Below, piece after piece: positions 1 to 64,000 of a stretch of DNA of 64,000 bases (the stretch's first letter is position 1; each line of letters opens with the position of its first letter). The notes under the pieces were generated by a model that had not been told where the DNA came from, ran no database searches, and saw nothing but the letters and a program-made list of their open reading frames with translations. A program made the translations under genes and the position numbers. This stretch comes from an uncultured Verrucomicrobia subdivision 3 bacterium (GTDB lineage Bacteria > Verrucomicrobiota > Verrucomicrobiia > Limisphaerales > UBA11358), in the NCBI GenBank assembly GCA_903850425.1, contig CAINLR010000178.1, positions 1 through 64,000 on the forward strand, read 5' to 3'.

Positions 1-1
1 A

Positions 2-646
2 TTTCCGCAGGCGCGCTACAATCTGGCACTGGCCAAGGAATCGGCGGGCGATTACGCCGGTGCGATGGCGGATTTGAAAACCTACCAGCAGTTCAAACTT
101 TCCGATGCCGAGGCGCGCTCCGTGCAGGACAAAATCTATGCGGTTGAAGCCAAGCAAAAGATGAAAGCCGACGCGGCCGCAAGCCAGCAGGCAGAAGAAC
201 AAAAGAAGATAGACTATCAAAAGAACTTTGGATTTTTATCCGGTGTTTGGCGCCGCCACATGTTTAACCATGCCTATCGCTATAGCAAATGGCCCAATGC
301 TGGCCATTCTGACGGACTAGCGAACATTTCACTAAATGAGAAAACACTCGAAGTGAATCTGACGTATGGAGGAAATTATGGTGGAGAATGGAAATTGATC
401 GGAGCAATTGAGGGAAATGATAGTAGTTCCATAAAATGGATTTTGCGATTTAGGCCGGACGACACATATAAACTCCCTGATCTTCCAATCACCGTGGAAA
501 TTGACAAGAATATCCCCAGCCTTAAGTGGAAAGAGCCGGGAACACGATTGGTTCCAAACTCAGGTCAGGCCACTTGGTGGCCGTATTCCGAACTATCAAG
601 CGATGGGACAACTGACCTGATTAGGGAAGTCGAATTAACTAAATAG
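2..646 (+). CDS. TPR-containing exported protein, 5' truncated by window edge
   Basis: The frame is open from the first bases, so the N-terminus lies upstream of the window. The visible part starts inside a TPR-like helix pair (ARYNLALAKESAGDYAGAM), continues through a charged Lys/Gln/Ala-rich helix, and ends in a roughly 140-residue domain beginning FLSGVWR that looks beta-rich. The first part is near-identical in bases to the next gene and similar in protein to the one after, so this is one of three tandem paralogues. The C-terminal domain shares only a G-x-I-x-G...SIKW motif with them. GC-rich N-terminal and AT-richer C-terminal halves suggest a mosaic gene. Function is unknown; TPRs imply protein binding, probably in the periplasm by analogy with the siblings, which carry signal peptides. 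Confidence 0.8.
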   Translation, partial: FPQARYNLALAKESAGDYAGAMADLKTYQQFKLSDAEARSVQDKIYAVEAKQKMKADAAASQQAEEQKKIDYQKNFGFLSGVWRRHMFNHAYRYSKWPNAGHSDGLANISLNEKTLEVNLTYGGNYGGEWKLIGAIEGNDSSSIKWILRFRPDDTYKLPDLPITVEIDKNIPSLKWKEPGTRLVPNSGQATWWPYSELSSDGTTDLIREVELTK

Positions 647-688
647 GCGTCTGTCCATCCTTAAAAACATCAACAATTTTAGCCGGCC

Positions 689-1594
689 ATGAAATTCTTC
701 AAACCCATTCTGCTCCCCGGATTGATTTTTCTTTCGCTCCCAATGTTTGCGCAAGACACCGCCACCACGCCGCCGCCCATTCCCGAGGAGGCGCGGAAAC
801 ATTTTGTGATGGGTGAGACGCTGTTCAAGGACGCCAAAACGGCGGACGACTTTGTTCAGGCCGAGCGGGAATTCAAGCAGGCTGCCGAGTTGGCCCCGCA
901 ATTCCCCCCGGCGCGCTACAATCTGGCCCTGGTCAAAGAATCGGCAGGCGATTACTCCGGCGCGATGGCCGATTTGAAACTCTACCTCGCATTCAAGCTG
1001 CCCGTCGATGAGGCGCGCGTGGCGCAAGATAAAATCTATGTGCTTGAAGCGAAGCAGCAAAAGCTCGCGGCGGCCAAGGCTGAGGAACAAAAGGCGGCGG
1101 ACGCTCAAAAGGAGGCTCAAAACAGAATCGAGTTAGCGAAAAAGGAGCGGCAAGCTTGGGCTTCAGGAATTGTCCAATGGTTAAAAGAAAACTACAGCGG
1201 GCGGGTTGAAAAAGATTGGACGCTTGTTTCATTTCCCAAGGGAGGGCGGATTGAGGATTATGAGAATCAGTGGCATGCCGGCATGACACCGGATTTTAAG
1301 TCGTATAATTTATTAAGTGAAAACAATCGTTTTGCTTTTTCAGTTTCTGGCAGCGATATGGACCAGATTACAATTAATGGCAGCATTCAGTGCATTGGGA
1401 TTCCACTTGGAGCAGGAGTTAGTAATGTCAAATGGACTTACAACGGTCGTAGTGATTCCTTAAAAAATAATCCCGAACAACTTGAGTTTGGTGAATCATC
1501 ACAAGAGCATAAGCCTTGGATTCAAGAAATATACAGCTTTCCAAACACTGAAGTGTCGAGGGCAAATAGGTATATTCTTGAGGGCAAAAAATAA
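689..1594 (+). CDS. TPR-containing exported protein, paralogue 2
   Basis: 301 residues. Residues 1-21 form a signal peptide ending MFAQD, so export is expected. Residues about 30-110 are TPR-like helices (RKHFVMGETLFKDAK, then the ARYNLALVKESAGDYSGAM motif shared with the neighbours). Residues about 110-160 are a charged Ala/Lys/Gln helix. The last 140 residues are AT-rich in coding sequence and differ from the neighbours except for a G-x-I...VKW motif. It lies 42 bp after paralogue 1 and 18 bp before paralogue 3. The ATG at 689 is the natural start because the signal peptide follows at once. No enzymatic motif is visible. A TPR scaffold carrying a variable C-terminal module is the best description. 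Confidence 0.8.
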   Translation: MKFFKPILLPGLIFLSLPMFAQDTATTPPPIPEEARKHFVMGETLFKDAKTADDFVQAEREFKQAAELAPQFPPARYNLALVKESAGDYSGAMADLKLYLAFKLPVDEARVAQDKIYVLEAKQQKLAAAKAEEQKAADAQKEAQNRIELAKKERQAWASGIVQWLKENYSGRVEKDWTLVSFPKGGRIEDYENQWHAGMTPDFKSYNLLSENNRFAFSVSGSDMDQITINGSIQCIGIPLGAGVSNVKWTYNGRSDSLKNNPEQLEFGESSQEHKPWIQEIYSFPNTEVSRANRYILEGKK

Positions 1595-1612
1595 ACTTGT
1601 GAAAGAGCCGAT

Positions 1613-2629
1613 ATGAAATCATTTAACATGAAGATTCCAAGAAAACTGCTCATTCTTACAATTCTAGTTTCCTCGCTCCCATCCTTTGCCCAAGACGCTG
1701 GCACCAACGCGATGACGCCATTTCAGCAGGCCATGTCCGACTATCAGCAATACTTCATGGATTGGAAAAATACACCCAGCCAGGCTGCTGCTGAAAAGAC
1801 CGAGGCTGCGAGAGAGAAGATTATCAAAATGGCAATGGCGATGGATCAAGCGCCGCCGGTGCCTGAAGCAGCGCGAAAACATTTCGTGGCGGGTGCCACC
1901 CTCTTTAAGGAGGCAAAAAACGCCAAGGATTATTTAGAGACGGAAGCTGAATTTAGCGATGCCTGCCGTCTGGCTCCCTGGTGGCCGGAAGCCCGGTATA
2001 ATCTCGCCATGGTATATGTATTCGCAGCTGACTACGATAGTTCCATCCAAGACTTCGATAGTGCTGTGAATTTTTATCGGGATGCCCTTTATACCTTGAA
2101 GATTTATCAATCTTATAAACTGTCAGATGCCGACGCGCGGACGGTGCAAGACAAAATTTATGAACTTGAAGCCAAGCAGCAGAAAGTAGCCGGGGCAAAA
2201 GCTGAACAACAAAAGGCGACAGCCGAAGTGGAACGCAAAAAACGTGAATACCAGGAGAAAATTGGTTTTTTGGCTGGTGAATGGAATTTTGCCACAACTG
2301 TTCATTGTAATTGCACTTTGGACGGGCAAACACCGTGGCATGGGGTGGATGTGATTACGATTACAGACAAGACCATACTAATAACCGCGAAAGGTGAGAG
2401 CCGTCCCATCTTAAAGGGAATGATTCAAGGTGATGATTTTGCGAGTATTAAGTGGGTTGTTCCGGGTGCCGCCTATGCAAATGACCCCAATTTTCCTGAG
2501 ATCCCCGACTTTCCCGTCAAAGTGACCTTAGACAGAAATGGTTCCAGATTCGCTTTTGAGCGGCCAAGCAGGCGGCTGGGCACAGGTTGGAATACCGGCA
2601 TGTTGCATAGTGACGAGCTAACCAGGTGA
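1613..2629 (+). CDS. TPR-containing exported protein, paralogue 3
   Basis: 338 residues with a signal peptide ending SLPSFAQDA. The ATG at 1613 has a weak purine-rich upstream stretch. An in-frame ATG at 1628 gives a leader more like paralogue 2 and is an alternative. Compared with paralogue 2 there is extra helical sequence of about 45 residues before the TPR region and a further insertion around FDSAVNFYRDALY. The C-terminal domain (from FLAGEWNF) matches that of paralogue 1 best, both showing a GxW start and a G-x-I-x-GDD-x-x-SIKW core. The GxW start is loosely lipocalin-like, but I cannot assign the fold. It forms a tandem family with the two preceding genes. Function unknown. Confidence 0.8.
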   Translation: MKSFNMKIPRKLLILTILVSSLPSFAQDAGTNAMTPFQQAMSDYQQYFMDWKNTPSQAAAEKTEAAREKIIKMAMAMDQAPPVPEAARKHFVAGATLFKEAKNAKDYLETEAEFSDACRLAPWWPEARYNLAMVYVFAADYDSSIQDFDSAVNFYRDALYTLKIYQSYKLSDADARTVQDKIYELEAKQQKVAGAKAEQQKATAEVERKKREYQEKIGFLAGEWNFATTVHCNCTLDGQTPWHGVDVITITDKTILITAKGESRPILKGMIQGDDFASIKWVVPGAAYANDPNFPEIPDFPVKVTLDRNGSRFAFERPSRRLGTGWNTGMLHSDELTR

Positions 2630-2671
2630 CCTTTGCTACCGCCGTCACAAAACCAGAAAACTGATCTCCTG

Positions 2672-3652
2672 ATGAACGGCAAATCCGAAAAGCAACATAA
2701 TCCGCAAACGGCGGCAGAACCGCCACCCTCGGCGGACGCTGACTTTTACTTGGAACAAATTGGCGAGGCGTCGAAAAGAAGCCGCCTGGTTTTCTATCTG
2801 CTCCTGGTTTCAACCGCATTGATTTTTTCCTATCATTGGAAAATGCGCGACGGCGGGTGGCTTGATCATCGCATCCAATTGCGACATGAAATGATAAAGT
2901 ATTGGAATGGTTTGGGAGCGGGGACAAATACAACGGTGACAAATGCGATGGGACTCCTCGATTCTGGTAAATGGGAGCGGCTAACCAATACAGTCACATT
3001 GCTTCATCGCCAGGCCAGTAATTCAAATGACCTGGCGGTGTTGCAAACTGAGTTGAATGACTTGCGGAAAGAATGGGGCAGCGGCTTCAAAGTTCCATTC
3101 ATCGAGGCCATTTTTGATCCCAATGATTTCGTCCTCTTGAGCATTCTGGAGCTGCTGGTGTTGTCATTTGTTTTCCTGCACTGTTTGATTCGCGAGGAGG
3201 ATAACTTGAAAATTTCTTTTGCCGCGTTCGGTTTCGGCGCAGAAAGCGCCCACGTTGACAAGCGCAAGCTCGCTGAGTTGGGCAAATTTTGCAAAAAGGC
3301 CCGGATGCAGCAGGTTTGGCTGGTGGCAGACCGCGAACCAACAGACTGTTGGCCACCGCTGTTGCAAAAGGGATTGTGGTTGGTGTTTTTTGCGCCTTTG
3401 GCGGTCCAGTGGTGGGTTTTTCTTGAAGCCAGTTGGGATTGGAAGGCGGGGCATTTTTTCCCAGATGAGTGGCGCGTGGTTGCGCCGGTGTTTGGCATAG
3501 TAATCATGGTCATAGAATTTATTTTATTGGTTCTGCTGTCCCTGCTCACGGTGAGATCAGCGAAGATTTTTTCTGAAATGAACCAGCTTTGGGCTGAAGT
3601 CCATGTCCAAGTATCCGACGAACACCCAAAAAATATTGAAAGCAAATTATGA
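2672..3652 (+). CDS. hypothetical integral membrane protein (four predicted helices)
   Basis: 326 residues from the ATG at 2672. A TTG at 2633 would add 13 residues and is less likely. Four hydrophobic segments are visible: around residues 40-58 (FYLLLVSTALIFSY), about 155-178 (LLSILELLVLSFVFLHCLI), about 240-260 (LWLVFFAPLAVQWWVFL) and about 275-302 (VFGIVIMVIEFILLVLLSLL). A polar region of about 90 residues lies between helices 1 and 2, and a short soluble part between helices 2 and 3. The stop overlaps the next start by ATGA, so the two genes are probably translationally coupled. I do not recognise the family. Confidence 0.75.
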   Translation: MNGKSEKQHNPQTAAEPPPSADADFYLEQIGEASKRSRLVFYLLLVSTALIFSYHWKMRDGGWLDHRIQLRHEMIKYWNGLGAGTNTTVTNAMGLLDSGKWERLTNTVTLLHRQASNSNDLAVLQTELNDLRKEWGSGFKVPFIEAIFDPNDFVLLSILELLVLSFVFLHCLIREEDNLKISFAAFGFGAESAHVDKRKLAELGKFCKKARMQQVWLVADREPTDCWPPLLQKGLWLVFFAPLAVQWWVFLEASWDWKAGHFFPDEWRVVAPVFGIVIMVIEFILLVLLSLLTVRSAKIFSEMNQLWAEVHVQVSDEHPKNIESKL

Positions 3653-4761
3653 AAGGCAAATTCCTTTGTGTCCTGAGTGTTTTGCTATGCGGGCTTTTTT
3701 CAGCACAAGCGAGTTGGTGGGTGCGGGTTTCGCCGGGTGCCGCCGGTCATTTGGGCTTTTCCAGCCAAGGCCCGTTTGCCACGCAAGCGGCTGCTCAAGC
3801 CTGGGTCAATGCCAATTGCCCCAACATCTCCGGTGTGAGCATCTCCGGCAGTAATGACGTTCCGGCCCAGAACAATCCTCAAAATAATAACCAAGCCGCC
3901 GCCGCTGCCGCCGAGAAAAAGGCGCAGGAGGAAGCCGCCCGCCGGCAAGCCGAAGCCCAGGCTGCCGCTGATAAAGCCGCCCGCGACGCAGAACAAGCCC
4001 GGCTATTTGAAAAAGCCAAGGCCGCCGCGTTGGGCGAGTTGAAGGGGCTGGATTTTGACAGTTCCGGCCGTGGCTCCGCCTTGAAAGGTTTGAACGACAC
4101 GCCCCCGCGCAAGGGAACCGCCGTCACGCCCAATCTCGGCTTGAGGGATGCGCTCAATGACAACGGTTCTCAATTGAAGTCGCTGGACGCGCAGCCGGCA
4201 CCGTTTGTCATCACCGATGCCATGGTGGTGGATGCGCGGAATGTTCCCACGGGGCTGCCCAAGTTCGTCCAAGATTCCATTCCCCACACCCCAGCGGGCG
4301 ACCGGGTGCGCAAGGGATTCCAGGCGGTGCTGAATCATGATTGGCCGGTGGCGCTGGCCTGGTTTCAGGATGCGCTGAATAAAAAACCGGGAGATGCCGG
4401 ACTGGAACGGCTGGTGGATTTGGCGCGCTTCACGCTGAATTACCGGAATCATCCGCCCGCGCCTGCCGCTCTCGCGTCACCCGCCCCGCCAGCCGCCGCG
4501 TTGCAACCGTTGCCCGTGCCGGCCGGGTTGGAGGTGGCTTTGAAGGAAAAGTTGAACGAGGATTTGGCCAAAGCCATGGACGACTACAATGAACATCGCC
4601 TATCTCTGCCACCAAATCCGAACGAGCATATCATGACCGATGAGGAGTTTTTCAAGATGGAAGATCCGGCGTGGATACAGTTTTGCCGCTACGTCACCTA
4701 CCTGCTGCCCCAGCCTTCGCGCCCGCCGCCGAGAGCTACGATCGGTGGCATACGGGGTTGA
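3649..4761 (+). CDS. exported Ala-rich coiled-coil protein with TPR-like segment
   Basis: 370 residues. It starts within the stop of the membrane-protein gene (ATGA overlap). The signal peptide is residues 1-22 (cleavage near AQAS). A short globular part (SWWVRVSPGAAGHLGF) follows, then a long Ala/Glu/Lys/Gln helix at about 85-130 predicted to be a coiled coil, then a stretch with a repeat-like helix pair (GFQAVLNHDWPVALAWFQDALNKKPGDAGL, here read as two pieces) typical of a single TPR. The C-terminus is Pro/Ala-rich and ends in a basic tail. It is the last gene of the rightward 5' cluster and is followed by the 21-bp repeat array. No catalytic motif is seen. A periplasmic structural or adaptor role is only a guess. 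Confidence 0.72.
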   Translation: MKGKFLCVLSVLLCGLFSAQASWWVRVSPGAAGHLGFSSQGPFATQAAAQAWVNANCPNISGVSISGSNDVPAQNNPQNNNQAAAAAAEKKAQEEAARRQAEAQAAADKAARDAEQARLFEKAKAAALGELKGLDFDSSGRGSALKGLNDTPPRKGTAVTPNLGLRDALNDNGSQLKSLDAQPAPFVITDAMVVDARNVPTGLPKFVQDSIPHTPAGDRVRKGFQAVLNHDWPVALAWFQDALNKKPGDAGLERLVDLARFTLNYRNHPPAPAALASPAPPAAALQPLPVPAGLEVALKEKLNEDLAKAMDDYNEHRLSLPPNPNEHIMTDEEFFKMEDPAWIQFCRYVTYLLPQPSRPPPRATIGGIRG

Positions 4762-4861
4762 AAGCTTCGAGGAGGTGGTGGCGGCTGTCGTTTTTTGATC
4801 TTCTGCTAGGATCACAACCGAGAAAACTCGACTATTTGGAGTTTTTCAGGGGTTTTCGGGC

Positions 4862-5197
4862 TTCCCGGCCAATTTGACGCTGTTCCCGTGTCGTCCGACA
4901 CGCTTCCCGTCCAAGCTGGCACCGTTCCCGGTCAAAATTACCGGTGTCCCCGTTCCGCCATCGGCGTTCCCGCCTCGTCCGACGCTCTTCCCGATCGGTC
5001 CGTCATGCTTCCCGGGTCGGTCGACGGTGTTCCCGCCGGGGCCGGTGCCTTGCCCGCCCGGTCCGACGGCGTTCCCGGTCGAATTTGCAGGCATCCCGGT
5101 TCCGCCAGCGCGGTTCCCGCATCGTCCGTCACCGTTCCCGGCCGGTCCGAGAGTGGTCCCGGGGAATGGAGTTGTTTTCCCGCCGTCATCCGCACGG
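4862..5197. repeat. degenerate tandem array, 16 units of 21 bp
   Basis: Sixteen consecutive 21-bp units fill the gap between two convergent genes (4762-5202). Unit starts fall at 4862, 4883, 4904, 4925 and so on with no slip to 5177. Most units begin TTCCCG and continue with a CGGTCCGAC-like core; units 4 and 8 have good TTCCCGG starts, and units 5, 10, 12 and 15 are mutated at the first bases. Because 21 is a multiple of three, several frames on both strands stay open, giving heptad-like Pro- or Gly-rich translations that I regard as artefacts. The 100 bp before the array (4762-4861) shows no gene. Confidence 0.9.
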
Positions 5198-5202
5198 CTC
5201 CC

Positions 5203-6003
5203 TCAAAGGCCGCCGAAGATGCGGTGGAAATTTTCCTCGACCCGCGCGGCCAGCGACGTCAGCGGTGCGCCCCGCAACTCGGCCAGGCCGGCATACACGG
5301 CGGGGAGGTTGGCCGGATGGTTCAGCGGTTGGCCCGTGATGGTCTCGGTGAGCGGATGCAGGCATTTCTCCGGCGGCAGGAGTTGATCCGGCGCGTCGGT
5401 CTCAATGAGCAACCGGTCGGCGGGAACTTGCCTGAATGTTTCGCGCTGACGCAGTTTGCGCTCATGTAAAAAGTAGCCGGGAAAACTGAAATACGCGCCG
5501 AGTTTGGTGAATGCGGGAATCATTTCCGCCGGGCCACCGAAACTGTGCAGCACGAAGCCGCGCGTCGGCCGCGGATGATCCCGCAGCAATTCATGCAATC
5601 GTCCCCACGCCTGCAAGCAGTGGATGCTCACGGGCAGATTGCGCTCGGTGGCGAGGCGTAGTTGCGCGAGAAAAACCTCCTCCTGGCCAGCGTAACTCAA
5701 ACCCGGTTTCCAGCGGTCGAGACCGATTTCGCCGACGGCGCTGGGAACCGCGTCGAGGAATTTCTCCAGGTTGCCGAGCCAGCCGGCCGTGCGTTCGCGC
5801 AGATACCACGGATGACAACCAAAGCTCGGCAGCACAATTGAATTCGTTCGGGCAAGCGCGAGGACTCGCGGCCAGTCGGCTTCGCCTGTGCCGTTGACGA
5901 CCATGCGGGCGATGCCGGTTTCTTCGCACGCGGCGAGCAATTCACTTTGGCGGCCGGCAAAACGGTCGCCTTGCAAATGATTGTGAGCGTCAAAAAATTT
6001 CAC
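5203..6003 (-). CDS. tatD: TatD-family metal-dependent hydrolase
   Basis: 266 residues, the usual length for TatD. Motifs of the family are present in order: DAHNH at residues 5-9 (metal-binding His7 and His9), GCHPW, GEIGLD (metal-bridging Glu), SIHC, LHSF and TDAPD near the C-terminus (catalytic Asp). TatD proteins are TIM-barrel amidohydrolase-like enzymes with DNase activity reported for several members; the cytoplasmic role in nucleic-acid turnover or repair is known from family members, not shown here. It is the last gene of a leftward run lysA-FIST-hypothetical-sufE-tatD. Its 3' end abuts the 21-bp repeat array. Confidence 0.93.
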   Translation of the reverse strand: MKFFDAHNHLQGDRFAGRQSELLAACEETGIARMVVNGTGEADWPRVLALARTNSIVLPSFGCHPWYLRERTAGWLGNLEKFLDAVPSAVGEIGLDRWKPGLSYAGQEEVFLAQLRLATERNLPVSIHCLQAWGRLHELLRDHPRPTRGFVLHSFGGPAEMIPAFTKLGAYFSFPGYFLHERKLRQRETFRQVPADRLLIETDAPDQLLPPEKCLHPLTETITGQPLNHPANLPAVYAGLAELRGAPLTSLAARVEENFHRIFGGL

Positions 6004-6032
6004 AGTGGAGTTGCCTCATGCCAAGGGCGCAA

Positions 6033-6073
6033 TGGACGCAAAGAATTTCACAAAAGACTTTGCTTTGCGTCCA
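6033..6073. repeat. 11-bp perfect inverted repeat at the sufE/tatD junction
   Basis: TGGACGCAAAG (6033-6043) and its exact complement CTTTGCGTCCA (6063-6073) are separated by 19 bp. The right arm lies within the last codons of sufE and the left arm in the 44-bp sufE-tatD gap. It is not followed by a T-run, so it is more likely part of a dispersed repeat or an mRNA-processing structure than an intrinsic terminator. Confidence 0.75.
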
Positions 6074-6500
6074 GCGCGTCTTTGGCGTGAGTTGAATTTT
6101 GCTCCGCGAATTGCCGGATGCGTTCCCAGACTTTGGAAAGGGCGTTGCGGCGGTTCGGCGTGAGGTGCTGCGTGATGCCGAGCGGCGCGAGGAAGCCGGG
6201 ATCGTGCGCGCGAATTTCCGCCGGTGGGTAGCCGCTGTAAAAGTCGCACAGCAAACCGGCGATGGCTTTGACCACGAGCGAATCCGAATCGCAATCGAAG
6301 AAACATTTGCCGTCGCGAAAGTGTGGGACAAACCAAAGCTTGGCGAGGCAGCCGGGAATTAAATTTTCAGCGACGCGAAAATCCACCGGCAGCGGTGGAC
6401 GTTTTCGGGCCTGATCAACGAGCAGCGCCAAGCGGTCCTGTCCGTTCTTTAGCGCCGCCAGTTGGTTGGTGAGTTGAACTTGTTTTTCCGCGAGGCTCAT
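6048..6500 (-). CDS. sufE: SufE-family cysteine desulfurase activator
   Basis: 150 residues, typical of SufE/CsdE/YgdK. The IPGCLAKLWF motif carries the conserved Cys (residue 51) that accepts persulfide sulfur from a SufS-type desulfurase for Fe-S cluster assembly. The second block (DCDSDSLVVKAIAGLLCDF) and the LGITQHLTPNRRNAL block are also standard. The last 15 residues (STHAKDALDAKQSLL) are encoded by repeat sequence that forms an inverted repeat with the downstream gap, so the original C-terminus may have been replaced. No sufS or sufBCD is nearby. It lies 15 bp after the disordered protein gene and 44 bp before tatD. Confidence 0.93.
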   Translation of the reverse strand: MSLAEKQVQLTNQLAALKNGQDRLALLVDQARKRPPLPVDFRVAENLIPGCLAKLWFVPHFRDGKCFFDCDSDSLVVKAIAGLLCDFYSGYPPAEIRAHDPGFLAPLGITQHLTPNRRNALSKVWERIRQFAEQNSTHAKDALDAKQSLL

Positions 6501-6515
6501 GGCGCGGAACGCCCC

Positions 6516-7358
6516 TTACTCAAGGCGGCGCGGTTCGTCAGCATCCGGTTCGCCGCCCGAATCTTCGTGCTGGTGCTCCGGCTCTTTTTGAGCGGACTGC
6601 TCTTCGTGATGAGCATCAGATTCTTTATGCCGCGGCGGTTCGTCGTGGCGGTGCCCCGTATCACGCGGCCCGCGCTGCGGTTCGTCGTGGCGCGGTTGGC
6701 GAAAAGTTTGCGGCTGGCGCGGCGGCTGGATGCGTCGGAGCGCGCGGCGGAGTTCTTCAATCTCGCGTTCGTCGGCGAGTTTCTGGCGTTCGGCGACTTC
6801 GACGAGTTCGAGCACTTCGTCGAGATGGTTCGCCATCTTCTTGAGGGTGTCGGCAATTTCCGTGGCGTGTTCGACGGCCTGGCTGATGGCCGATGCGTCG
6901 GCGGGTCTGAAATCAGGATACTTCGGCCGCGGCGCTCTGAGTTCAGGTGCCGGCGGGCGCTCGGGGCGTTCGGGACGGGCCTGGCGCTCCAGGCGCTCGG
7001 GGCGATCCGGTCGTTCGGGCCGTTGCGGCACGAGTCGTTGCGGTGCGGGCCGATCCGGTTCCGTGCGTTCAACGCGTTCGTCTGGTTGCTCGCCAGCGAT
7101 TGCCGGCGGTGGCGGTGGCGTGGCCACAGCGTCACCGGCCATTTCGGCCGCAACCGATTCGGGCGCGATTGCCGGCGCGGTTGCCGCTGGAGAAATTTCC
7201 GCAGCGGGATTCTCCGCCGGAGCGTTGGCAACGGGCGGACGCGATCCGCCGGGGCGGCGGCCCCGGCCACCGCGCCGGCCCCGGCGGCGGCTATCGGGAC
7301 GACGGTTGCCAGCGGTGGCCGGCGGGTTCAAATTGGATGCTTCGTCTGGGACTGACAT
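6516..7358 (-). CDS. disordered Pro/Arg/Glu-rich protein with central coiled coil
   Basis: 280 residues. Residues 1-45 are Arg/Gly-rich (RRRGRRGGRGRR), resembling RNA-binding tails. Residues about 45-145 are Pro/Ala-rich then charged with RPERPDRPERL-type repeats. Residues about 150-215 form one convincing amphipathic helix (ISQAVEHATEIADTLKKMAN and on through EEVAERQ-like heptads), likely a coiled coil. The C-terminus is His/Glu/Asp-rich. No known domain is recognised. It sits in the middle of the lysA-tatD run, 48 bp after the FIST gene. The frame is supported by operon position and by uninterrupted length, but low complexity makes the call less certain. An RNA-associated role is speculative. 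Confidence 0.6.
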   Translation of the reverse strand: MSVPDEASNLNPPATAGNRRPDSRRRGRRGGRGRRPGGSRPPVANAPAENPAAEISPAATAPAIAPESVAAEMAGDAVATPPPPPAIAGEQPDERVERTEPDRPAPQRLVPQRPERPDRPERLERQARPERPERPPAPELRAPRPKYPDFRPADASAISQAVEHATEIADTLKKMANHLDEVLELVEVAERQKLADEREIEELRRALRRIQPPRQPQTFRQPRHDEPQRGPRDTGHRHDEPPRHKESDAHHEEQSAQKEPEHQHEDSGGEPDADEPRRLE

Positions 7359-7406
7359 TCTGGTCAGGATGGCGGCTGGCCCGTTAAATGCAATCGCGAA
7401 CTGCTT

Positions 7407-8594
7407 TTACTTTTTGACAAACAGCGCCAGGGATGCCGTGAAACCGTGCAGGAAATTTTTTTCGCCAATGGGGCCAATTTCGCCGTTGCCGAAAAAGCCG
7501 GCGAGACCGAGCGGGCCGAAATGCGCCTGCACCAGCTCGGCATCGTGGCTGGGCCGGCCAAACAGATTCCGGCCGCGGCCGTTGCAGCAGCAGAGGAAAC
7601 CGCCATAAACCACGGTGTCGCCGAGGCTCTTTTTGGTGCGGGCCAGCAGTTCGCTCATGTCCTCGGACGCGGCGGCGGCATCGCGCCGTTGAAACTGGAT
7701 CGTCTGCCCAGCCCGGGGCAAGGCTCCGACCGCAATGACGCCACTGCTCGGGTCGCCGCCGAGGAGGTTGCGCACCAGGAAATCGCCGCGATGATAATCT
7801 TCCAGGTATTCGTTCACGACGAGCCCGATGAAGAGATTGCCGCGCGCCTGCTGCTGTTCCGCCGCCGGCAGTTGCTGCACGGTTTCGGACAGCACGGTGT
7901 AGGCCGGCCGGTTGCCGATGTGCTTGATTAGATTTTGCTCGACGCGCGTCAGCGTCCACGCTTCGCCGATGGGCGTGCAGCCCTGCGAAATCACGCCGGT
8001 GAGCGTCACGTCACCGCCGACCGCGAGCGCCACGCCGCCGTCTTCAAACACCTCGCCGTCGAGGTAAAGCTGCGTGAGCGGTTCGGGAAAATCGCCGCTG
8101 GCCAGTCCGCCGTAAACGGGCTGGGACTTGTAACTTCTGTTCCACGAACGCAGCCAGTTTTCCGCGTCGAGATGAAACGGATCCACGAACGCGAGCCAGC
8201 CGTTCACATTTTTGGGCATGACGCCAGATTCCACCGGCCAGAAATTCTCGTCGGCCGCCTCCGCAATCTGTTCCTGGGTGAAACGCACGGCTTTCAACTT
8301 CGCCCCCGGCAACGAATACAGGGCGAGCACCAAGCCACCCGCCGATTCGAGTTCTTCCGCACCGGCGATGAGGCCGCTGCTGGAGCAGCCGAGGAGCACC
8401 GGAATCTGCGCGTGCAACCGGAGGATCTCCAGCACGGCTTTCGCGTCCGGGAAAAACTTCGGGGACAGGAACACCAGCCCGAGCGAAACCTCCGGCGCGA
8501 GCAGGCGGCCGCGCAACCGCTTTGCCCAGTCGGCCAGGCCGTTCTCGTCCATCCCGTCCGACCAGTAGGCCGCTATGGAAAATTCAGTGCTCAC
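7407..8594 (-). CDS. FIST domain sensory protein (FIST_N plus FIST_C)
   Basis: 395 residues. The N-terminal half (about 20-220) matches FIST_N features: LLGCSSSGLIAGAEE, then the YGGLASGD motif. The C-terminal half (about 230-370) matches FIST_C: QGCTPIGEAWTLT, RGNLFIGLVVNEY, FLVRNLLGGDPSSGVIAVG, and FCCNGRG-like CCCNGRGR followed by a FFGNGEIGPIG motif. FIST proteins are proposed to be small-ligand (possibly amino-acid) sensors. Adjacency to lysA (its ATG is 4 bp after the lysA stop) makes co-transcription likely and is compatible with sensing of an amino-acid-related ligand, though that is inference. It is a cytoplasmic protein with no signal peptide. Confidence 0.88.
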   Translation of the reverse strand: MSTEFSIAAYWSDGMDENGLADWAKRLRGRLLAPEVSLGLVFLSPKFFPDAKAVLEILRLHAQIPVLLGCSSSGLIAGAEELESAGGLVLALYSLPGAKLKAVRFTQEQIAEAADENFWPVESGVMPKNVNGWLAFVDPFHLDAENWLRSWNRSYKSQPVYGGLASGDFPEPLTQLYLDGEVFEDGGVALAVGGDVTLTGVISQGCTPIGEAWTLTRVEQNLIKHIGNRPAYTVLSETVQQLPAAEQQQARGNLFIGLVVNEYLEDYHRGDFLVRNLLGGDPSSGVIAVGALPRAGQTIQFQRRDAAAASEDMSELLARTKKSLGDTVVYGGFLCCCNGRGRNLFGRPSHDAELVQAHFGPLGLAGFFGNGEIGPIGEKNFLHGFTASLALFVKK

Positions 8595-8598
8595 AAAT

Positions 8599-9897
8599 TT
8601 ACTTCAACCATGCCACAACTTTTTCATCCGACCAAATTTTCTCCACGGCCTGCCGTTCGCGGGCGACGGCGAATTTCTTTCCGTTCACCAAGATTTCCGG
8701 CGGCAGCGGCCGCGCGTTGTAGTTGGAACCCATCACCGCGCCGTAAGCGCCCGCGCTCAACAACGCCAAAGTGTCGCCCTCGCCCACTTTGGGCAAGGGC
8801 CGGTCTTTGCAAAAATAATCGCCCGACTCACAAATCGGCCCCACCACGTCGGACTTGAGCGTGGCTTTGCCGTTCCGGATCAGCGGAACGATTTCGTGAT
8901 AGGCGTCATAAAACGCCGGCCGGATCAAATCATTCATCGCCGCGTCCACGATGACAAAGTTCTTCTTGCCCGTGCGCTTCACATATTCCACCCGCGTGAC
9001 GAGCGCGCCGGCATTGCCGGAAATGAACCGGCCCGGCTCCATCAAGATTTTCAAACCCAGCGGTTGCAGCCACGGCAACAGCCGCGCCGCGTAACTCGCC
9101 GGGGTCAAAATGTTTTTCGCCGCCGCCGATTGCCACCACGCCGGCACGCCGCTCGCAAGCATCGAGTGGTAAACGATGCCGAGGCCGCCGCCGACGCTGA
9201 AAAATTCGAGGCCGTGTTTCGCCTTCAGCTTTTCCACCAAGGGCAGAACTTTTTTCACCGCCAGCTCGAACGGGGTCGTCTCCGTGATCTGCGAACCGAT
9301 GTGCATTTGCACGCCGCGCAGCCGCAGGTTTTTCAGTTTCGCCGCCCGCGCATAAACGCCCGCAATGTCCTCGAAGGCGATGCCAAATTTATTTTCGTAG
9401 GTGCCCGTCGTGATTTTGGCGTGCGTGTGCGCCTCGATGTTCGGGTTCACCCGCACGGCAATGGGGGCGATTTTTTTTAATTTCGCCGCGACCCGGTTGA
9501 TGCGCTGCAGTTCCGGTTCGCTCTCGACGTTGAAACAATAAACCCCGGCGCGCAGAGCGAATTCAATTTCGGCCGCCGTCTTCCCGACGCCGGCGAAAAC
9601 GCATTTGGCCGGGTCGCCGCCCGCCGCGAGGACGCGCTGCAACTCGCCCGCGCTCACGATGTCGAAGCCGCTGCCGAGATCCGCCAGCACGCGCAACACC
9701 GAGAGGTTGGAGTTGGACTTCATCGCGTAACAAACCAGGTGGTCCACCGGCGCGAGCGCGGCGGCGAGCTTCTGGTAATGATCGGTCAGGGTGTGCTGGG
9801 AATAGACATAGAGCGGCGTGCCAAATTTTTTGGCCAGCGACGCCAGGCTCACGCCTTCGCAGAACAACTGGTTTCCGACAAAACGAAAATCATGCAT
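8599..9897 (-). CDS. lysA: diaminopimelate decarboxylase
   Basis: 432 residues from the ATG at 9897. Converts meso-diaminopimelate to L-lysine, the last step of lysine synthesis. PLP-binding Lys60 lies in YAMKSNSN. HIGSQI, the glycine-rich SVGGGLG phosphate-binding loop, EPGRF and the substrate-binding CESGDYF motif are all present in family order. An upstream in-frame ATG at 9945 would add 16 residues (including LELSTLNLKL), but these are translated 7-bp repeats, so I reject it. It heads the leftward cluster, with the FIST gene 4 bp downstream. The leader just before the start is occupied by the heptamer repeats. Confidence 0.95.
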   Translation of the reverse strand: MHDFRFVGNQLFCEGVSLASLAKKFGTPLYVYSQHTLTDHYQKLAAALAPVDHLVCYAMKSNSNLSVLRVLADLGSGFDIVSAGELQRVLAAGGDPAKCVFAGVGKTAAEIEFALRAGVYCFNVESEPELQRINRVAAKLKKIAPIAVRVNPNIEAHTHAKITTGTYENKFGIAFEDIAGVYARAAKLKNLRLRGVQMHIGSQITETTPFELAVKKVLPLVEKLKAKHGLEFFSVGGGLGIVYHSMLASGVPAWWQSAAAKNILTPASYAARLLPWLQPLGLKILMEPGRFISGNAGALVTRVEYVKRTGKKNFVIVDAAMNDLIRPAFYDAYHEIVPLIRNGKATLKSDVVGPICESGDYFCKDRPLPKVGEGDTLALLSAGAYGAVMGSNYNARPLPPEILVNGKKFAVARERQAVEKIWSDEKVVAWLK

Positions 9898-9901
9898 GAC
9901 G

Positions 9902-9938
9902 GTCAGTTTAAGGTTCAGGGTTGAAAGTTCAAGGTCGG
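9902..9938. repeat. degenerate 7-bp tandem repeat in lysA leader
   Basis: On the minus strand the sequence reads as heptamers CCTTGAA, CTTTCAA, CCCTGAA, CCTTAAA, ending a few bases before the lysA ATG. It occupies the place of a ribosome binding site, and no Shine-Dalgarno motif is seen. It belongs to the same style of TT(C/A)AA-containing heptamers found in thiE, uvrA and before the gene at 42735. Confidence 0.65.
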
Positions 9939-9943
9939 GAAAC

Positions 9944-9974
9944 AAAAAAGCCCGCCGGAAAAATTCCGGCGGGC
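9944..9974 (-). terminator. intrinsic terminator after the exported SHOCT-like gene
   Basis: Perfect 11-bp stem GCCCGCCGGAA (9950-9960) / TTCCGGCGGGC (9964-9974) with a 3-nt loop. On the minus strand the stem is followed by six T residues (9949-9944). It ends the leftward pair at 11634-9991 and separates it from lysA. Confidence 0.92.
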
Positions 9975-9990
9975 ACGCTGAAAAACCAGT

Positions 9991-10587
9991 TTACGGCGCG
10001 GCCAGAATCGCGGCGCGTTGCTTGTGATAGTCCTCCGGCGAAAGCTGGTCGGACTGATATTTCTCAAGCAGGGCCTGCAAGCGCGCTTCCTTGGAGGCCG
10101 CAATCGGCAGCGCCGGCGCGGCGATGGGCTGCAGGCCAATATCTTTGCCGACATCGGCCGAGTTGATTTCCTTCTTGGTCTTGGCCGCCGCCTGGTCGGC
10201 TTTGGCTTTGGCCGCCGCCGCTTTGGCCGCCTGTTTTTGCGCCTTCAAATCGGCCGCCGCTTTGTCCGCATCCTGCCGGGCTTTCAAATCGGCCGCCGCC
10301 TTGTCCGCCTTGGCTTTGGCCTTGGCGTCCGCTGCCTCGGACGGGTTGGCCTTCGGCTTATTGATGGGTTTCATCACTGGTTCGGTGTGGGCGGCGGGCT
10401 TGGGTGCGATCACCACGGCAGCCGGGGCGGTGGCGTGGTTCGCGGCGGGCTGACCATCCAGTTCTTTGAGTTTGGCCTCCACTTGGGCGCGGGCGGCGGC
10501 TTGGGCGGGCGTGTCAGTGGCGCGCATGGTCAACGGGGCGCACGCCACGAAAGCGCACAGCACAACGGAAATTTTTAAGGTCTGCAT
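9991..10587 (-). CDS. exported Ala/Lys-rich coiled-coil protein with C-terminal SHOCT-like motif
   Basis: 198 residues. Residues 1-23 form a signal peptide (cleavage near MRATD). Residues about 85-140 are a long Ala/Lys/Asp helix with KADKAAADLKAR-type repeats, likely a coiled coil. The C-terminal 32 residues (RLQALLEKYQSDQLSPEDYHKQRAAIL) resemble a SHOCT-type short helical hairpin used for oligomerisation; written here as a family resemblance from memory. It starts 9 bp after the squalene/phytoene synthase gene and is followed by a strong terminator, so the two form one transcription unit. Function unknown. Confidence 0.75.
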   Translation of the reverse strand: MQTLKISVVLCAFVACAPLTMRATDTPAQAAARAQVEAKLKELDGQPAANHATAPAAVVIAPKPAAHTEPVMKPINKPKANPSEAADAKAKAKADKAAADLKARQDADKAAADLKAQKQAAKAAAAKAKADQAAAKTKKEINSADVGKDIGLQPIAAPALPIAASKEARLQALLEKYQSDQLSPEDYHKQRAAILAAP

Positions 10588-10596
10588 GACGCTTTA

Positions 10597-11634
10597 TTAC
10601 GGCAAATCGTTGTCGGACGCAATCGCTTTTCCAGCGGGCGAATATAATTTCCGCCACACGAACGGCAGCGGACACGCCAGCGCGGAGCGCCATAGAATCC
10701 CGCGCACCTCGCCGCGTGAGACTTTCACCCGCTGCGACAACTCGAGCACATTCGCCGCGCGCAGCTTCGCAATCGTCCGCACGCCTAGCAAAATCGGCCA
10801 CGCGCAGGCCAGTCGCACGCGAAATTGTGTGAAGGGCAGCGTGTTCGTGTAACGCCAGCCCGCCGCCAGATGCGCCTCCGCCTGGTCGAGGTATCCCTGA
10901 AACAGAGGCAGAAATTTTTGTTCGTTCGCCGGCGACAGCAACGTCTCGGGAAATAATTTTGTCGCGTCCAATTGCTGCGTGGGCAGATAGCAGCGACCAT
11001 TTTTTAGATCCGCCGGCAGGTCGCGCAAAATATTCACCAGTTGCAACCCTTGGCCGAAACGGATGCCGTCGGCGAGGAATTGGTGTTCGTCCAGCTTGAC
11101 GCCGGGAAACAAATGCGCGCGGCAAATTTTCGTCCAGAACTCGCCCACGCAGCCGGCCACGCGATAGGTGTAATCCTCCAGTTCCGCCGCCGTTTCCAGC
11201 CCGATCACTTTGGCAGCGGAAGCCGAGGCGAATCGCCGTAAATCCAATTCCTGTCCGCTCGTGATGGTGGCGAGAACCGCGCGCACCAATTTCAAATCCG
11301 CCGGCGACAGCGTTGGCAACAGCGCGAGACTCTCCCCGATTTTTTCCAGCAACCTTTTTTCGGCCGGCGAACCTTGCTGCCGCGCGAATTCGCCGAAATT
11401 CAGCGGCGCGGAATGGTGGCCGAGCATCCGTTCGCGGAGTTGCTGCAAGGCCTCGAGCCGTTGCGCGAGCGGGACGAGTTCGGTGTCGGCGATGGTGTCG
11501 GTGGTGCGCGCGAGCAGATAGGCCAGGCCGATCTGCGGGCGCACGGCGGCCGGCAGCACGCGCAGCGTCAGGTAAAACGAGCGCGAGGTGGCTTTGAGCA
11601 GATCATCCAGCGATGCGGTGCGCGGATCGGACAT
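10597..11634 (-). CDS. squalene/phytoene synthase family protein (trans-isoprenyl diphosphate synthase, head-to-head)
   Basis: 345 residues from the ATG at 11634 (the 49 residues encoded upstream of it look untranslated). The first Asp-rich motif is DTIAD (46-50) and the second is DLPAD (205-209) within a VNILRDLPADLKNGRCYLP block, both needed to bind Mg-diphosphate. SRSFYLTLRVLP and YRVAGCVGEFW are also family hallmarks. The enzyme condenses two prenyl diphosphates head to head. The sequence around the motifs resembles eukaryote-type squalene synthase more than bacterial CrtB, so squalene for hopanoids or sterols is my preferred product, but phytoene or dehydrosqualene cannot be excluded. 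No carotenoid desaturase or hopene cyclase is next to it. Confidence 0.9.
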   Translation of the reverse strand: MSDPRTASLDDLLKATSRSFYLTLRVLPAAVRPQIGLAYLLARTTDTIADTELVPLAQRLEALQQLRERMLGHHSAPLNFGEFARQQGSPAEKRLLEKIGESLALLPTLSPADLKLVRAVLATITSGQELDLRRFASASAAKVIGLETAAELEDYTYRVAGCVGEFWTKICRAHLFPGVKLDEHQFLADGIRFGQGLQLVNILRDLPADLKNGRCYLPTQQLDATKLFPETLLSPANEQKFLPLFQGYLDQAEAHLAAGWRYTNTLPFTQFRVRLACAWPILLGVRTIAKLRAANVLELSQRVKVSRGEVRGILWRSALACPLPFVWRKLYSPAGKAIASDNDLP

Positions 11635-11886
11635 TGCCAGAATGAAACACGGAACGCCCCGAAAGTCAGCACCGGATTGCGCTCGCCCCGGCCGTGGCCG
11701 TCCGCCATGCCCCTGGTGCCATGGGGGGTGGCCACGATGGAAAAGCCCCGCGATTCCCTCGTGGGCCGAAAATATTTTCAACTATTTTCACTTTTTTTGA
11801 AAGATTCGGCGATTTCATCCGTATTCCTTATGACGGTTGGTTTTTCGCGCCACGGTTCCCAAACCGCCGTCACCATCAAAACGACT

Positions 11887-12339
11887 ATGCCATACCGAAA
11901 CATCTTTATTGCCGCGGCGGACGTGCAGGCCGTCAAGGCCGCCATCGCCACACTCAAGGAAAAACTGCCGTTCCTTGCCCGCCTTACCGCCGATGAGCGG
12001 CAAACTATTTTTAAAACGGGGACGGCGAGCCTTTTTCTTGCGGAACGGGCGCAGCCGGCCGCGCGCACCACACCCGTCGGCCTGCCGCAGCGGTTCGCCG
12101 TGCCGGAATCCGCCCCGGCCGTTGACCTCGTCACCGTGCTGACCGACTTGGTCACGGCCGTGGAACGATTGGTGGCGGAAATGGAGGCGTCGCCGCCGAC
12201 CGCCGCCGGCGAGGCGATGAAGGAGGCGACGCAGGTTTACACCTACGTCAAAACGGCGGCGCCCAACACCACGGTCGTGAAACTGTGCTTCTCAGTGGAG
12301 GTCTATAACTACATCGAAACGGCGACGGGCAACACCTAA
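11887..12339 (+). CDS. conserved hypothetical protein, helical, 150 residues
   Basis: The ATG at 11887 gives 150 residues; an in-frame ATG at 11830 is possible. The order 'LTADERQTIFKTG ... SLFLAERA ... P..FAVPE' followed by two long helices resembles a small helical family of unknown function that I recall from many bacteria ('...F...VNLTDEERQ.+.KMGD.+..FV..AL..A...P...P'), often encoded singly. This is from memory and untested. No signal peptide or membrane segment. It is divergent from the squalene synthase gene (252 bp between starts) and convergent with the GHL10 gene (37 bp gap). Confidence 0.65.
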   Translation: MPYRNIFIAAADVQAVKAAIATLKEKLPFLARLTADERQTIFKTGTASLFLAERAQPAARTTPVGLPQRFAVPESAPAVDLVTVLTDLVTAVERLVAEMEASPPTAAGEAMKEATQVYTYVKTAAPNTTVVKLCFSVEVYNYIETATGNT

Positions 12340-12376
12340 CGGCCCCGTCAGGTCTTGGGCCGGCGCGGTGCGGTGG

Positions 12377-13894
12377 TCAATGGGCCGCTGAAACCTTCGA
12401 CAAACTCGGCGTGCCTTTGCCGGGAGCGGGCCGGTTTTTGGCCGACCAGATGGCTGGCGCACTCACATTGCCCAACCGATCCACGGCGCGCACGGCCACG
12501 GCGTCCGGCAGATAATTCTGAAAACTCCGGGCGGTCTGATTCGTCAGCAAGATCTCCGTGCGCCAGTTGCCGTCGCTCAAAATCTGCAGCACCCACCCAG
12601 TGACGGGTTTGCCGCCGCTTTCCCAGCGGACACTGGCGGACTTGCGACCAGGGCTGACCGTCAGCCTCGGTTTTTCCGGAACCGCCGCCGCGAGCCATGG
12701 CGACGCGGGCACGAGCGCCGGTTGGGCGTATTGCGCCCGCACGGCGGCCGCGAGTGCGGGATTTTCCAGCACGCTGCGGAGATGATAGTGAATCGCGCCA
12801 GGATCGGATTTTTGCCGGATGATTTGCAACTGGCGCGGAATTTCTTCGGTGGAAAATTTACCGCCCACGGAATAATCGGCCACGGCGGGCCACAGATGGC
12901 GACCCTGGACGTTTTGTGCCCGCCACCAGTCGAATAACAGCGGAAAACTTTGCTCGCGCGTGGCGATGCCCCAATACAGTTGCGGCGCAAAATAATCCAC
13001 CCAGCCGTTCGCCAGCCACTTCCGCGAGTCGGCGTAAATCTTGGCGTAGGCATCCATGCCGTTGATTGGCGCGGGATTCTTCGGCCGCCAGATGCCGAAC
13101 GGGCTGATGCCAAATTGCACCCACGGCTTGTTGGACTTGATGACTTTGGCCACCTCGCGGATGAAGCGGTTCACATTGTCACGGCGCCAATCCTCCCGCG
13201 CCAGGCCGCTGGAGACGCCGTATTTCTTCCACGTCGCGTCGTCGGGAAAATCCATTTCCTGGCCCAGGGCATTTTTTTCGGCATAGGGATAAAAATAATC
13301 ATCGAAGACCAGACCATCCACATCGTAGCGTTTTACCAAGTCTTGCACCACGGCGGCCACGCGCGCCGACACGGCCGGATCACCGGGGTCCAGCACGGTT
13401 TGCCGGCCATAATGGCGCACGAGTTCGGGATGCGTCCGCGTGATGTGACTGGGGGCGGGCGGCGATTTGGATTCCGGATGCGCCGCCCGAAACGGATTCA
13501 GCCACGCGTGCAATTGCAATCCGCGTTTATGCGCCTCAGCAATGGCAAACGCGAGCGGATCGTAAAACGGTGCCGGGGCTCGGCCCTGCACCCCGGTGAG
13601 ATATTCCGACCATGGCTCATAGGGCGAGGCATAAAGCGCATCGCACACCGGCCGCGCCTGAAATAAAATGGCGTTGAACTTCAACTGCGCCGCGCGGTCG
13701 AGCAACGAAATCAATTCCGCCTTTTGCTGCGCGACCGGCAGGCCAGGTTGCGACGGCCAGTCAATATTGGCCACGGTCGCCAACCAGGCACCGCGAAATT
13801 CCCGGGCGGGTGGTGGCGGATTCAGTTCGCTGGCGGCGGACAGCTTCGCCGACACCAGCAGGGTCGCGAATAAAGACAGGAGGAGCCGTTTCAT
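12377..13894 (-). CDS. GHL10 (DUF187) family secreted glycoside hydrolase-like protein
   Basis: 505 residues from the ATG at 13894, with a signal peptide (about 1-20). An upstream ATG at 13936 would put 14 charged residues before it. Residues about 30-330 form the GHL10 TIM barrel: REFRGAWLATVANIDWPS at the start, AWLNPFRA, VDGLVFDDYFYPYAE (acidic cluster), FGISPFGIWRP and DYFAPQLYWG. A fibronectin-III-like domain covers about 405-485. Members are predicted polysaccharide or cell-wall hydrolases; substrate is not known here. It precedes, in the leftward direction, no close partner, and its promoter region carries the 42-bp repeat array. Confidence 0.88.
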   Translation of the reverse strand: MKRLLLSLFATLLVSAKLSAASELNPPPPAREFRGAWLATVANIDWPSQPGLPVAQQKAELISLLDRAAQLKFNAILFQARPVCDALYASPYEPWSEYLTGVQGRAPAPFYDPLAFAIAEAHKRGLQLHAWLNPFRAAHPESKSPPAPSHITRTHPELVRHYGRQTVLDPGDPAVSARVAAVVQDLVKRYDVDGLVFDDYFYPYAEKNALGQEMDFPDDATWKKYGVSSGLAREDWRRDNVNRFIREVAKVIKSNKPWVQFGISPFGIWRPKNPAPINGMDAYAKIYADSRKWLANGWVDYFAPQLYWGIATREQSFPLLFDWWRAQNVQGRHLWPAVADYSVGGKFSTEEIPRQLQIIRQKSDPGAIHYHLRSVLENPALAAAVRAQYAQPALVPASPWLAAAVPEKPRLTVSPGRKSASVRWESGGKPVTGWVLQILSDGNWRTEILLTNQTARSFQNYLPDAVAVRAVDRLGNVSAPAIWSAKNRPAPGKGTPSLSKVSAAH

Positions 13895-14146
13895 TGGTGA
13901 GATTAAGCCGTTTTGGCGCCGCGTTTGGCAAAGCAATTTTCACCGGCATTCCATCGGCTATTGGGGCCAGCACGAAAATGTCGCCACCCGCTGGCGGCAC
14001 AACCGCACCGGGTTTAAACCGCCTCGCGGGGCGTTGCCGCCGCCGGACGCTGTCCTTGTTTTTGGCTCGAACCGGCGGGCGTCTGCCAAAACCGGCAATA
14101 ATTACCCACCGGCGGCGAATTTTGCTTAAAACGGCTCAAATCAACG

Positions 14147-14430
14147 GCTAAAGGCAGCGCCGGAGCTTGTCGAAGCCACCTATGGAAATCCACAGTGACC
14201 TCCGAAAGCGTTCGAAGGCACCTGTGGAAAGTCAGTAGGGCCTTCGCACGCGTTGGAAGCGTCCTGGGAAAATCCACAACGACCTCCGAAGTCTTTCGAA
14301 GGCACCTGTGGAAATATACAGTGACCTTCGCAAGCGTTGGAAGGCACCCAGCAAAATCCACTACGACCTCCCAACGCGTTGGCGGGCACCTGGGAAAATC
14401 CACAGCCGCTGGCGGAAGCGTTCGGCCCAG
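14147..14430. repeat. tandem array of about six 42-bp hairpin-forming units
   Basis: The same position in the core GGAAAATCCAC recurs at 14189, about 14232, 14273, 14315, 14357 and 14399, a 42-bp period. Each unit contains two inverted repeats: TGTGGAAATCCACA-type and CCTTCG...CGTTCGAAGG-type (half-sites vary). Adjacent units differ at several bases, so this is an old array. It sits in a 750-bp gap (13895-14644) between two leftward genes. The rest of that gap shows no gene; a 12-bp palindrome GTATCGCGATAC is at about 14468-14479. Confidence 0.85.
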
Positions 14431-14644
14431 CCGGCGCTGCAACCGCGTTGTGCCTACCAAGAACCGGGTGTATCGCGATACGGTTGTTTAAAAAATCAAA
14501 CCTGAGCCGAGGTGTTTGAGACTCTTCACGTCGTCTCCTACGAGTTTGGAATATGGAACGCGATGTTCCGGTTGCTGTTTTCGACGTCGCTCTGCCACGA
14601 CACATTGTGGAACTGGCCGGGTAGTGGCGGGACCGGCTGCCAGC

Positions 14645-17500
14645 CTAAGGCTCTTCCGCCAGCAATGCCACCGGGCCAAATAGACCGGACGGAATCAAGG
14701 GTGTTTTGGCGGTGAGTTTGCGGACGTTGGTCTGGGTCAACCGTTGTGCCGCCGGCAAACTGGCGTCGCCGATGATGCGGTTGGGCCAGAAGTTTACGAC
14801 CTCGATCTGCAAGTTGTTTTCGCCAGGTTGCACCGCCGCCGTAATGTCCACCCGGAACGGTGGCGACCAGACGATGCCGCAGGATTGGCCGTTTACTTTC
14901 ACTTCCGCGAGTTCGCGGACGCTGCCGAGATCCAGAAGCAGGGTCGGGGGTTTGGCGTCGGCGGCGCGGGGCGGGAGCGTGAAGGTTTTTTCGTAAACCG
15001 CCGTGCCGGAATAATATTTTATGCCCGGCTCGGCGCGTTCGGTCCAACTCACGAGCTGGCCAAACGCGGCTGACTGCGGTCCGCCCCAGTGGGTGTCGAA
15101 GTGAACGGTCCACGCGCCGGAGATGGCTTGAACGGGCTGGAGGCTCGGTTGATTGCTCGGTGCGCTGGCAGGATGCCGCGCGGCTGGTTCGCGGAAAATG
15201 ACAAACCATGAGCCGCACGGGGCGAAGTCCAGCGGCACCAAGGTGCGTCCGGCTTGTTCGCGGTAAGCGCTGGCAAATTTGTGTTCGCCCGACACGGCGT
15301 TCCAGAGTTCCGGCGCGCGGCCATTGACGCGCAACGCCACCGTGGCGCTCACCGCGCTATTCGTGCGGTTGGCGATAAAATAAATTTCCGCATCGTCCGT
15401 GGTGCGATGGAGGTATTCCAGTGAGCTGCCGGATGAATCCAAGCCTTCGTAGTCCGGCAGCACGCCGTCGGCGAGCAACACTTCCCGCGCTGATTGATTC
15501 GTGATGACCCGGCCACTGCCCACATTTCCGCCCCACAATTCATTCGCCAGTTTCCCAATTTCAGCATCCACGGCCGGATAGTTGGCCAGCGTCTCGCCGC
15601 CGCTGGGTTTCGGGCCGATGACGGTTGCGCCGGCGGTGACGAGTTCTTTTATTTTTTTCAGCACGGGCAAGGAAATGACTTCGTGGTTGGGCAGGACGAG
15701 CACGCGATAGTTCATGCCATCGGGCAGCCAGACTTTTCCATCCTTCACGGTGGCCCGATCAAGCAACGCATCGGCGGTGATCACGTCGTAATCGTAACCG
15801 GGCTGAATTCTTGCGGGATCAGATCTTTTCAACTGGGCGAAATTCGGAACGTGATCGCCGTAGTAATAGCAGACATCGGCGGCAAAATGACCCTGCTGCA
15901 AGAGCGATTGGCAGCGGTTGATGTAGGCGAAGAACGGCGCGGATTTTTCCCACCACGTCACGTTCGGATTCAAATGGGTGCCGGCAAAATATTGCTGGCC
16001 GGGCACACCCGCGCTCGCGGGCGAGCAGACAAACGCGTGCCAGACGAGCAGGTTCAGCCCTTCCGTGCAGGCGTGGTTGAACGCGGGCTGCAGGTTGTCC
16101 CACAGCGTTTCCTGCCAGTGCGGCCCGATGGTGGTGAAGCCTTCGGCGACCACGAGCTTGTGTCCGTAAGTGTGCGCGGCGGACGCCGGCTGCTTGACGA
16201 AGAAACGATTTTCATCGCCGATGCGATGCGTCCACGACCACGCCCAAAATTCGCTCATCGGCGCGTCGTCCATGCCGAGACATTGCTGCGCATCAATCGG
16301 CACGGCATGCGGTCCGCCGCTTTCGGGATGGATTTGCAAACCGTGTTTGTGCGCGCCATCGCTGAATAATTTGAAATGATGATCAATCGCCAGATCGCCA
16401 AGGGTCCGGCGGTAATCAAATAGAAAGCGGTCGCTCTCCATGCGGCTGTTCACGATGCGCCCGGCGAGGACCGGCAGCCATGGCAACAAATCGTAGCCGC
16501 GTCGCTGCTGAAATTCCGCGCGCAGGGCCGGCGTCCAGTTGGCAAGTTCGATTTCCCAACTGTCCGTGTGCAGATATTTCAACGCTTTGCCCGCCAGCGG
16601 ACCGGCATCGGCAATCAGCGGCTCGACAATGGCATCCCAATAATGTTGAAACGCGGTGGCGCTGTAAACATCCAGCGCAAATCCCTGCCAGCCTTCGCTG
16701 CTGGTCGAAACGTAAGCGTGATCGCCAATCGTGTAGCCGAAACGCAACACCTGCCAGTCGCCCGGCGGAACGGCCCAGTGTAAAATGCCGTCGGCACCCA
16801 GCTTCGCCGTCAAATCCAGAACGTCCGCCACGGCAGCGACCGCGTCGTTGGGCGAACCGGGAAGCTCCGCAAACAAGGCTGATGAATTCGGCGCGGAAAA
16901 GGGCTGGAGCGATTCTTGCAGCGCCTTCTGTTTCCAATTTTGGAGCGGCAGATGGTTGGTGGAAGTTTTGCGTTGATAGGCGAGGACGGCGGTGTCGCGG
17001 TAAAAATTTTCCCGGAATGGTGGCGCGGGTAAGTGCCATTCCGTATTGGTTCCGCCGGTGAGGCGCGCTTCGGACCAGACATATTTTTTCGCTGCGTCCT
17101 CTTGCGTGACCACGGGCCCGCCCAGATTCCAGCCGCTCTGAATATTCAAACTCATTTCGAGGCCGAGGCGATTGGCTTCGCGGAGCGTGTGTTTGTAAAG
17201 CTCGCGCCATTCGGGCGTAAAAAAAGTCGGTCCGTGCGGCGCGCGTGCATTGCCTTCCTGACTGGAACCATCGGCGTCGCAGATGAGCGCGCCGCCGAAA
17301 CCTTTGGCTTGCATTTGTTCGAGATCGCGCGTGATGGATTCCTTGGTGACATTGCCGTTGAGCCACCACCAATAGGCGCGCAAGCGGGCGCTGGGTGGGG
17401 GATTCTTCCAGTCGCTTTCCAACGATGATGCGGCCGTGGCTGCGCCGTTCCAGGCGAGGAGGCCGGCCAGGAGCGCGGGGAAAAGTTTTAAGGGCTTCAT
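14645..17500 (-). CDS. GH106-family alpha-L-rhamnosidase-like glycoside hydrolase
   Basis: 951 residues with a signal peptide (about 1-24). The N-terminal signature YWWWLNGNVTKESITRDL (43-60) and KGFGGALICD are typical of GH106 proteins, as is the long central (beta/alpha)8 region with HTDSWEIELANWTP and PESGGPHAVPIDA. The C-terminal 160 residues form a galactose-binding-like sandwich (GTAVYEKTF ... LLLDLGSVRELAEVKVNGQ ... VDITAAVQPGENNL). GH106 enzymes remove alpha-L-rhamnose from pectic and other polysaccharides; the exact substrate is unknown. It starts 1 bp after the stop of the next upstream gene (17502), implying one operon for carbohydrate use. Confidence 0.85.
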   Translation of the reverse strand: MKPLKLFPALLAGLLAWNGAATAASSLESDWKNPPPSARLRAYWWWLNGNVTKESITRDLEQMQAKGFGGALICDADGSSQEGNARAPHGPTFFTPEWRELYKHTLREANRLGLEMSLNIQSGWNLGGPVVTQEDAAKKYVWSEARLTGGTNTEWHLPAPPFRENFYRDTAVLAYQRKTSTNHLPLQNWKQKALQESLQPFSAPNSSALFAELPGSPNDAVAAVADVLDLTAKLGADGILHWAVPPGDWQVLRFGYTIGDHAYVSTSSEGWQGFALDVYSATAFQHYWDAIVEPLIADAGPLAGKALKYLHTDSWEIELANWTPALRAEFQQRRGYDLLPWLPVLAGRIVNSRMESDRFLFDYRRTLGDLAIDHHFKLFSDGAHKHGLQIHPESGGPHAVPIDAQQCLGMDDAPMSEFWAWSWTHRIGDENRFFVKQPASAAHTYGHKLVVAEGFTTIGPHWQETLWDNLQPAFNHACTEGLNLLVWHAFVCSPASAGVPGQQYFAGTHLNPNVTWWEKSAPFFAYINRCQSLLQQGHFAADVCYYYGDHVPNFAQLKRSDPARIQPGYDYDVITADALLDRATVKDGKVWLPDGMNYRVLVLPNHEVISLPVLKKIKELVTAGATVIGPKPSGGETLANYPAVDAEIGKLANELWGGNVGSGRVITNQSAREVLLADGVLPDYEGLDSSGSSLEYLHRTTDDAEIYFIANRTNSAVSATVALRVNGRAPELWNAVSGEHKFASAYREQAGRTLVPLDFAPCGSWFVIFREPAARHPASAPSNQPSLQPVQAISGAWTVHFDTHWGGPQSAAFGQLVSWTERAEPGIKYYSGTAVYEKTFTLPPRAADAKPPTLLLDLGSVRELAEVKVNGQSCGIVWSPPFRVDITAAVQPGENNLQIEVVNFWPNRIIGDASLPAAQRLTQTNVRKLTAKTPLIPSGLFGPVALLAEEP

Positions 17501-17501
17501 G

Positions 17502-20420
17502 TCAGTTGGTCACACTATATTGGATGCGGAAAAACTGTGGCGCGAGTTGAAACGGAAACAGCGCGCGATAAATGGAATTGCCGGCGACCGTCTGTAGCCC
17601 ATTCACCGCTGCCGGCGCGGTGTTGGTCCAATTCAACAAATCGCCGGAACTTTGAAACTGGCGCGCGACATTGCCCAGCGCGGTGCGTTCTTGAAATTGA
17701 ATCGCAAACTGGCTGGCGGAAAAGGGCGAGCCGCGCACGATGGCATTTGTCGCGTCAGCCATTGCCGGATTGCCGCCCACGGCGAATTCCAGCAGGTTCG
17801 GCACGCCGTCGGCGTCGGGGTCCGCACTGGCAGTGCCGCTGGCGGAATTGGTGAGTTGGGCGTCGGTGAAGTGGTTCAATTGCCAGTCCGCAAACGTGCC
17901 CGGTTGCGCGCGTTCGAAGAAATTCAATTCCGCCACCTGCACGTTGCGCGGAGCGCTGATATTGCCGTTGTCATACGCCCCGGTCATGACAACCACTGCG
18001 TTGGTGACGTAAACGGGTGGCGACAATTTCACGTCGAGCGTGGCCAGCGCGGCCATCGGGCCGGACCAGAAATTTGTGCCCGTGGACGGAATTCCGCTGG
18101 CGGGAATCGGGCTCGTCACGTTGGCGAACAGCTGGATCGCCGTCGGGCCGTAGCCGGCATTGACCGCGCGCGGAGCCACTTGCAATTCCGCGAGCGCGAC
18201 CGGCCGGGAAAAATTCACCATCAACCATTCCGCGTGGTTCGTCGGGCCGTAGAGCGAAACCCAGAATGTGGCATTGTTGTTGTCCACGGCGTTTGTCGGC
18301 GGATAGGTGGCGCTTTGCGTCGAGGACGCCGTGACGCTGGCGATGCCGAGTTCGTAAGGCGGATACGATGGGTTGGTCGAGACCAGCGGCACCAGCGCGG
18401 AAACTTGCGCCAGAATTCCGCCCGCGCCCGGAAAAGTCAGCGTGGCGTTCGTGCCGGAAATATTCCAACTGATCTGCGCCGCCAGATTGGACGTTTGCAG
18501 CGCCGTTTTGCCAGGAAAATAAACCGCGTAACGCGGCGTCAGCGAGTTGGTCGGGAAGAATGCCAAGGTGTCTTCCGCTGCGCCGGCGCGGTTGTAACTG
18601 GCGGCGGCGGCATAGTTGAAATAGCCCGCCGGGCCGGCTGCGAGGCCGTAATTGCCGCTGGCACAAATCCACTGGCTCGTCGTATTGGTCGCCCCGCCGG
18701 TGCGATTGGTTATCGTCACCGCGCCGCCGCTCCATTCGAGGAACCGCGTGCCGCCGCAGAGCGGATCGTTCTCAATGCCGGTGCTGAAACTCGCCGCCGG
18801 GCTGTTGGCAAAACCCGTTGCGGGATTTGGCACTTCGATGATGCCCACGCTGTCGCCGGTGTTGCTGAAATAAATTTCCGTCGTGCCATTTACCCCGTTG
18901 GTGAGTTGCAGTTCGGCAGTGAAACCAAGGCCGTTCGTGGTGAACTGGACGAGGCGTCCGCCGGTGGGCGAACCCAGCGCGCCGAGGCCGATGATGCCGG
19001 GCAGACGCGGCGTGGTGATGATGGAGTTCGACGGAAAGCCCGCGCAAACGGGTTCGATGGTCGCCATGATGCGCGCCGAAAAACCATTCGTCTGCGGACC
19101 GTAGCTTATCGTGACGAAGCCATTCGTGCCGCGACCGGTCAGGAGCGCCACGGCCGTTAAGTTTTCAATCAATGGCGCGGGCGCAGTGGCCGGGCCATTC
19201 GCGTAGTCGGCAAAATTCCAGTGCAGCCAGCAGAAAGCCACGCGTCGCGCCTCGACCGCTTCGCGAAAAAAGGGATCGCCGGAACCGCCGTTGACGCTGG
19301 GGCCGACGAACATGCCGTTGGTATTGATGATTTGCCGGTAGCGCGTGAGTTGCGCAAGCCGCTGGTCGGCCCAGCGGGCCACCGGATCGTTGAAGTGCGC
19401 CGCCATCCACGCGATGAAACTGTATTGCTCGTAGTCGTGCAGTTCCCAGTCGAGGCCGGCGGGATACGCGAAATCGCCGGAGTCCATGACCATGCCGCTC
19501 AGGTTGTTGGTCCACACCGCCATGACATTGTGCTCGGCGAACGGCTGCAATTGCGCCGCGACGCTTGCCTCCGCCATCCGCGCCATCATCAGTGAATCGC
19601 CCAGCGACATGCCGGCGACCATCTCATAGGTGGGATGATAAAAGCCGTGATTTTCCAACGCGAAATCATTGTAAAGCGTCACGGTGGTGATCCAGGAAGC
19701 GAGCGGATCGCCGCTCGTGTCCGTCAGCGTGTAGGTGTTGGCGAGATATTTTTTGGCGGCGAGCAACCACGTCGGCGCATTGTTGCTGGTGCTCAGCCAA
19801 GCCGCAGCGAGCGTGAGAATGTTGGCCTGCCAGGCATTTTCCTCAGCCTTGGTATCGCCCTTGAAACCGGACGCGGGCGCGATGGCGGCGCGATGATCCG
19901 CCTCGTTGCCGACAACTTTCTTCACCCCGAGCACGGTGGCGGCGGGCAAATTGCTTTGCACCAAAACGCAGGCCAGCCCCATGGACGCGGCCCATTCTGG
20001 CGTCTGCCAGTCAGTGCTGACGCCGCTCCAACCCCATTTGTTGCCGCTGGTGGTGTTATAGTTGCCGGTGACGTGCGTGTTGAAATCGTAGTTCGCCGCC
20101 TGGCGGATGCGCGCGAGGCGATTGGTGAATTTGGGATCATCCGGCAACGCGCGGCACATCACCGCATAGGCGAGCGCCACGCCACCATTGCCGCGAATGC
20201 CGCCGTTGCCGGTGCTGCCGCCATCGCCCCAGTAGCCGGAATCGGGAATCGTCGCACTCGGGTGCCAGATGGATTCTGCATACCCCTCGAAGTTGGTGAG
20301 GCACTGCAAATAAATCTGCTGGGAGTCTGCCCGTGCCGAGGAATGGGCGAGGACCACGAGGCTGAACAGCAGTTCAATCAAGTGGAACGCCCGGCTGCGG
20401 CTCGGCTGTTTTAGCGTCAT
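17502..20420 (-). CDS. large secreted protein with helical catalytic-like region, F5/8 type C domain and C-terminal sorting-like module
   Basis: 972 residues. The N-terminus is unusual: RAFHLIELLFSLVVLA has the order of a type IV prepilin cleavage site (A11/F12, Glu at +5) but is followed by an ordinary signal-peptidase-like ARA-DS. Residues about 35-410 are Trp-rich and helical with GNGGVALAYAVMCRALP and WLHWNFADYANG, resembling alpha/alpha-toroid glycan-active proteins; family not identified. Residues about 665-800 look like an F5/8 type C (discoidin) sandwich (ASSTQSATYPPTNAVDNNNATFW). A DPDADGVPNLLEFA calcium-type motif at about 857-870 and a C-terminal W..LQSSGDLLNW...FFRI module follow. 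The 83 bp upstream hold a hairpin. Probable partner of the GH106 enzyme. Confidence 0.72.
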   Translation of the reverse strand: MTLKQPSRSRAFHLIELLFSLVVLAHSSARADSQQIYLQCLTNFEGYAESIWHPSATIPDSGYWGDGGSTGNGGIRGNGGVALAYAVMCRALPDDPKFTNRLARIRQAANYDFNTHVTGNYNTTSGNKWGWSGVSTDWQTPEWAASMGLACVLVQSNLPAATVLGVKKVVGNEADHRAAIAPASGFKGDTKAEENAWQANILTLAAAWLSTSNNAPTWLLAAKKYLANTYTLTDTSGDPLASWITTVTLYNDFALENHGFYHPTYEMVAGMSLGDSLMMARMAEASVAAQLQPFAEHNVMAVWTNNLSGMVMDSGDFAYPAGLDWELHDYEQYSFIAWMAAHFNDPVARWADQRLAQLTRYRQIINTNGMFVGPSVNGGSGDPFFREAVEARRVAFCWLHWNFADYANGPATAPAPLIENLTAVALLTGRGTNGFVTISYGPQTNGFSARIMATIEPVCAGFPSNSIITTPRLPGIIGLGALGSPTGGRLVQFTTNGLGFTAELQLTNGVNGTTEIYFSNTGDSVGIIEVPNPATGFANSPAASFSTGIENDPLCGGTRFLEWSGGAVTITNRTGGATNTTSQWICASGNYGLAAGPAGYFNYAAAASYNRAGAAEDTLAFFPTNSLTPRYAVYFPGKTALQTSNLAAQISWNISGTNATLTFPGAGGILAQVSALVPLVSTNPSYPPYELGIASVTASSTQSATYPPTNAVDNNNATFWVSLYGPTNHAEWLMVNFSRPVALAELQVAPRAVNAGYGPTAIQLFANVTSPIPASGIPSTGTNFWSGPMAALATLDVKLSPPVYVTNAVVVMTGAYDNGNISAPRNVQVAELNFFERAQPGTFADWQLNHFTDAQLTNSASGTASADPDADGVPNLLEFAVGGNPAMADATNAIVRGSPFSASQFAIQFQERTALGNVARQFQSSGDLLNWTNTAPAAVNGLQTVAGNSIYRALFPFQLAPQFFRIQYSVTN

Positions 20421-20452
20421 AAGAGGATTGGCACAAGGTCTGTTAATGGCAC

Positions 20453-20481
20453 GGGGTGAAAGTCCAGCGGACCTTCACCCC
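20453..20481 (-). terminator. 13-bp hairpin after the LamG/PATR gene
   Basis: GGGGTGAAAGTCC (20453-20465) and GGACCTTCACCCC (20469-20481) pair with one mismatch and a 3-nt loop, just past the stop of the 20504-24601 gene and before the start of the next leftward gene. There is no T-run after it, so it may act as a weak terminator or an mRNA-stabilising structure. Confidence 0.45.
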
Positions 20482-20503
20482 GGCCTGTCGCTTCAAACGA
20501 TCA

Positions 20504-23500
20504 TCAATACGTCAACCGGTAGAACACCGCGGCGTTCGCCGGATTGATCGTATTCGTCACGGCATTTACGTTCGTGGAATTGGGCACGTCCACCCAATTG
20601 CCGCCGAGGCCGGTGGACAAGGCGTTGGTCTGCACCTGCAACTTCCAGCCGGTATGATCCGTGGGCCAGCTCAATTCGAGATTGCTGCCATTGACCACGG
20701 CGACAATGTTCGTGGGATTGGTCGCCACCGGAACGGAAACCCGCAAACTGCCTGAGCCCGCGAGGAAAGGCGAACTCGCGCCCGCGTTGTAAATGCCCGG
20801 AGCCTGGCTGACGCCGTTCAACACCAGCGCCGCCACGGTGTTTGTCTCGATGAAGTCCAACTGCAACACCGCCGCGCTCGCGATTGTCACCGTTGATCTC
20901 GCCGCCAGCGTCGGGAGCGCGAGTTCGAGCGAGCCGCCATTGATCGTGGTGTTGCCGGTGTAGGCGTTGGTGGCCGTCAAAAACAGGTTCGCTGAACCAT
21001 TTTCGACAAGGGCCAGGTTGCCGGCAATGACACCGCTGAACGTGCCGCCAGTCGCCAAGTTCAAAGTCAGCGTGCTGGGTGCAGCCGCGCTATTGGTGAC
21101 CAGTTCGGCGAAAGCCGCACCGTCCGTCAATCCGGCCAGCGCCTGGTTGAATCCATTCAGATTGAACGTGGAGTTGGCCGAGGCGGACATGGCCAGTGAG
21201 GTGGCCGGGCAGAGGCCGTTGTGTGCGCCGAGCGAAGCGGTGCCCGCGTTCAGGGTGAACAAGGTGTAATCGCCGCCACCGGAGAAAACCACATTGCCGC
21301 TGCGCGACGACACGGCACCAGTGACGGTGTTGGTGATCGGCCCGGCGACGAGCAGGTAGCCGGAGGAGGTGGGGCCGACAAAGTCGCCACCGTTGGCCGG
21401 GGAGGCGTCAAACTGTATCGGTCCCGCCAGCGTGGTGACGATGCCGTTGGTGTTGTCGTTAACCATCAGCAGGCCCAGCAAGGCAGCGGGCGAGACGGTG
21501 GTGGCCGTGATGGCGTTGTTGATGGTCAGGCCGTCACCAATCACGATGCGCCCCGGGCCGCTGATGGTGACCGGCTTGGTGCCGAGCGCCTGGCTGGCGT
21601 TGACGCCGACCACCGGGCCATTCAGCGTGAAGCCGCCGGAGAAGGTGTTGTTGGCGCTCAAGGTCAGCGTGCCCGAACCGATGGCGGTCAAGGCGCTCGT
21701 GCCGGACACGACGTTGCTCAGGTTAAGCGTCGCGCCGCTGTCCACGCCGATGGTGGAATCCGAGGCGAGAAAAATCGCGCCAAGGCCGGTCGTCGTGCCC
21801 GCGCCGCCTTTCCGCAATGCGCCGGTGCCATCGCCCGCGCCGTTCAGCGTCAAGGCTTCGGCCACATCCACGTTCGCCGTGAGGTAGAGCTGGCCGCCGC
21901 TGGCAATGATCGTGCCGGGGCTGGCCGCCCCGAGGCCGGTGCCACTGAGCAAATACACAATGCCTTGATTGATCAGCGTGCTGCCGGTGTAGTCATTCGC
22001 GCCGGAAACCGTCACCGCCCCGCCCCCGTCAAAGCTCACCGTGCCAGAACCGTGGATGGGATTGCCGACGTTCAACACCGTGTCCGAGCGCTGGAAGGAG
22101 AGGGTGGCATTGTTGGTCACCGGGCCGCTGCCGAGCGTGCCAAAGGAGTCGTTGTTGCCAACTTGCAGGACACCGCCGGCGATGGTCACCGCCCCGCTCA
22201 AGTTGTTGGTCAGGTCAATGGTCAGCCGGCCGGAGTTCAGCTTGGTGATGGAACCCTGGCCGTCGAGGGAACCTGTGTTGGCCGACGAGGTCAGCAGATA
22301 GTCGGACGCGGCATTGACCTTGAGGTTGTAGGGAATGACGGATTGCGCAATGTCCACGGTGGGCGCGCCGCTGCCCCGGCTGTCAAAAAGCACGCCGTTG
22401 GTTTGGGCGAACGCCACCACGCTGTTGATATCATTGGTCCAATTCAACGAGGTGGTGTTCCACAGGTTGTCTGCCCCGCCATCGGCCGCATCCAGCCACG
22501 CGAGCGTGGGCGGCACGAAGACGGTCAGCGTGGCGGTCGTGCTGTTGGTGATGTAAGTGGTCACGCCAATGGTATTCGTGGCGTGGGCAAAAAAGGTCGC
22601 GTTATTGTCGCCGATCACCGTGCTGAAGGAATAGCTCGCGTTGGTGGCATCGGGAACGAGCGTGCCGTCTCGGAACCACTGGTAGTTCATGGGCAGGTAG
22701 CCGATGGCCGCCGCCGCGAACGTGGCGATTTGGCCGGCCGGCACCGAGGTATTGAGTGGTTGCAGGACGAATTTGCCGGGGCCGTCGGCGAGCAGCGTGT
22801 TGGGACCTTGATCCTGGCTTTGCTTGATGCTGATGCTGGAGAGAGCGCCTTTGAAGATGCGCAATTCATCAATGCTCGCGGTGAGATACGGGTCAGCGGC
22901 CCAGAGCGAGCGGCCGATGAAAGACATCTGGTCAATGATGCTGGAGAGGTTAATGGTGAAGTTGGTGTTGACGGCTTCCAGCACCCCGTTGGTGTAGATC
23001 GAGAGCAGTTTGTTCGGCGGATCGAACACGACGGCGACGTGAACCGTCCTCCCGTCCAAGTTGCCGGCGGCGTTCGCGGTTTGCGCAAACTGCGGATCGC
23101 CGCCCGTGCCCGACGCGCTCTGCCCGCCCGCGTTGTGCGAGCAATACATCGCGTGGTTGAATCCCACGATCACGTTGCCGATCGCATTGGTCACGCCAAA
23201 AGCGAAGGTATAGACGTTGTTTGGATTCGAGCCGTAGGTCGCCCAGAATTCTACCGTCAGGGCGGTCGCATTGGCGCCGCTAAACAAATTGGGCGGCAAC
23301 TGCATGAATGTCCCCGCCGTGCCGTCCAGCACCAACGCGCCGCCAGCCACCGTGGCATTGCCAAAATTGGTGCCCGTCTGCCCGCCGATGCTGTCCGGCG
23401 TGGTGAGCAAACCACTGCTGGGATCCGTGGAACTGGTGGTGAAACTGTAACGGTTGGCGAGGAAGTTGGCGGCGCCAACCACGAGCCGGGCTTCGGCACT

Positions 23501-24601
23501 GGTGGCCGAACTGCCGATCGTGTTGGTGACGTAGCAGTCGTAGTAACCCGCGTGACTGGCCGCCACATTCGTGATGACGTAGGCAGTGTTCGTCGCCCCG
23601 GCGATGGAATTGGAATTGAACCGCCATTGGTAGCCCAAGGCAAACTGGCTGGACGCGCCGACGCTCAAGGTCACCGGCTGGTTGTAGTCAACATTTTGGC
23701 TGACCGGATTCTGCGTGATGCTCACAAGCGGTGAGTAAAATTGCATCTGGCCAGAGCCGCGTGCGATGTTGCTGATGCGAACCTCGTCAATGCAGCCCAA
23801 AAACTGCTCGCCAGCGGCGCCGCGGTTTTCGTTGCCGATGATGAGCGGGCCGGTGGTGGCGCCTTGCGTGGTGCCCAACGCCAGCGAAGCCGAACTCAGC
23901 ACGTGTGCCGCACCATTCGTCGGATTCAGGAGCGTCCAGTAAAGCGTCGCCGTCGTGCCGTTGTAGCTGATCGCGACGTGATACCAGTTGCCCGCCACAA
24001 AAGCATCGTTGCCGGTGGTTGGAATGGGGCCGGAAAAAACCTGCGACCCGGTGATAAACTGGAACTGCAATGTCCCGCTCGTGATCCGAAACTGGAATGC
24101 CCGGCTGCCGGCCGAACTGTCCGTGCAAACAATTTCCTGGTTCGGGGTGATTACAGTGGGGCGGATGAGCGCCTCAATCGTGAACGGTGACTGGCCGCCC
24201 AGGCCAATATTCAAATTCGTCAGCGCAATCGCGTCTGGACAGGGCGCGCTCCCCTCACCCTGATACGCGCCGGAGTTGTTGGCGTCGTAGCCAAACTCAT
24301 AGCCGGTCGTCGGGTTCGTCATGCAGTTGTTGAAATTAGTCGGACCGTTCACGTAGCCCGGTGCGCCAAGCATCGTGGTCACGGTGGCCGGCGTGGCGGA
24401 AGCGGCCGCCTCCGTGATGCTGTAAAATTTTCCGCCCTTCGAGCCATTGTTCGTGGTGAACGTGCCGCCCGCCGCCTCATCAAAGTGCAGCAGGAAAAGC
24501 GTGTTGGCATCTGGCGTGTAGTTACCAACGATGTCGGCCTGCGCCATTCGCGAGGCCAGCGCTGCCATGAGGAGGCAGAGAAACAATTTGATGGTTTTCA
24601 T
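20504..24601 (-). CDS. giant secreted LamG / Ig-like / PATR (autotransporter-associated repeat) protein
   Basis: 1365 residues from the ATG at 24601; an upstream ATG at 24688 would bury the signal peptide (KTIKLFLCLLMAALASRMAQA) inside the protein. Domain order by eye: LamG-like sandwich at about 24-280, Ig-like domain about 293-377 (YQWRFNSNSIAG, GYYDCYVTNTIG), second LamG about 380-590, second Ig-like about 610-690, then PATR beta-strand repeats about 780-1235 (motifs of the type GxLxxxNxNTFSGxxTxNGG, for example LSANNTFSGGFTLNG and AYTGNTTINGGSLELA). It ends in the LSWP...W.LQVQTN...VFYRL module and has no autotransporter barrel. Likely an extracellular or surface adhesin or glycan-binding protein. 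Confidence 0.82.
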   Translation of the reverse strand: MKTIKLFLCLLMAALASRMAQADIVGNYTPDANTLFLLHFDEAAGGTFTTNNGSKGGKFYSITEAAASATPATVTTMLGAPGYVNGPTNFNNCMTNPTTGYEFGYDANNSGAYQGEGSAPCPDAIALTNLNIGLGGQSPFTIEALIRPTVITPNQEIVCTDSSAGSRAFQFRITSGTLQFQFITGSQVFSGPIPTTGNDAFVAGNWYHVAISYNGTTATLYWTLLNPTNGAAHVLSSASLALGTTQGATTGPLIIGNENRGAAGEQFLGCIDEVRISNIARGSGQMQFYSPLVSITQNPVSQNVDYNQPVTLSVGASSQFALGYQWRFNSNSIAGATNTAYVITNVAASHAGYYDCYVTNTIGSSATSAEARLVVGAANFLANRYSFTTSSTDPSSGLLTTPDSIGGQTGTNFGNATVAGGALVLDGTAGTFMQLPPNLFSGANATALTVEFWATYGSNPNNVYTFAFGVTNAIGNVIVGFNHAMYCSHNAGGQSASGTGGDPQFAQTANAAGNLDGRTVHVAVVFDPPNKLLSIYTNGVLEAVNTNFTINLSSIIDQMSFIGRSLWAADPYLTASIDELRIFKGALSSISIKQSQDQGPNTLLADGPGKFVLQPLNTSVPAGQIATFAAAAIGYLPMNYQWFRDGTLVPDATNASYSFSTVIGDNNATFFAHATNTIGVTTYITNSTTATLTVFVPPTLAWLDAADGGADNLWNTTSLNWTNDINSVVAFAQTNGVLFDSRGSGAPTVDIAQSVIPYNLKVNAASDYLLTSSANTGSLDGQGSITKLNSGRLTIDLTNNLSGAVTIAGGVLQVGNNDSFGTLGSGPVTNNATLSFQRSDTVLNVGNPIHGSGTVSFDGGGAVTVSGANDYTGSTLINQGIVYLLSGTGLGAASPGTIIASGGQLYLTANVDVAEALTLNGAGDGTGALRKGGAGTTTGLGAIFLASDSTIGVDSGATLNLSNVVSGTSALTAIGSGTLTLSANNTFSGGFTLNGPVVGVNASQALGTKPVTISGPGRIVIGDGLTINNAITATTVSPAALLGLLMVNDNTNGIVTTLAGPIQFDASPANGGDFVGPTSSGYLLVAGPITNTVTGAVSSRSGNVVFSGGGDYTLFTLNAGTASLGAHNGLCPATSLAMSASANSTFNLNGFNQALAGLTDGAAFAELVTNSAAAPSTLTLNLATGGTFSGVIAGNLALVENGSANLFLTATNAYTGNTTINGGSLELALPTLAARSTVTIASAAVLQLDFIETNTVAALVLNGVSQAPGIYNAGASSPFLAGSGSLRVSVPVATNPTNIVAVVNGSNLELSWPTDHTGWKLQVQTNALSTGLGGNWVDVPNSTNVNAVTNTINPANAAVFYRLTY

Positions 24602-24820
24602 GAATCGAGACGAGGGGTTATGTGGTTTAAGGTTGAACAAGCTGTGGGCGCAGCGTAACACGGCAAATAGCCCGTCGCTATCCCCCAAATACGGGAGCCT
24701 ACGCCGCCGTGGAATCGGGATCGCCGCTGCCGCGCCGCCGGACGGGAACGTCCGTGGCCCGGAGCCTGGTCAATCTGGCCGGAGCGGAAAAAACGTTTTC
24801 CCCAAGTCCCGACCGGTCAA

Positions 24821-25924
24821 CTAACTCGTTTCATTCCACTCCCGGTGCCCGCCCGAAGGATTTTCAGAGTTATTCGGATAGGAGCCGAGAATCTTGACGA
24901 AGTTGCAATGTTTGCCCAGCTCTTTGATAGCCTTCGTCAATTTGGCATCGGCAAAGTGGCCGGTGCAATCAATGAAGAAAAAATATTCCCACGCCTTGCG
25001 CTTGCTCGGCCGCGATTCGATCTTCGTCATGTTGATCTTGAACCGGCGGAAGGCGGCGATGGCCTGATACAACGCGCCCGCTTTGTCGGCCACGCTCACC
25101 ATCAAACTCGTGCGGTCGTCGCCCGTCGGCGGACTGCACTGGCGGCCCAGCACCAGAAAGCGCGTGGAGTTGGTGGCGTTGTCCTGGATGTCCTGCTCCA
25201 AAACGGTGAGGCCGTATTTTTCAGCGGCGATGATTCCCCCGATGGCCGCCGTGCCCTTTTCCTTGGCCGCCAGTTCGGCGGAACGCGCGTTGGACGACGT
25301 TTCGACGATTTCCACGCGCGGCAGATGGTGCTGAATCCAGCCGCGGCATTGCGCGAGCGACTGCGGATGGGCGTAGAGCTTCTTGATTTTCGCCCGCAGC
25401 GAATTGCTCATCAGACACTGCTGCACGCGCAAAATGATCTGCGAAACGATTTTCAGCTCGCTGTCAACGAACATGTCGAGCGTGTGGGTGACCACGCCCT
25501 CGGTGGAATTTTCCACGGGCACGACCGCGTAATCCGCGCGGAGCTTGCTCACCTCGGTGAAGGCGTCGGCAATGGTTTTCTGCGGGGCATATTGCAGGCT
25601 CGAACCAAAACGCTTGATCGCCGCCTGATGCGTGAAGGTCGCTTCCGGCCCGAGATACGCGATGGTCATGGTCTTTTCCAACGCGAGCGCGCTGGACATG
25701 ATTTCGCGGTAGATGGCGCGGAGCTGGTCGCTGGTCATCGGCCCGGCATTGTGGCGGCAGACGCGGTCAAACACGGCGCGCTCGCGGTGCGGCGCGTAAA
25801 TTTCCTCGCCGGTCTTGCGCTTGAGTTCGCCGATGGCCAGGACGTGGCGGGTGCGGTCGTTCAGCAGTTGGACGATGCGGGCATCAAGTTGATCAATCGC
25901 CTGGCGATGTTCGGAAATGTTCAC
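24821..25924 (-). CDS. pheA: bifunctional chorismate mutase / prephenate dehydratase
   Basis: 367 residues, standard P-protein length. Residues 1-84 are an AroQ-type chorismate mutase (AIDQLDARIVQLLNDRTRHV, EREIYAPHRERAVF-like block). Residues about 86-265 are prephenate dehydratase (IAYLGPEATFTHQAA, VPVENSTEGVV, then the catalytic NATNSTRFLVLG). Residues about 275-350 are the ACT regulatory domain with the ESRPSKRKAWEY motif that binds phenylalanine, so feedback control is expected. The enzyme turns chorismate into phenylpyruvate for phenylalanine synthesis. It is divergent from rpsU (160 bp between starts) and is preceded by a 219-bp gap with no gene before the LamG protein. Confidence 0.95.
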   Translation of the reverse strand: MNISEHRQAIDQLDARIVQLLNDRTRHVLAIGELKRKTGEEIYAPHRERAVFDRVCRHNAGPMTSDQLRAIYREIMSSALALEKTMTIAYLGPEATFTHQAAIKRFGSSLQYAPQKTIADAFTEVSKLRADYAVVPVENSTEGVVTHTLDMFVDSELKIVSQIILRVQQCLMSNSLRAKIKKLYAHPQSLAQCRGWIQHHLPRVEIVETSSNARSAELAAKEKGTAAIGGIIAAEKYGLTVLEQDIQDNATNSTRFLVLGRQCSPPTGDDRTSLMVSVADKAGALYQAIAAFRRFKINMTKIESRPSKRKAWEYFFFIDCTGHFADAKLTKAIKELGKHCNFVKILGSYPNNSENPSGGHREWNETS

Positions 25925-25985
25925 GGTGCGAAAGGATGAAGAAGCGAGAATGAAGAATCAAACCTTGTTTCGCCGCTTTAATCCA

Positions 25986-26013
25986 TTGACTTCGCCGGCT
26001 AAAAACGTAGCCT
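25986..26013 (+). promoter_or_regulatory. candidate sigma-70-type promoter for rpsU
   Basis: TTGACT (25986-25991) and TAGCCT (26008-26013) are 16 bp apart in the divergent pheA-rpsU gap, about 70 bp before the rpsU start. The -35 is good; the -10 matches only at the key TA...T positions. Confidence 0.4.
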
Positions 26014-26084
26014 GTCCGTTCCTAAATTTAGCGGGAACTGCCGGTGCAGTTTTTTACCCGCCCCGAGAGAGGAAGTGAGTTCAA

Positions 26085-26282
26085 TTGACCGAAATTAAAT
26101 TAAAAAAAGGCGAGCCAGTGGAACGCGCATTGCGCCGACTGAAGAAAAAAGTCGACCGCGAAGGCACGCTCAAAACCGTCCGCGCCAACCGCCGCTTTGA
26201 AAAGCCCAGCGAAAAACGCCGCCGCAAAGAAAAAGTGGCGCGTTTCTCCGCCATGCTGACCGCCCGTCATGCCGATGACTAG
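26085..26282 (+). CDS. rpsU: 30S ribosomal protein S21, TTG start
   Basis: 65 residues with the S21 pattern: short acidic/basic start, EPVERALRRLKKKVDREGTL, then RRRKEKVARFSA and a basic helical tail. S21 binds the 30S subunit near the anti-Shine-Dalgarno region and helps initiation. The start is TTG at 26085, supported by AGGAAG at 26070-26075 nine bases upstream; no ATG or GTG is available in frame. It is a single-gene unit with a promoter candidate upstream and a textbook terminator 22 bp after the stop. The C-terminal HADD tail is slightly unusual but otherwise the protein is normal. Confidence 0.95.
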   Translation: MTEIKLKKGEPVERALRRLKKKVDREGTLKTVRANRRFEKPSEKRRRKEKVARFSAMLTARHADD

Positions 26283-26304
26283 CCGTTGATTTGCATTTCC
26301 CACG

Positions 26305-26339
26305 CCGGGCGCATTCGTTAGGATGCGCCCGGTTTTTTT
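26305..26339 (+). terminator. intrinsic terminator of rpsU, abutting the next start codon
   Basis: Perfect 10-bp stem CCGGGCGCAT (26305-26314) / ATGCGCCCGG (26323-26332), 8-nt loop, followed by seven T residues (26333-26339). The ATG of the next gene begins at 26340, immediately after the last T. Confidence 0.95.
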
Positions 26340-27254
26340 ATGTATTCCTTTTCAACTTGCTGGAATTCCGGTCGCCATACGGATGGGCGTGTGATGTTGC
26401 GCGAGATCCGCGAACTGGGTTTTGAATATGCCGAATTGAGCCACGGCATCCGCCTCAGCCTGGTGCCGGGCATTCTCGACGCCGTCAATGCCGGCGAAAT
26501 CAAAATCTCCACGCTGCACAATTTCTGTCCGCTGCCGGTCGGCGTGAGCGCGCCGTCGCCGAACCTCTACGAACTTTCCGACGAGCGTCCGCGCCAGCGT
26601 GAGTTGGCGATCAAACACACGCTGAACACATTTGAATTTGCCACCCGCGTCAACGCCAAGACCGTGGTGCTGCATTTTGGCAGCATGGATTTGAAGGACT
26701 ACACCGGCAAACTCAAGGAACTGCTCGAACACGGCGAGCAAGGTTCGCCCAAATTCCGCAAGGTTGTCGCCGAAGCCGCCGCCGCGCGCGAGGCGAAAAA
26801 GAAACGCAACTATGACAACGCCCGCGCCTCGCTGCGGCACCTGATGGTGGATACCAAATATCGCGGCCTCACCCTCGCCATCGAAATCCGCGAAGCCGTC
26901 GAGGAACTGCCCTTGGAATCCGATTTTCAATCACTGCTCGCCGAATTTCCCGCGCCGCACGTCGCCTACTGGCACGACGTCGGCCACGCCCAGATCAAGC
27001 AGGACCTTGGCTTCATCAATCATGTGCAGCACCTCGCCGCGCACGCCGACCGGTTGCATGGCTTCCACGTTCACGACGTGAAATTTCCCGCGCGCGACCA
27101 TTTCCCGCCCGGCGGCGGCGACATAGATTTCGCCTCCTTGAAACCCTATGTGAAACCGGAGCACATCAAGGTGTTTGAATTAAGCCCCAAAGTTCCGCTC
27201 GACTCCGTGACCCGCAGCATTGCGCATCTGAAAAAAATCTGGGGCGAGGAATAA
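26340..27254 (+). CDS. sugar phosphate isomerase/epimerase-like TIM-barrel protein
   Basis: 304 residues of the xylose-isomerase-like/AP endonuclease 2 fold. The first strand (FSTCWNSGRH) starts at residue 4, supporting the ATG at 26340 although it directly abuts the rpsU T-run. Metal-ligand-type motifs follow: VVLHFGSM (His), LAIEIRE (Glu), YWHDVGHAQI (Asp/His), GFHVHDVK (His-x-His-Asp) and KVFELSP (Glu). Cofactor would be a divalent metal; reaction unknown. No ribosome binding site is possible other than the terminator stem itself, so translation may be leaderless or from a transcript starting within the T-run. Neighbours do not suggest a pathway. Confidence 0.85.
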   Translation: MYSFSTCWNSGRHTDGRVMLREIRELGFEYAELSHGIRLSLVPGILDAVNAGEIKISTLHNFCPLPVGVSAPSPNLYELSDERPRQRELAIKHTLNTFEFATRVNAKTVVLHFGSMDLKDYTGKLKELLEHGEQGSPKFRKVVAEAAAAREAKKKRNYDNARASLRHLMVDTKYRGLTLAIEIREAVEELPLESDFQSLLAEFPAPHVAYWHDVGHAQIKQDLGFINHVQHLAAHADRLHGFHVHDVKFPARDHFPPGGGDIDFASLKPYVKPEHIKVFELSPKVPLDSVTRSIAHLKKIWGEE

Positions 27255-27579
27255 ATTTGCTTCGGCCGTGCGTCAGGGCATGGGGTGTGGAACTCACCAC
27301 CCATGGCCTCAACCACCGGTCCCGCCGTTGCCTCAAGGGCCGCACCGCCTGCGCCGTCTTCCATGACGCCGCCCAACACCGCCGCTGGAATCACCGCCAG
27401 CGCCAGACCATTTTTCGATTGCTGCTCCAACAGTTCGGAGCGATGATCGAGAAGCCGGTGAATGGACATCATCCCCGACCCGCCACTCTGTGGCGCGTCG
27501 TCGTGGAATCCTGGCTCCGCTGCCAGGGCTTGATCGCCGTTCGCCATTACCATAATGTGTCACCCACTTTTTCCAAAAA
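27255..27579. other. 325-bp gap without a convincing gene
   Basis: GC-rich. One plus-strand frame (27257-27595) and one minus-strand frame that runs into the 3' end of the preceding gene (27146-27553) are open, but neither has a recognisable domain, ribosome site or sensible composition. It may be the decayed 5' part of the truncated gene that follows, or a spacer. Confidence 0.5.
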
Positions 27580-28176
27580 ATGGTCTCACAATTAACTTGG
27601 TCCCACAACTACCAACCGGGAATCCCTTGGGCTGCCATTATGGTCAATGGCACGCTTAGGGAAAGCACTGATGTTAACAGCCTGTTGAAATACGGCAATG
27701 GCCAATGTGGCGCTTGGCGTCAGCTTTTAGAGTCTGCGTGGGGCATTAATGGAATATCTTCTCAGGAGGCGACAGTGAGTTCTCCAGGAAAAAAATTCCT
27801 TGTCGGCAATTGGTCGTTTGGAATGCCTGACTATGCAAACGATCCTCCTTATGTCTATTTATTACAATTAAACCTATGCCTATTCGGAACCGACACTCGG
27901 CCTACTACCTCCTTGCCTTGCCCGGGAGGTAATCTCACAAACTCAAATGGCATTCAAGGACAGAGCTCACAAACTCCGGCCGAGAAGTTTTTTACCTGGC
28001 ACTTCATTCAGAAATATAACGGAATTTATTATGATCCATCTTATGGGGTAACATACACCGGTCCCGCTGATTTCCAGGCAAAGGCAGTTGCTGGTTTTGC
28101 GGTTCCTGGTGATTTGCCCGATCTCTTTCGCGTCAAATTACCCAGCAATACAGTGGAAATGGAAATTAATCCATAA
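27580..28176 (+). CDS. transglutaminase-like protein fragment, probably N-terminally truncated
   Basis: 198 residues with no signal peptide. It contains a Cys motif (YGNGQCGAWRQLLESAWGI, residues about 39-57) like the catalytic Cys block of transglutaminase-type cysteine proteins, then WNFWSFG-like NWSFGMPDY, a HFIQKYNGIYYDPSYG block supplying the His/Asp candidates, and a C-terminus ending EINP. As I recall, related proteins are several hundred residues long with an extra N-terminal part; here the start falls just before the Cys block, so the gene is probably truncated. Base composition is clearly AT-richer than the neighbours, suggesting transfer. It sits 5 bp before an exported protein gene in the same AT-rich island. 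Confidence 0.6.
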   Translation: MVSQLTWSHNYQPGIPWAAIMVNGTLRESTDVNSLLKYGNGQCGAWRQLLESAWGINGISSQEATVSSPGKKFLVGNWSFGMPDYANDPPYVYLLQLNLCLFGTDTRPTTSLPCPGGNLTNSNGIQGQSSQTPAEKFFTWHFIQKYNGIYYDPSYGVTYTGPADFQAKAVAGFAVPGDLPDLFRVKLPSNTVEMEINP

Positions 28177-28181
28177 CTTAT

Positions 28182-28844
28182 ATGAAACACACCAATTCTA
28201 ACATTAGATTATTCGCCACACTATCGCTACTGGCGTTCTTGTCGGCGCATTCTTGTTTAGCGCAAGTCACAAACATTATAAATGCAACAAACGTCGGATT
28301 AGCGTCCGAGGAATTTCAGCCGACCATTCGAGGTATTACGACCAATGACCACGTTGTTGCACGCGAAATTAGTCGGAAAGAGGGAACACATGAACTACGT
28401 CCGGTTGTGTTACTCAATACAACATCTGGTGAGGCAATTAGTGCATCCTCTACGAACGATGTATGTCTTTTCAAACGAAAGTTCTATAGAGCAGTTCCAG
28501 CTGCGGCGAGCCATGCCGTTTTTATTAATATTTCACAGCCATTTGGCACAAATGAATTCAGCGCAGTTCAAGCCCAGAGCTTCATTAGAAGAATCGGGGC
28601 AGATTATGTTAACCTCGATAGTCCTCACAGGAAACTCATCCATCTCGAATCAGTTTTGAAAGCAGAAGATGATCCTCCTCGTTCGGCATACGGCACTCCG
28701 CTTCGTCATGTGGAATTGAATGTCGAACGCGGAAAGCTGGTATTGCTTTTTGAATCGTTTACACACATCAAAGGCAAAGTCACTTTGGATGATCAGTTGA
28801 ACCCTTCTTCGGTGACCATAACCGATAGACCACCCACCAGATAG
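28182..28844 (+). CDS. exported hypothetical protein in AT-rich island
   Basis: 220 residues with a clear signal peptide (LFATLSLLAFLSAHSCLAQV, cleavage near residue 28). The mature part has no recognised domain; blocks SRKEGTHELRPVVLLNTTSG and LRHVELNVERGKLVLLFE look beta-rich. It starts 5 bp after the transglutaminase-like gene, so they are probably co-transcribed and may act together outside the membrane. Composition is AT-rich like its partner and unlike the flanking genes. Confidence 0.65.
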   Translation: MKHTNSNIRLFATLSLLAFLSAHSCLAQVTNIINATNVGLASEEFQPTIRGITTNDHVVAREISRKEGTHELRPVVLLNTTSGEAISASSTNDVCLFKRKFYRAVPAAASHAVFINISQPFGTNEFSAVQAQSFIRRIGADYVNLDSPHRKLIHLESVLKAEDDPPRSAYGTPLRHVELNVERGKLVLLFESFTHIKGKVTLDDQLNPSSVTITDRPPTR

Positions 28845-29442
28845 CATTGGATTAATCGCAAAAATTCATAAAGAAGTCACTTAGCAGGGCCGTAGATCAA
28901 CAAATGGCAATATGAAAAGGAGTCAGCCCCCCATAAAGGGTAAAGGGGTCAGTTCTTGGTATTGATCACCAACGGACATTGTGGAGCGGGTGGTTTGTGG
29001 CAGCACACTAATAAGCGCATTAAAATAAACTTCGCGTTGCCAGCCCGGAGAGAAGCACAGGGCCAGTCCTTTTATGCCAACCCTGCGGCCTGGCCGTCTT
29101 GATATGGCCAGCCCGTGGACTTAACTCAACCGAGGCCTTGCAACAGGACGGGCATCCTTCGGGCATCCTTCGCTCATCCTTCGGGCAGCGATTGCTGCAG
29201 GTCGCCGGGACAACACCTCTCATTCGTAAAGCGTTCACAGGCGCAGGTGGGCAGGGCTGTGGGCAGCGGTTAGCGCCCGCGTCGGTGCAGGCGCAACGAA
29301 CGACCGGGAGCCTGCTGGCTCGCGAACGGTTCCGGGCGCAGCGCCACCGCTGCCACCCACGCCGCGCGGCGCTGCCATGCCCCTTGCTTTTTCTTGGTTC
29401 CGGCGTTGCTTTGCGGTTCGTTTTTTCGCTTAACTTAGGGCC
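28845..29442. other. 598-bp gap with RAYT-flank-like sequence and an 11-bp triplicate
   Basis: No gene is convincing here. At 28917-28966 two GTCAG-containing arms occur (GGAGTCAGCCCCCC and AAAGGGGTCAGTTCTTGG), the second like the sequence I recall next to REP-associated tyrosine transposases. At 29150-29185 a GGGCATCCTTC unit is present three times with one variant copy. The rest is GC-rich without a supported frame. Confidence 0.5.
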
Positions 29443-30081
29443 ATGAAACCGCTAGCGGATTGCAAACTCTATACCTTCGTGGATACGGCCTATTTGCACG
29501 GCCGCGCGCCGGAGCTGGTGGCGCAACAACTGTGCGACGGCGGCAGCGACCTGATTCAGTTGCGCGCGAAAAATTCTGCGCCGGAAGAAATCCGGCGGCT
29601 GGCGGAAAAAATTCTCCCGGTCACGCGCCGCGCCGACGTCGGCTTCGTGGTCAACGATCACCTGGCCATCGCGCGCGAAATCGGCGCGGACATCTGCCAC
29701 CTGGGCCAGGAAGATTTTTTCGACGCGGGCCACCGGCACGTGGAGGAATTAAAAATTCAAAATTCAAAATTAAAAATTGGGTTGAGCACGCACGCCGCGG
29801 CGCAGGCGCAGCGAGCGGCGGAGGCGGGGGCGGATTACATCGCCATCGGGCCGGTGTTTGCGACGGGCACCAAGCCGACGGCGCAACCGGTGACGCTGGA
29901 CTATGTGCGCTGGGCGGCCGCGAATGTGACCGGGCCGTGGTTCGCGATTGGCGGAATTAGTTTGCAAACGCTGCCGGCAGTTCTGGCGGCGGGCGCGCGG
30001 CGCATTTGTGTGGTCTCGGCCATTCTCAAGGCGCCGGACGTGGCCAAAGCCTGCGCCGAATTTAGGCGAAAGCTGGATTGA
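29443..30081 (+). CDS. thiE: thiamine phosphate synthase with small in-frame repeat insertion
   Basis: 212 residues, TIM-barrel ThiE. It joins hydroxymethylpyrimidine diphosphate and thiazole phosphate (carboxylated form) to make thiamine phosphate. Motifs: LIQLRAKN (substrate-binding Gln/Arg/Lys), FVVNDHLAIA (Asp for Mg), DICHLGQEDF, IGLSTH, YIAIGPVFATGTKP and FAIGGI at the phosphate site. Between HVEE and IGLSTH the protein carries LKIQNSKLK, encoded by AT-rich 7-bp repeats (29748-29780) in an otherwise GC-rich gene. The insertion is in a surface loop and the motifs are intact, so the enzyme is probably active. Start ATG at 29443; gene stands alone, followed after 78 bp by pilB. Confidence 0.93.
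   Translation: MKPLADCKLYTFVDTAYLHGRAPELVAQQLCDGGSDLIQLRAKNSAPEEIRRLAEKILPVTRRADVGFVVNDHLAIAREIGADICHLGQEDFFDAGHRHVEELKIQNSKLKIGLSTHAAAQAQRAAEAGADYIAIGPVFATGTKPTAQPVTLDYVRWAAANVTGPWFAIGGISLQTLPAVLAAGARRICVVSAILKAPDVAKACAEFRRKLD
29748..29780. repeat. in-frame AT-rich 7-bp repeat inside thiE
   Basis: Reads as heptamers TTAAAAA, TTCAAAA, TTCAAAA, TTAAAAA, TT. A and T make up nearly all bases, in sharp contrast with the flanking coding sequence. Encodes roughly LKIQNSKLKI. Confidence 0.85.
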
Positions 30082-30159
30082 TCCGGTTCCGGCGGGCGCG
30101 GCCAGCCGCGGTTTGCCCCGAAAAGTTTGCGAGTCCGCATTTGACTTTTCCGCCTGCAA

Positions 30160-31920
30160 ATGAAAACTTCACGCCACGCGTCGCCTGAATTCAATAGTAG
30201 GGGACATGTAAAAAATCTCGTGGCAGAAAAAGACGATTATCTGTTGGACCTTTTAGTTGACCTCGGCTTCACCAATGCCGAGCAGGTGGCACATGCGCGC
30301 GCCGAAGCGGTGGGCGCGGGCGTGGTGGATTATCTGGTGGCCAACAAGATCATCCGCGCCGGCGATGTGACGCAGGCCAAGGCCGCGCAGTTCGGCGCGG
30401 AGGTGGTGCATCTGGCCAATCTCAAAATTGACGACGACGTCATTGCCATGGTGTCGCGCGACATCGCCAAAAAATACCGCGTCATTCCCGTTTTCAAAAC
30501 CGAGGGCAAGGTGGCGGTGGCCATCGCTGATCCGTCCGACTTGGACACGATTGATTCGCTGACGCATCTGCTGAATGCGGAAATCGAACTGCGTGTGGCG
30601 TCGGAAACGGATCTCGAGGCGGCGCTGAACAAGTATTACGGCTCGGAAAAGAAATCCATGGATGCGGGCATCTTCAAGGAGGTGATGCAGGAGCTGACCG
30701 AGTCGGATGTCCAGATCGGCAACCTGGATGATGGTTTGGTGCTGGAGGCGGACGCGCCGCTGATCCGCCTGGTCAACCAGATCATCGTGGACGCCTTCAA
30801 AATCCGCGCGTCGGATATTCATCTGGAGCCGCTGGAAAAACGCTTCCGTTTGCGTTACCGCATTGACGGCATGATGCAGGAAATGAAGTCGCCGCCGAAA
30901 CGCTTGCAGTCGGCCATCATCGCGCGTTTGAAGATTCAGGCCGGCATGGTTATCTCCGAACATCGCATCCCGCAGGACGGACGTATTCAGTCGAAAGTCG
31001 GCACCAAGCTAATTGATTTGCGCGTGTCCTGTCTGCCGACGAATCACGGCGAGAGCATCGTGATGCGTATTTTGGACAAGGAAGGTTTGCGGCTCGGTCT
31101 GCCGGAACTGGGATTTTTGACGGACGACCAGCAGACCTTCGAGCGCATCATCGGATTGCCCGACGGCATTTTGCTCGTCACTGGCCCGACCGGTTCGGGC
31201 AAGACGACGACGCTGTATTCCTGTTTGAATTTCATCAACCGCCCGGATCGCAAGATCATCACGGTGGAAGACCCGGTGGAATATGTGCTGGCCGGCATCA
31301 ATCAGGTGCAGGTGAACGACATCGTGGGCTTCTCGTTTGCCCGCGCCTTGCGCGCGATTCTGCGTCAGGCGCCGAACATCGTGATGATCGGGGAAATCCG
31401 CGACATGGAGACGGCGTCCATCGCCATCAACGCCTCGCTTACCGGCCATCTGGTGTTCTCCACGCTGCACACGAACGACGCGCCCGGGGCCGTCACCCGT
31501 CTGGTGGACATCGGCGTGAAACCGTTTTTGGTCGCCTCCTCCACCCGCTGTCTCATGGCGCAACGGCTCGTCCGCAAGATCTGCAAAAAATGCGCTGCGC
31601 CGTATCAGCCGAGCGAAGCCGAAATGATGGCGCTGGGTATCAAGCACGAGGATTTGAAGAACGCGAACGTGCAAAAAGGCCGGGGCTGTCCGAACTGCAA
31701 TAACAGCGGCAACCGGGGGCGGTTCGGCATCTTTGAAATTTTTGTGGTGGATGATGAAGGCCGGAAGTTGATTTACGACCGGGTGCCGACGAATGTGTTG
31801 CGCGCCCGCGCCCGCGAGATGGGCATGCGCACCTTGCGCGAGGACGGCATCCGCAAGGTGCTGGCCGGCCTCACGACGCCGGAAGAAGTCATTCGCGCCA
31901 CGGTCGGCGATGAAACGTGA
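30160..31920 (+). CDS. pilB: type IV pilus / type II secretion assembly ATPase (PilB/GspE), copy 1
   Basis: 586 residues. Residues about 20-165 form the N-terminal MshEN/T2SSE_N-like domain, then the hexameric motor ATPase. Walker [11 protein letters not shown] is at 342-351, the Asp box ITVEDPVEY follows, Walker B is MIGEIRDMETA, and the His box is GHLVFSTLHTND. A zinc site CKKC...CPNC is near residues 470-515. It powers extension of a pseudopilus or pilus from the cytoplasmic face. The ATG at 30160 is used; a GTG at 30220 (after AGGGGA, spacing rather long) is an alternative that would remove 20 poorly conserved residues. It opens the secretion locus: pilB1-pilT-pilB2-pilC. Confidence 0.94.
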   Translation: MKTSRHASPEFNSRGHVKNLVAEKDDYLLDLLVDLGFTNAEQVAHARAEAVGAGVVDYLVANKIIRAGDVTQAKAAQFGAEVVHLANLKIDDDVIAMVSRDIAKKYRVIPVFKTEGKVAVAIADPSDLDTIDSLTHLLNAEIELRVASETDLEAALNKYYGSEKKSMDAGIFKEVMQELTESDVQIGNLDDGLVLEADAPLIRLVNQIIVDAFKIRASDIHLEPLEKRFRLRYRIDGMMQEMKSPPKRLQSAIIARLKIQAGMVISEHRIPQDGRIQSKVGTKLIDLRVSCLPTNHGESIVMRILDKEGLRLGLPELGFLTDDQQTFERIIGLPDGILLVTGPTGSGKTTTLYSCLNFINRPDRKIITVEDPVEYVLAGINQVQVNDIVGFSFARALRAILRQAPNIVMIGEIRDMETASIAINASLTGHLVFSTLHTNDAPGAVTRLVDIGVKPFLVASSTRCLMAQRLVRKICKKCAAPYQPSEAEMMALGIKHEDLKNANVQKGRGCPNCNNSGNRGRFGIFEIFVVDDEGRKLIYDRVPTNVLRARAREMGMRTLREDGIRKVLAGLTTPEEVIRATVGDET

Positions 31921-31977
31921 GGAAATGCCGGGAAACGTGTCTCTTATTTATAGCTAAACGGAACTAAAGATTTTGCC

Positions 31978-33081
31978 ATGTCATATTCGATGTCAGATTT
32001 GTTGCAGTTGGTGGTGTCGGAAGGTGCCTCGGATTTGCACATCCGCGTCGGCACCGCGCCGACCATTCGGGTCCACGGTATTTTGCACCGCGTGGAAGGG
32101 CCGGCGCTCACGCCCGAAGCATCCGAGGAGTTGATGCGCAGCATCACGTCCGAAGAGCACATCCAGCAGGTGCGCGAACGCGGCGGCGCGGACTTTGCGT
32201 TTGCCTTCGGCGAGGCGGCGCGTTTCCGCGTGAGCGTGTTCAAAGAAAAAGGGAATTTCGGCATGGTGCAGCGGCAGATTCCCAGCAAGATGCTCACCTA
32301 TGAGCAGATTGGTTTGCCGGAATCGGTCAAGGAACTTTTGTTCAAGCCGCGCGGTTTGATCCTCGTCACCGGCCCGACGGGTTCGGGCAAGACCACGACG
32401 CTGGCGTCGCTGTTGAACATCGTCAACGAGACGCGCGAGGAGGTCCATCTCATCACGGTGGAAGACCCGATCGAATACTATCACAAGCACAAGAAGGCGC
32501 TCATCACGCAGCGTGAGGTGCATGTGGACGTGCCGAATTTTGCGGAGGCCTTGCGCCGCGCGCTGCGCCAGGACCCGGACATGATTCTGGTCGGTGAAAT
32601 GCGCGATTTGGAAACGATTGAGGCGGCCATCACGGCGGCGGAAACGGGCCACTTGGTGTTCGGCACGCTGCACACGACCGGCGCGGCCAAGACGATTGAT
32701 CGTATCACCAACGCCTTTCCGACGAACCAGCAGGAAATGGTGCGCATCCAGCTTTCCACGGTGATGCAGGCGGTGATTTCGCAGTTGCTCATTCCGCGCA
32801 TTGACAAGCCGGGCCGCGTCGCCGCGTTCGAGATCATGATCAATACGCCGTCCATCGCCGCGCTGATCCGCGACAACAAGACGTTCCGCATCCAGTCGGA
32901 CATCCAGACGGGCATGAAATACGGCATGGTGACGCTCGACTCCTTCCTAATTGATCTTTATCTGAAGGGCATGATTGCCCGCGAGGAAGTCATCAACAAA
33001 TCGCAGGACGCGACCACCATCACGGCCAAGCTGCAGGAAATCGAGCTGGAGCAGGCCGTGGGCAAAGGCGGGAAGAAATAA
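31978..33081 (+). CDS. pilT: twitching motility / retraction ATPase PilT
   Basis: 367 residues, standard PilT size. The opening [20 protein letters not shown] block, Walker [11 protein letters not shown] at 132-141, Asp box ITVEDPIEY, Walker [15 protein letters not shown] and His box [19 protein letters not shown] are typical; AAETGHLV is PilT-specific. It drives pilus retraction. A PilT implies a retractable type IV pilus rather than a plain type II secretion system. It lies 57 bp after pilB1 and 9 bp before pilB2. The C-terminus ends in a Lys-rich GKGGKK tail. Confidence 0.95.
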
Positions 33082-33090
33082 TCCGATCGC

Positions 33091-34794
33091 ATGGCTGAAG
33101 AAATTTCCAGTCCGTTACTGACGCTCATCAAAGAGCAGGGCTTGATCGACGATTTGCAATACGAGGAGATCGCCTCCGAGTTTGCGCGCAACGCCACGCC
33201 GGTCATCCAGATTTTGCAGGACATCGGCGTGATGAAGCTGGGGGACATTCTGCACGTCATCGCCAGCGCGCTTGGCACCGAAGTGGTTTCCTTGAAAGAC
33301 CGGGAGATTTCGGCGGAGGTCCTCAAAAAGATTCCGGCCAAGGTGGCGCAGATGTATCATTGCCTGCCGGTGGCGTTCAACAACGGGACGTTACAGGTGG
33401 CGATGGCGGAGCCGCTGGATCCCTCCCTGGCGGATGAAGTGCAATTTGCGGCGAAGTGTGACGTGCAATTCGTAGTGGCCGATCCGGGCGATATTGGGCG
33501 CGCGGTCGAACGGTTTTACGGCCAGGAAGAGAGCGAAAGTTTTGCGGAAATCATCAAGGAACTCGACGCCAACAAGAACATTGCGAAGGAAGTGGCGGAC
33601 GCCGGCGATGATGTGAAGGCCGCCGAGGCGCTGGCGAACGAGGTGCCGATCGTCAAATTCGTCAATCTGGTGATTCAGCAGGCCGTGCAAGACCGGGCGA
33701 GTGATATTCACTTTGAACCGTTCGAAACGGATTTTCGCATCCGCTACCGTGTGGACGGCGCGCTTTACGAGATGGCCCCGCCGCCGAAACACCTGGCGCT
33801 GCCGGTGACTTCCCGCCTGAAGATCATGGCGAATCTGAACATCTCGGAAAAACGCCTGCCGCAGGACGGACGCATCAACTACAATGTGGCCGGCAAGCAG
33901 GTGGATTTGCGTATGTCCACCTTGCCGACCGCGTTCGGCGAATCGGTGGTGCTCCGCGTGCTGGACCGTTCCTCCGTGAATCTGGAGCTCGAGTCGCTCG
34001 GGTTTCCGAAATACGTTTATGATTTCGTCACGGAAGTGATCACGCGCCCGAACGGCATTTTCGTCGTGACCGGCCCCACCGGCTGTGGCAAGACCACCAC
34101 GCTGTATTCCTGTCTGCGCCGCGTGAACGCGATTGATTCCAAATTGCTCACGGCCGAGGATCCAGTGGAATTTGATATTGAAGGCATCATGCAGGTGGCC
34201 GTCAACGAGGGCGTGGGCATGACCTTCGGCAAGGCCTTGAAATCCTTTTTGCGCCAGGACCCGGACATCATCATGGTGGGGGAAATGCGCGATCTGGAAA
34301 CGGCGCAGATTTCCATTCAGGCCTCCCTGACCGGCCACTTGGTGTTGAGCACGCTGCACACGAATGACTCGCCCGGCGCCGTCACCCGTCTGGTGGACAT
34401 GGGCGTGGAACCATTTTTGATTTCCTCGACGTTGATGGCGGTGCTGGGGCAGCGGCTGGTGCGGACGATTTGTAAAAACTGCCGGACGCCGTTCGAGCCG
34501 ACCGAGACGCAACTGGCTTTACTCAACCTGTCGCCGCACGATTTGGGCGACAAAGTGTTCCACTACGGCCGCGGCTGCTCCACGTGCAATGACACGGGCT
34601 ACAAAGGCCGCAAGGGCATTTACGAATTGCTGGTCGTCAGCGACGCCATCCGCGCGCTGATCAACGATCGCGCGCCGACGGTGGTCGTGCGCCAGAAAGC
34701 CGTTGAACTCGGGATGGTGACCTTGCGCGAAGACGGCTTGCGCGGGATTTTCGAAGGGGATACCACCATTGAGGAAGTCGTCAAATACACCTAG
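33091..34794 (+). CDS. type IV pilus / type II secretion assembly ATPase (PilB/GspE), copy 2
   Basis: 567 residues. N-terminal MshEN/T2SSE_N-like domain at about 5-150, then the ATPase: Walker [11 protein letters not shown] at 328-337 (Cys where copy 1 has Ser), [10 protein letters not shown] Asp box, Walker [13 protein letters not shown], His box [12 protein letters not shown], zinc site CKNC...CSTC. The two copies differ clearly in the N-terminal domain, so they are diverged paralogues rather than a recent duplication. It lies 9 bp after pilT and 5 bp before pilC, whose platform it may drive. Which copy extends the pilus and which serves secretion cannot be told from sequence. Confidence 0.94.
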
Positions 34795-34799
34795 TTGCC

Positions 34800-36107
34800 A
34801 TGCCAAAATATACTTACATCGCCTTGGACGCCCGGGGAGCTGAAACCAAAGGCAGCATCGAAGCCGGCAGCCAGAACGAGGCCATCAGCCGCGTGAAGGA
34901 CATGCAGTTGTTCCCGACGAAAATCAGCGAGGCCGACAAGGAAGACAAGTCTGCCAGCAAAAAGGCCAAGGCCAAGCCGGCGGCCAAGGGCAAGGGGGGC
35001 AAGAAGGGCGGGATGAGCATGAACATCTCGATTCCTGGTTTTGGCGGGAAGGTGAAGCCGAAGGTGTTGACAACGTTCACCCGGCAGTTGGCCACGTTGG
35101 TGGATGCCGGCCTGCCGCTGCTGCGCGGGTTGCGCGTGCTCGAAAAACAGGAACGCAGTCCGGTGCTCAAGCGGATTCTCGGCGAACTGGCCGGGTCCAT
35201 CGAAGGCGGCAGCACGTTCTCCGAGGCGCTGGCGCAGCATCCGAAAACTTTCAATAAACTGTTTGTCAACATGGTCAAGGCGGGTGAAATCGGCGGCGTG
35301 CTGGAAGTCGTGCTCAAGCGGCTCGCGGAATTTTCCGAGAAGGCGCAGAAAATCAAAGCCAAGGTCAAGGCGGCGATGTTTTATCCCACGGCGGTGATGA
35401 TCGTGGCCGTGGGCATCATGATTTTGCTCATGTGCTTTGTCGTGCCCAAGTTCAAGGACGTTTTCGCCGGCATGGGGGTCAAGATGCCTGGGTTTACGGT
35501 GTTCGTCATGGCCACCAGCGATCTCATCAAGAACAACATTCTGGCCACGTTGGGCGTGATCGTGGTGATCGTCGTGATGTTCATGCTGTTCATCAAAACA
35601 AAATTCGGGCGGCTGGTCTGGGATAAATTTCAACTCAAGATGCCGGCCATCGGTCCGGTCATCAGCAAGGTCGCCATCTCGCGGTTCACGCGCACGCTGG
35701 GCACGCTGGTCAGCAGCGGCGTGCCGATTTTGCAGGCGCTGGTCATTGTCCGCGAAACCGCCGGCAACGTCGTCATCGCCAATGCCGTGAATAAAGTTCA
35801 CGAAAGCGTCAAGGAAGGCGAAACCATCACCGCGCCGCTGGAAGGTTCCGGCGTCTTTCCGCCCATGGTCATCAGCATGGTGGACGTCGGCGAACAGACC
35901 GGTGCCCTGCCCGAAATGTTGATTCGCATCGCCGACGACTACGACGAGCAGGTGGACAACGCCGTGGCGGCCATGACTTCGTTGCTCGAACCCATCATGA
36001 TCATCTTTTTAGCGGTGATCGTCGGCAGCATCGTCATCGCGATGTTTCTGCCTTTGATCGCCATGATCACCAATTTGAGCGGGGATGATTCTGGCGGCAA
36101 AGACTAA
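34800..36107 (+). CDS. pilC: type IV pilus / type II secretion inner-membrane platform protein PilC/GspF
   Basis: 435 residues. It opens with the family's beta-like YIALDARGAETKGSIEA block, has a Lys/Ala-rich linker at about 55-80, then two T2SSF helical domains: the first with FTRQLATLVDAGLPLLRGL (about 85-205) and the second with FTRTLGTLVSSGVPILQAL (about 295-415). Three hydrophobic segments are visible, near 195-218, 235-262 and 398-422. This platform sits in the inner membrane and passes motion from the ATPase to pilins. It directly follows pilB2. After it the locus is interrupted by the toxin-antitoxin pair. Confidence 0.93.
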   Translation: MPKYTYIALDARGAETKGSIEAGSQNEAISRVKDMQLFPTKISEADKEDKSASKKAKAKPAAKGKGGKKGGMSMNISIPGFGGKVKPKVLTTFTRQLATLVDAGLPLLRGLRVLEKQERSPVLKRILGELAGSIEGGSTFSEALAQHPKTFNKLFVNMVKAGEIGGVLEVVLKRLAEFSEKAQKIKAKVKAAMFYPTAVMIVAVGIMILLMCFVVPKFKDVFAGMGVKMPGFTVFVMATSDLIKNNILATLGVIVVIVVMFMLFIKTKFGRLVWDKFQLKMPAIGPVISKVAISRFTRTLGTLVSSGVPILQALVIVRETAGNVVIANAVNKVHESVKEGETITAPLEGSGVFPPMVISMVDVGEQTGALPEMLIRIADDYDEQVDNAVAAMTSLLEPIMIIFLAVIVGSIVIAMFLPLIAMITNLSGDDSGGKD

Positions 36108-36141
36108 TCAGTCCTAAACCCGATTTCTTTAGATCTGGAAC

Positions 36142-36170
36142 TTGACAAAAATTATCGCTTGATGTAAATA
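36142..36170 (+). promoter_or_regulatory. strong sigma-70-type promoter before the toxin-antitoxin pair
   Basis: TTGACA (36142-36147), 17-bp spacer, TAAATA (36165-36170). This is the best promoter match in the window and lies in an AT-rich 109-bp gap after pilC. Confidence 0.75.
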
Positions 36171-36205
36171 CATTGTATTCACATTGCATGGGCGATCTAT
36201 TTACA
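36163..36205. promoter_or_regulatory. operator-like repeats overlapping the -10 element
   Basis: TGTAAATA (36163-36170) and TATTTACA (36198-36205) are a perfect 8-bp inverted repeat. Between them ACATTGTAT and ACATTGCAT form a direct repeat with 11-bp spacing (about one helical turn). The position over the -10 and start region fits autorepression by the antitoxin, as known for BrnTA. Confidence 0.65.
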
Positions 36206-36216
36206 ATTAACCCGAT

Positions 36217-36501
36217 ATGGAGTTCGATTGGAATAATGCGCCATTTGATCTTGGTTCTTTGACGCAGCGGGAAATCGAGGAATCCTTTGAAGACGCGTTT
36301 GCTGTGAGGCTGATGCCGGATTCGCCCCGCTTTGGTGTGCAGGCGCGCTTTTTTAACTTGGGCATGACGGCCGGAGGGATTGGCATTGTCAGTGTGTATC
36401 GCACCAATGGCCGGCAGGTGCGGGTGTTGTTTTCCCGGCCTTTTGAAGCCGAGGAACGATTTTTTTATCAGCGGAAGACCGAACAGATGCTGGCGCAGTA
36501 A
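36217..36501 (+). CDS. BrnT-like toxin (divergent)
   Basis: 94 residues. The start MEFDWN, the DSPRF...RFFNLGMT centre, the SVYRTNGRQVRVLFSRP strand and the EERFFYQ tail follow the layout of BrnT RNase toxins (RelE-like fold), including conserved Arg and the ISAR-like LFSRP position. The usual N-terminal K...N..KHG block is not recognisable, so this is a divergent member and activity is uncertain. It is followed 11 bp later by a CopG/BrnA-like antitoxin gene, the toxin-first order known for BrnTA, and is preceded by its own promoter and operator-like repeats. It lies within the pilus locus. Confidence 0.65.
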   Translation: MEFDWNNAPFDLGSLTQREIEESFEDAFAVRLMPDSPRFGVQARFFNLGMTAGGIGIVSVYRTNGRQVRVLFSRPFEAEERFFYQRKTEQMLAQ

Positions 36502-36512
36502 TTGGAAAAATT

Positions 36513-36788
36513 ATGCAGACCTTTGCCAACTGGGAAGACGTGCCGCTCTTCGACCAGGAAGACGCGGAGGCCAGTTTTTGGGCCGAGAACCGTCCCGATC
36601 TGCGGTTGATGGAGGCGGCGGTGGCCGGCAACGCCCAGGCGGCGGAGTCCGTCACCATCACGCTGCGGATTGATCCGCGCATGTTGGCGCGCATCAAGCG
36701 CGTGGCCCGGACCCGGTATTTGAATTATCAAAGCATGATCAAACAATGGTTGAGCGAACGCATGGAACAGGAATTACGCGAACGATGA
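36513..36788 (+). CDS. BrnA/CopG-family antitoxin
   Basis: 91 residues. The N-terminal half is acidic (DVPLFDQEDAEASFWAENR), as expected for the toxin-wrapping region of BrnA. The C-terminal half is a ribbon-helix-helix domain: TITLRIDPRMLARIKRVA, then YLNYQSMIKQWLSERM, close to the BrnA motif 'R.D...L..LK..A...G..YQTL...WL..R'. It would neutralise the upstream toxin and repress the operon. Its stop overlaps the next start (ATGA at 36785), which couples the module to the first prepilin gene, so control of this pair may also affect pseudopilin expression. Confidence 0.75.
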   Translation: MQTFANWEDVPLFDQEDAEASFWAENRPDLRLMEAAVAGNAQAAESVTITLRIDPRMLARIKRVARTRYLNYQSMIKQWLSERMEQELRER

Positions 36789-37531
36789 ATCTCATGAAAA
36801 CCAGCCCCGTCAAACTTCTCACCTCCCGCCGCCGCGCGTTCACGCTGATTGAACTGCTCGTGGTCATCAGCATCATCGGCGTGCTGGCGGCACTCTTGTT
36901 TCCGGCCATGTCCGCGCTCAAGAAGCAGCAATATCTCAGTAAAACCAAGGCGGAAATGGCGCTCCTCGAAACGGCGCTGGAGAACTACAAAGCCAAATAC
37001 GGCGTCTATCCGCCGAGTAACCAGAATCCCACCAATAGTTACCTCCCGCTGGACCGCTCGCAGTTCAGCCAACTCTACTACGAATTGGCCGGAACCACGA
37101 ACAACGGCACCGCTTATCTCAGCCCGGATGGAAATCAGATTCTCGGTGGCGACGTGAAAACCGCTTATGGTGTGGGCGGATTCATCAATTGTTCCAAGGG
37201 CAACGGTGAAGATGTCTCGCTGGCCCAAAATTTTCTGCTGGGCTTTAATTCCAAGCAGATTTACAACCCGGTTACAAACACAGCTATTCCGACGACCATG
37301 GTGGTCGCTTCCGTGGGTGGGCCGGATGCGAAGTATCAGCCGTTGAATGGTTCCGGGCTGAACCCATTCCGCTATGTTTATCCCGGTGTTTACAACCCCA
37401 ACTCTTATGACTTATGGGTCCAACTCTCGATCGGGTCATCCTTTGCGGGCGTGAATGCCTTCACCAAGACCAATAAATATTTGATCAGCAATTGGACCAA
37501 ACAAGTGATCCGCAACAGTCCGCTGCCGTGA
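36785..37531 (+). CDS. prepilin-like protein, type II secretion pseudopilin family
   Basis: 248 residues. Prepilin motif RRRAFTLIELLVVISIIG with cleavage at A18/F19 (Ala rather than Gly at -1) and Glu at mature position 5. A helix of about 60 residues with LPAM-type start (LLFPAMSALKKQQYL) is followed by a globular Asn/Thr/Tyr-rich domain. The start at 36785 overlaps the antitoxin stop; 36794 is an alternative ATG. A calcium- or disulfide-type signature is not obvious. It is the first of five prepilin-like genes in the locus. Confidence 0.88.
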   Translation: MNLMKTSPVKLLTSRRRAFTLIELLVVISIIGVLAALLFPAMSALKKQQYLSKTKAEMALLETALENYKAKYGVYPPSNQNPTNSYLPLDRSQFSQLYYELAGTTNNGTAYLSPDGNQILGGDVKTAYGVGGFINCSKGNGEDVSLAQNFLLGFNSKQIYNPVTNTAIPTTMVVASVGGPDAKYQPLNGSGLNPFRYVYPGVYNPNSYDLWVQLSIGSSFAGVNAFTKTNKYLISNWTKQVIRNSPLP

Positions 37532-37720
37532 TTTTTTATGTGCCTTGACGGAACAAGTGGCATCCGGGTTCAGCGCGTCGCCGTGACGTGGTCGGACTCC
37601 GTCTGGTATCCGCCCATCGCGGTGCGGGTGGTGGTGGAACGGCCAGCGCGGCGCCGTGCAAAGTCATTGCCGCAAGCGTCCCTTTTGTGTCATCATCGCC
37701 GCTCTTTCAAATTTAAGACT

Positions 37721-38512
37721 ATGAAAAACATGTTGCGTTCGTCGCGCCGTCCGCGCGCGGCTTTCACTCTGGTGGAACTCCTGGTGGTCATTGCCATCAT
37801 CGGCATTCTGGCGGCGATGATTTTGCCGGCCCTGGCGGTCGCCAAAACCGCCGCGTTAAAGGCCAAGGCGAAAATGGAAGCCTCCGATCTGGTCACCGCC
37901 ATTCAAGCGTATGATGCCGACTACGGTCGGTTTCCCGTTTCCGCCGCCGCGCAGAATATCGCCACCGTCAACGCGAAGTTTGGCAAGAATCCGGATTTCA
38001 CTTATGGCGGCAATTTTTTTCAGCCGGATGGCTCCGCTTACGCGGTGCAGACGCAGGGGCTTTTGCTAACGAATGACGAAGTAATCTCCATTTTGATGGA
38101 CATCACCAATTATCCCAGCGGTGCGGCGACCGTGAACAATGGCCATGTCAAAAATCCGAAGCAAAATAAATATCTGAGCGTTAAGATGCAGACGGACACG
38201 AAATCGCCGGGGGTCGGCACGGATCTGGTCTATCGCGATCCGTGGGGCAATCCCTACATCATCACCATGGATCTGAGCTACGATGACCAATGTGAAGATG
38301 CGTTCTATGCCCGTCAGCAGGTTTCCCAGCAAAACGGCACCGCGGGTTACAACGGTTTGGTCTGTCCCAGTTCCGGCGGCGATCATTTTCAATATCACGG
38401 CAAGGTCATGGTCTGGTCCGCCGGGCCGACCGTGAAGGGTAAAGGAATTGTTGATTACGCCAAGCCCGCCAACGATCCCGCCAACAAAAACCATGTGTTG
38501 AGCTGGCAATAA
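37721..38512 (+). CDS. GspG-like major pseudopilin
   Basis: 263 residues from the ATG at 37721; the 61 in-frame codons before it (from 37538) lack a plausible start and look like spacer. Prepilin motif RPRAAFTLVELLVVIAIIG, cleavage A14/F15, Glu at +5. The helix contains LAVAKTAALKAKAKMEASDL and a YDADYGRFP segment, then a large C-terminal domain with DPWGNPYII, the block typical of GspG-type pseudopilins. It is longer than classical GspG (about 140 residues), as common in Verrucomicrobiota. The 189-bp gap before it holds no gene. Confidence 0.87.
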   Translation: MKNMLRSSRRPRAAFTLVELLVVIAIIGILAAMILPALAVAKTAALKAKAKMEASDLVTAIQAYDADYGRFPVSAAAQNIATVNAKFGKNPDFTYGGNFFQPDGSAYAVQTQGLLLTNDEVISILMDITNYPSGAATVNNGHVKNPKQNKYLSVKMQTDTKSPGVGTDLVYRDPWGNPYIITMDLSYDDQCEDAFYARQQVSQQNGTAGYNGLVCPSSGGDHFQYHGKVMVWSAGPTVKGKGIVDYAKPANDPANKNHVLSWQ

Positions 38513-38514
38513 TA

Positions 38515-39447
38515 ATGAAGCGTCGCAACAGCCGTATGTGTCCGGCCCCAGTCAATCCGTTGGCGTCGTCCGCGCGCGCACCCCGTCACGCGCCACCCAT
38601 TACGCGTCACCCCGCCGGTTTCACTCTGATCGAGTTGCTCGTCGTCATCTCGATCATCGGCATTCTGGCGGCGCTCTCGGTGCCGGCGTTGAAGAACCTT
38701 GGCAAATCCAACGTCGCGGTCGGCGCGTCGCGGCAGTTGCTGGATGACCTCGCGCGGGCGCGGCAGTTGGCCATGAGCCAGCACACCACGGTCTATATGG
38801 TGTTCGTGAAGACTAATTTTTGGATGGCGCCCAGTTTCCCCACGCCTAATCCTTGGTGGCTCAAACTGACTCCCGCCCAGAAAACCGCCGCCACCAATTT
38901 GTGCGACAAACAATTGACCGGCTACGCTTTTCTCAGTCTGCGTTCGGTGGGCGACCAGCCGGGGCGCGGCGCGGCGCGGTATCTCGGGCCGTGGCATAAT
39001 CTGCCGGACGGCACCTTCATTGCGTCCCGAAAATTTCAAGCCCCGACCGCGCTGCCGTTCTACATTTCGGTTGCCGATCCCAAAAGCCCGATTTACCAAA
39101 CCCCGATTTACGGTTTCAATACCACCAACACCTTTCCCTTTCCGACTGAAGACAGCCCGACCTCCTCGCTGTTGGTCTTGCCCTATATCGCCTTTAATTA
39201 TCTGGGTCAACTGACTACCGATGGGCAAAGTATTGCCAAGTTTGATGAATTTATCCCGCTCGCCCAGGGCAGTGTGTCGCCGGCCATTGATGGCACCACC
39301 AAGGCCTTGGTGCTCACGCTGACGCCCGGCGGTTCGGCGTCCATCTCAGAAACGCCACCCGGCAACAGCACCAACAGCATGCACAATGTGATTCACATTG
39401 ACCGGCTGACGGGTCGCGCCACTTTGGAATACCAGCGGGTGCAATGA
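38515..39447 (+). CDS. pseudopilin resembling Verru_Chthon cassette protein D (GspH-like)
   Basis: 310 residues. Prepilin site G35/F36 in HPAGFTLIELLVVISIIG, Glu at +5. The SRQLLDDLARARQLAMSQ helix and following beta strand (TTVYMVFVKT) are typical of GspH/FimT-type minor pseudopilins and of Verru_Chthon cassette protein D as I recall it. The leader is abnormally long because codons about 24-33 are heptamer repeats (GTCACGC, GCCACCC, ATTACGC, GTCACCC at 38585-38612). It starts 2 bp after the GspG-like gene and overlaps the next start (ATGA). Confidence 0.82.
   Translation: MKRRNSRMCPAPVNPLASSARAPRHAPPITRHPAGFTLIELLVVISIIGILAALSVPALKNLGKSNVAVGASRQLLDDLARARQLAMSQHTTVYMVFVKTNFWMAPSFPTPNPWWLKLTPAQKTAATNLCDKQLTGYAFLSLRSVGDQPGRGAARYLGPWHNLPDGTFIASRKFQAPTALPFYISVADPKSPIYQTPIYGFNTTNTFPFPTEDSPTSSLLVLPYIAFNYLGQLTTDGQSIAKFDEFIPLAQGSVSPAIDGTTKALVLTLTPGGSASISETPPGNSTNSMHNVIHIDRLTGRATLEYQRVQ
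38585..38612. repeat. 7-bp repeat in the leader-peptide codons of a pseudopilin
   Basis: Four consecutive heptamers GTCACGC, GCCACCC, ATTACGC, GTCACCC lie just before the FTLIEL codons. They encode the Pro/His/Arg-rich part of the prepilin leader. Confidence 0.65.
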
Positions 39448-40793
39448 GATTTGCGACGACTATGAAAAGCATATTGCAACTAATGATGGTTCTGGTGATG
39501 AGTGTCTGCGCTACCCTCGCTTGGGGGCAGACCAGTCACCCTAAACGTTATACTTTCACCACCATTGCCGGCACCGCCGGGCTCAGTGGGAGTGCCAATG
39601 GGATCAATGGCAATGCGCGGTTCGCCTCGCCGCAGGGCATCACCGTGGATCTGCAGGGCAATCTCTTTGTGGCGGATTACGCCAACCATACCATCCGCGA
39701 GGTCTCGCCCGTCGGAACGGACTGGGTGGTGACGACCATTGCCGGCACCGCCGGCATACCCGGGAATGCCAATGGATTCAACAGCACCGCGCGCTTCAAC
39801 GAACCGGTCAGCATCGCGGCCGATGTCCAAGGCAATCTCTATGTGGCCGATTATGGCAATAACACCATCCGTAAACTCACGCCTTCCGGGCCGAACTGGG
39901 CGGTGACCACCATTGCCGGGCTGGCCGGAAACGCGGGGTCCACCGACGGGACGAATGGTAGTGCGCGGTTTAGTGATCCCTCCGGCATCACCGTGGATGC
40001 CAGCGGCAACCTCTATGTGGCCGACACCTACAACAGCACCATCCGCAAGCTTGCGCCGGTGGGGACCGACTGGGTGGTCACCACGATTGCGGGCACGGCG
40101 CAAACCTATGGCAGTAGCGATGGCGCGAATAGCGCCGCCCAGTTCCAGGCACCGGCCGGCATCACGGTGGATAGCTTGGGCAATCTTTATGTGGCCGACA
40201 CGCTCAACTCCACGATTCGCAAACTCACCCCGGACGGCACGAACTGGGTGGTGACCACCCTTGCCGGCCAGCCCGAGAACTTTGGCAGCACCGATGGGAC
40301 GAACCTCGACACGCAGTTTAATTATCCCTATGGCATCACCGTGGATGCCAACGGCAACCTCTATGTGGCCGATTCCTTCAACTACACCATCCGCAAAGTC
40401 GCGCCGGAGGGGGCCAACTGGGTGGTGAGCACGCTGGGCGGGGCGGCGCTCAGTCCGGGGGCCAAAGACGGCCTCGCCGCCAATGCGCGGTTTTCTTCCA
40501 TGGTTGGAATTGCGGTGGATACCTCGACCAACCTCTACGTGGGGGATACGGAGAACCGGACGATTCGCAAAGGTTATTTCGCCCCCACGCCGCCGCTGAC
40601 CATTGTCCTGGCCGATCCGAATACCGTGGTGGTTTCCTGGCCTGATGTGGCCATTTACACGGTGCAGACCAACAGCGATTTGATGACGACCAACTGGGAT
40701 AGTTACGGTGGCACGGTAACAACCAGCAATGGCACCAATAGTGTTACCGTCTCACCGCCCACCGGTAATTTGTTTTTCCGTTTACTGGAATGA
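39444..40793 (+). CDS. exported NHL-repeat beta-propeller protein
   Basis: 449 residues with a signal peptide (LMMVLVMSVCATLAWG). It contains six NHL-type repeats of about 56 residues, each with ITVDxxGNLYVADxxNxTIRK followed by VVTTIAGTAG, forming a six-bladed propeller. A C-terminal module of about 65 residues (VVVSWPDVAIYTVQTNSDL, NLFFRLLE) matches the C-termini of other secreted proteins in the window. The start at 39444 overlaps the previous stop; 39462 is an alternative. Placement inside the pseudopilin cassette suggests an extracellular substrate or accessory component of the machine. Confidence 0.85.
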   Translation: MRFATTMKSILQLMMVLVMSVCATLAWGQTSHPKRYTFTTIAGTAGLSGSANGINGNARFASPQGITVDLQGNLFVADYANHTIREVSPVGTDWVVTTIAGTAGIPGNANGFNSTARFNEPVSIAADVQGNLYVADYGNNTIRKLTPSGPNWAVTTIAGLAGNAGSTDGTNGSARFSDPSGITVDASGNLYVADTYNSTIRKLAPVGTDWVVTTIAGTAQTYGSSDGANSAAQFQAPAGITVDSLGNLYVADTLNSTIRKLTPDGTNWVVTTLAGQPENFGSTDGTNLDTQFNYPYGITVDANGNLYVADSFNYTIRKVAPEGANWVVSTLGGAALSPGAKDGLAANARFSSMVGIAVDTSTNLYVGDTENRTIRKGYFAPTPPLTIVLADPNTVVVSWPDVAIYTVQTNSDLMTTNWDSYGGTVTTSNGTNSVTVSPPTGNLFFRLLE

Positions 40794-40799
40794 CATCCC

Positions 40800-41624
40800 A
40801 TGAAATTTCGCCGCCCCCATTTCTTCCGCGCTGAATCCGCCTTCACGATGATCGAGATCGCGCTGTGCCTGGCGATCATCGGCTTTGCGCTGGTCGCCAT
40901 CATCGGCGTGCTGCCCATCGGCATGAGCACCCAGCGCGACACCCGCGAGGAGACCACCATCAATCAGGATGCGACGATGCTCCTCGAAGCCATCCGCAAC
41001 GGTGTGCGCGGCGCGAATGACCTGACGAACTACGTCTATGCCATCACGAACTACTCGACCTACTATAACAGCCTGGGGGTGGCCGGCCCCACCGCTCAAA
41101 ATGGCTACACTTTTGACAGCGCCTCCGTCACGGCTCCGATCTATCCGTTGGGTCCCTACTCCGCAACGCCCCTGACCAATGGTGCCACCATCATCGGCCT
41201 CTTGAGCACGCCGGAATTTATCGCCGACGCGCCGACTAATTTTGTGGCGGCGGCCAGTCTGTATAATCTCTCGGGTTACAGCAACCATGTCGTCGCCTAT
41301 GTCCGGTCCTTCAGCGGGTTGGCCGCCGAGAAGCCGCCGCAGGACAATGCCATCATGGTCGGCGACACGTTCAGCTACCGGATTTTGTGCGTCAATGCGC
41401 CCGTGCCGTTCGACACCAACAATGCGTTCCAGGGTTTCAGCCGGCAACTTGCCGGTAACCAGCGGGAGTTGCGGCTGACCTTTCTCTGGCCGCAACTGCC
41501 GGGCAATCGGCTGGGCAATAAAAAGCAGACTTTTCGCGCCAGTATTGCCGGGCAGTTGGCGCATGATCCCACGAACCACTTTTTGTATTTCTACCAACCG
41601 CAGTCATTCAAGCCACAGCCGTGA
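40800..41624 (+). CDS. pseudopilin resembling Verru_Chthon cassette protein B
   Basis: 274 residues. Prepilin motif AESAFTMIEIALCLAIIG, cleavage A14/F15, Glu at +5, followed by GFALVAIIGVLPIGM, the helix break typical of cassette protein B and similar to GspI/PilV. A Thr/Asn/Tyr-rich globular part follows with the block VSYRILCVN-like FSYRILCVNAPVPF and a RELRLTFLWPQLP strand. It begins 6 bp after the NHL gene and its stop overlaps the GTG start of the next gene. Predicted minor pseudopilin for the tip of a pseudopilus. Confidence 0.82.
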   Translation: MKFRRPHFFRAESAFTMIEIALCLAIIGFALVAIIGVLPIGMSTQRDTREETTINQDATMLLEAIRNGVRGANDLTNYVYAITNYSTYYNSLGVAGPTAQNGYTFDSASVTAPIYPLGPYSATPLTNGATIIGLLSTPEFIADAPTNFVAAASLYNLSGYSNHVVAYVRSFSGLAAEKPPQDNAIMVGDTFSYRILCVNAPVPFDTNNAFQGFSRQLAGNQRELRLTFLWPQLPGNRLGNKKQTFRASIAGQLAHDPTNHFLYFYQPQSFKPQP

Positions 41625-42670
41625 ACATGAATCTTACAATTTCGGCCACGCTGGATCCGGCGGCCAGTCCGTCATTGCGCTGCTGGTTAAGGAATGATGG
41701 AGCGCGGGCTTTGGCCCGCTTCAACCGTCATGGCGGAGGGGCGCTTGCAATGCCCGACGCGTCCCGAGCGCCAGAGCTGATGCGGCGCGAACATCGCGCT
41801 CTCGCCGCCTTTTCCCTTGTGGAAGTGCTCGTGGCGGTGTCGTTGATGTCGCTCATCGTCATCGCCTTGATGACGGTGTTCAGCAGCACGCAGCGGGCGT
41901 TCCGTGCCAGTGTCACGCAGACGGACGTGCTCGAAGGCGGTCGCGCGGCGGTGGAATTGATTGCCCAGGATTTGCGGCAGACCACGCCGTCGGGTGGCAC
42001 GAACAACGGGCCGGTGAATTTTTTCTCACTCGATAATTTCTACCTTCCTGCGCCAGTCTATTCGCCGTTGATTCAAACCCTACCGGGTAGTAGCGCGCAG
42101 CGGACCAACTTGTTGAACTATTTTTTCCTGCTTTCCCGGCAAAATACGAAATGGAACGGCGTTGGCTATGTGGTCAATGCGGCGAATACCAGCCCGCTCT
42201 ATCCGCTCTATCGGTTCTCTGAGGAAACCAACACCTCCGTCTCGCCGCGAGTATTGTTCGATCATTTCATGTATGCGATCAACAACTCGCAGTGGACGAA
42301 CCTAAGTCATCTCGTGGACGGCGTCGTCCAACTCTCCGTGCGCGCCTCCGATCCCAGAGGCGGTCAGTTGACCAACACCTACCAGTTTCAGTCGGGCCGG
42401 TGGTTCACCAACAAGAACATCCTGTTCTATCCGCCGGCGGTGACCGCCGGCGTCCAGCGCGAAACCGGCTATTATTTCTACAGCAACACCGTGCCCGCCT
42501 CGGTGGAATTGCAGATTGGGCTGCTGGAAGACCGCTCGTTGCAACGCGCGCAATCCTTGCCCTATAACTCCGCGGCGCAGTTGAACTATCTCAAGCAGCA
42601 AGCCGGCCATGTGCATCTCTTTCGCCAGCAGGTGACCATTCCCAATCTCGACCCGACCGCCTACCAATGA
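41621..42670 (+). CDS. pseudopilin resembling Verru_Chthon cassette protein C
   Basis: 349 residues from a GTG at 41621 that overlaps the previous stop (GTGA); ATG at 41627 is possible. Prepilin motif LAAFSLVEVLVAVSLMSL, cleavage A63/F64, Glu at +5, then a GspJ-like helix (VFSSTQRAFRASVTQ, GRAAVELIAQDLRQ). The 63-residue leader is far longer than normal and is encoded partly by a palindrome-bearing repeat (GCGGGC / GCCCGC at 41704-41719), so repeat insertion has stretched it. The true start could also lie closer to the motif (ATG at 41750 or 41780). Member of the same transcription unit. Confidence 0.8.
   Translation: MNMNLTISATLDPAASPSLRCWLRNDGARALARFNRHGGGALAMPDASRAPELMRREHRALAAFSLVEVLVAVSLMSLIVIALMTVFSSTQRAFRASVTQTDVLEGGRAAVELIAQDLRQTTPSGGTNNGPVNFFSLDNFYLPAPVYSPLIQTLPGSSAQRTNLLNYFFLLSRQNTKWNGVGYVVNAANTSPLYPLYRFSEETNTSVSPRVLFDHFMYAINNSQWTNLSHLVDGVVQLSVRASDPRGGQLTNTYQFQSGRWFTNKNILFYPPAVTAGVQRETGYYFYSNTVPASVELQIGLLEDRSLQRAQSLPYNSAAQLNYLKQQAGHVHLFRQQVTIPNLDPTAYQ
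41704..41719. repeat. palindrome in the leader codons of the C-type pseudopilin
   Basis: GCGGGC, TTTG loop, GCCCGC. I recall this GCGGGCTTT(A/G)GCCCGC form as a frequent dispersed palindrome in Verrucomicrobiota and Planctomycetota genomes. Confidence 0.5.
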
Positions 42671-42675
42671 AACTC

Positions 42676-42771
42676 AAGTCAACATTCAACATTCAACAGC
42701 CAACAGCCAGAGGCTGCAGGACTCGCGCCATTCGATGTTGGGAGTTGAATGTTCGAGGTTGAATGTTTCCC
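42676..42771. repeat. inverted pair of 7-bp repeat tracts around the start of the PilX-like gene
   Basis: Left arm (about 42676-42709) reads CATTCAA, CATTCAA, CAGCCAA, CAGCCAG; right arm (42737-42771) reads GTTGGGA, GTTGAAT, GTTCGAG, GTTGAAT, GTTTCCC. The arms are complementary and could fold into a long imperfect hairpin with a 27-nt loop. Confidence 0.8.
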
Positions 42772-45700
42772 GTTCTCCCCGTCACGCCTCCCGCCGCCCG
42801 CATCAATCCCGCAGCGGCATCGCCCTGGTCATCACGCTCATCATGCTCTCGGTGACGCTGGTCATGGCCGTGGCGTTTCTGGCCCTGGCCCGGCGCGAAC
42901 GCGGCGCGGTGACCGTCACCACCGACACCACCACCGCGCGGCTCGCGATGGAGTCCGCCCTGGCCCAGGCCCAGGGACAGATCATCGCCAACATTCTCGC
43001 CTCCACCAACCTCGGGGCTTATAATTACGGTCTGCTCGTCTCGACCAATTATCAGAACCCTTTCGGCTATGTTCCCGGGTTCCCAAATCCGACCAATGTG
43101 AACTATGATTACCGTTTCGATAACAATCTATTCACGCCGGACGATCGGATTCAGAACATCGCCAATCTCTACTTCCTGCCGCGCCCGCCGGTGTTCGTCA
43201 CCACCAACCGCGCCACCGGCTCGAATGAGTTTCGCTATTTTCTGGACCTGAACCGCAACGGCAAGTTTGAGGCCAATGGCTTGGTGGCCAACGTGGATAG
43301 TTTCGGGTTTACGAACGGCACGATTCCCGAAATCGGCGATCCCGAGTGGGTGGGCATCCTGGAACGTCCCGACCAGCCGCATGGTCCCAACAATAAATTC
43401 CTGGCGCGCTACGCCTTCTTCGCCCAGCCCATCGGCAATTCGCTCGACTTGAACTATATTCACAACCAGGCGCTGAATAGTGTCCTGGGCGGGGCGGACG
43501 GCTTCTTCCGCAACGAAGGGGTTGGCTCCTGGGAATTGAATCTCGCGGCCTTTCTGGCGGATTTGAACACGAACCAGTGGAACCCGCCCACGGTCGTGAA
43601 CCCCGCCATCAATCCCTACCTCTATCGGCAGCCCGCCTTTTTCAATACGGGTGCGGCGTTTGAAGATGCCTACGCGCTACTGGTCTGGCGCTACGCCAAA
43701 TATAATCTGCTCGCGTTTCCTTCCGGTGCCGCGAATGACGCCTTGTTGAATTGGGGGGTTGACGTCTATTCCATTGGTCCGTTGATGACGAATACTTTCC
43801 TGCCGTTTGCCACGCCGCCGATCAGAAAATACTGGGCCGGCTCGGACAATACCAATCGCTACTTTGCGCTGCCGTCCGATCTCTTTGACACCAGCAAGGG
43901 GTTGGGCAACTTTCCTAATCATTTGCTGGCCGCCAGCACCAATGTATCCACCTACGACCGCTATACCTTCTACCGGATGCTGGACGAACTCGGCACCGAC
44001 TCGGCGCTGCTGGACAGCCGGATGAACCTGAACTATTCCAACGTGCTCGTGTCCTATAGCGGCAGCAGCTCGGGAAGCATGGTTACAAACATAGCGGTTG
44101 TTCCCTTTGCCGAGACAAACGCTATGCCGTGGCGGCCGCTCGACTTTTTCACTGCCGCCGCCGACCGGATGTTGCGGCACTACACCACCAACTGGTTCGC
44201 CGCCAATCCCCGGAGCTATCTGTGGACTTACTATGGCCTGACGACCAATGACTATAAAAATTATTATATCGCCCCGAATGGACTGGGGCTGACCAATCTT
44301 CCCTTCTATGGCATGACCAACCAGGTGCCAGCCTTTGGGATTACCAACATACCCGTCTATGTCTATGTAAATGGCCATTTAGATGGCCATTCGGGCTATT
44401 CACCGGCGGTGAACCGGCTGCTCCAGCTTGCCGCGAACCTATATGACGCCTCGACGAATACGTTTTATCCGTCCGTGTTCCGGCCGGTTTTCTATCGCGA
44501 CAGTGCGGGCAGTCTATTCATCAACAGTTATGTGGATATTTCAAAAGCTAACACTATAGCCGTTGGAACTCCTCCACTTGATCTGCCAGTGTTTGACGAT
44601 TCTCTTCTCCGGCTAGGCGCAGGTGTGAACGAGGATAAAGGAAATGCCTACGGAGTGCCGTGGATCATCGGGGCGAAGAAGGGCCTGCCCAACTTCAATG
44701 AACTCTACATGCGCAATGCGGTGCAGTTGACCCGCAAGCTGGAAGTGACGCGCGCTACTGCGAGTAAGAAAGGTGCTGACGCCACTAACCAGATGTTCGT
44801 CATGAGCATCACCAACCGCCTGGGCTTTTCCTTTTGGAATTCCTACAACACGAACTATGTGGCCAGTGTTCCCAATGGCCTGACGGTGTGTTTCCATGAC
44901 CTCATCAGCATGGGGTTGACCAATAATGCACCTAAGGCTTGGCAGTCTTTTTATGGCCAATATACCACGTTTCCATACACCTTTATCACCAACCTGAATT
45001 CCTGGACAGGTTCAACCTGGACCAACTACGGGATAAGCTCGCAGAGTTCACCGGTGAACGGACAAGCGGTGTCGCAGTCATTCATCGCGGGTGTCTATGA
45101 TTTTCCGTTCCTGCCGGAGTCCATTTTCCGGGCGAGTCTCAACGACTTTGTGCCGGTTGCCTTGAATCCCAACCCGCTCTGGGAGACCACCGGCCCCAGC
45201 GTGCCGGTCTTTCCGCAATTCGGTTTGATGACGACCAACCGGGTGCAGGCCATCATTCTCGACGGCAATCACGTCATAGATTATGTGCAACTCAGTGGTC
45301 CGAATGGGGCAAGGTCGCTAAACGCGGAAATCATGCCCAAGGTGAACGACAACCTTAATACCATTGCTAACATGTGGAGCACGAACCAGAATGCATTTAA
45401 GACGGCCTACGGTGTGGCTAATCAGATAGAGGTTTCCAGAAAACCATCGCTGATTCCTGGCATTTCTTGGAAGACGCCGCCGCTCATGCCGCAGGGAATC
45501 AACACCGTGGACTTGGAAGCACAGTATTTTGACGCGTTCTTCACGGGCGTCCCCTTAAGTGTAACGGTCGGTGATCATACACGCACCGTATTCAACACCA
45601 ATTTGATCGAGCAGGTTCCTTACACGCCGACGCGCACGGCGTGGGACTTTGTCTTGTGGCAGGCCAACGATCCACTGGTGCATTATATCTCCAGCGATTT

Positions 45701-46799
45701 GAATACCACTACCCGCGATACCCATCCGGACACCAGCGATAATTTGATCAACAAGGCGATGCCTAACCCATCGCTCGTCACCGCCGGAGACCGCTATCAG
45801 CCGTGGGGCCGCAACCAGCAAATGGCTTTCCTCGGCGAAACTTCGGTGGATACCAACCAATATAATTTGCGCTTCCGCGATCCGCTCGTGTGGGGTTCGG
45901 ACGACTGGCATTTTCCGACGGGCAAATATCCGGCCGTCGGCTGGCTTGGCCGCGTGCATCGCGGCACGCCGTGGCAGACGGTGTTCCTGAAGCAGCGCGA
46001 TGTGCTGGATGAGACGATCACCACGCCGGGCGGAATCGCCAACGTCGGCGTCAACACCTGGGCGCAGTGGACCGGCGACACGCAAACCGTCTTTAACCAG
46101 CAATACGACGCGGTCAATTCCGCGCCGTTGCAGGACCGCGATTTGTTCGACCTCTTCACGACGCAGTTCAATGACAACGCCACGCGCGGCACCCTGTCCG
46201 TGAACCAGACGCATCTCGCCGCGTGGAGCGCGGTGTTCAGCGGCCTCGTGGCCTTGACCAACTACACCGATGTGCCTGCCAGCTTCACCGCGCCGTGGGT
46301 CACCAACCTCATCGTGTCGCCCGCCGGGGTGGACGGCAACAACTCCGCCCTCGGCCAGTTGGTGAATGGTCCGCATGGCATTTTCCAGACGCGCGCGGCG
46401 TTCACCAATGCGGACGGCTTGGTGGGCGCCTTTGAACATGTCGGCGATATTTTGAGTGTGCCGGCATATTCGGAACAATCGCCGTTCCTGAATTTCAACC
46501 CGGAACAGCAGCGCTTCGACCTCAGCGACGAACTCTACGAATGGCTGCCGCAGCAGACGCTGGGACTGTTGCGGTGCAGCAGCGCGCCGCGCTATGTGGT
46601 CTATGGCTACGGCCAGACGCTGACGCCCGCGCCCGGCGGCGAGTTCCTGGGCAGCGGCAACTATTTCAAGCTGGTGACAAATTATCAGGTGACGGCGGAG
46701 ACCGCCGTGCGCGCGGTGCTGCGAGTGGAGAAGCAGGTGACGCCGACCAGCACCAACTATTCGACGGTGATCGAGAGTTACAACCTGCTGCCGCCTTGA
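42735..46799 (+). CDS. large PilX-like protein resembling Verru_Chthon cassette protein A
   Basis: 1354 residues. The N-terminal RSGIALVITLIMLSVTLVMAVAFLALARRER helix (about residues 26-56, written here in two overlapping ideas: prepilin-like GIALVITLIML then VAFLALARRER) lacks Glu at +5, as in PilX/GspK-type proteins. The ERGAVTVTTDTTTARLAMESAL helix follows, then an 1100-residue Asn/Thr/Tyr/Pro-rich region without recognisable domain. It matches cassette protein A in size and start type. The start is uncertain: an ATG at 42667 overlaps the previous stop but is in another frame and runs to a stop at 42760, so a repeat insertion appears to have broken the original start. Codon use and length support expression. 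Confidence 0.78.
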   Translation: MLGVECSRLNVSRSPRHASRRPHQSRSGIALVITLIMLSVTLVMAVAFLALARRERGAVTVTTDTTTARLAMESALAQAQGQIIANILASTNLGAYNYGLLVSTNYQNPFGYVPGFPNPTNVNYDYRFDNNLFTPDDRIQNIANLYFLPRPPVFVTTNRATGSNEFRYFLDLNRNGKFEANGLVANVDSFGFTNGTIPEIGDPEWVGILERPDQPHGPNNKFLARYAFFAQPIGNSLDLNYIHNQALNSVLGGADGFFRNEGVGSWELNLAAFLADLNTNQWNPPTVVNPAINPYLYRQPAFFNTGAAFEDAYALLVWRYAKYNLLAFPSGAANDALLNWGVDVYSIGPLMTNTFLPFATPPIRKYWAGSDNTNRYFALPSDLFDTSKGLGNFPNHLLAASTNVSTYDRYTFYRMLDELGTDSALLDSRMNLNYSNVLVSYSGSSSGSMVTNIAVVPFAETNAMPWRPLDFFTAAADRMLRHYTTNWFAANPRSYLWTYYGLTTNDYKNYYIAPNGLGLTNLPFYGMTNQVPAFGITNIPVYVYVNGHLDGHSGYSPAVNRLLQLAANLYDASTNTFYPSVFRPVFYRDSAGSLFINSYVDISKANTIAVGTPPLDLPVFDDSLLRLGAGVNEDKGNAYGVPWIIGAKKGLPNFNELYMRNAVQLTRKLEVTRATASKKGADATNQMFVMSITNRLGFSFWNSYNTNYVASVPNGLTVCFHDLISMGLTNNAPKAWQSFYGQYTTFPYTFITNLNSWTGSTWTNYGISSQSSPVNGQAVSQSFIAGVYDFPFLPESIFRASLNDFVPVALNPNPLWETTGPSVPVFPQFGLMTTNRVQAIILDGNHVIDYVQLSGPNGARSLNAEIMPKVNDNLNTIANMWSTNQNAFKTAYGVANQIEVSRKPSLIPGISWKTPPLMPQGINTVDLEAQYFDAFFTGVPLSVTVGDHTRTVFNTNLIEQVPYTPTRTAWDFVLWQANDPLVHYISSDLNTTTRDTHPDTSDNLINKAMPNPSLVTAGDRYQPWGRNQQMAFLGETSVDTNQYNLRFRDPLVWGSDDWHFPTGKYPAVGWLGRVHRGTPWQTVFLKQRDVLDETITTPGGIANVGVNTWAQWTGDTQTVFNQQYDAVNSAPLQDRDLFDLFTTQFNDNATRGTLSVNQTHLAAWSAVFSGLVALTNYTDVPASFTAPWVTNLIVSPAGVDGNNSALGQLVNGPHGIFQTRAAFTNADGLVGAFEHVGDILSVPAYSEQSPFLNFNPEQQRFDLSDELYEWLPQQTLGLLRCSSAPRYVVYGYGQTLTPAPGGEFLGSGNYFKLVTNYQVTAETAVRAVLRVEKQVTPTSTNYSTVIESYNLLPP

Positions 46800-46818
46800 G
46801 ATGTGAAACGACTATGTC

Positions 46819-46879
46819 GTAGCCGTCGAGGTGACGAGGCTCAAATATTATTTTGGAGCCTCCTGACGTCGGCAGCTAC
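46819..46879. repeat. 24-bp imperfect inverted repeat (dispersed intergenic palindrome)
   Basis: Left arm 46819-46842 starts GTAGCCGTCGAGG and ends GGCTC; right arm 46856-46879 starts GAGCC and ends GCAGCTAC. About 18 of 24 positions pair, with a 13-nt AT-rich loop. It lies in the 154-bp gap between the PilX-like gene and the giant protease gene, and the form recalls palindromes I have seen scattered in related genomes. Confidence 0.75.
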
Positions 46880-46953
46880 TCCGCCAAAGCGCGGTAGCGT
46901 CGAGGAGCGTCAGAGCGAGTTCAAGTAGCGTGAAAATTTAGCTGAACAAAGTT

Positions 46954-49900
46954 ATGCAACGTAGAATTTGGATTTTGACGGTGGCGTGCCTGCTGGCTGT
47001 GGGGGGCGCGTGGTTATTCTGGCCGCACGCCCCGGGCGTGGCGGTGAGCGCCTCGGTCGCCCCGGCGGCGCGGCTGGTGCATCCGGGCGCCGCGCCGATT
47101 CAGTTCGCTCTGAGCGCCGCCACCACCAACGCGCATTCGGCGGTGGTGAAAACCAATCCGTTTGCCTATCGCCTGAGCAACACAACGAAAACCGTGGGCG
47201 AACTCACGGTGGCGCCGCACGCGATTCTGCTGGAGAACGCGCTGATTGATACGGCGGCCAACCGCGCACTGGATCTGCCGGCGCACTTGCGCGCGACGGC
47301 TGAACCCGGCGCTTACATCGTGCAGGCGCGCGGCCTGGTGGACGGGCCGTTCCGTGCGGTGCTGGCCGGGGCGGGCGCGCAGATTGTTTCTTACATCCCG
47401 AACAATGCGTATCTGGTGAAGCTTTCCGCCGGCGGGGCGGCGGGCTTGTCCGCCAACGCGCTCGTGCAGGCGGTGCTGCCGTTCGCGCCGTATTTCAAAT
47501 TGCAGCCGTCGCTGCTGGGGCTGGCGGTGGAGCAGAAGCCGCTGCCGTCGGGCCAGGTGTTGACGCTCGGACTCTTCAGCGAGGGCGCGGCGGCCACGGT
47601 GGCGCAACTGGAAAAAATGGGCGGCAAAATTGTGGCGACGGACCGCTCGCCGTTCGGACCGATTGTGCGGGTGCAGCCGCCGGCGGACTGGATTGCGATG
47701 GTGCAATTGCCCGGCGTGCAGCGCGTGGAACCGACGCGGCGGCGCGAGGTGGCGAATGATATGTCGCGGACGACGATCGGGGTTTCCGCCGACACGGTGA
47801 CCAATGTGACTTACCTTGGTTTATCCGGCTCGAACGTGCTGGTGGAAGTGAACGACACCGGCATTGATGTGAATCATCCCGACTTCACCACCGGCGGCAA
47901 TCCCACCACGGCGGGAGCCGCGCCCATCCGGGTGATCGGTGACTCGACGAATAGTTTGTGGGATGTGAGCGGCCACGGCACGCACGTCGCCGGCATCATC
48001 GCGGGCAACGGGAGCAAGAGCATCAATCCCACCAACGTGGGCGCGGCGGCGCGCGGCTCCCTCACGAACGCGGATTTTCGCGGCAAGGCGCCGCTGGCCA
48101 ATTTGTTTTCCGTGGGCTTTTCGGGGGCCAACGACAATACGTATGTTTCCGATGCCTATTTGCAGGAGACGCCGGCGCGGACGAATGCGCTGATCTCCAA
48201 CAACAGTTGGGTGAATGGCGGGGGGAATGTTTATGATTTGTCGGCGGCGAGCTATGACGCGGCGACGCGCGATGCGGTGCCGGGCCAGACCGGGCCGCAG
48301 CCGGTGCTGTTCGTGTTTGCGGCGGGCAACAATGGTGGCGGCGCAGACAACGGCGGCGGCGGCAGTTCGGACACGGTGTTGTCGCCGGGCACCGCCAAGA
48401 ACGTGATCACCGTCGGCTCGCTCGAACAGTTCCGCAACATCACCAACACCTATCAGCCGCTGGGCAGCACGAATGAGACGCTCGTGTGGGATGGCGAGAC
48501 AAGTTCCGGTTCGCAGGTGGCGGCCTATTCGTCGCGCGGCAACGTGGGCGTGCAGACCGAAGGCGACTACGGCCGCTTCAAGCCGGACGTGGTGGCGCCG
48601 GGAACCTTCGTGGTTTCGACGCGTTCGACCACGTGGGACAAAGTGGCCTATTACAACCGGACGAATTACCATAATGAATTTTCCTCGTATGATCTGTATG
48701 TGGATACGAACACGCTGGCCTATGGCGGCGCGAATGTGCCGATCAACGCAGTGTCGGTGCGGATCCAGGCGGTGCCGAACAGTCATTCGCCCACGCCCTT
48801 TCCCATTCTGCCGCTTTACATCTCCTCGACGACGGTGCCCGATCCCACGGATGGGACGACGTATGATTTTGTTTCGAGCAACAACGTGATTTCCATCCCG
48901 CCGGACAACGGCGGCACGATCACCGACATCGGGTCGCTTTTGAATGGCGGCTTTGTCTGCGCGGTGGCCGACGGCACGAACATTCCCGTCAACTTCGATC
49001 TGCGCATCCAGGTGGTCACGACCAACGACTACGGCAATCTGCTCGAGGTGTTGAGCAATCTCAACGAGACGCTCGGGCCGTATTATTACTACGAGACCGG
49101 CACCAGCATCGCGGCTCCGTCGGTGTCGGGCACGCTGGCGCTGATGCAGGATTTTTTCACCAACACGCTGCACACCACGCCCAGCCCCGCGCTGCTCAAG
49201 GCGATGCTCATCAACGGCGCGCGGTTGAGCACCGGCTACAACGAATACATGGTGACCAACAGCATTAATTACGAAGGCTGGGGCCTGGTGAATCTGCCGA
49301 ACTCCATTCCGTCCGCGCTGACGAACACCACCGTCAGCGTCAGCAACGGCGTGCCGATGTTTTTCCTGGATCAAAGCCCGACCAATGTGCTGGCCACGGG
49401 CGACAGCCGGACTTACAACGTGAGTGTGCCGACGCCCGCCGCGCGCAACCAAATGATGCGCATCACGCTGGCGTGGACGGATCCGCCGGGCAATCCCGCC
49501 GCCGGCGTCAAGCTCGTCAACAACCTGGACCTGGTGGTGACCAACCTCGCCACCGGCGCGGTCTATTACGGCAACAATCTCACGGCGGCCACGACGCCGT
49601 TCAGCGTGGTCGTCAATTCCAACACGTCGCCGGACTCGGTGAACAATGTGGAGAACGTGTTTCTGCCGGTGCCGCTGGGCACGAACTACGCCGTGACCGT
49701 CATCGGCCGCAACGTCACGGTCAACGCGGTGACCCTGGAGCAGACGAACATCGTGCAGGATTACGCGCTGGTGATTTCCTGCGGCGACAGCGCGAACACC
49801 AACGGCATCACGGTCACGCCGGCGGTGGCGAATGTTCCCGGTCCGGGGCAGCCGATCACCTATGTCGGCAACACGAATTCGATTTATTACAACCAGGTTT

Positions 49901-52900
49901 CCGGGGCGAACGCGCCGTGGTTGAGCACCAACACCAGTCTCTTCGGCACCAACTCGCCTTACTTCACCAACGCGAGCCTGAGCATCGGCCAGACGAACCA
50001 ATGGCATTTCTTCATCGTGACGAATACGACGCCGTGGACCAACGCGGCCTTCATCGTCTTTCTGCCGAACACGCTGGCGATTCCGCGCCTCGGCGTGTTC
50101 GCCGGCACCGACGCCAACGCGACCCGGCCCGAGGCGGATCTGGATATGTTTGTCACCAGCCCGTTGACGGATCCGAATGCCGGCGGCCTGACGAATCTGA
50201 ATCCGGTGACCATTTCGAATTGCGTGCAGGGTGTGTTGGGTGACGCCACCGCGCTGAACCGGGGCGGCACGGAGTTTGTGGTCTATTCCAACTCCACGCT
50301 GGGGCAGGTGTATTACATCGGCGTGCAGGCCGAGGACCAGATGGCGGCACAATTCGCCTTCCTGCCGATCTTCAGCCAGGAGCCGTTCAGCCGGGCCGAC
50401 GCCAATGGCAACCAGATTGTGACCGGCCTGCTGCTGCCGGCGGAGATTCCTGATGGGAACAACGCGCATCCGGGCCGCGCCTTGGTGATGGGCCTGGCGA
50501 CGATGCCAATGCAGGTCGGCGGCCTGACGGTGTCCAATGCGATCACCCATCAGAATTTCGGCGACCTCCTCGGCGTGCTGACGCATGGAACCCGCGGATC
50601 CGCGGTCTTGAACAACCATGACGGCCTGCCCAATCCGGTCATCGACTACACCACCGTCTATAACGACGACGGGTTGCCGAACACGCGGCACACAGATGGG
50701 CCGGGTTCGTTGCGCGCCTTCCGGGGCCAGGAGGCCATTGGCCCGTGGATATTGTCGGAGATTGATGATTCAATGACCCAGACCGGGGCCGTGACGGGCC
50801 TTACATTTATCATCCGGCCGCACCGGGATTTGCGCAAAGGGTTGATCACCGTGTCGGTCCCGGCCGGTTCCTGGTTCTATGATTATGTGGATGTGCCGGT
50901 GGGCTACACGAATATCACCGTGGTCGCCACCAACCTGCCGCCGACCAGCGTTCCGCCAATCGTGCTGGCGCTCCAGTTTAACACCGAGCCGACGATCAGT
51001 AACAACATCGCCATCGTCGGCCTGACCAACGGCACGCCGCCAGGCAACTTGATTTCGGACGGGCCGCCGCTCGCCCCCGGCCGTTACTTTGTCGGCGTGT
51101 TCAACCCGGACACGATTGATCATGACGTGGTGCTCGGGGCTTTTCTCACGTTCGACCCGTCGGCGATTACCCGGCTGAATTTCAAGTCGGCGGCCCCGGT
51201 GCCATTGTTGGATGACGCGGTGACCTATGACTACATGTATGTCACCAACACCGCGCCGATTCAGGAGTTCAACGTCGGCCTGCGCGTGGATCACCAGCGG
51301 ATTTCGGATCTGGCCTTTCACCTGATCAGCCCCGACGGCTCGCGCTTTCTGCTGATGGAAAACCGCGGTGGCCAGAGCACCAACGGCTGCGGTCTCACCA
51401 TCATCACCACGAATATCATTGACGTCCCGGCCAATGGCGGCGCGGCGGCGCAGACCAACTATATTGACACCGGCATGGTCTCCGGCACGCTGCCCATCAC
51501 TTACAACTTCTACACCGCGCCGGATGAAATGACGGTCTATTACGGCACCAACATCGCGCCGGAAAATCTGATTCTGGACACGGGCTTCACGAATAATCCC
51601 AGCCTCGGCGGCGGCGCGCAGAACACGCAGCCGGAAACCCTCCTGGTGACGTTCCCGCCGCCCACCGCCACGGTGTCGTCCACGATCCTGACGATCATCA
51701 TGAACCAATTTGGCAACCCCAATACCAACACCGCCTGGTGGTATCGGGCGGGCGGCGTGTTGACCAACTTCGAATACCTCACCTTCACCGAGGATACCAA
51801 TCAAACGATGACGCCCATCAAGTTTGCCGCGACCCCGTTGGTGCCGTTGACGATTACGAACTTCGTCATCCAGACGAACATTACTTTTCTGACGAACAGC
51901 ATTACACTCGTTTCTAATAGTTTCGAAGCGCCGGTCGTGGCGGGCAATTACCTGGCCGGCAGCAGCGCGGACAATTGGCTGGTTGTCAGCAATCAGGTGA
52001 GCGTGATCCGTGACTTGACGAACGTGAATGCTGGAGCCCAATTTCTCGCCTTGGCCAGCGGCACGATTTCCCGTTCGTTGCCGACCCAGGCCGGAGCCAC
52101 CAATATTTTACGATTCGCTTATCGCGGTCCGGGGGCGCTGGGTCTATGGCGTGGGGAGAATAACCCCGCCGATTCGGTTGGTCCCAACGATGGCGTGCTG
52201 ACAAATGGGGCTGGTTTTTTTCACGGCCAGGTTAATCAGTCGTTTAGTTTCAATGGTGCCGGCCAATTTGTCCATGTGCCCGCGTTTACGAACCTCAATG
52301 CGATCGGCAACCAGATGTCCATTGACTTCTGGATGTTTGCCAATGCCAGCAATTCAATGAACACGATCCAAGGACTAGTGGACACCGATCATTATGGCAT
52401 TGAAATATCGCCGGGATTTAGTGCGCGGATCGGAGTCAATTTTTACGTTGATACCACCAGTGGTTCAGCTTTGATATCCTCGGTGAATGGTGGGGGCATC
52501 GTCGTGACCTCGAATGCCTGGCACCACATTGCCGGGGTTTACGACGGCACCAAGATCCAGTTGTATATTGACGGCCTGCCCGCTGGAAGTTCTGCGGCGG
52601 CTTCGGGGAATCTCCAGCCGATGTTGGCCACGAGTTATCTCAGCATTGGCTCGGATGATGGCCGGACCTATTGCGGCTGTGGTGGACGATATTTCAATGG
52701 ACTGATTGATGAAGCCACCCTTTACAAACGCGCGCTTTCGTTCGCAGAGATTCAGGCGATATACAATGCGGGAATTCTTGGCAAATATGATCAGGCGGCG
52801 GCCTTTCCGCAAAATCTGGCCAAGCTGAATTTAGCGCTGTCAGGCGTGAGCACCAATTTGCTTTTTGGTTCCAATACCAATTGGCAGACGAACACAATCA

Positions 52901-55900
52901 GCTTTGTTGCCACTACCAATTCCACTGCGCTTCAGATTAGCGGCCTGCAGCCGGGCATGTTGCTGGATTCATTCGCCCTCACCAGCTTCGCGGCGGTCAC
53001 CAATTACGTCACCAACATGGTGGTGACGGTGAGCAACCTGTATTATCTGCCCGAGCAATCCATTGACTCGCTGATCAGCACGAGTCCGCAAGGCTGGTGG
53101 CAGTTGGAAGTCTTGGACAATCGCGCGGGCGCCACCAACAATGCCACGTTGTTGAGTTGGCAGTTGGGCTTCACGTTCGCCAACACCAACCACATTGCGC
53201 CGCCGGTGTTGCCGACCGTGACCAACTACACGATCATCGAGACCACGCTGCTGACGGTCACGAACACGGCGACGGATGCGCTCACCAATCTGACGTTGAG
53301 CTATTCGCTCTCCGGGCCGACCAATGCCGTGATCTCCACCAACGGCATCATCACCTGGACCCCGACGGAAGAGCAGGGGCCGAGCACCAACATTTTTGTG
53401 ACCACCGTTTCGGACAACAGCAATCCGGTCAATAAGTCGCAAAATTTCTTCTCGGTCATCGTGCTGGAATCCAACCTGCCGCCGGTGCTGGAGTTCCCGA
53501 CCAATACCACCGTGTTCCGCATTTTGGAAACGGCGTTGTTCATCACCAACGCGCTGGCGAGCGATCCGGATATTCCGACGAACACGCTGACGTTCGCGCT
53601 GGTCAGTGCAACCGATCAGAGCGGCCAGGCGGTCACTGGGTTGACGGTCACGTCCGACGGCACCATCCAATGGACGCCGGATGAAACGAACGGGCCGAGC
53701 ACCAACGTCATTTGGATCAGCGTCACCGACACGAATCCGCCGGCGGTGAACCAGACTTCGTTCAGCGTCACGAACAGTTTCACAATCATCGTGCTGGAAT
53801 CGAATCTGCCGCCGGTGGTCTTCCCGCCGTCGAACACGAACATTGACGAGCTAGTCCCGTGGTCCGCGCTGGCGACGGCGACCGATCCGGATATTCCCAC
53901 GAACACGCTGACATTCTCGCTGGTGGACGTGGTGCCGCCGCTGGTGGGCGCGCAGTTGACCGTGTCGCCGGCAGGCGTGATTGACTGGACGCCGGACGAA
54001 TTTCAGGGGCCGGGCGATTACACGGTTTCAATCCGGGTCACGGACTTCAATCCGTGGGCGGTGAACCAGCAATCACTGTCGGCGACCAACTCTTTCACCA
54101 TTCATGTGAACGAGGTTAACGTCGCGCCGGTCTGGCACACGCCGACGAATTATTTCGTCCTGCTGCCAGCGGTCTTCATGGCCACCAACGCGGCGACGGA
54201 CACGGATTATCCGGTGAACCCGCTGACCTATGTGCTGCTGTCCGGCCCGACGAACGCGGCGATGATTGACCCGACGAACGGCATTGTCAGTTGGCCGTCC
54301 ACCAACGGCATGGCGGGTTCCAATTATTTATTCGTCGTGGCCGTGACGGATACCAATGCCCCAGCGGTCAACCCCAAGACCTATACCGTCACCAATCAAT
54401 TCTGGGTCACGGTCATCGCCACCAACCACGCGCCCCGCTGGACGAACAGCATTGGCAACTTCACGCTGGACGAGCTGACCACGACCAATATTTTCGTCAC
54501 GGCGATTGACACGGACACGCCGCCGAACCTCCTGACCTATAAGTTGCTCAACGCGCCCGTCGGCATGACGGTGACCAACTCCGGCCCGAACGCGCTGATC
54601 ACCTGGACGCCGAGCGAGGCGCAGGGGCCGGGCGTCTATTCCAACATCCTCGTGGTGGTGAGCGACAATGTTTTCCCGAACGCGCTGACCGCAACGAATC
54701 TGCCGTTCACGGTGACGGTGAATGAAATCAATCTCGCGCCCTACTGGCTGACGAATAATCCCGGGGCCACCAACTTTGTCATGGATGAGCTGACGACGTT
54801 GACCGTGACAAACACCGCCAACGACGATGACATTCCCACCAATCTGCTGACCTACACGCTGACGGTGACGAACCTGAGCGGTGGCGCATGGCCGGTGACG
54901 AACGTGGACCTCTCCACCAACGGCATCATCACCTGGACGCCCGATGAATCGCAAGGCCCGGGCACTTATCTGTTCACCACGATTGTCACCGACACAAATC
55001 CGCCGGCGGTCAATGCGAAATCACTGAGCGCCACCAACCAGTTCACGGTGACGGTGAACGAGGTGAACACGCCGCCCGTGTGGAACTTTGACGACAATTC
55101 GGCTTTTTACATCATCCGACCCAACGTGTTTGTGCTGACCAACGCCGCGTCGGATGCCGACATTCCAACGAATGTGCTGACGTATGCGCTCGTCAGCGGT
55201 CCGACCAACTCGGCCATTGATCCGAACACCGGCGTCATCACCTGGCCATCGGCCGGCAGTGCCATCGGTCAGACCTACAACTTTGTGGCCGTGGTCACGG
55301 ACACCAATCCGCCTGCGGCCGTCCCGTCGTATTCGGTCACGAATAATTTCAGCGTCACCGTGGTGGCGTCGAACTCGCCGCCTTACTGGCCGGCACCGGT
55401 GCCCGATCAAACGTGGAATGAAATGGCCACCAACATCATCACCGTCACCGCGCTGGACACCGACCTGCCGCCGAATCACCTGACGTATTCGCTGCGCAAC
55501 GCGCCGACGGGCATGACCATTCGCACCGTGGGCGCGAACGGCGTCATCCGCTGGGTGCCGTCGGAAGTGCAAGGCCCGGGCTTCTATCCGAACATCCTGG
55601 TGGTGGTGAGCGACAATGTGTTTCCGTCGCCGGCGCTGGTGACGAACGCGCCGTTCAGCGTCACGGTCAATGAAGTGAACCGCGCGCCGCGCTTCCTCGG
55701 CACGCCGGCCAACCGTAGCGTCGCCACGGGCACCACGCTGGTCATCGCCAACCCGGCGACCGATCCGGACTTCCCGGTGAACCCGCTGACTTACTCGCTG
55801 CTGAATCCGCCGTCCGGCGCGGACGTTGATCGAAACAGCGGCCTGCTCACGTTGACACTCGATGCGGGCGTGAATGTGATCACCACCGTCGTGACGGATT

Positions 55901-57957
55901 ACAATTCGTGGGCGCTGTTCAACCAGCATCTCACCGCGACGAATTCCTTCACCGTCACGGTCACGAATGTGCCGACGGCGACGAATGCCGCGAACATCTC
56001 GCCGCTCAGCATCGTCAGCACGACCATCGGCGGCATCAACGGCTATCTGGTGAGCTGGTTCGCGCCGACGAATTACCAGTTCCACCTGCAATGGACGCCG
56101 GCGTTGCTGCCGATGAACTGGGCCAACTTCAACGGCGTGCTCAGTTTCATTGCGCCCAATTCGCCGACCAATGTTTTGTTCCAATACTTTGACGACGGCT
56201 CGCAAACCGGTGGCTTCGGTCCCGCGCGTTTCTACCGGCTGCTGCTGCTGGATTCACCCACGAACACCGCACCGTTTTTCCTGACCAATCCGGGCACGCT
56301 CCCGGCCAGTGTGGACGTGCAATTTACTTATCCCGACGCGGCCAAAGATTGGGACGTGCCGTCACAAGCTTTGACTTACCTCATCTCGAACAGTTTGGCC
56401 GGCCCCAATCTCGCCGTCATCATCAACACCGGCACCATCTACTGGACGCCCGACGCGTCGCAGGCGGGAATGACCAACGAATTGACGATCACCGTGGTTG
56501 ACAACGGCGTGCCGGCGAAGCACGCGACCCATGTGGTCAAGGTGGTGGTGGCCGCCGTTGCGACGCCGTTCGCGAGCGCGCTGCCCGCCAAATCGGTGAC
56601 GGGCACCGCGGCCCTGCTGAATGGTTTTGTCAGTCCCAACGGCACGAACAACTGCACCGCCTGGTTCGAATACGGGGCCAGCCGTTATTATGGCAGCACC
56701 ACCGCGCTGGTGAACGTCGGTGGTAGCAGTGGCGTCGTGTATCTCACCGCGCCCGTCGCGGGTCTGATCAATGGTCAGAACTACCACTACCGGCTCGTCG
56801 TGAGCAACAGCGTCGTCACCACGCGGAGCTTTGACCGTCAATTCGGCGTGGGCCATCTCTTGGATTGGGGCACCGATATTTATCACAACCAGTTTGGCAA
56901 CACCGGAGTGCCCGCCGGCCTGGGCAATGTTGCGGCGATGGACATCGGCTATGCTTCGAGTCTGGCCTTGATGCCCGATGGCACGATCGACGCGTGGGGC
57001 ATCAACTTCACTCACCTGCTCGAAGTTCCGGCCGGCTTGAACAACGCCGTGGCGCTGGCCATCGGGCGCGGGGATCACGGGGCCGGGTGTCTGGCGTTGA
57101 AGGCGGATGGCACGGTCGCCGTGTGGGGTGATAATTCTCTCAACGAGCTCTACCTGCCGGCCGGATTGAATAACGTGGTGGCCGTGTCGGCCGGGAATTT
57201 GCACAGCCTGGCGTTGAAGGCCGACGGCACCGTCGTCGCGTGGGGCGCCAGCAACATTCTTGCCTCGATTGCCGTGCCCGCCGGCCTGAGCAACGTCGTG
57301 GCGATTGCCGCCGGCGATGGTCACAACCTTGCGTTGAAAAACGACGGCACCGTCGTCGCCTGGGGCTCTGATTCAATTGGCCAAACCGAAGTGCCAGCCA
57401 GCTTGAGCAACGTCGTGGCCGTGGCTGCGGGCGGTTACAGCATTGCGTTGAAGGCCGACGGCACCGTGGTCGCGTGGGGCACGAACTATAATAACACCCT
57501 GAACACCGCGCCCGCCAGCTTGAACAACGTCGTCCAGGTCGCCTGCGGTGATTTCCACGGCCTCGCCTTGAAAGCCGACGGCTCCATCGTCGCGTGGGGC
57601 GACGACGCCTATGGCGAGCTTGATATGCCCGCCGGCGTCAGCAATGTCGTGGCCGTGGCGGCTGGTCGCTACAAGAACCTGGCCCAGATGTCGGCCAATC
57701 CCTTGAATGCCACCAACCCGCCGGCCGCCACCTTCAGCATCGGTAGCGTCAGCGCCACCGGCACCAACGGCCTCACATTGCAATGGACGGCCCCGGTCTA
57801 TGCCGCGTTCCAAGTGCGCTGGGCCACCAACCTCGTGCCGCCGATGACGTGGAATCTGGTCCCCGACGTGCTGACCTCCACCAACGGCAGCTTCCACTTC
57901 ACCGACACTAATCCGCCGTTATTGATGAAATTCTACGAACTGCTTCTGTTGCCTTAG
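46954..57957 (+). CDS. giant multidomain subtilisin-family (S8) protease with LamG, cadherin-like and RCC1 modules
   Basis: 3667 residues. An N-terminal hydrophobic segment (about 5-23) anchors or exports it. The peptidase S8 triad is complete: Asp301 in VEVNDTGIDVNHP, His341 in SGHGTHVAGI, Ser718 in GTSIAAPSVSG; a long insertion separates His and Ser. P-domain-like sandwiches lie at about 1220-1300 and 1400-1620, a LamG domain at about 1728-1943 (MSIDFWMF, WHHIAGVYDG), about ten cadherin/He_PIG-like repeats at about 2080-3005 plus one near 3110-3210 (DPDIPTNTLTF, ITWTPDE..GP), and RCC1-type repeats at about 3300-3580 (LALKADGTVVAWG). It ends with the W..RWATNL...FYELLLLP module. Thr-Asn dipeptides are extremely frequent. 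Likely a cell-surface or secreted protease of the adjacent machinery. Confidence 0.88.
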   Translation: MQRRIWILTVACLLAVGGAWLFWPHAPGVAVSASVAPAARLVHPGAAPIQFALSAATTNAHSAVVKTNPFAYRLSNTTKTVGELTVAPHAILLENALIDTAANRALDLPAHLRATAEPGAYIVQARGLVDGPFRAVLAGAGAQIVSYIPNNAYLVKLSAGGAAGLSANALVQAVLPFAPYFKLQPSLLGLAVEQKPLPSGQVLTLGLFSEGAAATVAQLEKMGGKIVATDRSPFGPIVRVQPPADWIAMVQLPGVQRVEPTRRREVANDMSRTTIGVSADTVTNVTYLGLSGSNVLVEVNDTGIDVNHPDFTTGGNPTTAGAAPIRVIGDSTNSLWDVSGHGTHVAGIIAGNGSKSINPTNVGAAARGSLTNADFRGKAPLANLFSVGFSGANDNTYVSDAYLQETPARTNALISNNSWVNGGGNVYDLSAASYDAATRDAVPGQTGPQPVLFVFAAGNNGGGADNGGGGSSDTVLSPGTAKNVITVGSLEQFRNITNTYQPLGSTNETLVWDGETSSGSQVAAYSSRGNVGVQTEGDYGRFKPDVVAPGTFVVSTRSTTWDKVAYYNRTNYHNEFSSYDLYVDTNTLAYGGANVPINAVSVRIQAVPNSHSPTPFPILPLYISSTTVPDPTDGTTYDFVSSNNVISIPPDNGGTITDIGSLLNGGFVCAVADGTNIPVNFDLRIQVVTTNDYGNLLEVLSNLNETLGPYYYYETGTSIAAPSVSGTLALMQDFFTNTLHTTPSPALLKAMLINGARLSTGYNEYMVTNSINYEGWGLVNLPNSIPSALTNTTVSVSNGVPMFFLDQSPTNVLATGDSRTYNVSVPTPAARNQMMRITLAWTDPPGNPAAGVKLVNNLDLVVTNLATGAVYYGNNLTAATTPFSVVVNSNTSPDSVNNVENVFLPVPLGTNYAVTVIGRNVTVNAVTLEQTNIVQDYALVISCGDSANTNGITVTPAVANVPGPGQPITYVGNTNSIYYNQVSGANAPWLSTNTSLFGTNSPYFTNASLSIGQTNQWHFFIVTNTTPWTNAAFIVFLPNTLAIPRLGVFAGTDANATRPEADLDMFVTSPLTDPNAGGLTNLNPVTISNCVQGVLGDATALNRGGTEFVVYSNSTLGQVYYIGVQAEDQMAAQFAFLPIFSQEPFSRADANGNQIVTGLLLPAEIPDGNNAHPGRALVMGLATMPMQVGGLTVSNAITHQNFGDLLGVLTHGTRGSAVLNNHDGLPNPVIDYTTVYNDDGLPNTRHTDGPGSLRAFRGQEAIGPWILSEIDDSMTQTGAVTGLTFIIRPHRDLRKGLITVSVPAGSWFYDYVDVPVGYTNITVVATNLPPTSVPPIVLALQFNTEPTISNNIAIVGLTNGTPPGNLISDGPPLAPGRYFVGVFNPDTIDHDVVLGAFLTFDPSAITRLNFKSAAPVPLLDDAVTYDYMYVTNTAPIQEFNVGLRVDHQRISDLAFHLISPDGSRFLLMENRGGQSTNGCGLTIITTNIIDVPANGGAAAQTNYIDTGMVSGTLPITYNFYTAPDEMTVYYGTNIAPENLILDTGFTNNPSLGGGAQNTQPETLLVTFPPPTATVSSTILTIIMNQFGNPNTNTAWWYRAGGVLTNFEYLTFTEDTNQTMTPIKFAATPLVPLTITNFVIQTNITFLTNSITLVSNSFEAPVVAGNYLAGSSADNWLVVSNQVSVIRDLTNVNAGAQFLALASGTISRSLPTQAGATNILRFAYRGPGALGLWRGENNPADSVGPNDGVLTNGAGFFHGQVNQSFSFNGAGQFVHVPAFTNLNAIGNQMSIDFWMFANASNSMNTIQGLVDTDHYGIEISPGFSARIGVNFYVDTTSGSALISSVNGGGIVVTSNAWHHIAGVYDGTKIQLYIDGLPAGSSAAASGNLQPMLATSYLSIGSDDGRTYCGCGGRYFNGLIDEATLYKRALSFAEIQAIYNAGILGKYDQAAAFPQNLAKLNLALSGVSTNLLFGSNTNWQTNTISFVATTNSTALQISGLQPGMLLDSFALTSFAAVTNYVTNMVVTVSNLYYLPEQSIDSLISTSPQGWWQLEVLDNRAGATNNATLLSWQLGFTFANTNHIAPPVLPTVTNYTIIETTLLTVTNTATDALTNLTLSYSLSGPTNAVISTNGIITWTPTEEQGPSTNIFVTTVSDNSNPVNKSQNFFSVIVLESNLPPVLEFPTNTTVFRILETALFITNALASDPDIPTNTLTFALVSATDQSGQAVTGLTVTSDGTIQWTPDETNGPSTNVIWISVTDTNPPAVNQTSFSVTNSFTIIVLESNLPPVVFPPSNTNIDELVPWSALATATDPDIPTNTLTFSLVDVVPPLVGAQLTVSPAGVIDWTPDEFQGPGDYTVSIRVTDFNPWAVNQQSLSATNSFTIHVNEVNVAPVWHTPTNYFVLLPAVFMATNAATDTDYPVNPLTYVLLSGPTNAAMIDPTNGIVSWPSTNGMAGSNYLFVVAVTDTNAPAVNPKTYTVTNQFWVTVIATNHAPRWTNSIGNFTLDELTTTNIFVTAIDTDTPPNLLTYKLLNAPVGMTVTNSGPNALITWTPSEAQGPGVYSNILVVVSDNVFPNALTATNLPFTVTVNEINLAPYWLTNNPGATNFVMDELTTLTVTNTANDDDIPTNLLTYTLTVTNLSGGAWPVTNVDLSTNGIITWTPDESQGPGTYLFTTIVTDTNPPAVNAKSLSATNQFTVTVNEVNTPPVWNFDDNSAFYIIRPNVFVLTNAASDADIPTNVLTYALVSGPTNSAIDPNTGVITWPSAGSAIGQTYNFVAVVTDTNPPAAVPSYSVTNNFSVTVVASNSPPYWPAPVPDQTWNEMATNIITVTALDTDLPPNHLTYSLRNAPTGMTIRTVGANGVIRWVPSEVQGPGFYPNILVVVSDNVFPSPALVTNAPFSVTVNEVNRAPRFLGTPANRSVATGTTLVIANPATDPDFPVNPLTYSLLNPPSGADVDRNSGLLTLTLDAGVNVITTVVTDYNSWALFNQHLTATNSFTVTVTNVPTATNAANISPLSIVSTTIGGINGYLVSWFAPTNYQFHLQWTPALLPMNWANFNGVLSFIAPNSPTNVLFQYFDDGSQTGGFGPARFYRLLLLDSPTNTAPFFLTNPGTLPASVDVQFTYPDAAKDWDVPSQALTYLISNSLAGPNLAVIINTGTIYWTPDASQAGMTNELTITVVDNGVPAKHATHVVKVVVAAVATPFASALPAKSVTGTAALLNGFVSPNGTNNCTAWFEYGASRYYGSTTALVNVGGSSGVVYLTAPVAGLINGQNYHYRLVVSNSVVTTRSFDRQFGVGHLLDWGTDIYHNQFGNTGVPAGLGNVAAMDIGYASSLALMPDGTIDAWGINFTHLLEVPAGLNNAVALAIGRGDHGAGCLALKADGTVAVWGDNSLNELYLPAGLNNVVAVSAGNLHSLALKADGTVVAWGASNILASIAVPAGLSNVVAIAAGDGHNLALKNDGTVVAWGSDSIGQTEVPASLSNVVAVAAGGYSIALKADGTVVAWGTNYNNTLNTAPASLNNVVQVACGDFHGLALKADGSIVAWGDDAYGELDMPAGVSNVVAVAAGRYKNLAQMSANPLNATNPPAATFSIGSVSATGTNGLTLQWTAPVYAAFQVRWATNLVPPMTWNLVPDVLTSTNGSFHFTDTNPPLLMKFYELLLLP

Positions 57958-57968
57958 CGGCGGGATAA

Positions 57969-57998
57969 TCCCTTCTCCGCCTCCGCAGCGGGAAGGGA
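57969..57998 (+). terminator. hairpin after the giant protease gene
   Basis: TCCCTTC (57969-57975) plus CCGC (57977-57980) pair with GCGG (57988-57991) plus GAAGGGA (57992-57998), with one bulged T and a 7-nt loop. No T-run follows, so termination is uncertain; it may be another dispersed palindrome. Confidence 0.4.
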
Positions 57999-58109
57999 GA
58001 AAAACTCTATGGTGGCGTGAAATATTGATGATCATTGCCGCAACTCCGGTTTGCTTTTCGCGCCGCTTGGCGTAGTTTCCACCTTTGGTTTGAAAGTGAA
58101 ATTCGCAAC

Positions 58110-61112
<3,003 letters not shown>

Positions 61113-61381
61113 CGGCGCGTCGGCAAACCGCCGCAAATATTTCGTTTGGTTTGCGGCTCTCTACCGAAGAGCCGCTACAGCAAGATTTCCTGCGTCCAAA
61201 ATTGCCGCGATGTTTTGGAGTGCGGCGGCCCTCCGCCGCTTTTCCCATGCAGGTCTGGCAACGCAAAAGCGGCAGGGGACTGCCGCAGTCCAAGACGCTG
61301 TCGCGCCAGCCGTCCGCCGGGAAAAATGTCAACATTCCGGCCAACTTCACCGGACATTATCTGAAGATCGTTTTGGCTTGA
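61113..61381 (+). pseudogene. duplicated uvrA 3' tail displaced by a dispersed palindromic element
   Basis: At about 61340-61381 the frame reads NFTGHYLKIVLA then stop, a close copy of the UvrA C-terminus SFTGHYLKSVLA that ends at 61112. The bases match over about 40 bp with few changes. Between the two tails lies an element with two perfect 7-bp hairpins, GCGGCGG/CCGCCGC (61222-61239) and GCGGCAG/CTGCCGC (61269-61286). The copy is only a tail without its own start, so I call it a remnant. The following 61382-61485 is AT-rich with no gene. Confidence 0.72.
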
Positions 61382-61485
61382 ACAAGAGGAATGGGCGTGA
61401 CCGCTCTCTTTATTAAAAGGAGGGGGCATCGTTTGGTATTCTCAAAAATTCAATCAATCCGTCAAAATTCTGGCCTGACTTTGAG

Positions 61486-61812
61486 TCAACCGAACGTAAA
61501 AAATGAACTCGCCATTATTGCTGTCGCCAGATTGATTTGGGTCTGCTCGTTAATTCGGCCTCGATGTAATGTGCTCCAGCAATCATACCAATCCCTAAAA
61601 TCAGGAGTCGTAGCAAAAAATATAGGAGCTACGATGTCGCGGGGTAAAGTTGGCTGGCCGTCGCAGATCTGATTCGCTTCCTTACAAAGTTGAATGAATT
61701 TTATTGTCCACTCGTTTGAGAGTAGGCCACTTTTTTCCATTTCGTCGAACGGTGACCCTGAACCGAGAACGTGGTTCGACAATCGTGCGCCAATTGAATT
61801 GAAGTCTGACAT
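61486..61812 (-). CDS. hypothetical AT-rich small protein
   Basis: 108 residues from an ATG at 61812 with a weak GGCGGA upstream. Sequence has normal globular composition (EWTIKFIQLCKEANQICDG, RDWYDCWSTLHRGRI, INLATAIMASSFF) with four cysteines, and no known domain. No signal peptide; the C-terminal helix is moderately hydrophobic. Base composition is much more AT-rich than flanking genes, suggesting acquired DNA. No partner gene is adjacent. Confidence 0.5.
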   Translation of the reverse strand: MSDFNSIGARLSNHVLGSGSPFDEMEKSGLLSNEWTIKFIQLCKEANQICDGQPTLPRDIVAPIFFATTPDFRDWYDCWSTLHRGRINEQTQINLATAIMASSFFTFG

Positions 61813-62345
61813 AGTAATCCGCCGAGCATTGGGTTAACCCGAGCCACTATTTGCTAATTCGTATAGGAGACAATCGGCCACACGCATGATCGAAAAAAGT
61901 GTTGGCGCAAATTGACGCACCGTGTCGCCTATCGCCCGGGCCATGAGGGCATCTTCCCAGAACCATCCTGCCGTGCAAGGGCAAAGCGGAGTGGCTTGGA
62001 GTGGTTTCAAAATTCAGTGGTCGCTGGAAAATGGCTTGGGCTGGTCGGGTGGAGCACCGGGTCTTGGACTGCGGCGGGAAGCGCAGCGCCACGCCGCTTT
62101 CGCGCGCTCGAATGATTCCTGCGGCGAGGATGATTCCCGCCCGTCCGAAAGTGGTGTCGCGGCTGCCGCCTTGCCCCACCGTCCGTCGGTCGGCGCACGC
62201 GGCAGGAATTCCATATAGAATATCGCCTTGGCGATGTGTGCGGCTGCGTCTATGTCAAACCGCATTCACCCGCAACGTCGAAGCGAAACCACGTCACCAC
62301 GACCGCAGTCAGAGAGGTCAGGTTCGTCCAACCCTGGCGCCGCCC
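61813..62345. other. 533-bp gap with a dispersed GC-rich element, no gene
   Basis: At about 62040-62105 lies GGACTGCGGCGGGAAGCGCA and a matching ACGCCGCTTTCG stretch, which translate as LDCGGKRSATPLSR on one strand and RESGVALRFPPQSK on the other. I recall these translations as hallmarks of a dispersed repeat in Verrucomicrobiota. The core TTGGA(C/G)TGCGGCGG also occurs in the element after uvrA. Long open frames across this region are antisense or repeat artefacts. Confidence 0.6.
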
Positions 62346-63323
62346 TCAACCAAACGCTTTCCGCAGCAGGGCGATGCTGGCGGGCACAGCGAGATTGGGA
62401 TCTTGTTTACCTTCCATTTCGAGGGAGACGTAACCGGTGTAGCCGGCGGCTGCCAAAATTTTTGCGATGCGCTGATAATCTATTTTGAGGTCATACCATT
62501 CGCCGCCGCCCGGATAGGTTTTGGCCTGCACGTAAACCGCCTTCGGCGCGATTTGCGCGAGCGCACCGTAGGCGGCTTCTTTGTAGGGCGGGAAAAGAAA
62601 ATTTCCCGTATCCATCAACGCGCCAAGCCACGGGGAATTGATGCTGTTCAAAATGCGCAGCAGCCCTTCTGGCGTGCGTGCGAGGCCCCAGTGATTTTCC
62701 AGCGCGAGCGTCACGCCACATTCCTCGGCCTTGGGCAGGCAGCGCGTGATGCCGTCAATGCACCATTTGAAACCGTCGTCCTCGGTGTGGCCCGGCAGGA
62801 TCGGCTCCACGCCGCGCTGCGCCATCAACGCGTCGAAATCTTTCGCCGTGCCCCAGCGACCGGTGTTGATGCGAATGCTCGGGCAACCCAGCGCGTCGGC
62901 CAGTTCAATGCACTTCTGCGTGTGCACCACATTTTCGGCGATGACTTCCGGTTGCGGGCTGACAAAGGTCTGGTGCGTGGAGACGCAGCAGATGTCCAGG
63001 CCGTTGCGGAACGCGTGACGCTTGAGCTTGCGCAGATAGGCGCGGTCGGCGGCGCTCAACGGCGCTTTTTCCTCCAGGTCCATTTGCCGGTGCAAAATAT
63101 CCACGGCTTCCACGCCCAACTCGGCGGCCTTGTCCATCACGGTTTCGATGGAAACTTTCGGATCGCGGAAATGCCAGTAAGAATAGGTGCAAAGGCCGAG
63201 CTTGAGCCGTTTGCGCACGGGCCGGTGATCGGCAGCGGACGCGGCGGAAATGTTTCCGGGCGAGGTGGCAGCGGCGGCGGCCAGGCCGGCGGTGAGAAGA
63301 AACGAACGGCGACTGGTTTTCAT
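62346..63323 (-). CDS. Tat-exported xylose isomerase-like TIM-barrel protein
   Basis: 325 residues. A twin-arginine signal (KTSRRSFLLTAGLAAAAA) is at residues 2-19. The mature part is a sugar phosphate isomerase/epimerase-like barrel: LGLCTYSYWHF (strand 1), VEAVDILHRQMD, ICCVSTHQTF, IRINTGRW, VTLALENHWG (Glu), GALMDTGNF (Asp), VYVQAKTYPGGG and YVSLEMEGKQDP (Glu), the expected metal-site series. Such periplasmic proteins are common in Planctomycetota and Verrucomicrobiota, probably in sugar metabolism; substrate unknown. The start at 63323 is fixed by the Tat motif. Confidence 0.88.
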   Translation of the reverse strand: MKTSRRSFLLTAGLAAAAATSPGNISAASAADHRPVRKRLKLGLCTYSYWHFRDPKVSIETVMDKAAELGVEAVDILHRQMDLEEKAPLSAADRAYLRKLKRHAFRNGLDICCVSTHQTFVSPQPEVIAENVVHTQKCIELADALGCPSIRINTGRWGTAKDFDALMAQRGVEPILPGHTEDDGFKWCIDGITRCLPKAEECGVTLALENHWGLARTPEGLLRILNSINSPWLGALMDTGNFLFPPYKEAAYGALAQIAPKAVYVQAKTYPGGGEWYDLKIDYQRIAKILAAAGYTGYVSLEMEGKQDPNLAVPASIALLRKAFG

Positions 63324-63334
63324 GGGATTCGGAA

Positions 63335-63466
63335 TTATTTGTCAGCCGCGTCGGGAACGCCAGCCTGAACAGCGTTGAACTTGCCGCCGGCGGACTGTTC
63401 CGCCCAGCGTGCTTTTATCCATGCGCCCGGGTGTTGGTTTTTTTGCACCGTGACCAATTTCTCCAT
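63335..63466 (-). CDS. candidate small protein, 43 residues
   Basis: Reads MEKLVTVQKNQHPGAWIKAR and continues to end in PDAADK. Stop is 11 bp before the Tat-protein start, so it could be the first gene of that unit. Composition is that of a soluble protein, but there is no recognised domain or strong ribosome site. The rest of the 63467-63630 gap shows no gene. Confidence 0.3.
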   Translation of the reverse strand: MEKLVTVQKNQHPGAWIKARWAEQSAGGKFNAVQAGVPDAADK

Positions 63467-63630
63467 CGGTGGTCGGAGGGCGATGCCGTTTTCCCCATAT
63501 ATCAGGGTCCGGCAAGGAACCTGCTTGAATCAGTTGTTGCCAAAAACCCGGCAGCAGCTCCCCGCTTCTTCTGTGCGTTGCACCGGATTTTTCCATCAGG
63601 CCGGATGAAGGCGGGGGCGTTATTGATCTT

Positions 63631-64000
63631 ATGAAAACAGGCTACTTGATTGACATGGACGGCGTGATTTACCGGGAAAACAATTTGATTCCCGGCGCGG
63701 CGGAATTTATCCAGACGTTGCTGGCCACCAGCACGCCGTTTCTATTTCTGACGAACAACTCGGCCCCGACGCCGGAAGATCTGGCGGTGCGACTCGAACA
63801 TCTCGGCGTCACCGGCTTGTCACCGCGGCACTTCTACACCTCCGCGATGAACACGGCGGATTTCCTTAGCGAGACGGATCCGAACTGCACGGTGTTTGTC
63901 ATCGGTGAAGGCGGCTTGCTCGCCGCGCTGCACGAACGGAAAATTCCGAGCGACTCCATCCGGCCGCGCTACGTCGTCATCGGCGAGGGTGCAACCACGA
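63631..64000 (+). CDS. HAD-IIA family hydrolase (NagD-like), 3' end beyond window
   Basis: The first 123 residues are visible. HAD motif I is LIDMDGVIY (nucleophile and acid/base Asp at residues 8 and 10), followed by PGAAEFIQTL and motif II LFLTNNSAPTPEDL, then the start of the C2a-type cap with FVIGEGGLLAAL. This pattern is that of NagD/PGP/4-nitrophenylphosphatase-type sugar- or nucleotide-phosphate phosphatases. Cytoplasmic. Start ATG at 63631 is the natural one for LIDMDGV. Substrate cannot be told. Confidence 0.9.
   Translation, partial: MKTGYLIDMDGVIYRENNLIPGAAEFIQTLLATSTPFLFLTNNSAPTPEDLAVRLEHLGVTGLSPRHFYTSAMNTADFLSETDPNCTVFVIGEGGLLAALHERKIPSDSIRPRYVVIGEGATT

Follow-up and report, generated by a model that had tools for sequence, protein, structure and literature searches.

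The window, that is the whole stretch of 64,000 nt analysed here (contig CAINLR010000178.1, from an uncultured Verrucomicrobia subdivision 3 bacterium), carries a non-coding array of 21-bp tandem units in the gap between two genes. The two genes are convergent, as an earlier reading of this DNA from its letters and ORFs (the sequence-only reading) had described. The array starts 100 bp past the upstream ORF and ends 5 bp short of the stop codon of a TatD gene. The features of this locus, and a second array in the same window, are as follows.

3649–4761, plus strand: ORF upstream of the array, convergent, with no Pfam match
4791–4861, no strand assigned: leader of A/T tracts, their centres lying 68, 37, 17.5 and 7 bp ahead of the array
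4862–5197, no strand assigned: 21-bp array, 16 units, consensus TTCCCGGCCCGTCCGACGCGG, non-coding
4925–4987, plus strand: units 4–6 of the array, a three-unit block that recurs as units 11–13 (16 of 21 identities per unit pair)
5072–5134, plus strand: units 11–13, the second copy of this block, seven units later (16 of 21 identities each)
5203–6003, minus strand: gene for a TatD-related DNase, convergent, downstream of the array (PF01026, E 1.1e-57)
14166–14420, no strand assigned: second array, period 42 bp (two 21-bp halves), with a minus-strand gene on either side

Elsewhere in the window (57172–57480) there are repeats of about 120 bp, which we take to resemble RCC1-type propeller repeats.

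The 16 units follow one another head to tail without a single insertion or deletion, so that the strict 21-bp register claimed earlier holds throughout, and the array falls within the 10–60 bp unit range of minisatellites. Its self-match at a lag of 21 is 0.508, whereas segments of 336 bp from the rest of the window have a mean of 0.289 and a maximum of 0.413; the highest value among 20,000 shuffles was 0.403. The heavy base divergence noticed earlier is equally clear, as 120 of the 336 bases deviate from the consensus. Most of the conservation of the unit sits in the first six columns (TTCCCG), which carry 1.1 to 2.0 bits each, making the unit starts strongly conserved, as proposed. The proposed CGGTCCGA core is conserved to some degree, but its columns reach only about 0.2 to 1.1 bits. 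The array is a mix of several unit types, and unit triples comparable to the recurring block were seen by eye in a congener (G026, contigs C85 and C203).

A repeat of 21 bp, divisible by three, could encode heptapeptides or be the remnant of such a gene, and three of the six frames are open throughout the window array. The 3-bp harmonic expected of coding DNA is absent from the arrays, the mean power share of 27 arrays being 0.075, compared with 0.383 in a set of seven presumed coding repeats. Codon statistics give no gene call for the window array, three array ORFs have no Pfam match, and arrays of relatives contain one-base indels and stops (by eye), leaving the heptapeptide reading with next to no credence. 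The sequence-only reading had asked whether the array might be coding in relatives; the arrays there lack the 3-bp coding signal.

Readings at the level of RNA fare little better. Neither strand of the window array folds better than its shuffles (z +1.13 and +0.41), and the array has no Rfam match. A bidirectional transcription terminator between convergent genes, which was part of the earlier interpretation, would suit the convergent gap that the window array occupies, and in one congener (G017) the leader of the array has a hairpin followed by T residues (by eye). Terminator-like sites are not above shuffles, with one such site in 4600–5400 against 1.0 expected, and this site lies beside the array and not inside it. 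RNA folding shows no excess, half of the genus arrays lie in tandem gaps and one is in a divergent gap, so a terminator appears very unlikely. A Rho-type rut site was also considered for the plus strand of the window array (130 C against 98 G), and was dropped as other arrays are G-rich when read from the upstream gene (by eye).

The minus strand of TTCCCG reads CGGGAA, and an RNA from this strand would present GGA in nearly every unit, as a sponge that titrates CsrA in the manner of CsrB-type RNAs. Few genomes of the phylum sample have CsrA (5 of 59, including the source), and it is encoded by G000, G025 and G026, all of which carry window-like arrays. It is missing from G010 (81% complete), which has a window-like array, and from G017, G019 and G009, which have other arrays. 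Most units of two arrays (L066 and L116) lack GGA (by eye), and the minus strand of the window array folds like its shuffles (z +0.41). A CsrA sponge is accordingly rated as highly improbable, below even the terminator. Within the genus, CsrA is patchy (15 of 49 genomes).

Palindromic units in G017 and G019 (by eye) suggested arrays of hairpins maintained by compensatory change, a candidate that was dropped as a general explanation. Column permutation gave p < 0.05 for palindromy in 10 of 25 array blocks, and also in three of six control repeats, and using the true complement did not raise the covariation score above that from two false ones. The hairpin reading may hold for single arrays, such as L116 (z 5.1). 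REP and BIME elements are short dispersed intergenic repeats with a proposed role in DNA topology, and REPs are palindromes of conserved sequence. The arrays resemble them as short repeated intergenic elements dispersed in the genome, but the window array has no conserved palindrome and no excess of palindromy (p = 0.72). It also lacks CRISPR architecture, its 21-bp units being contiguous and without spacers. Comparison of 10 neighbouring proteins with PADLOC for cas and defence genes gave a single match, the TatD protein (QatD, E 1.6e-22), and a TatD homologue by itself does not make a defence system.

The convergent setting of the window array is not general. Among 10 genus arrays with both neighbours called, five lie between convergent genes, five between tandem genes and none between divergent genes, with divergent gaps making up 12% of intergenic bases and two gene callers in conflict at L052, L079 and L114. 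The lone array of a later congener sample lies between divergent genes, and one array at L086, from another family of the order, is in a gap called divergent. The suggestion that arrays always sit between convergent genes therefore fails. A conserved array position behind TatD was likewise examined and rejected: in 20 TatD loci, taken from 31 congeners with a TatD match, no adjoining non-coding array was called at lag thresholds of 0.46–0.5. Two arrays were found about 2 kb from TatD in these loci, behind another gene.

A search of related genomes for the 21-mer, as the sequence-only reading had advised, located homologous arrays in three congeners (G025, G026 and G010), and the strict pattern of three TTCCCG motifs at 21 bp occurred in 8 of 146 genomes, including the source genome and five congeners. 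The window array matches that of G025 at 73% over 206 bases, while its homology to the G010 array covers 38 bases only. Of these three congeners, the two in which TatD was found (G026 and G010) have the TatD gene and the window-like arrays on separate contigs, which points to a dispersed array family and not a fixed locus. Nor is the array unique in kind, another possibility raised earlier, since homologues occur elsewhere and the same genomes hold other 21-bp arrays. Arrays of other sequence are present in the source genome on contigs C99, C3, C7, C6 and C17 and at 14166–14420 of the window, and also in G019, G009, G017 and G026. The second window array shows periods of 21, 42, 84 and 126 bp, and its units (GAAGGCACCTGTGGAAA... 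and CAGTGACCTCCGAAAGCG...) are unrelated to those at 4862–5197.

Arrays with different unit sequences within one genome are what would be expected of neutral minisatellites, in which a lineage-specific process duplicates non-coding DNA in 21-bp steps, drift and homogenisation follow, and phase and curvature are by-products. Slippage or template switching would perhaps be easiest after two helical turns. Three further observations favour such a process, which accounts well for the sequence turnover. One gene is trailed by an array in both G019 and G009 with unrelated units, and in a third congener about 10 bp separate this gene from the next. Several arrays contain runs of identical, young-looking units. 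Arrays were also few in a fresh sample of 20 further congeners (270.6 kb), where the lag caller gave one 21-bp locus, two 14-bp hits and one 45-bp hit, and Tandem Repeats Finder gave no rows. The replication tests set in advance for this sample were underpowered with a single array locus. Its result neither supports nor contradicts the phase claim, and arrays are rare in many congeners.

Unit lengths other than 21 bp occur in a few places. At L117 (5960–6231) there is a heptamer array (7/14 bp), and heptamer arrays were also among the hexamer hits in the genus described below; as 21 is three times seven, a link between heptamers and 21-mers may be conceived. The 7-bp harmonic of A/T content has p = 0.02 in all 27 arrays and 0.31 in the 16 arrays that were found without a sequence pattern. 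L086, from another family of the order (G053), has arrays of 41/42 bp at 1481–1800 and 13908–14339, the second with T/A tracts about ten bases apart.

The tandem arrays of the genus are mostly of 21 bp, a preference not seen in the other orders sampled. Within 181.6 kb of non-coding sequence (of 1.05 Mb) from genus genomes picked in part for having arrays, Tandem Repeats Finder returned nine rows with a period of 21 bp, seven of 42 bp and one each of 63 and 84 bp, among which rows of one array can overlap, against eight at other periods (two of 7 bp, one of 14 bp, two of 20 bp, two of 22 bp and one of 41 bp). Because this sample was not random, triples of a hexamer with both gaps free from 7 to 27 were run over 49 genus genomes, and equal-gap hits were counted by hand per contig. 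With three hexamers, 23 contigs had a spacing of 21, seven a spacing of 14 and four other spacings. TTCCCG was spaced at 21 on 16 contigs and at 14 on two, with single contigs at 20 (mixed with 21), 18, 24 (from 12-mers) and 16 (from 8-mers). For the two arbitrary hexamers, ACCTGA gave 21 on two contigs and 14 on two, and CAGTTG gave 21 on five and heptamers (14) on three. The 23 contigs fall in eight genomes (G000, G010, G014, G017, G019, G025, G026 and G028), and most of the 49 have no contig with a hexamer spaced at 21. Spacings of 13, 15, 17, 19, 22, 23 and 25–33 were absent among the equal-gap hits of the genus.

CAGTTG behaved differently in 145 genomes of the phylum (the source and 144 from outside its order), with equal-gap spacings of 15, 22, 23, 24, 27 and 33. 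The spacing of 22 came from 11-mers on five contigs of one genome, plus one other, and 21 was found twice, both times built of heptamers. In 400 kb of control DNA from other orders, no 21-bp row appeared and the single 42-bp hit was weak. So sharp a period in the genus weighs against neutral expansion, as free slippage predicts a spread of periods, yet many spacings are absent and 16 and 24 are seen only as 8-mers and 12-mers. The window array, with no indels beside 120 differences from its consensus, points the same way.

The 21-bp preference is shared by some genomes of Bacteroidota and Bacillota. Seven named genomes, preselected because they carry TTCCCG arrays with 21-bp spacing, were rescanned with free gaps, and among the matches listed (Perspicuibacillus, Filobacillus and three Bacteroidota MAGs) the TTCCCG spacings were nearly all 21, the exceptions being one Filobacillus locus with a spacing of 20 and a small number of unevenly spaced triples. 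CAGTTG was spaced at 21 on all seven equal-gap contigs of four Bacteroidota genomes, one of them perhaps coding, and gave no equal-gap hits in Perspicuibacillus, Filobacillus or Geminisphaera. Perspicuibacillus lycopersici (NZ_JAOUSF010000002.1; L163 and L202) has many 21-bp arrays beginning TTCCCGAAAA in about 130 kb of one contig. In Filobacillus milosensis (NZ_SOPW01000006.1, 3255–3695; L164), a 21-bp array (TTCCCGTGAGCGCAACAATTA) adjoins a strong hairpin; judging by the ORF list, the gap appears to be convergent.

In G017, several loci (L036, L037 and L038, on C5, C6 and C19; by eye) combine a leader of roughly 100 bp, containing a hairpin and a T run, with a 21-bp array after it, and next to these are short palindromic repeats of the form CTCCGTnAGGAGCG (by eye). 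Leader and array repeated together would be consistent with a dedicated factor, transposase-like or architectural and with a relaxed sequence requirement, that recognises, makes or spreads 21-bp arrays and is common to the lineages that have them. Further points in its favour are the array genomes in distant phyla, with the period in Bacteroidota again 21 for a second hexamer, and the homologues of the window array on contigs without TatD in G026 and G010. Against it, the distant genomes had been preselected for TTCCCG arrays, and no candidate gene emerged, the neighbours of the arrays looking unrelated on reading through the ORF listings. Such a factor is considered unlikely. The protein-binding array of the sequence-only reading found no direct support, and it is made harder by the absence of any sequence common to the arrays.

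What the arrays do have in common is a signal at half the unit length. In the 16 pattern-free arrays, predicted roll has 0.122 of its power at 10.5 bp (the second harmonic), against 0.052 expected from random non-coding 21-mers (p = 0.0004), and the purine/pyrimidine share is 0.200 against 0.099 (p = 0.0001). Both excesses remain at p <= 0.013 when any one of seven single arrays is left out, and also without three blocks from other families, that is, in the genus only. No significant 10.5-bp excess was found in this set for T (p = 0.10) or A/T content (p = 0.14), and nothing stands out in the first or third harmonic of roll. The roll values are dinucleotide averages and curvature here is predicted curvature; some arrays are homologous, which makes the tests not fully independent. 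Coordinates of some array blocks were placed by eye, and the 27-array set used for curvature and flank tests excludes G121, whose array is cut by a contig end.

A second set comprised 24 arrays of other lineages, remaining from 81 pattern-selected arrays after 57 were removed for a covering ORF of at least 300 aa, heptamer substructure, fewer than six units or more than four open frames. Under a null that holds TTCCCG fixed, the excess is p = 0.0017 each for purine/pyrimidine and T, and p = 0.009 for roll. Three Perspicuibacillus arrays have the highest 10.5-bp roll shares of the 24 (0.39 to 0.51), and without them the roll excess vanishes (0.100 against 0.093, p = 0.34), with purine/pyrimidine at p = 0.031 and T at p = 0.013.

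Measured over 104-bp stretches, the roll periodicity of 15 of 26 arrays exceeds the 95th percentile of non-coding DNA, and that of the window array is at the 97.1 percentile. Against nulls that keep the period, 11 of 27 arrays fall below 0.05 and 16 do not. The window array alone is not significant, either by column permutation of roll (p = 0.088) or in harmonic share (roll p = 0.25, purine/pyrimidine p = 0.23). The roll signal is absent from L066, L079 and L116, and the second window array (14166–14420) has a 10.5-bp roll amplitude with p = 0.005. As many arrays, including the one studied here, stay below significance, the 10.5-bp signal is a property of the class and not of every member. Its absence from many single arrays agrees with neutral expansion, for which the class-wide harmonic, like the sharp period, needs an added assumption. 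The selection on phase put forward in the sequence-only reading is thus upheld for the class, by the 21-bp preference and the 10.5-bp harmonic, but not for the window array taken alone, and the slippage relic that it named as the alternative stays plausible; the earlier interpretation as a whole stands in part, with its protein-binding and terminator readings not borne out.

The DNA beside the arrays is also phased, in part. In the leader of the window array, the A/T tracts are mostly in helical phase, with a mean cosine of 0.8 over the pairs of four tracts only. Across the class, the 150 bp next to an array contain runs of at least four A or T at intervals of about 10, 20–21, 30 and 40–42 bp, so that the array flanks have A-tracts phased at about 10.5 bp. 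For both flanks, the mean cosine at 10.5 bp is 0.46 against a null of 0.05 ± 0.07 (0 of 2000 randomisations), and it is 0.33 in the pattern-free set (p = 0.0055). Gaps that lack arrays, whether tandem, divergent or convergent, give values near zero. The phasing is mostly on the 5′ side (0.56) compared with the 3′ side (0.24, p = 0.066), the side being arbitrary for pattern-free arrays. Beyond 42 bp from the arrays it is weak (0.19, p = 0.076), so part of the flank signal may come from decayed units. In other lineages, the 5′ phasing (0.26) is hardly above a background that is itself already phased (0.20).

A literature search, mostly at the level of titles, returned no description of such arrays. 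Several known systems are comparable in part. In the excerpts available of PMC3940949 and PMC4060949 (with Tolstorukov and Bolshoy cited there), A-tract clusters and curved intergenic DNA have helically phased A/T tracts and predicted curvature, and a role in nucleoid compaction and supercoiling is proposed. The likeness lies in these two traits; the arrays differ in carrying their phase in a fixed 21-bp tandem unit that is often GC-rich, and only the leader consists of A/T tracts. Strong gyrase sites, according to the same kind of excerpt (PMC6379681), have arms with a periodicity of about 10.75 bp over 130 bp, are degenerate in sequence and show enrichment on the downstream side of highly transcribed operons. 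Their arms flank a cleavage centre, whereas the arrays are uniform, longer and repetitive, and are comparable in the 10.5-bp periodicity of the class only. Intrinsic curvature over about 70 bp is described as pinning plectonemes (PMC6301789).

Among tandem repeats, those of Borgs are likewise fast-evolving, independently formed and in many cases intergenic (PMC9879509). In the excerpted text of that paper, 14% to 38% of intergenic unit lengths are multiples of three, about half of the repeats are coding, and no fixed 21-bp unit is reported. Bacterial minisatellites (VNTRs) and heptamer direct repeats, as outlined in parts of PMC4679880 and PMC4692102, are also short, non-coding tandem repeats, and 7-bp arrays like the latter occur in this genus too. 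As far as these accounts go, the arrays stand apart from minisatellites by their 21-bp unit, a register kept despite heavy divergence, and the 10.5-bp signature of the class.

Taken together, these observations lead us to propose, at a probability of about 0.37, that the window array belongs to a class of sequence-tolerant, curved-DNA elements that grow in steps of two helical turns. The trait preserved would be the spacing of 21 bp, two turns of the helix, and not the sequence. Each unit would present the same bend on one face of the DNA, and 16 units would build a long curved segment; we infer both that this curvature is real and that it is selected. Its role may be topological, either pinning plectonemes or offering gyrase or a nucleoid protein a surface for wrapping, in many cases downstream of genes. 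A site behind genes, where positive supercoils accumulate, would suit plectoneme pinning and gyrase alike. Tandem duplication would supply new units, and any duplicated stretch of a length other than two turns would disturb the phase and be lost. Neutral expansion in 21-bp steps is about as likely as this curved-DNA element. The wider proposal, that scattered lineages of several phyla hold intergenic arrays with a unit of exactly two helical turns and free sequence, acting as supercoil anchors through a shared factor or through selection that reads geometry, is decidedly doubtful, if somewhat less so than a dedicated array-making factor.

Should the period be maintained for the sake of helical phase, the arrays would be natural, repeated modules of curved DNA with internal sequence replicates, and would allow one to ask whether bacteria encode the position of supercoils, or the loading of topoisomerases, in the shape of their DNA. 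Such a shape-encoded system, if true, would conserve the length of a unit without conserving its sequence. If the arrays are neutral, they would reveal a mutational process with a sharp step of two helical turns, itself unexpected. Either way, the preference of this lineage for 21 bp is a testable regularity that is invisible to searches by sequence similarity.
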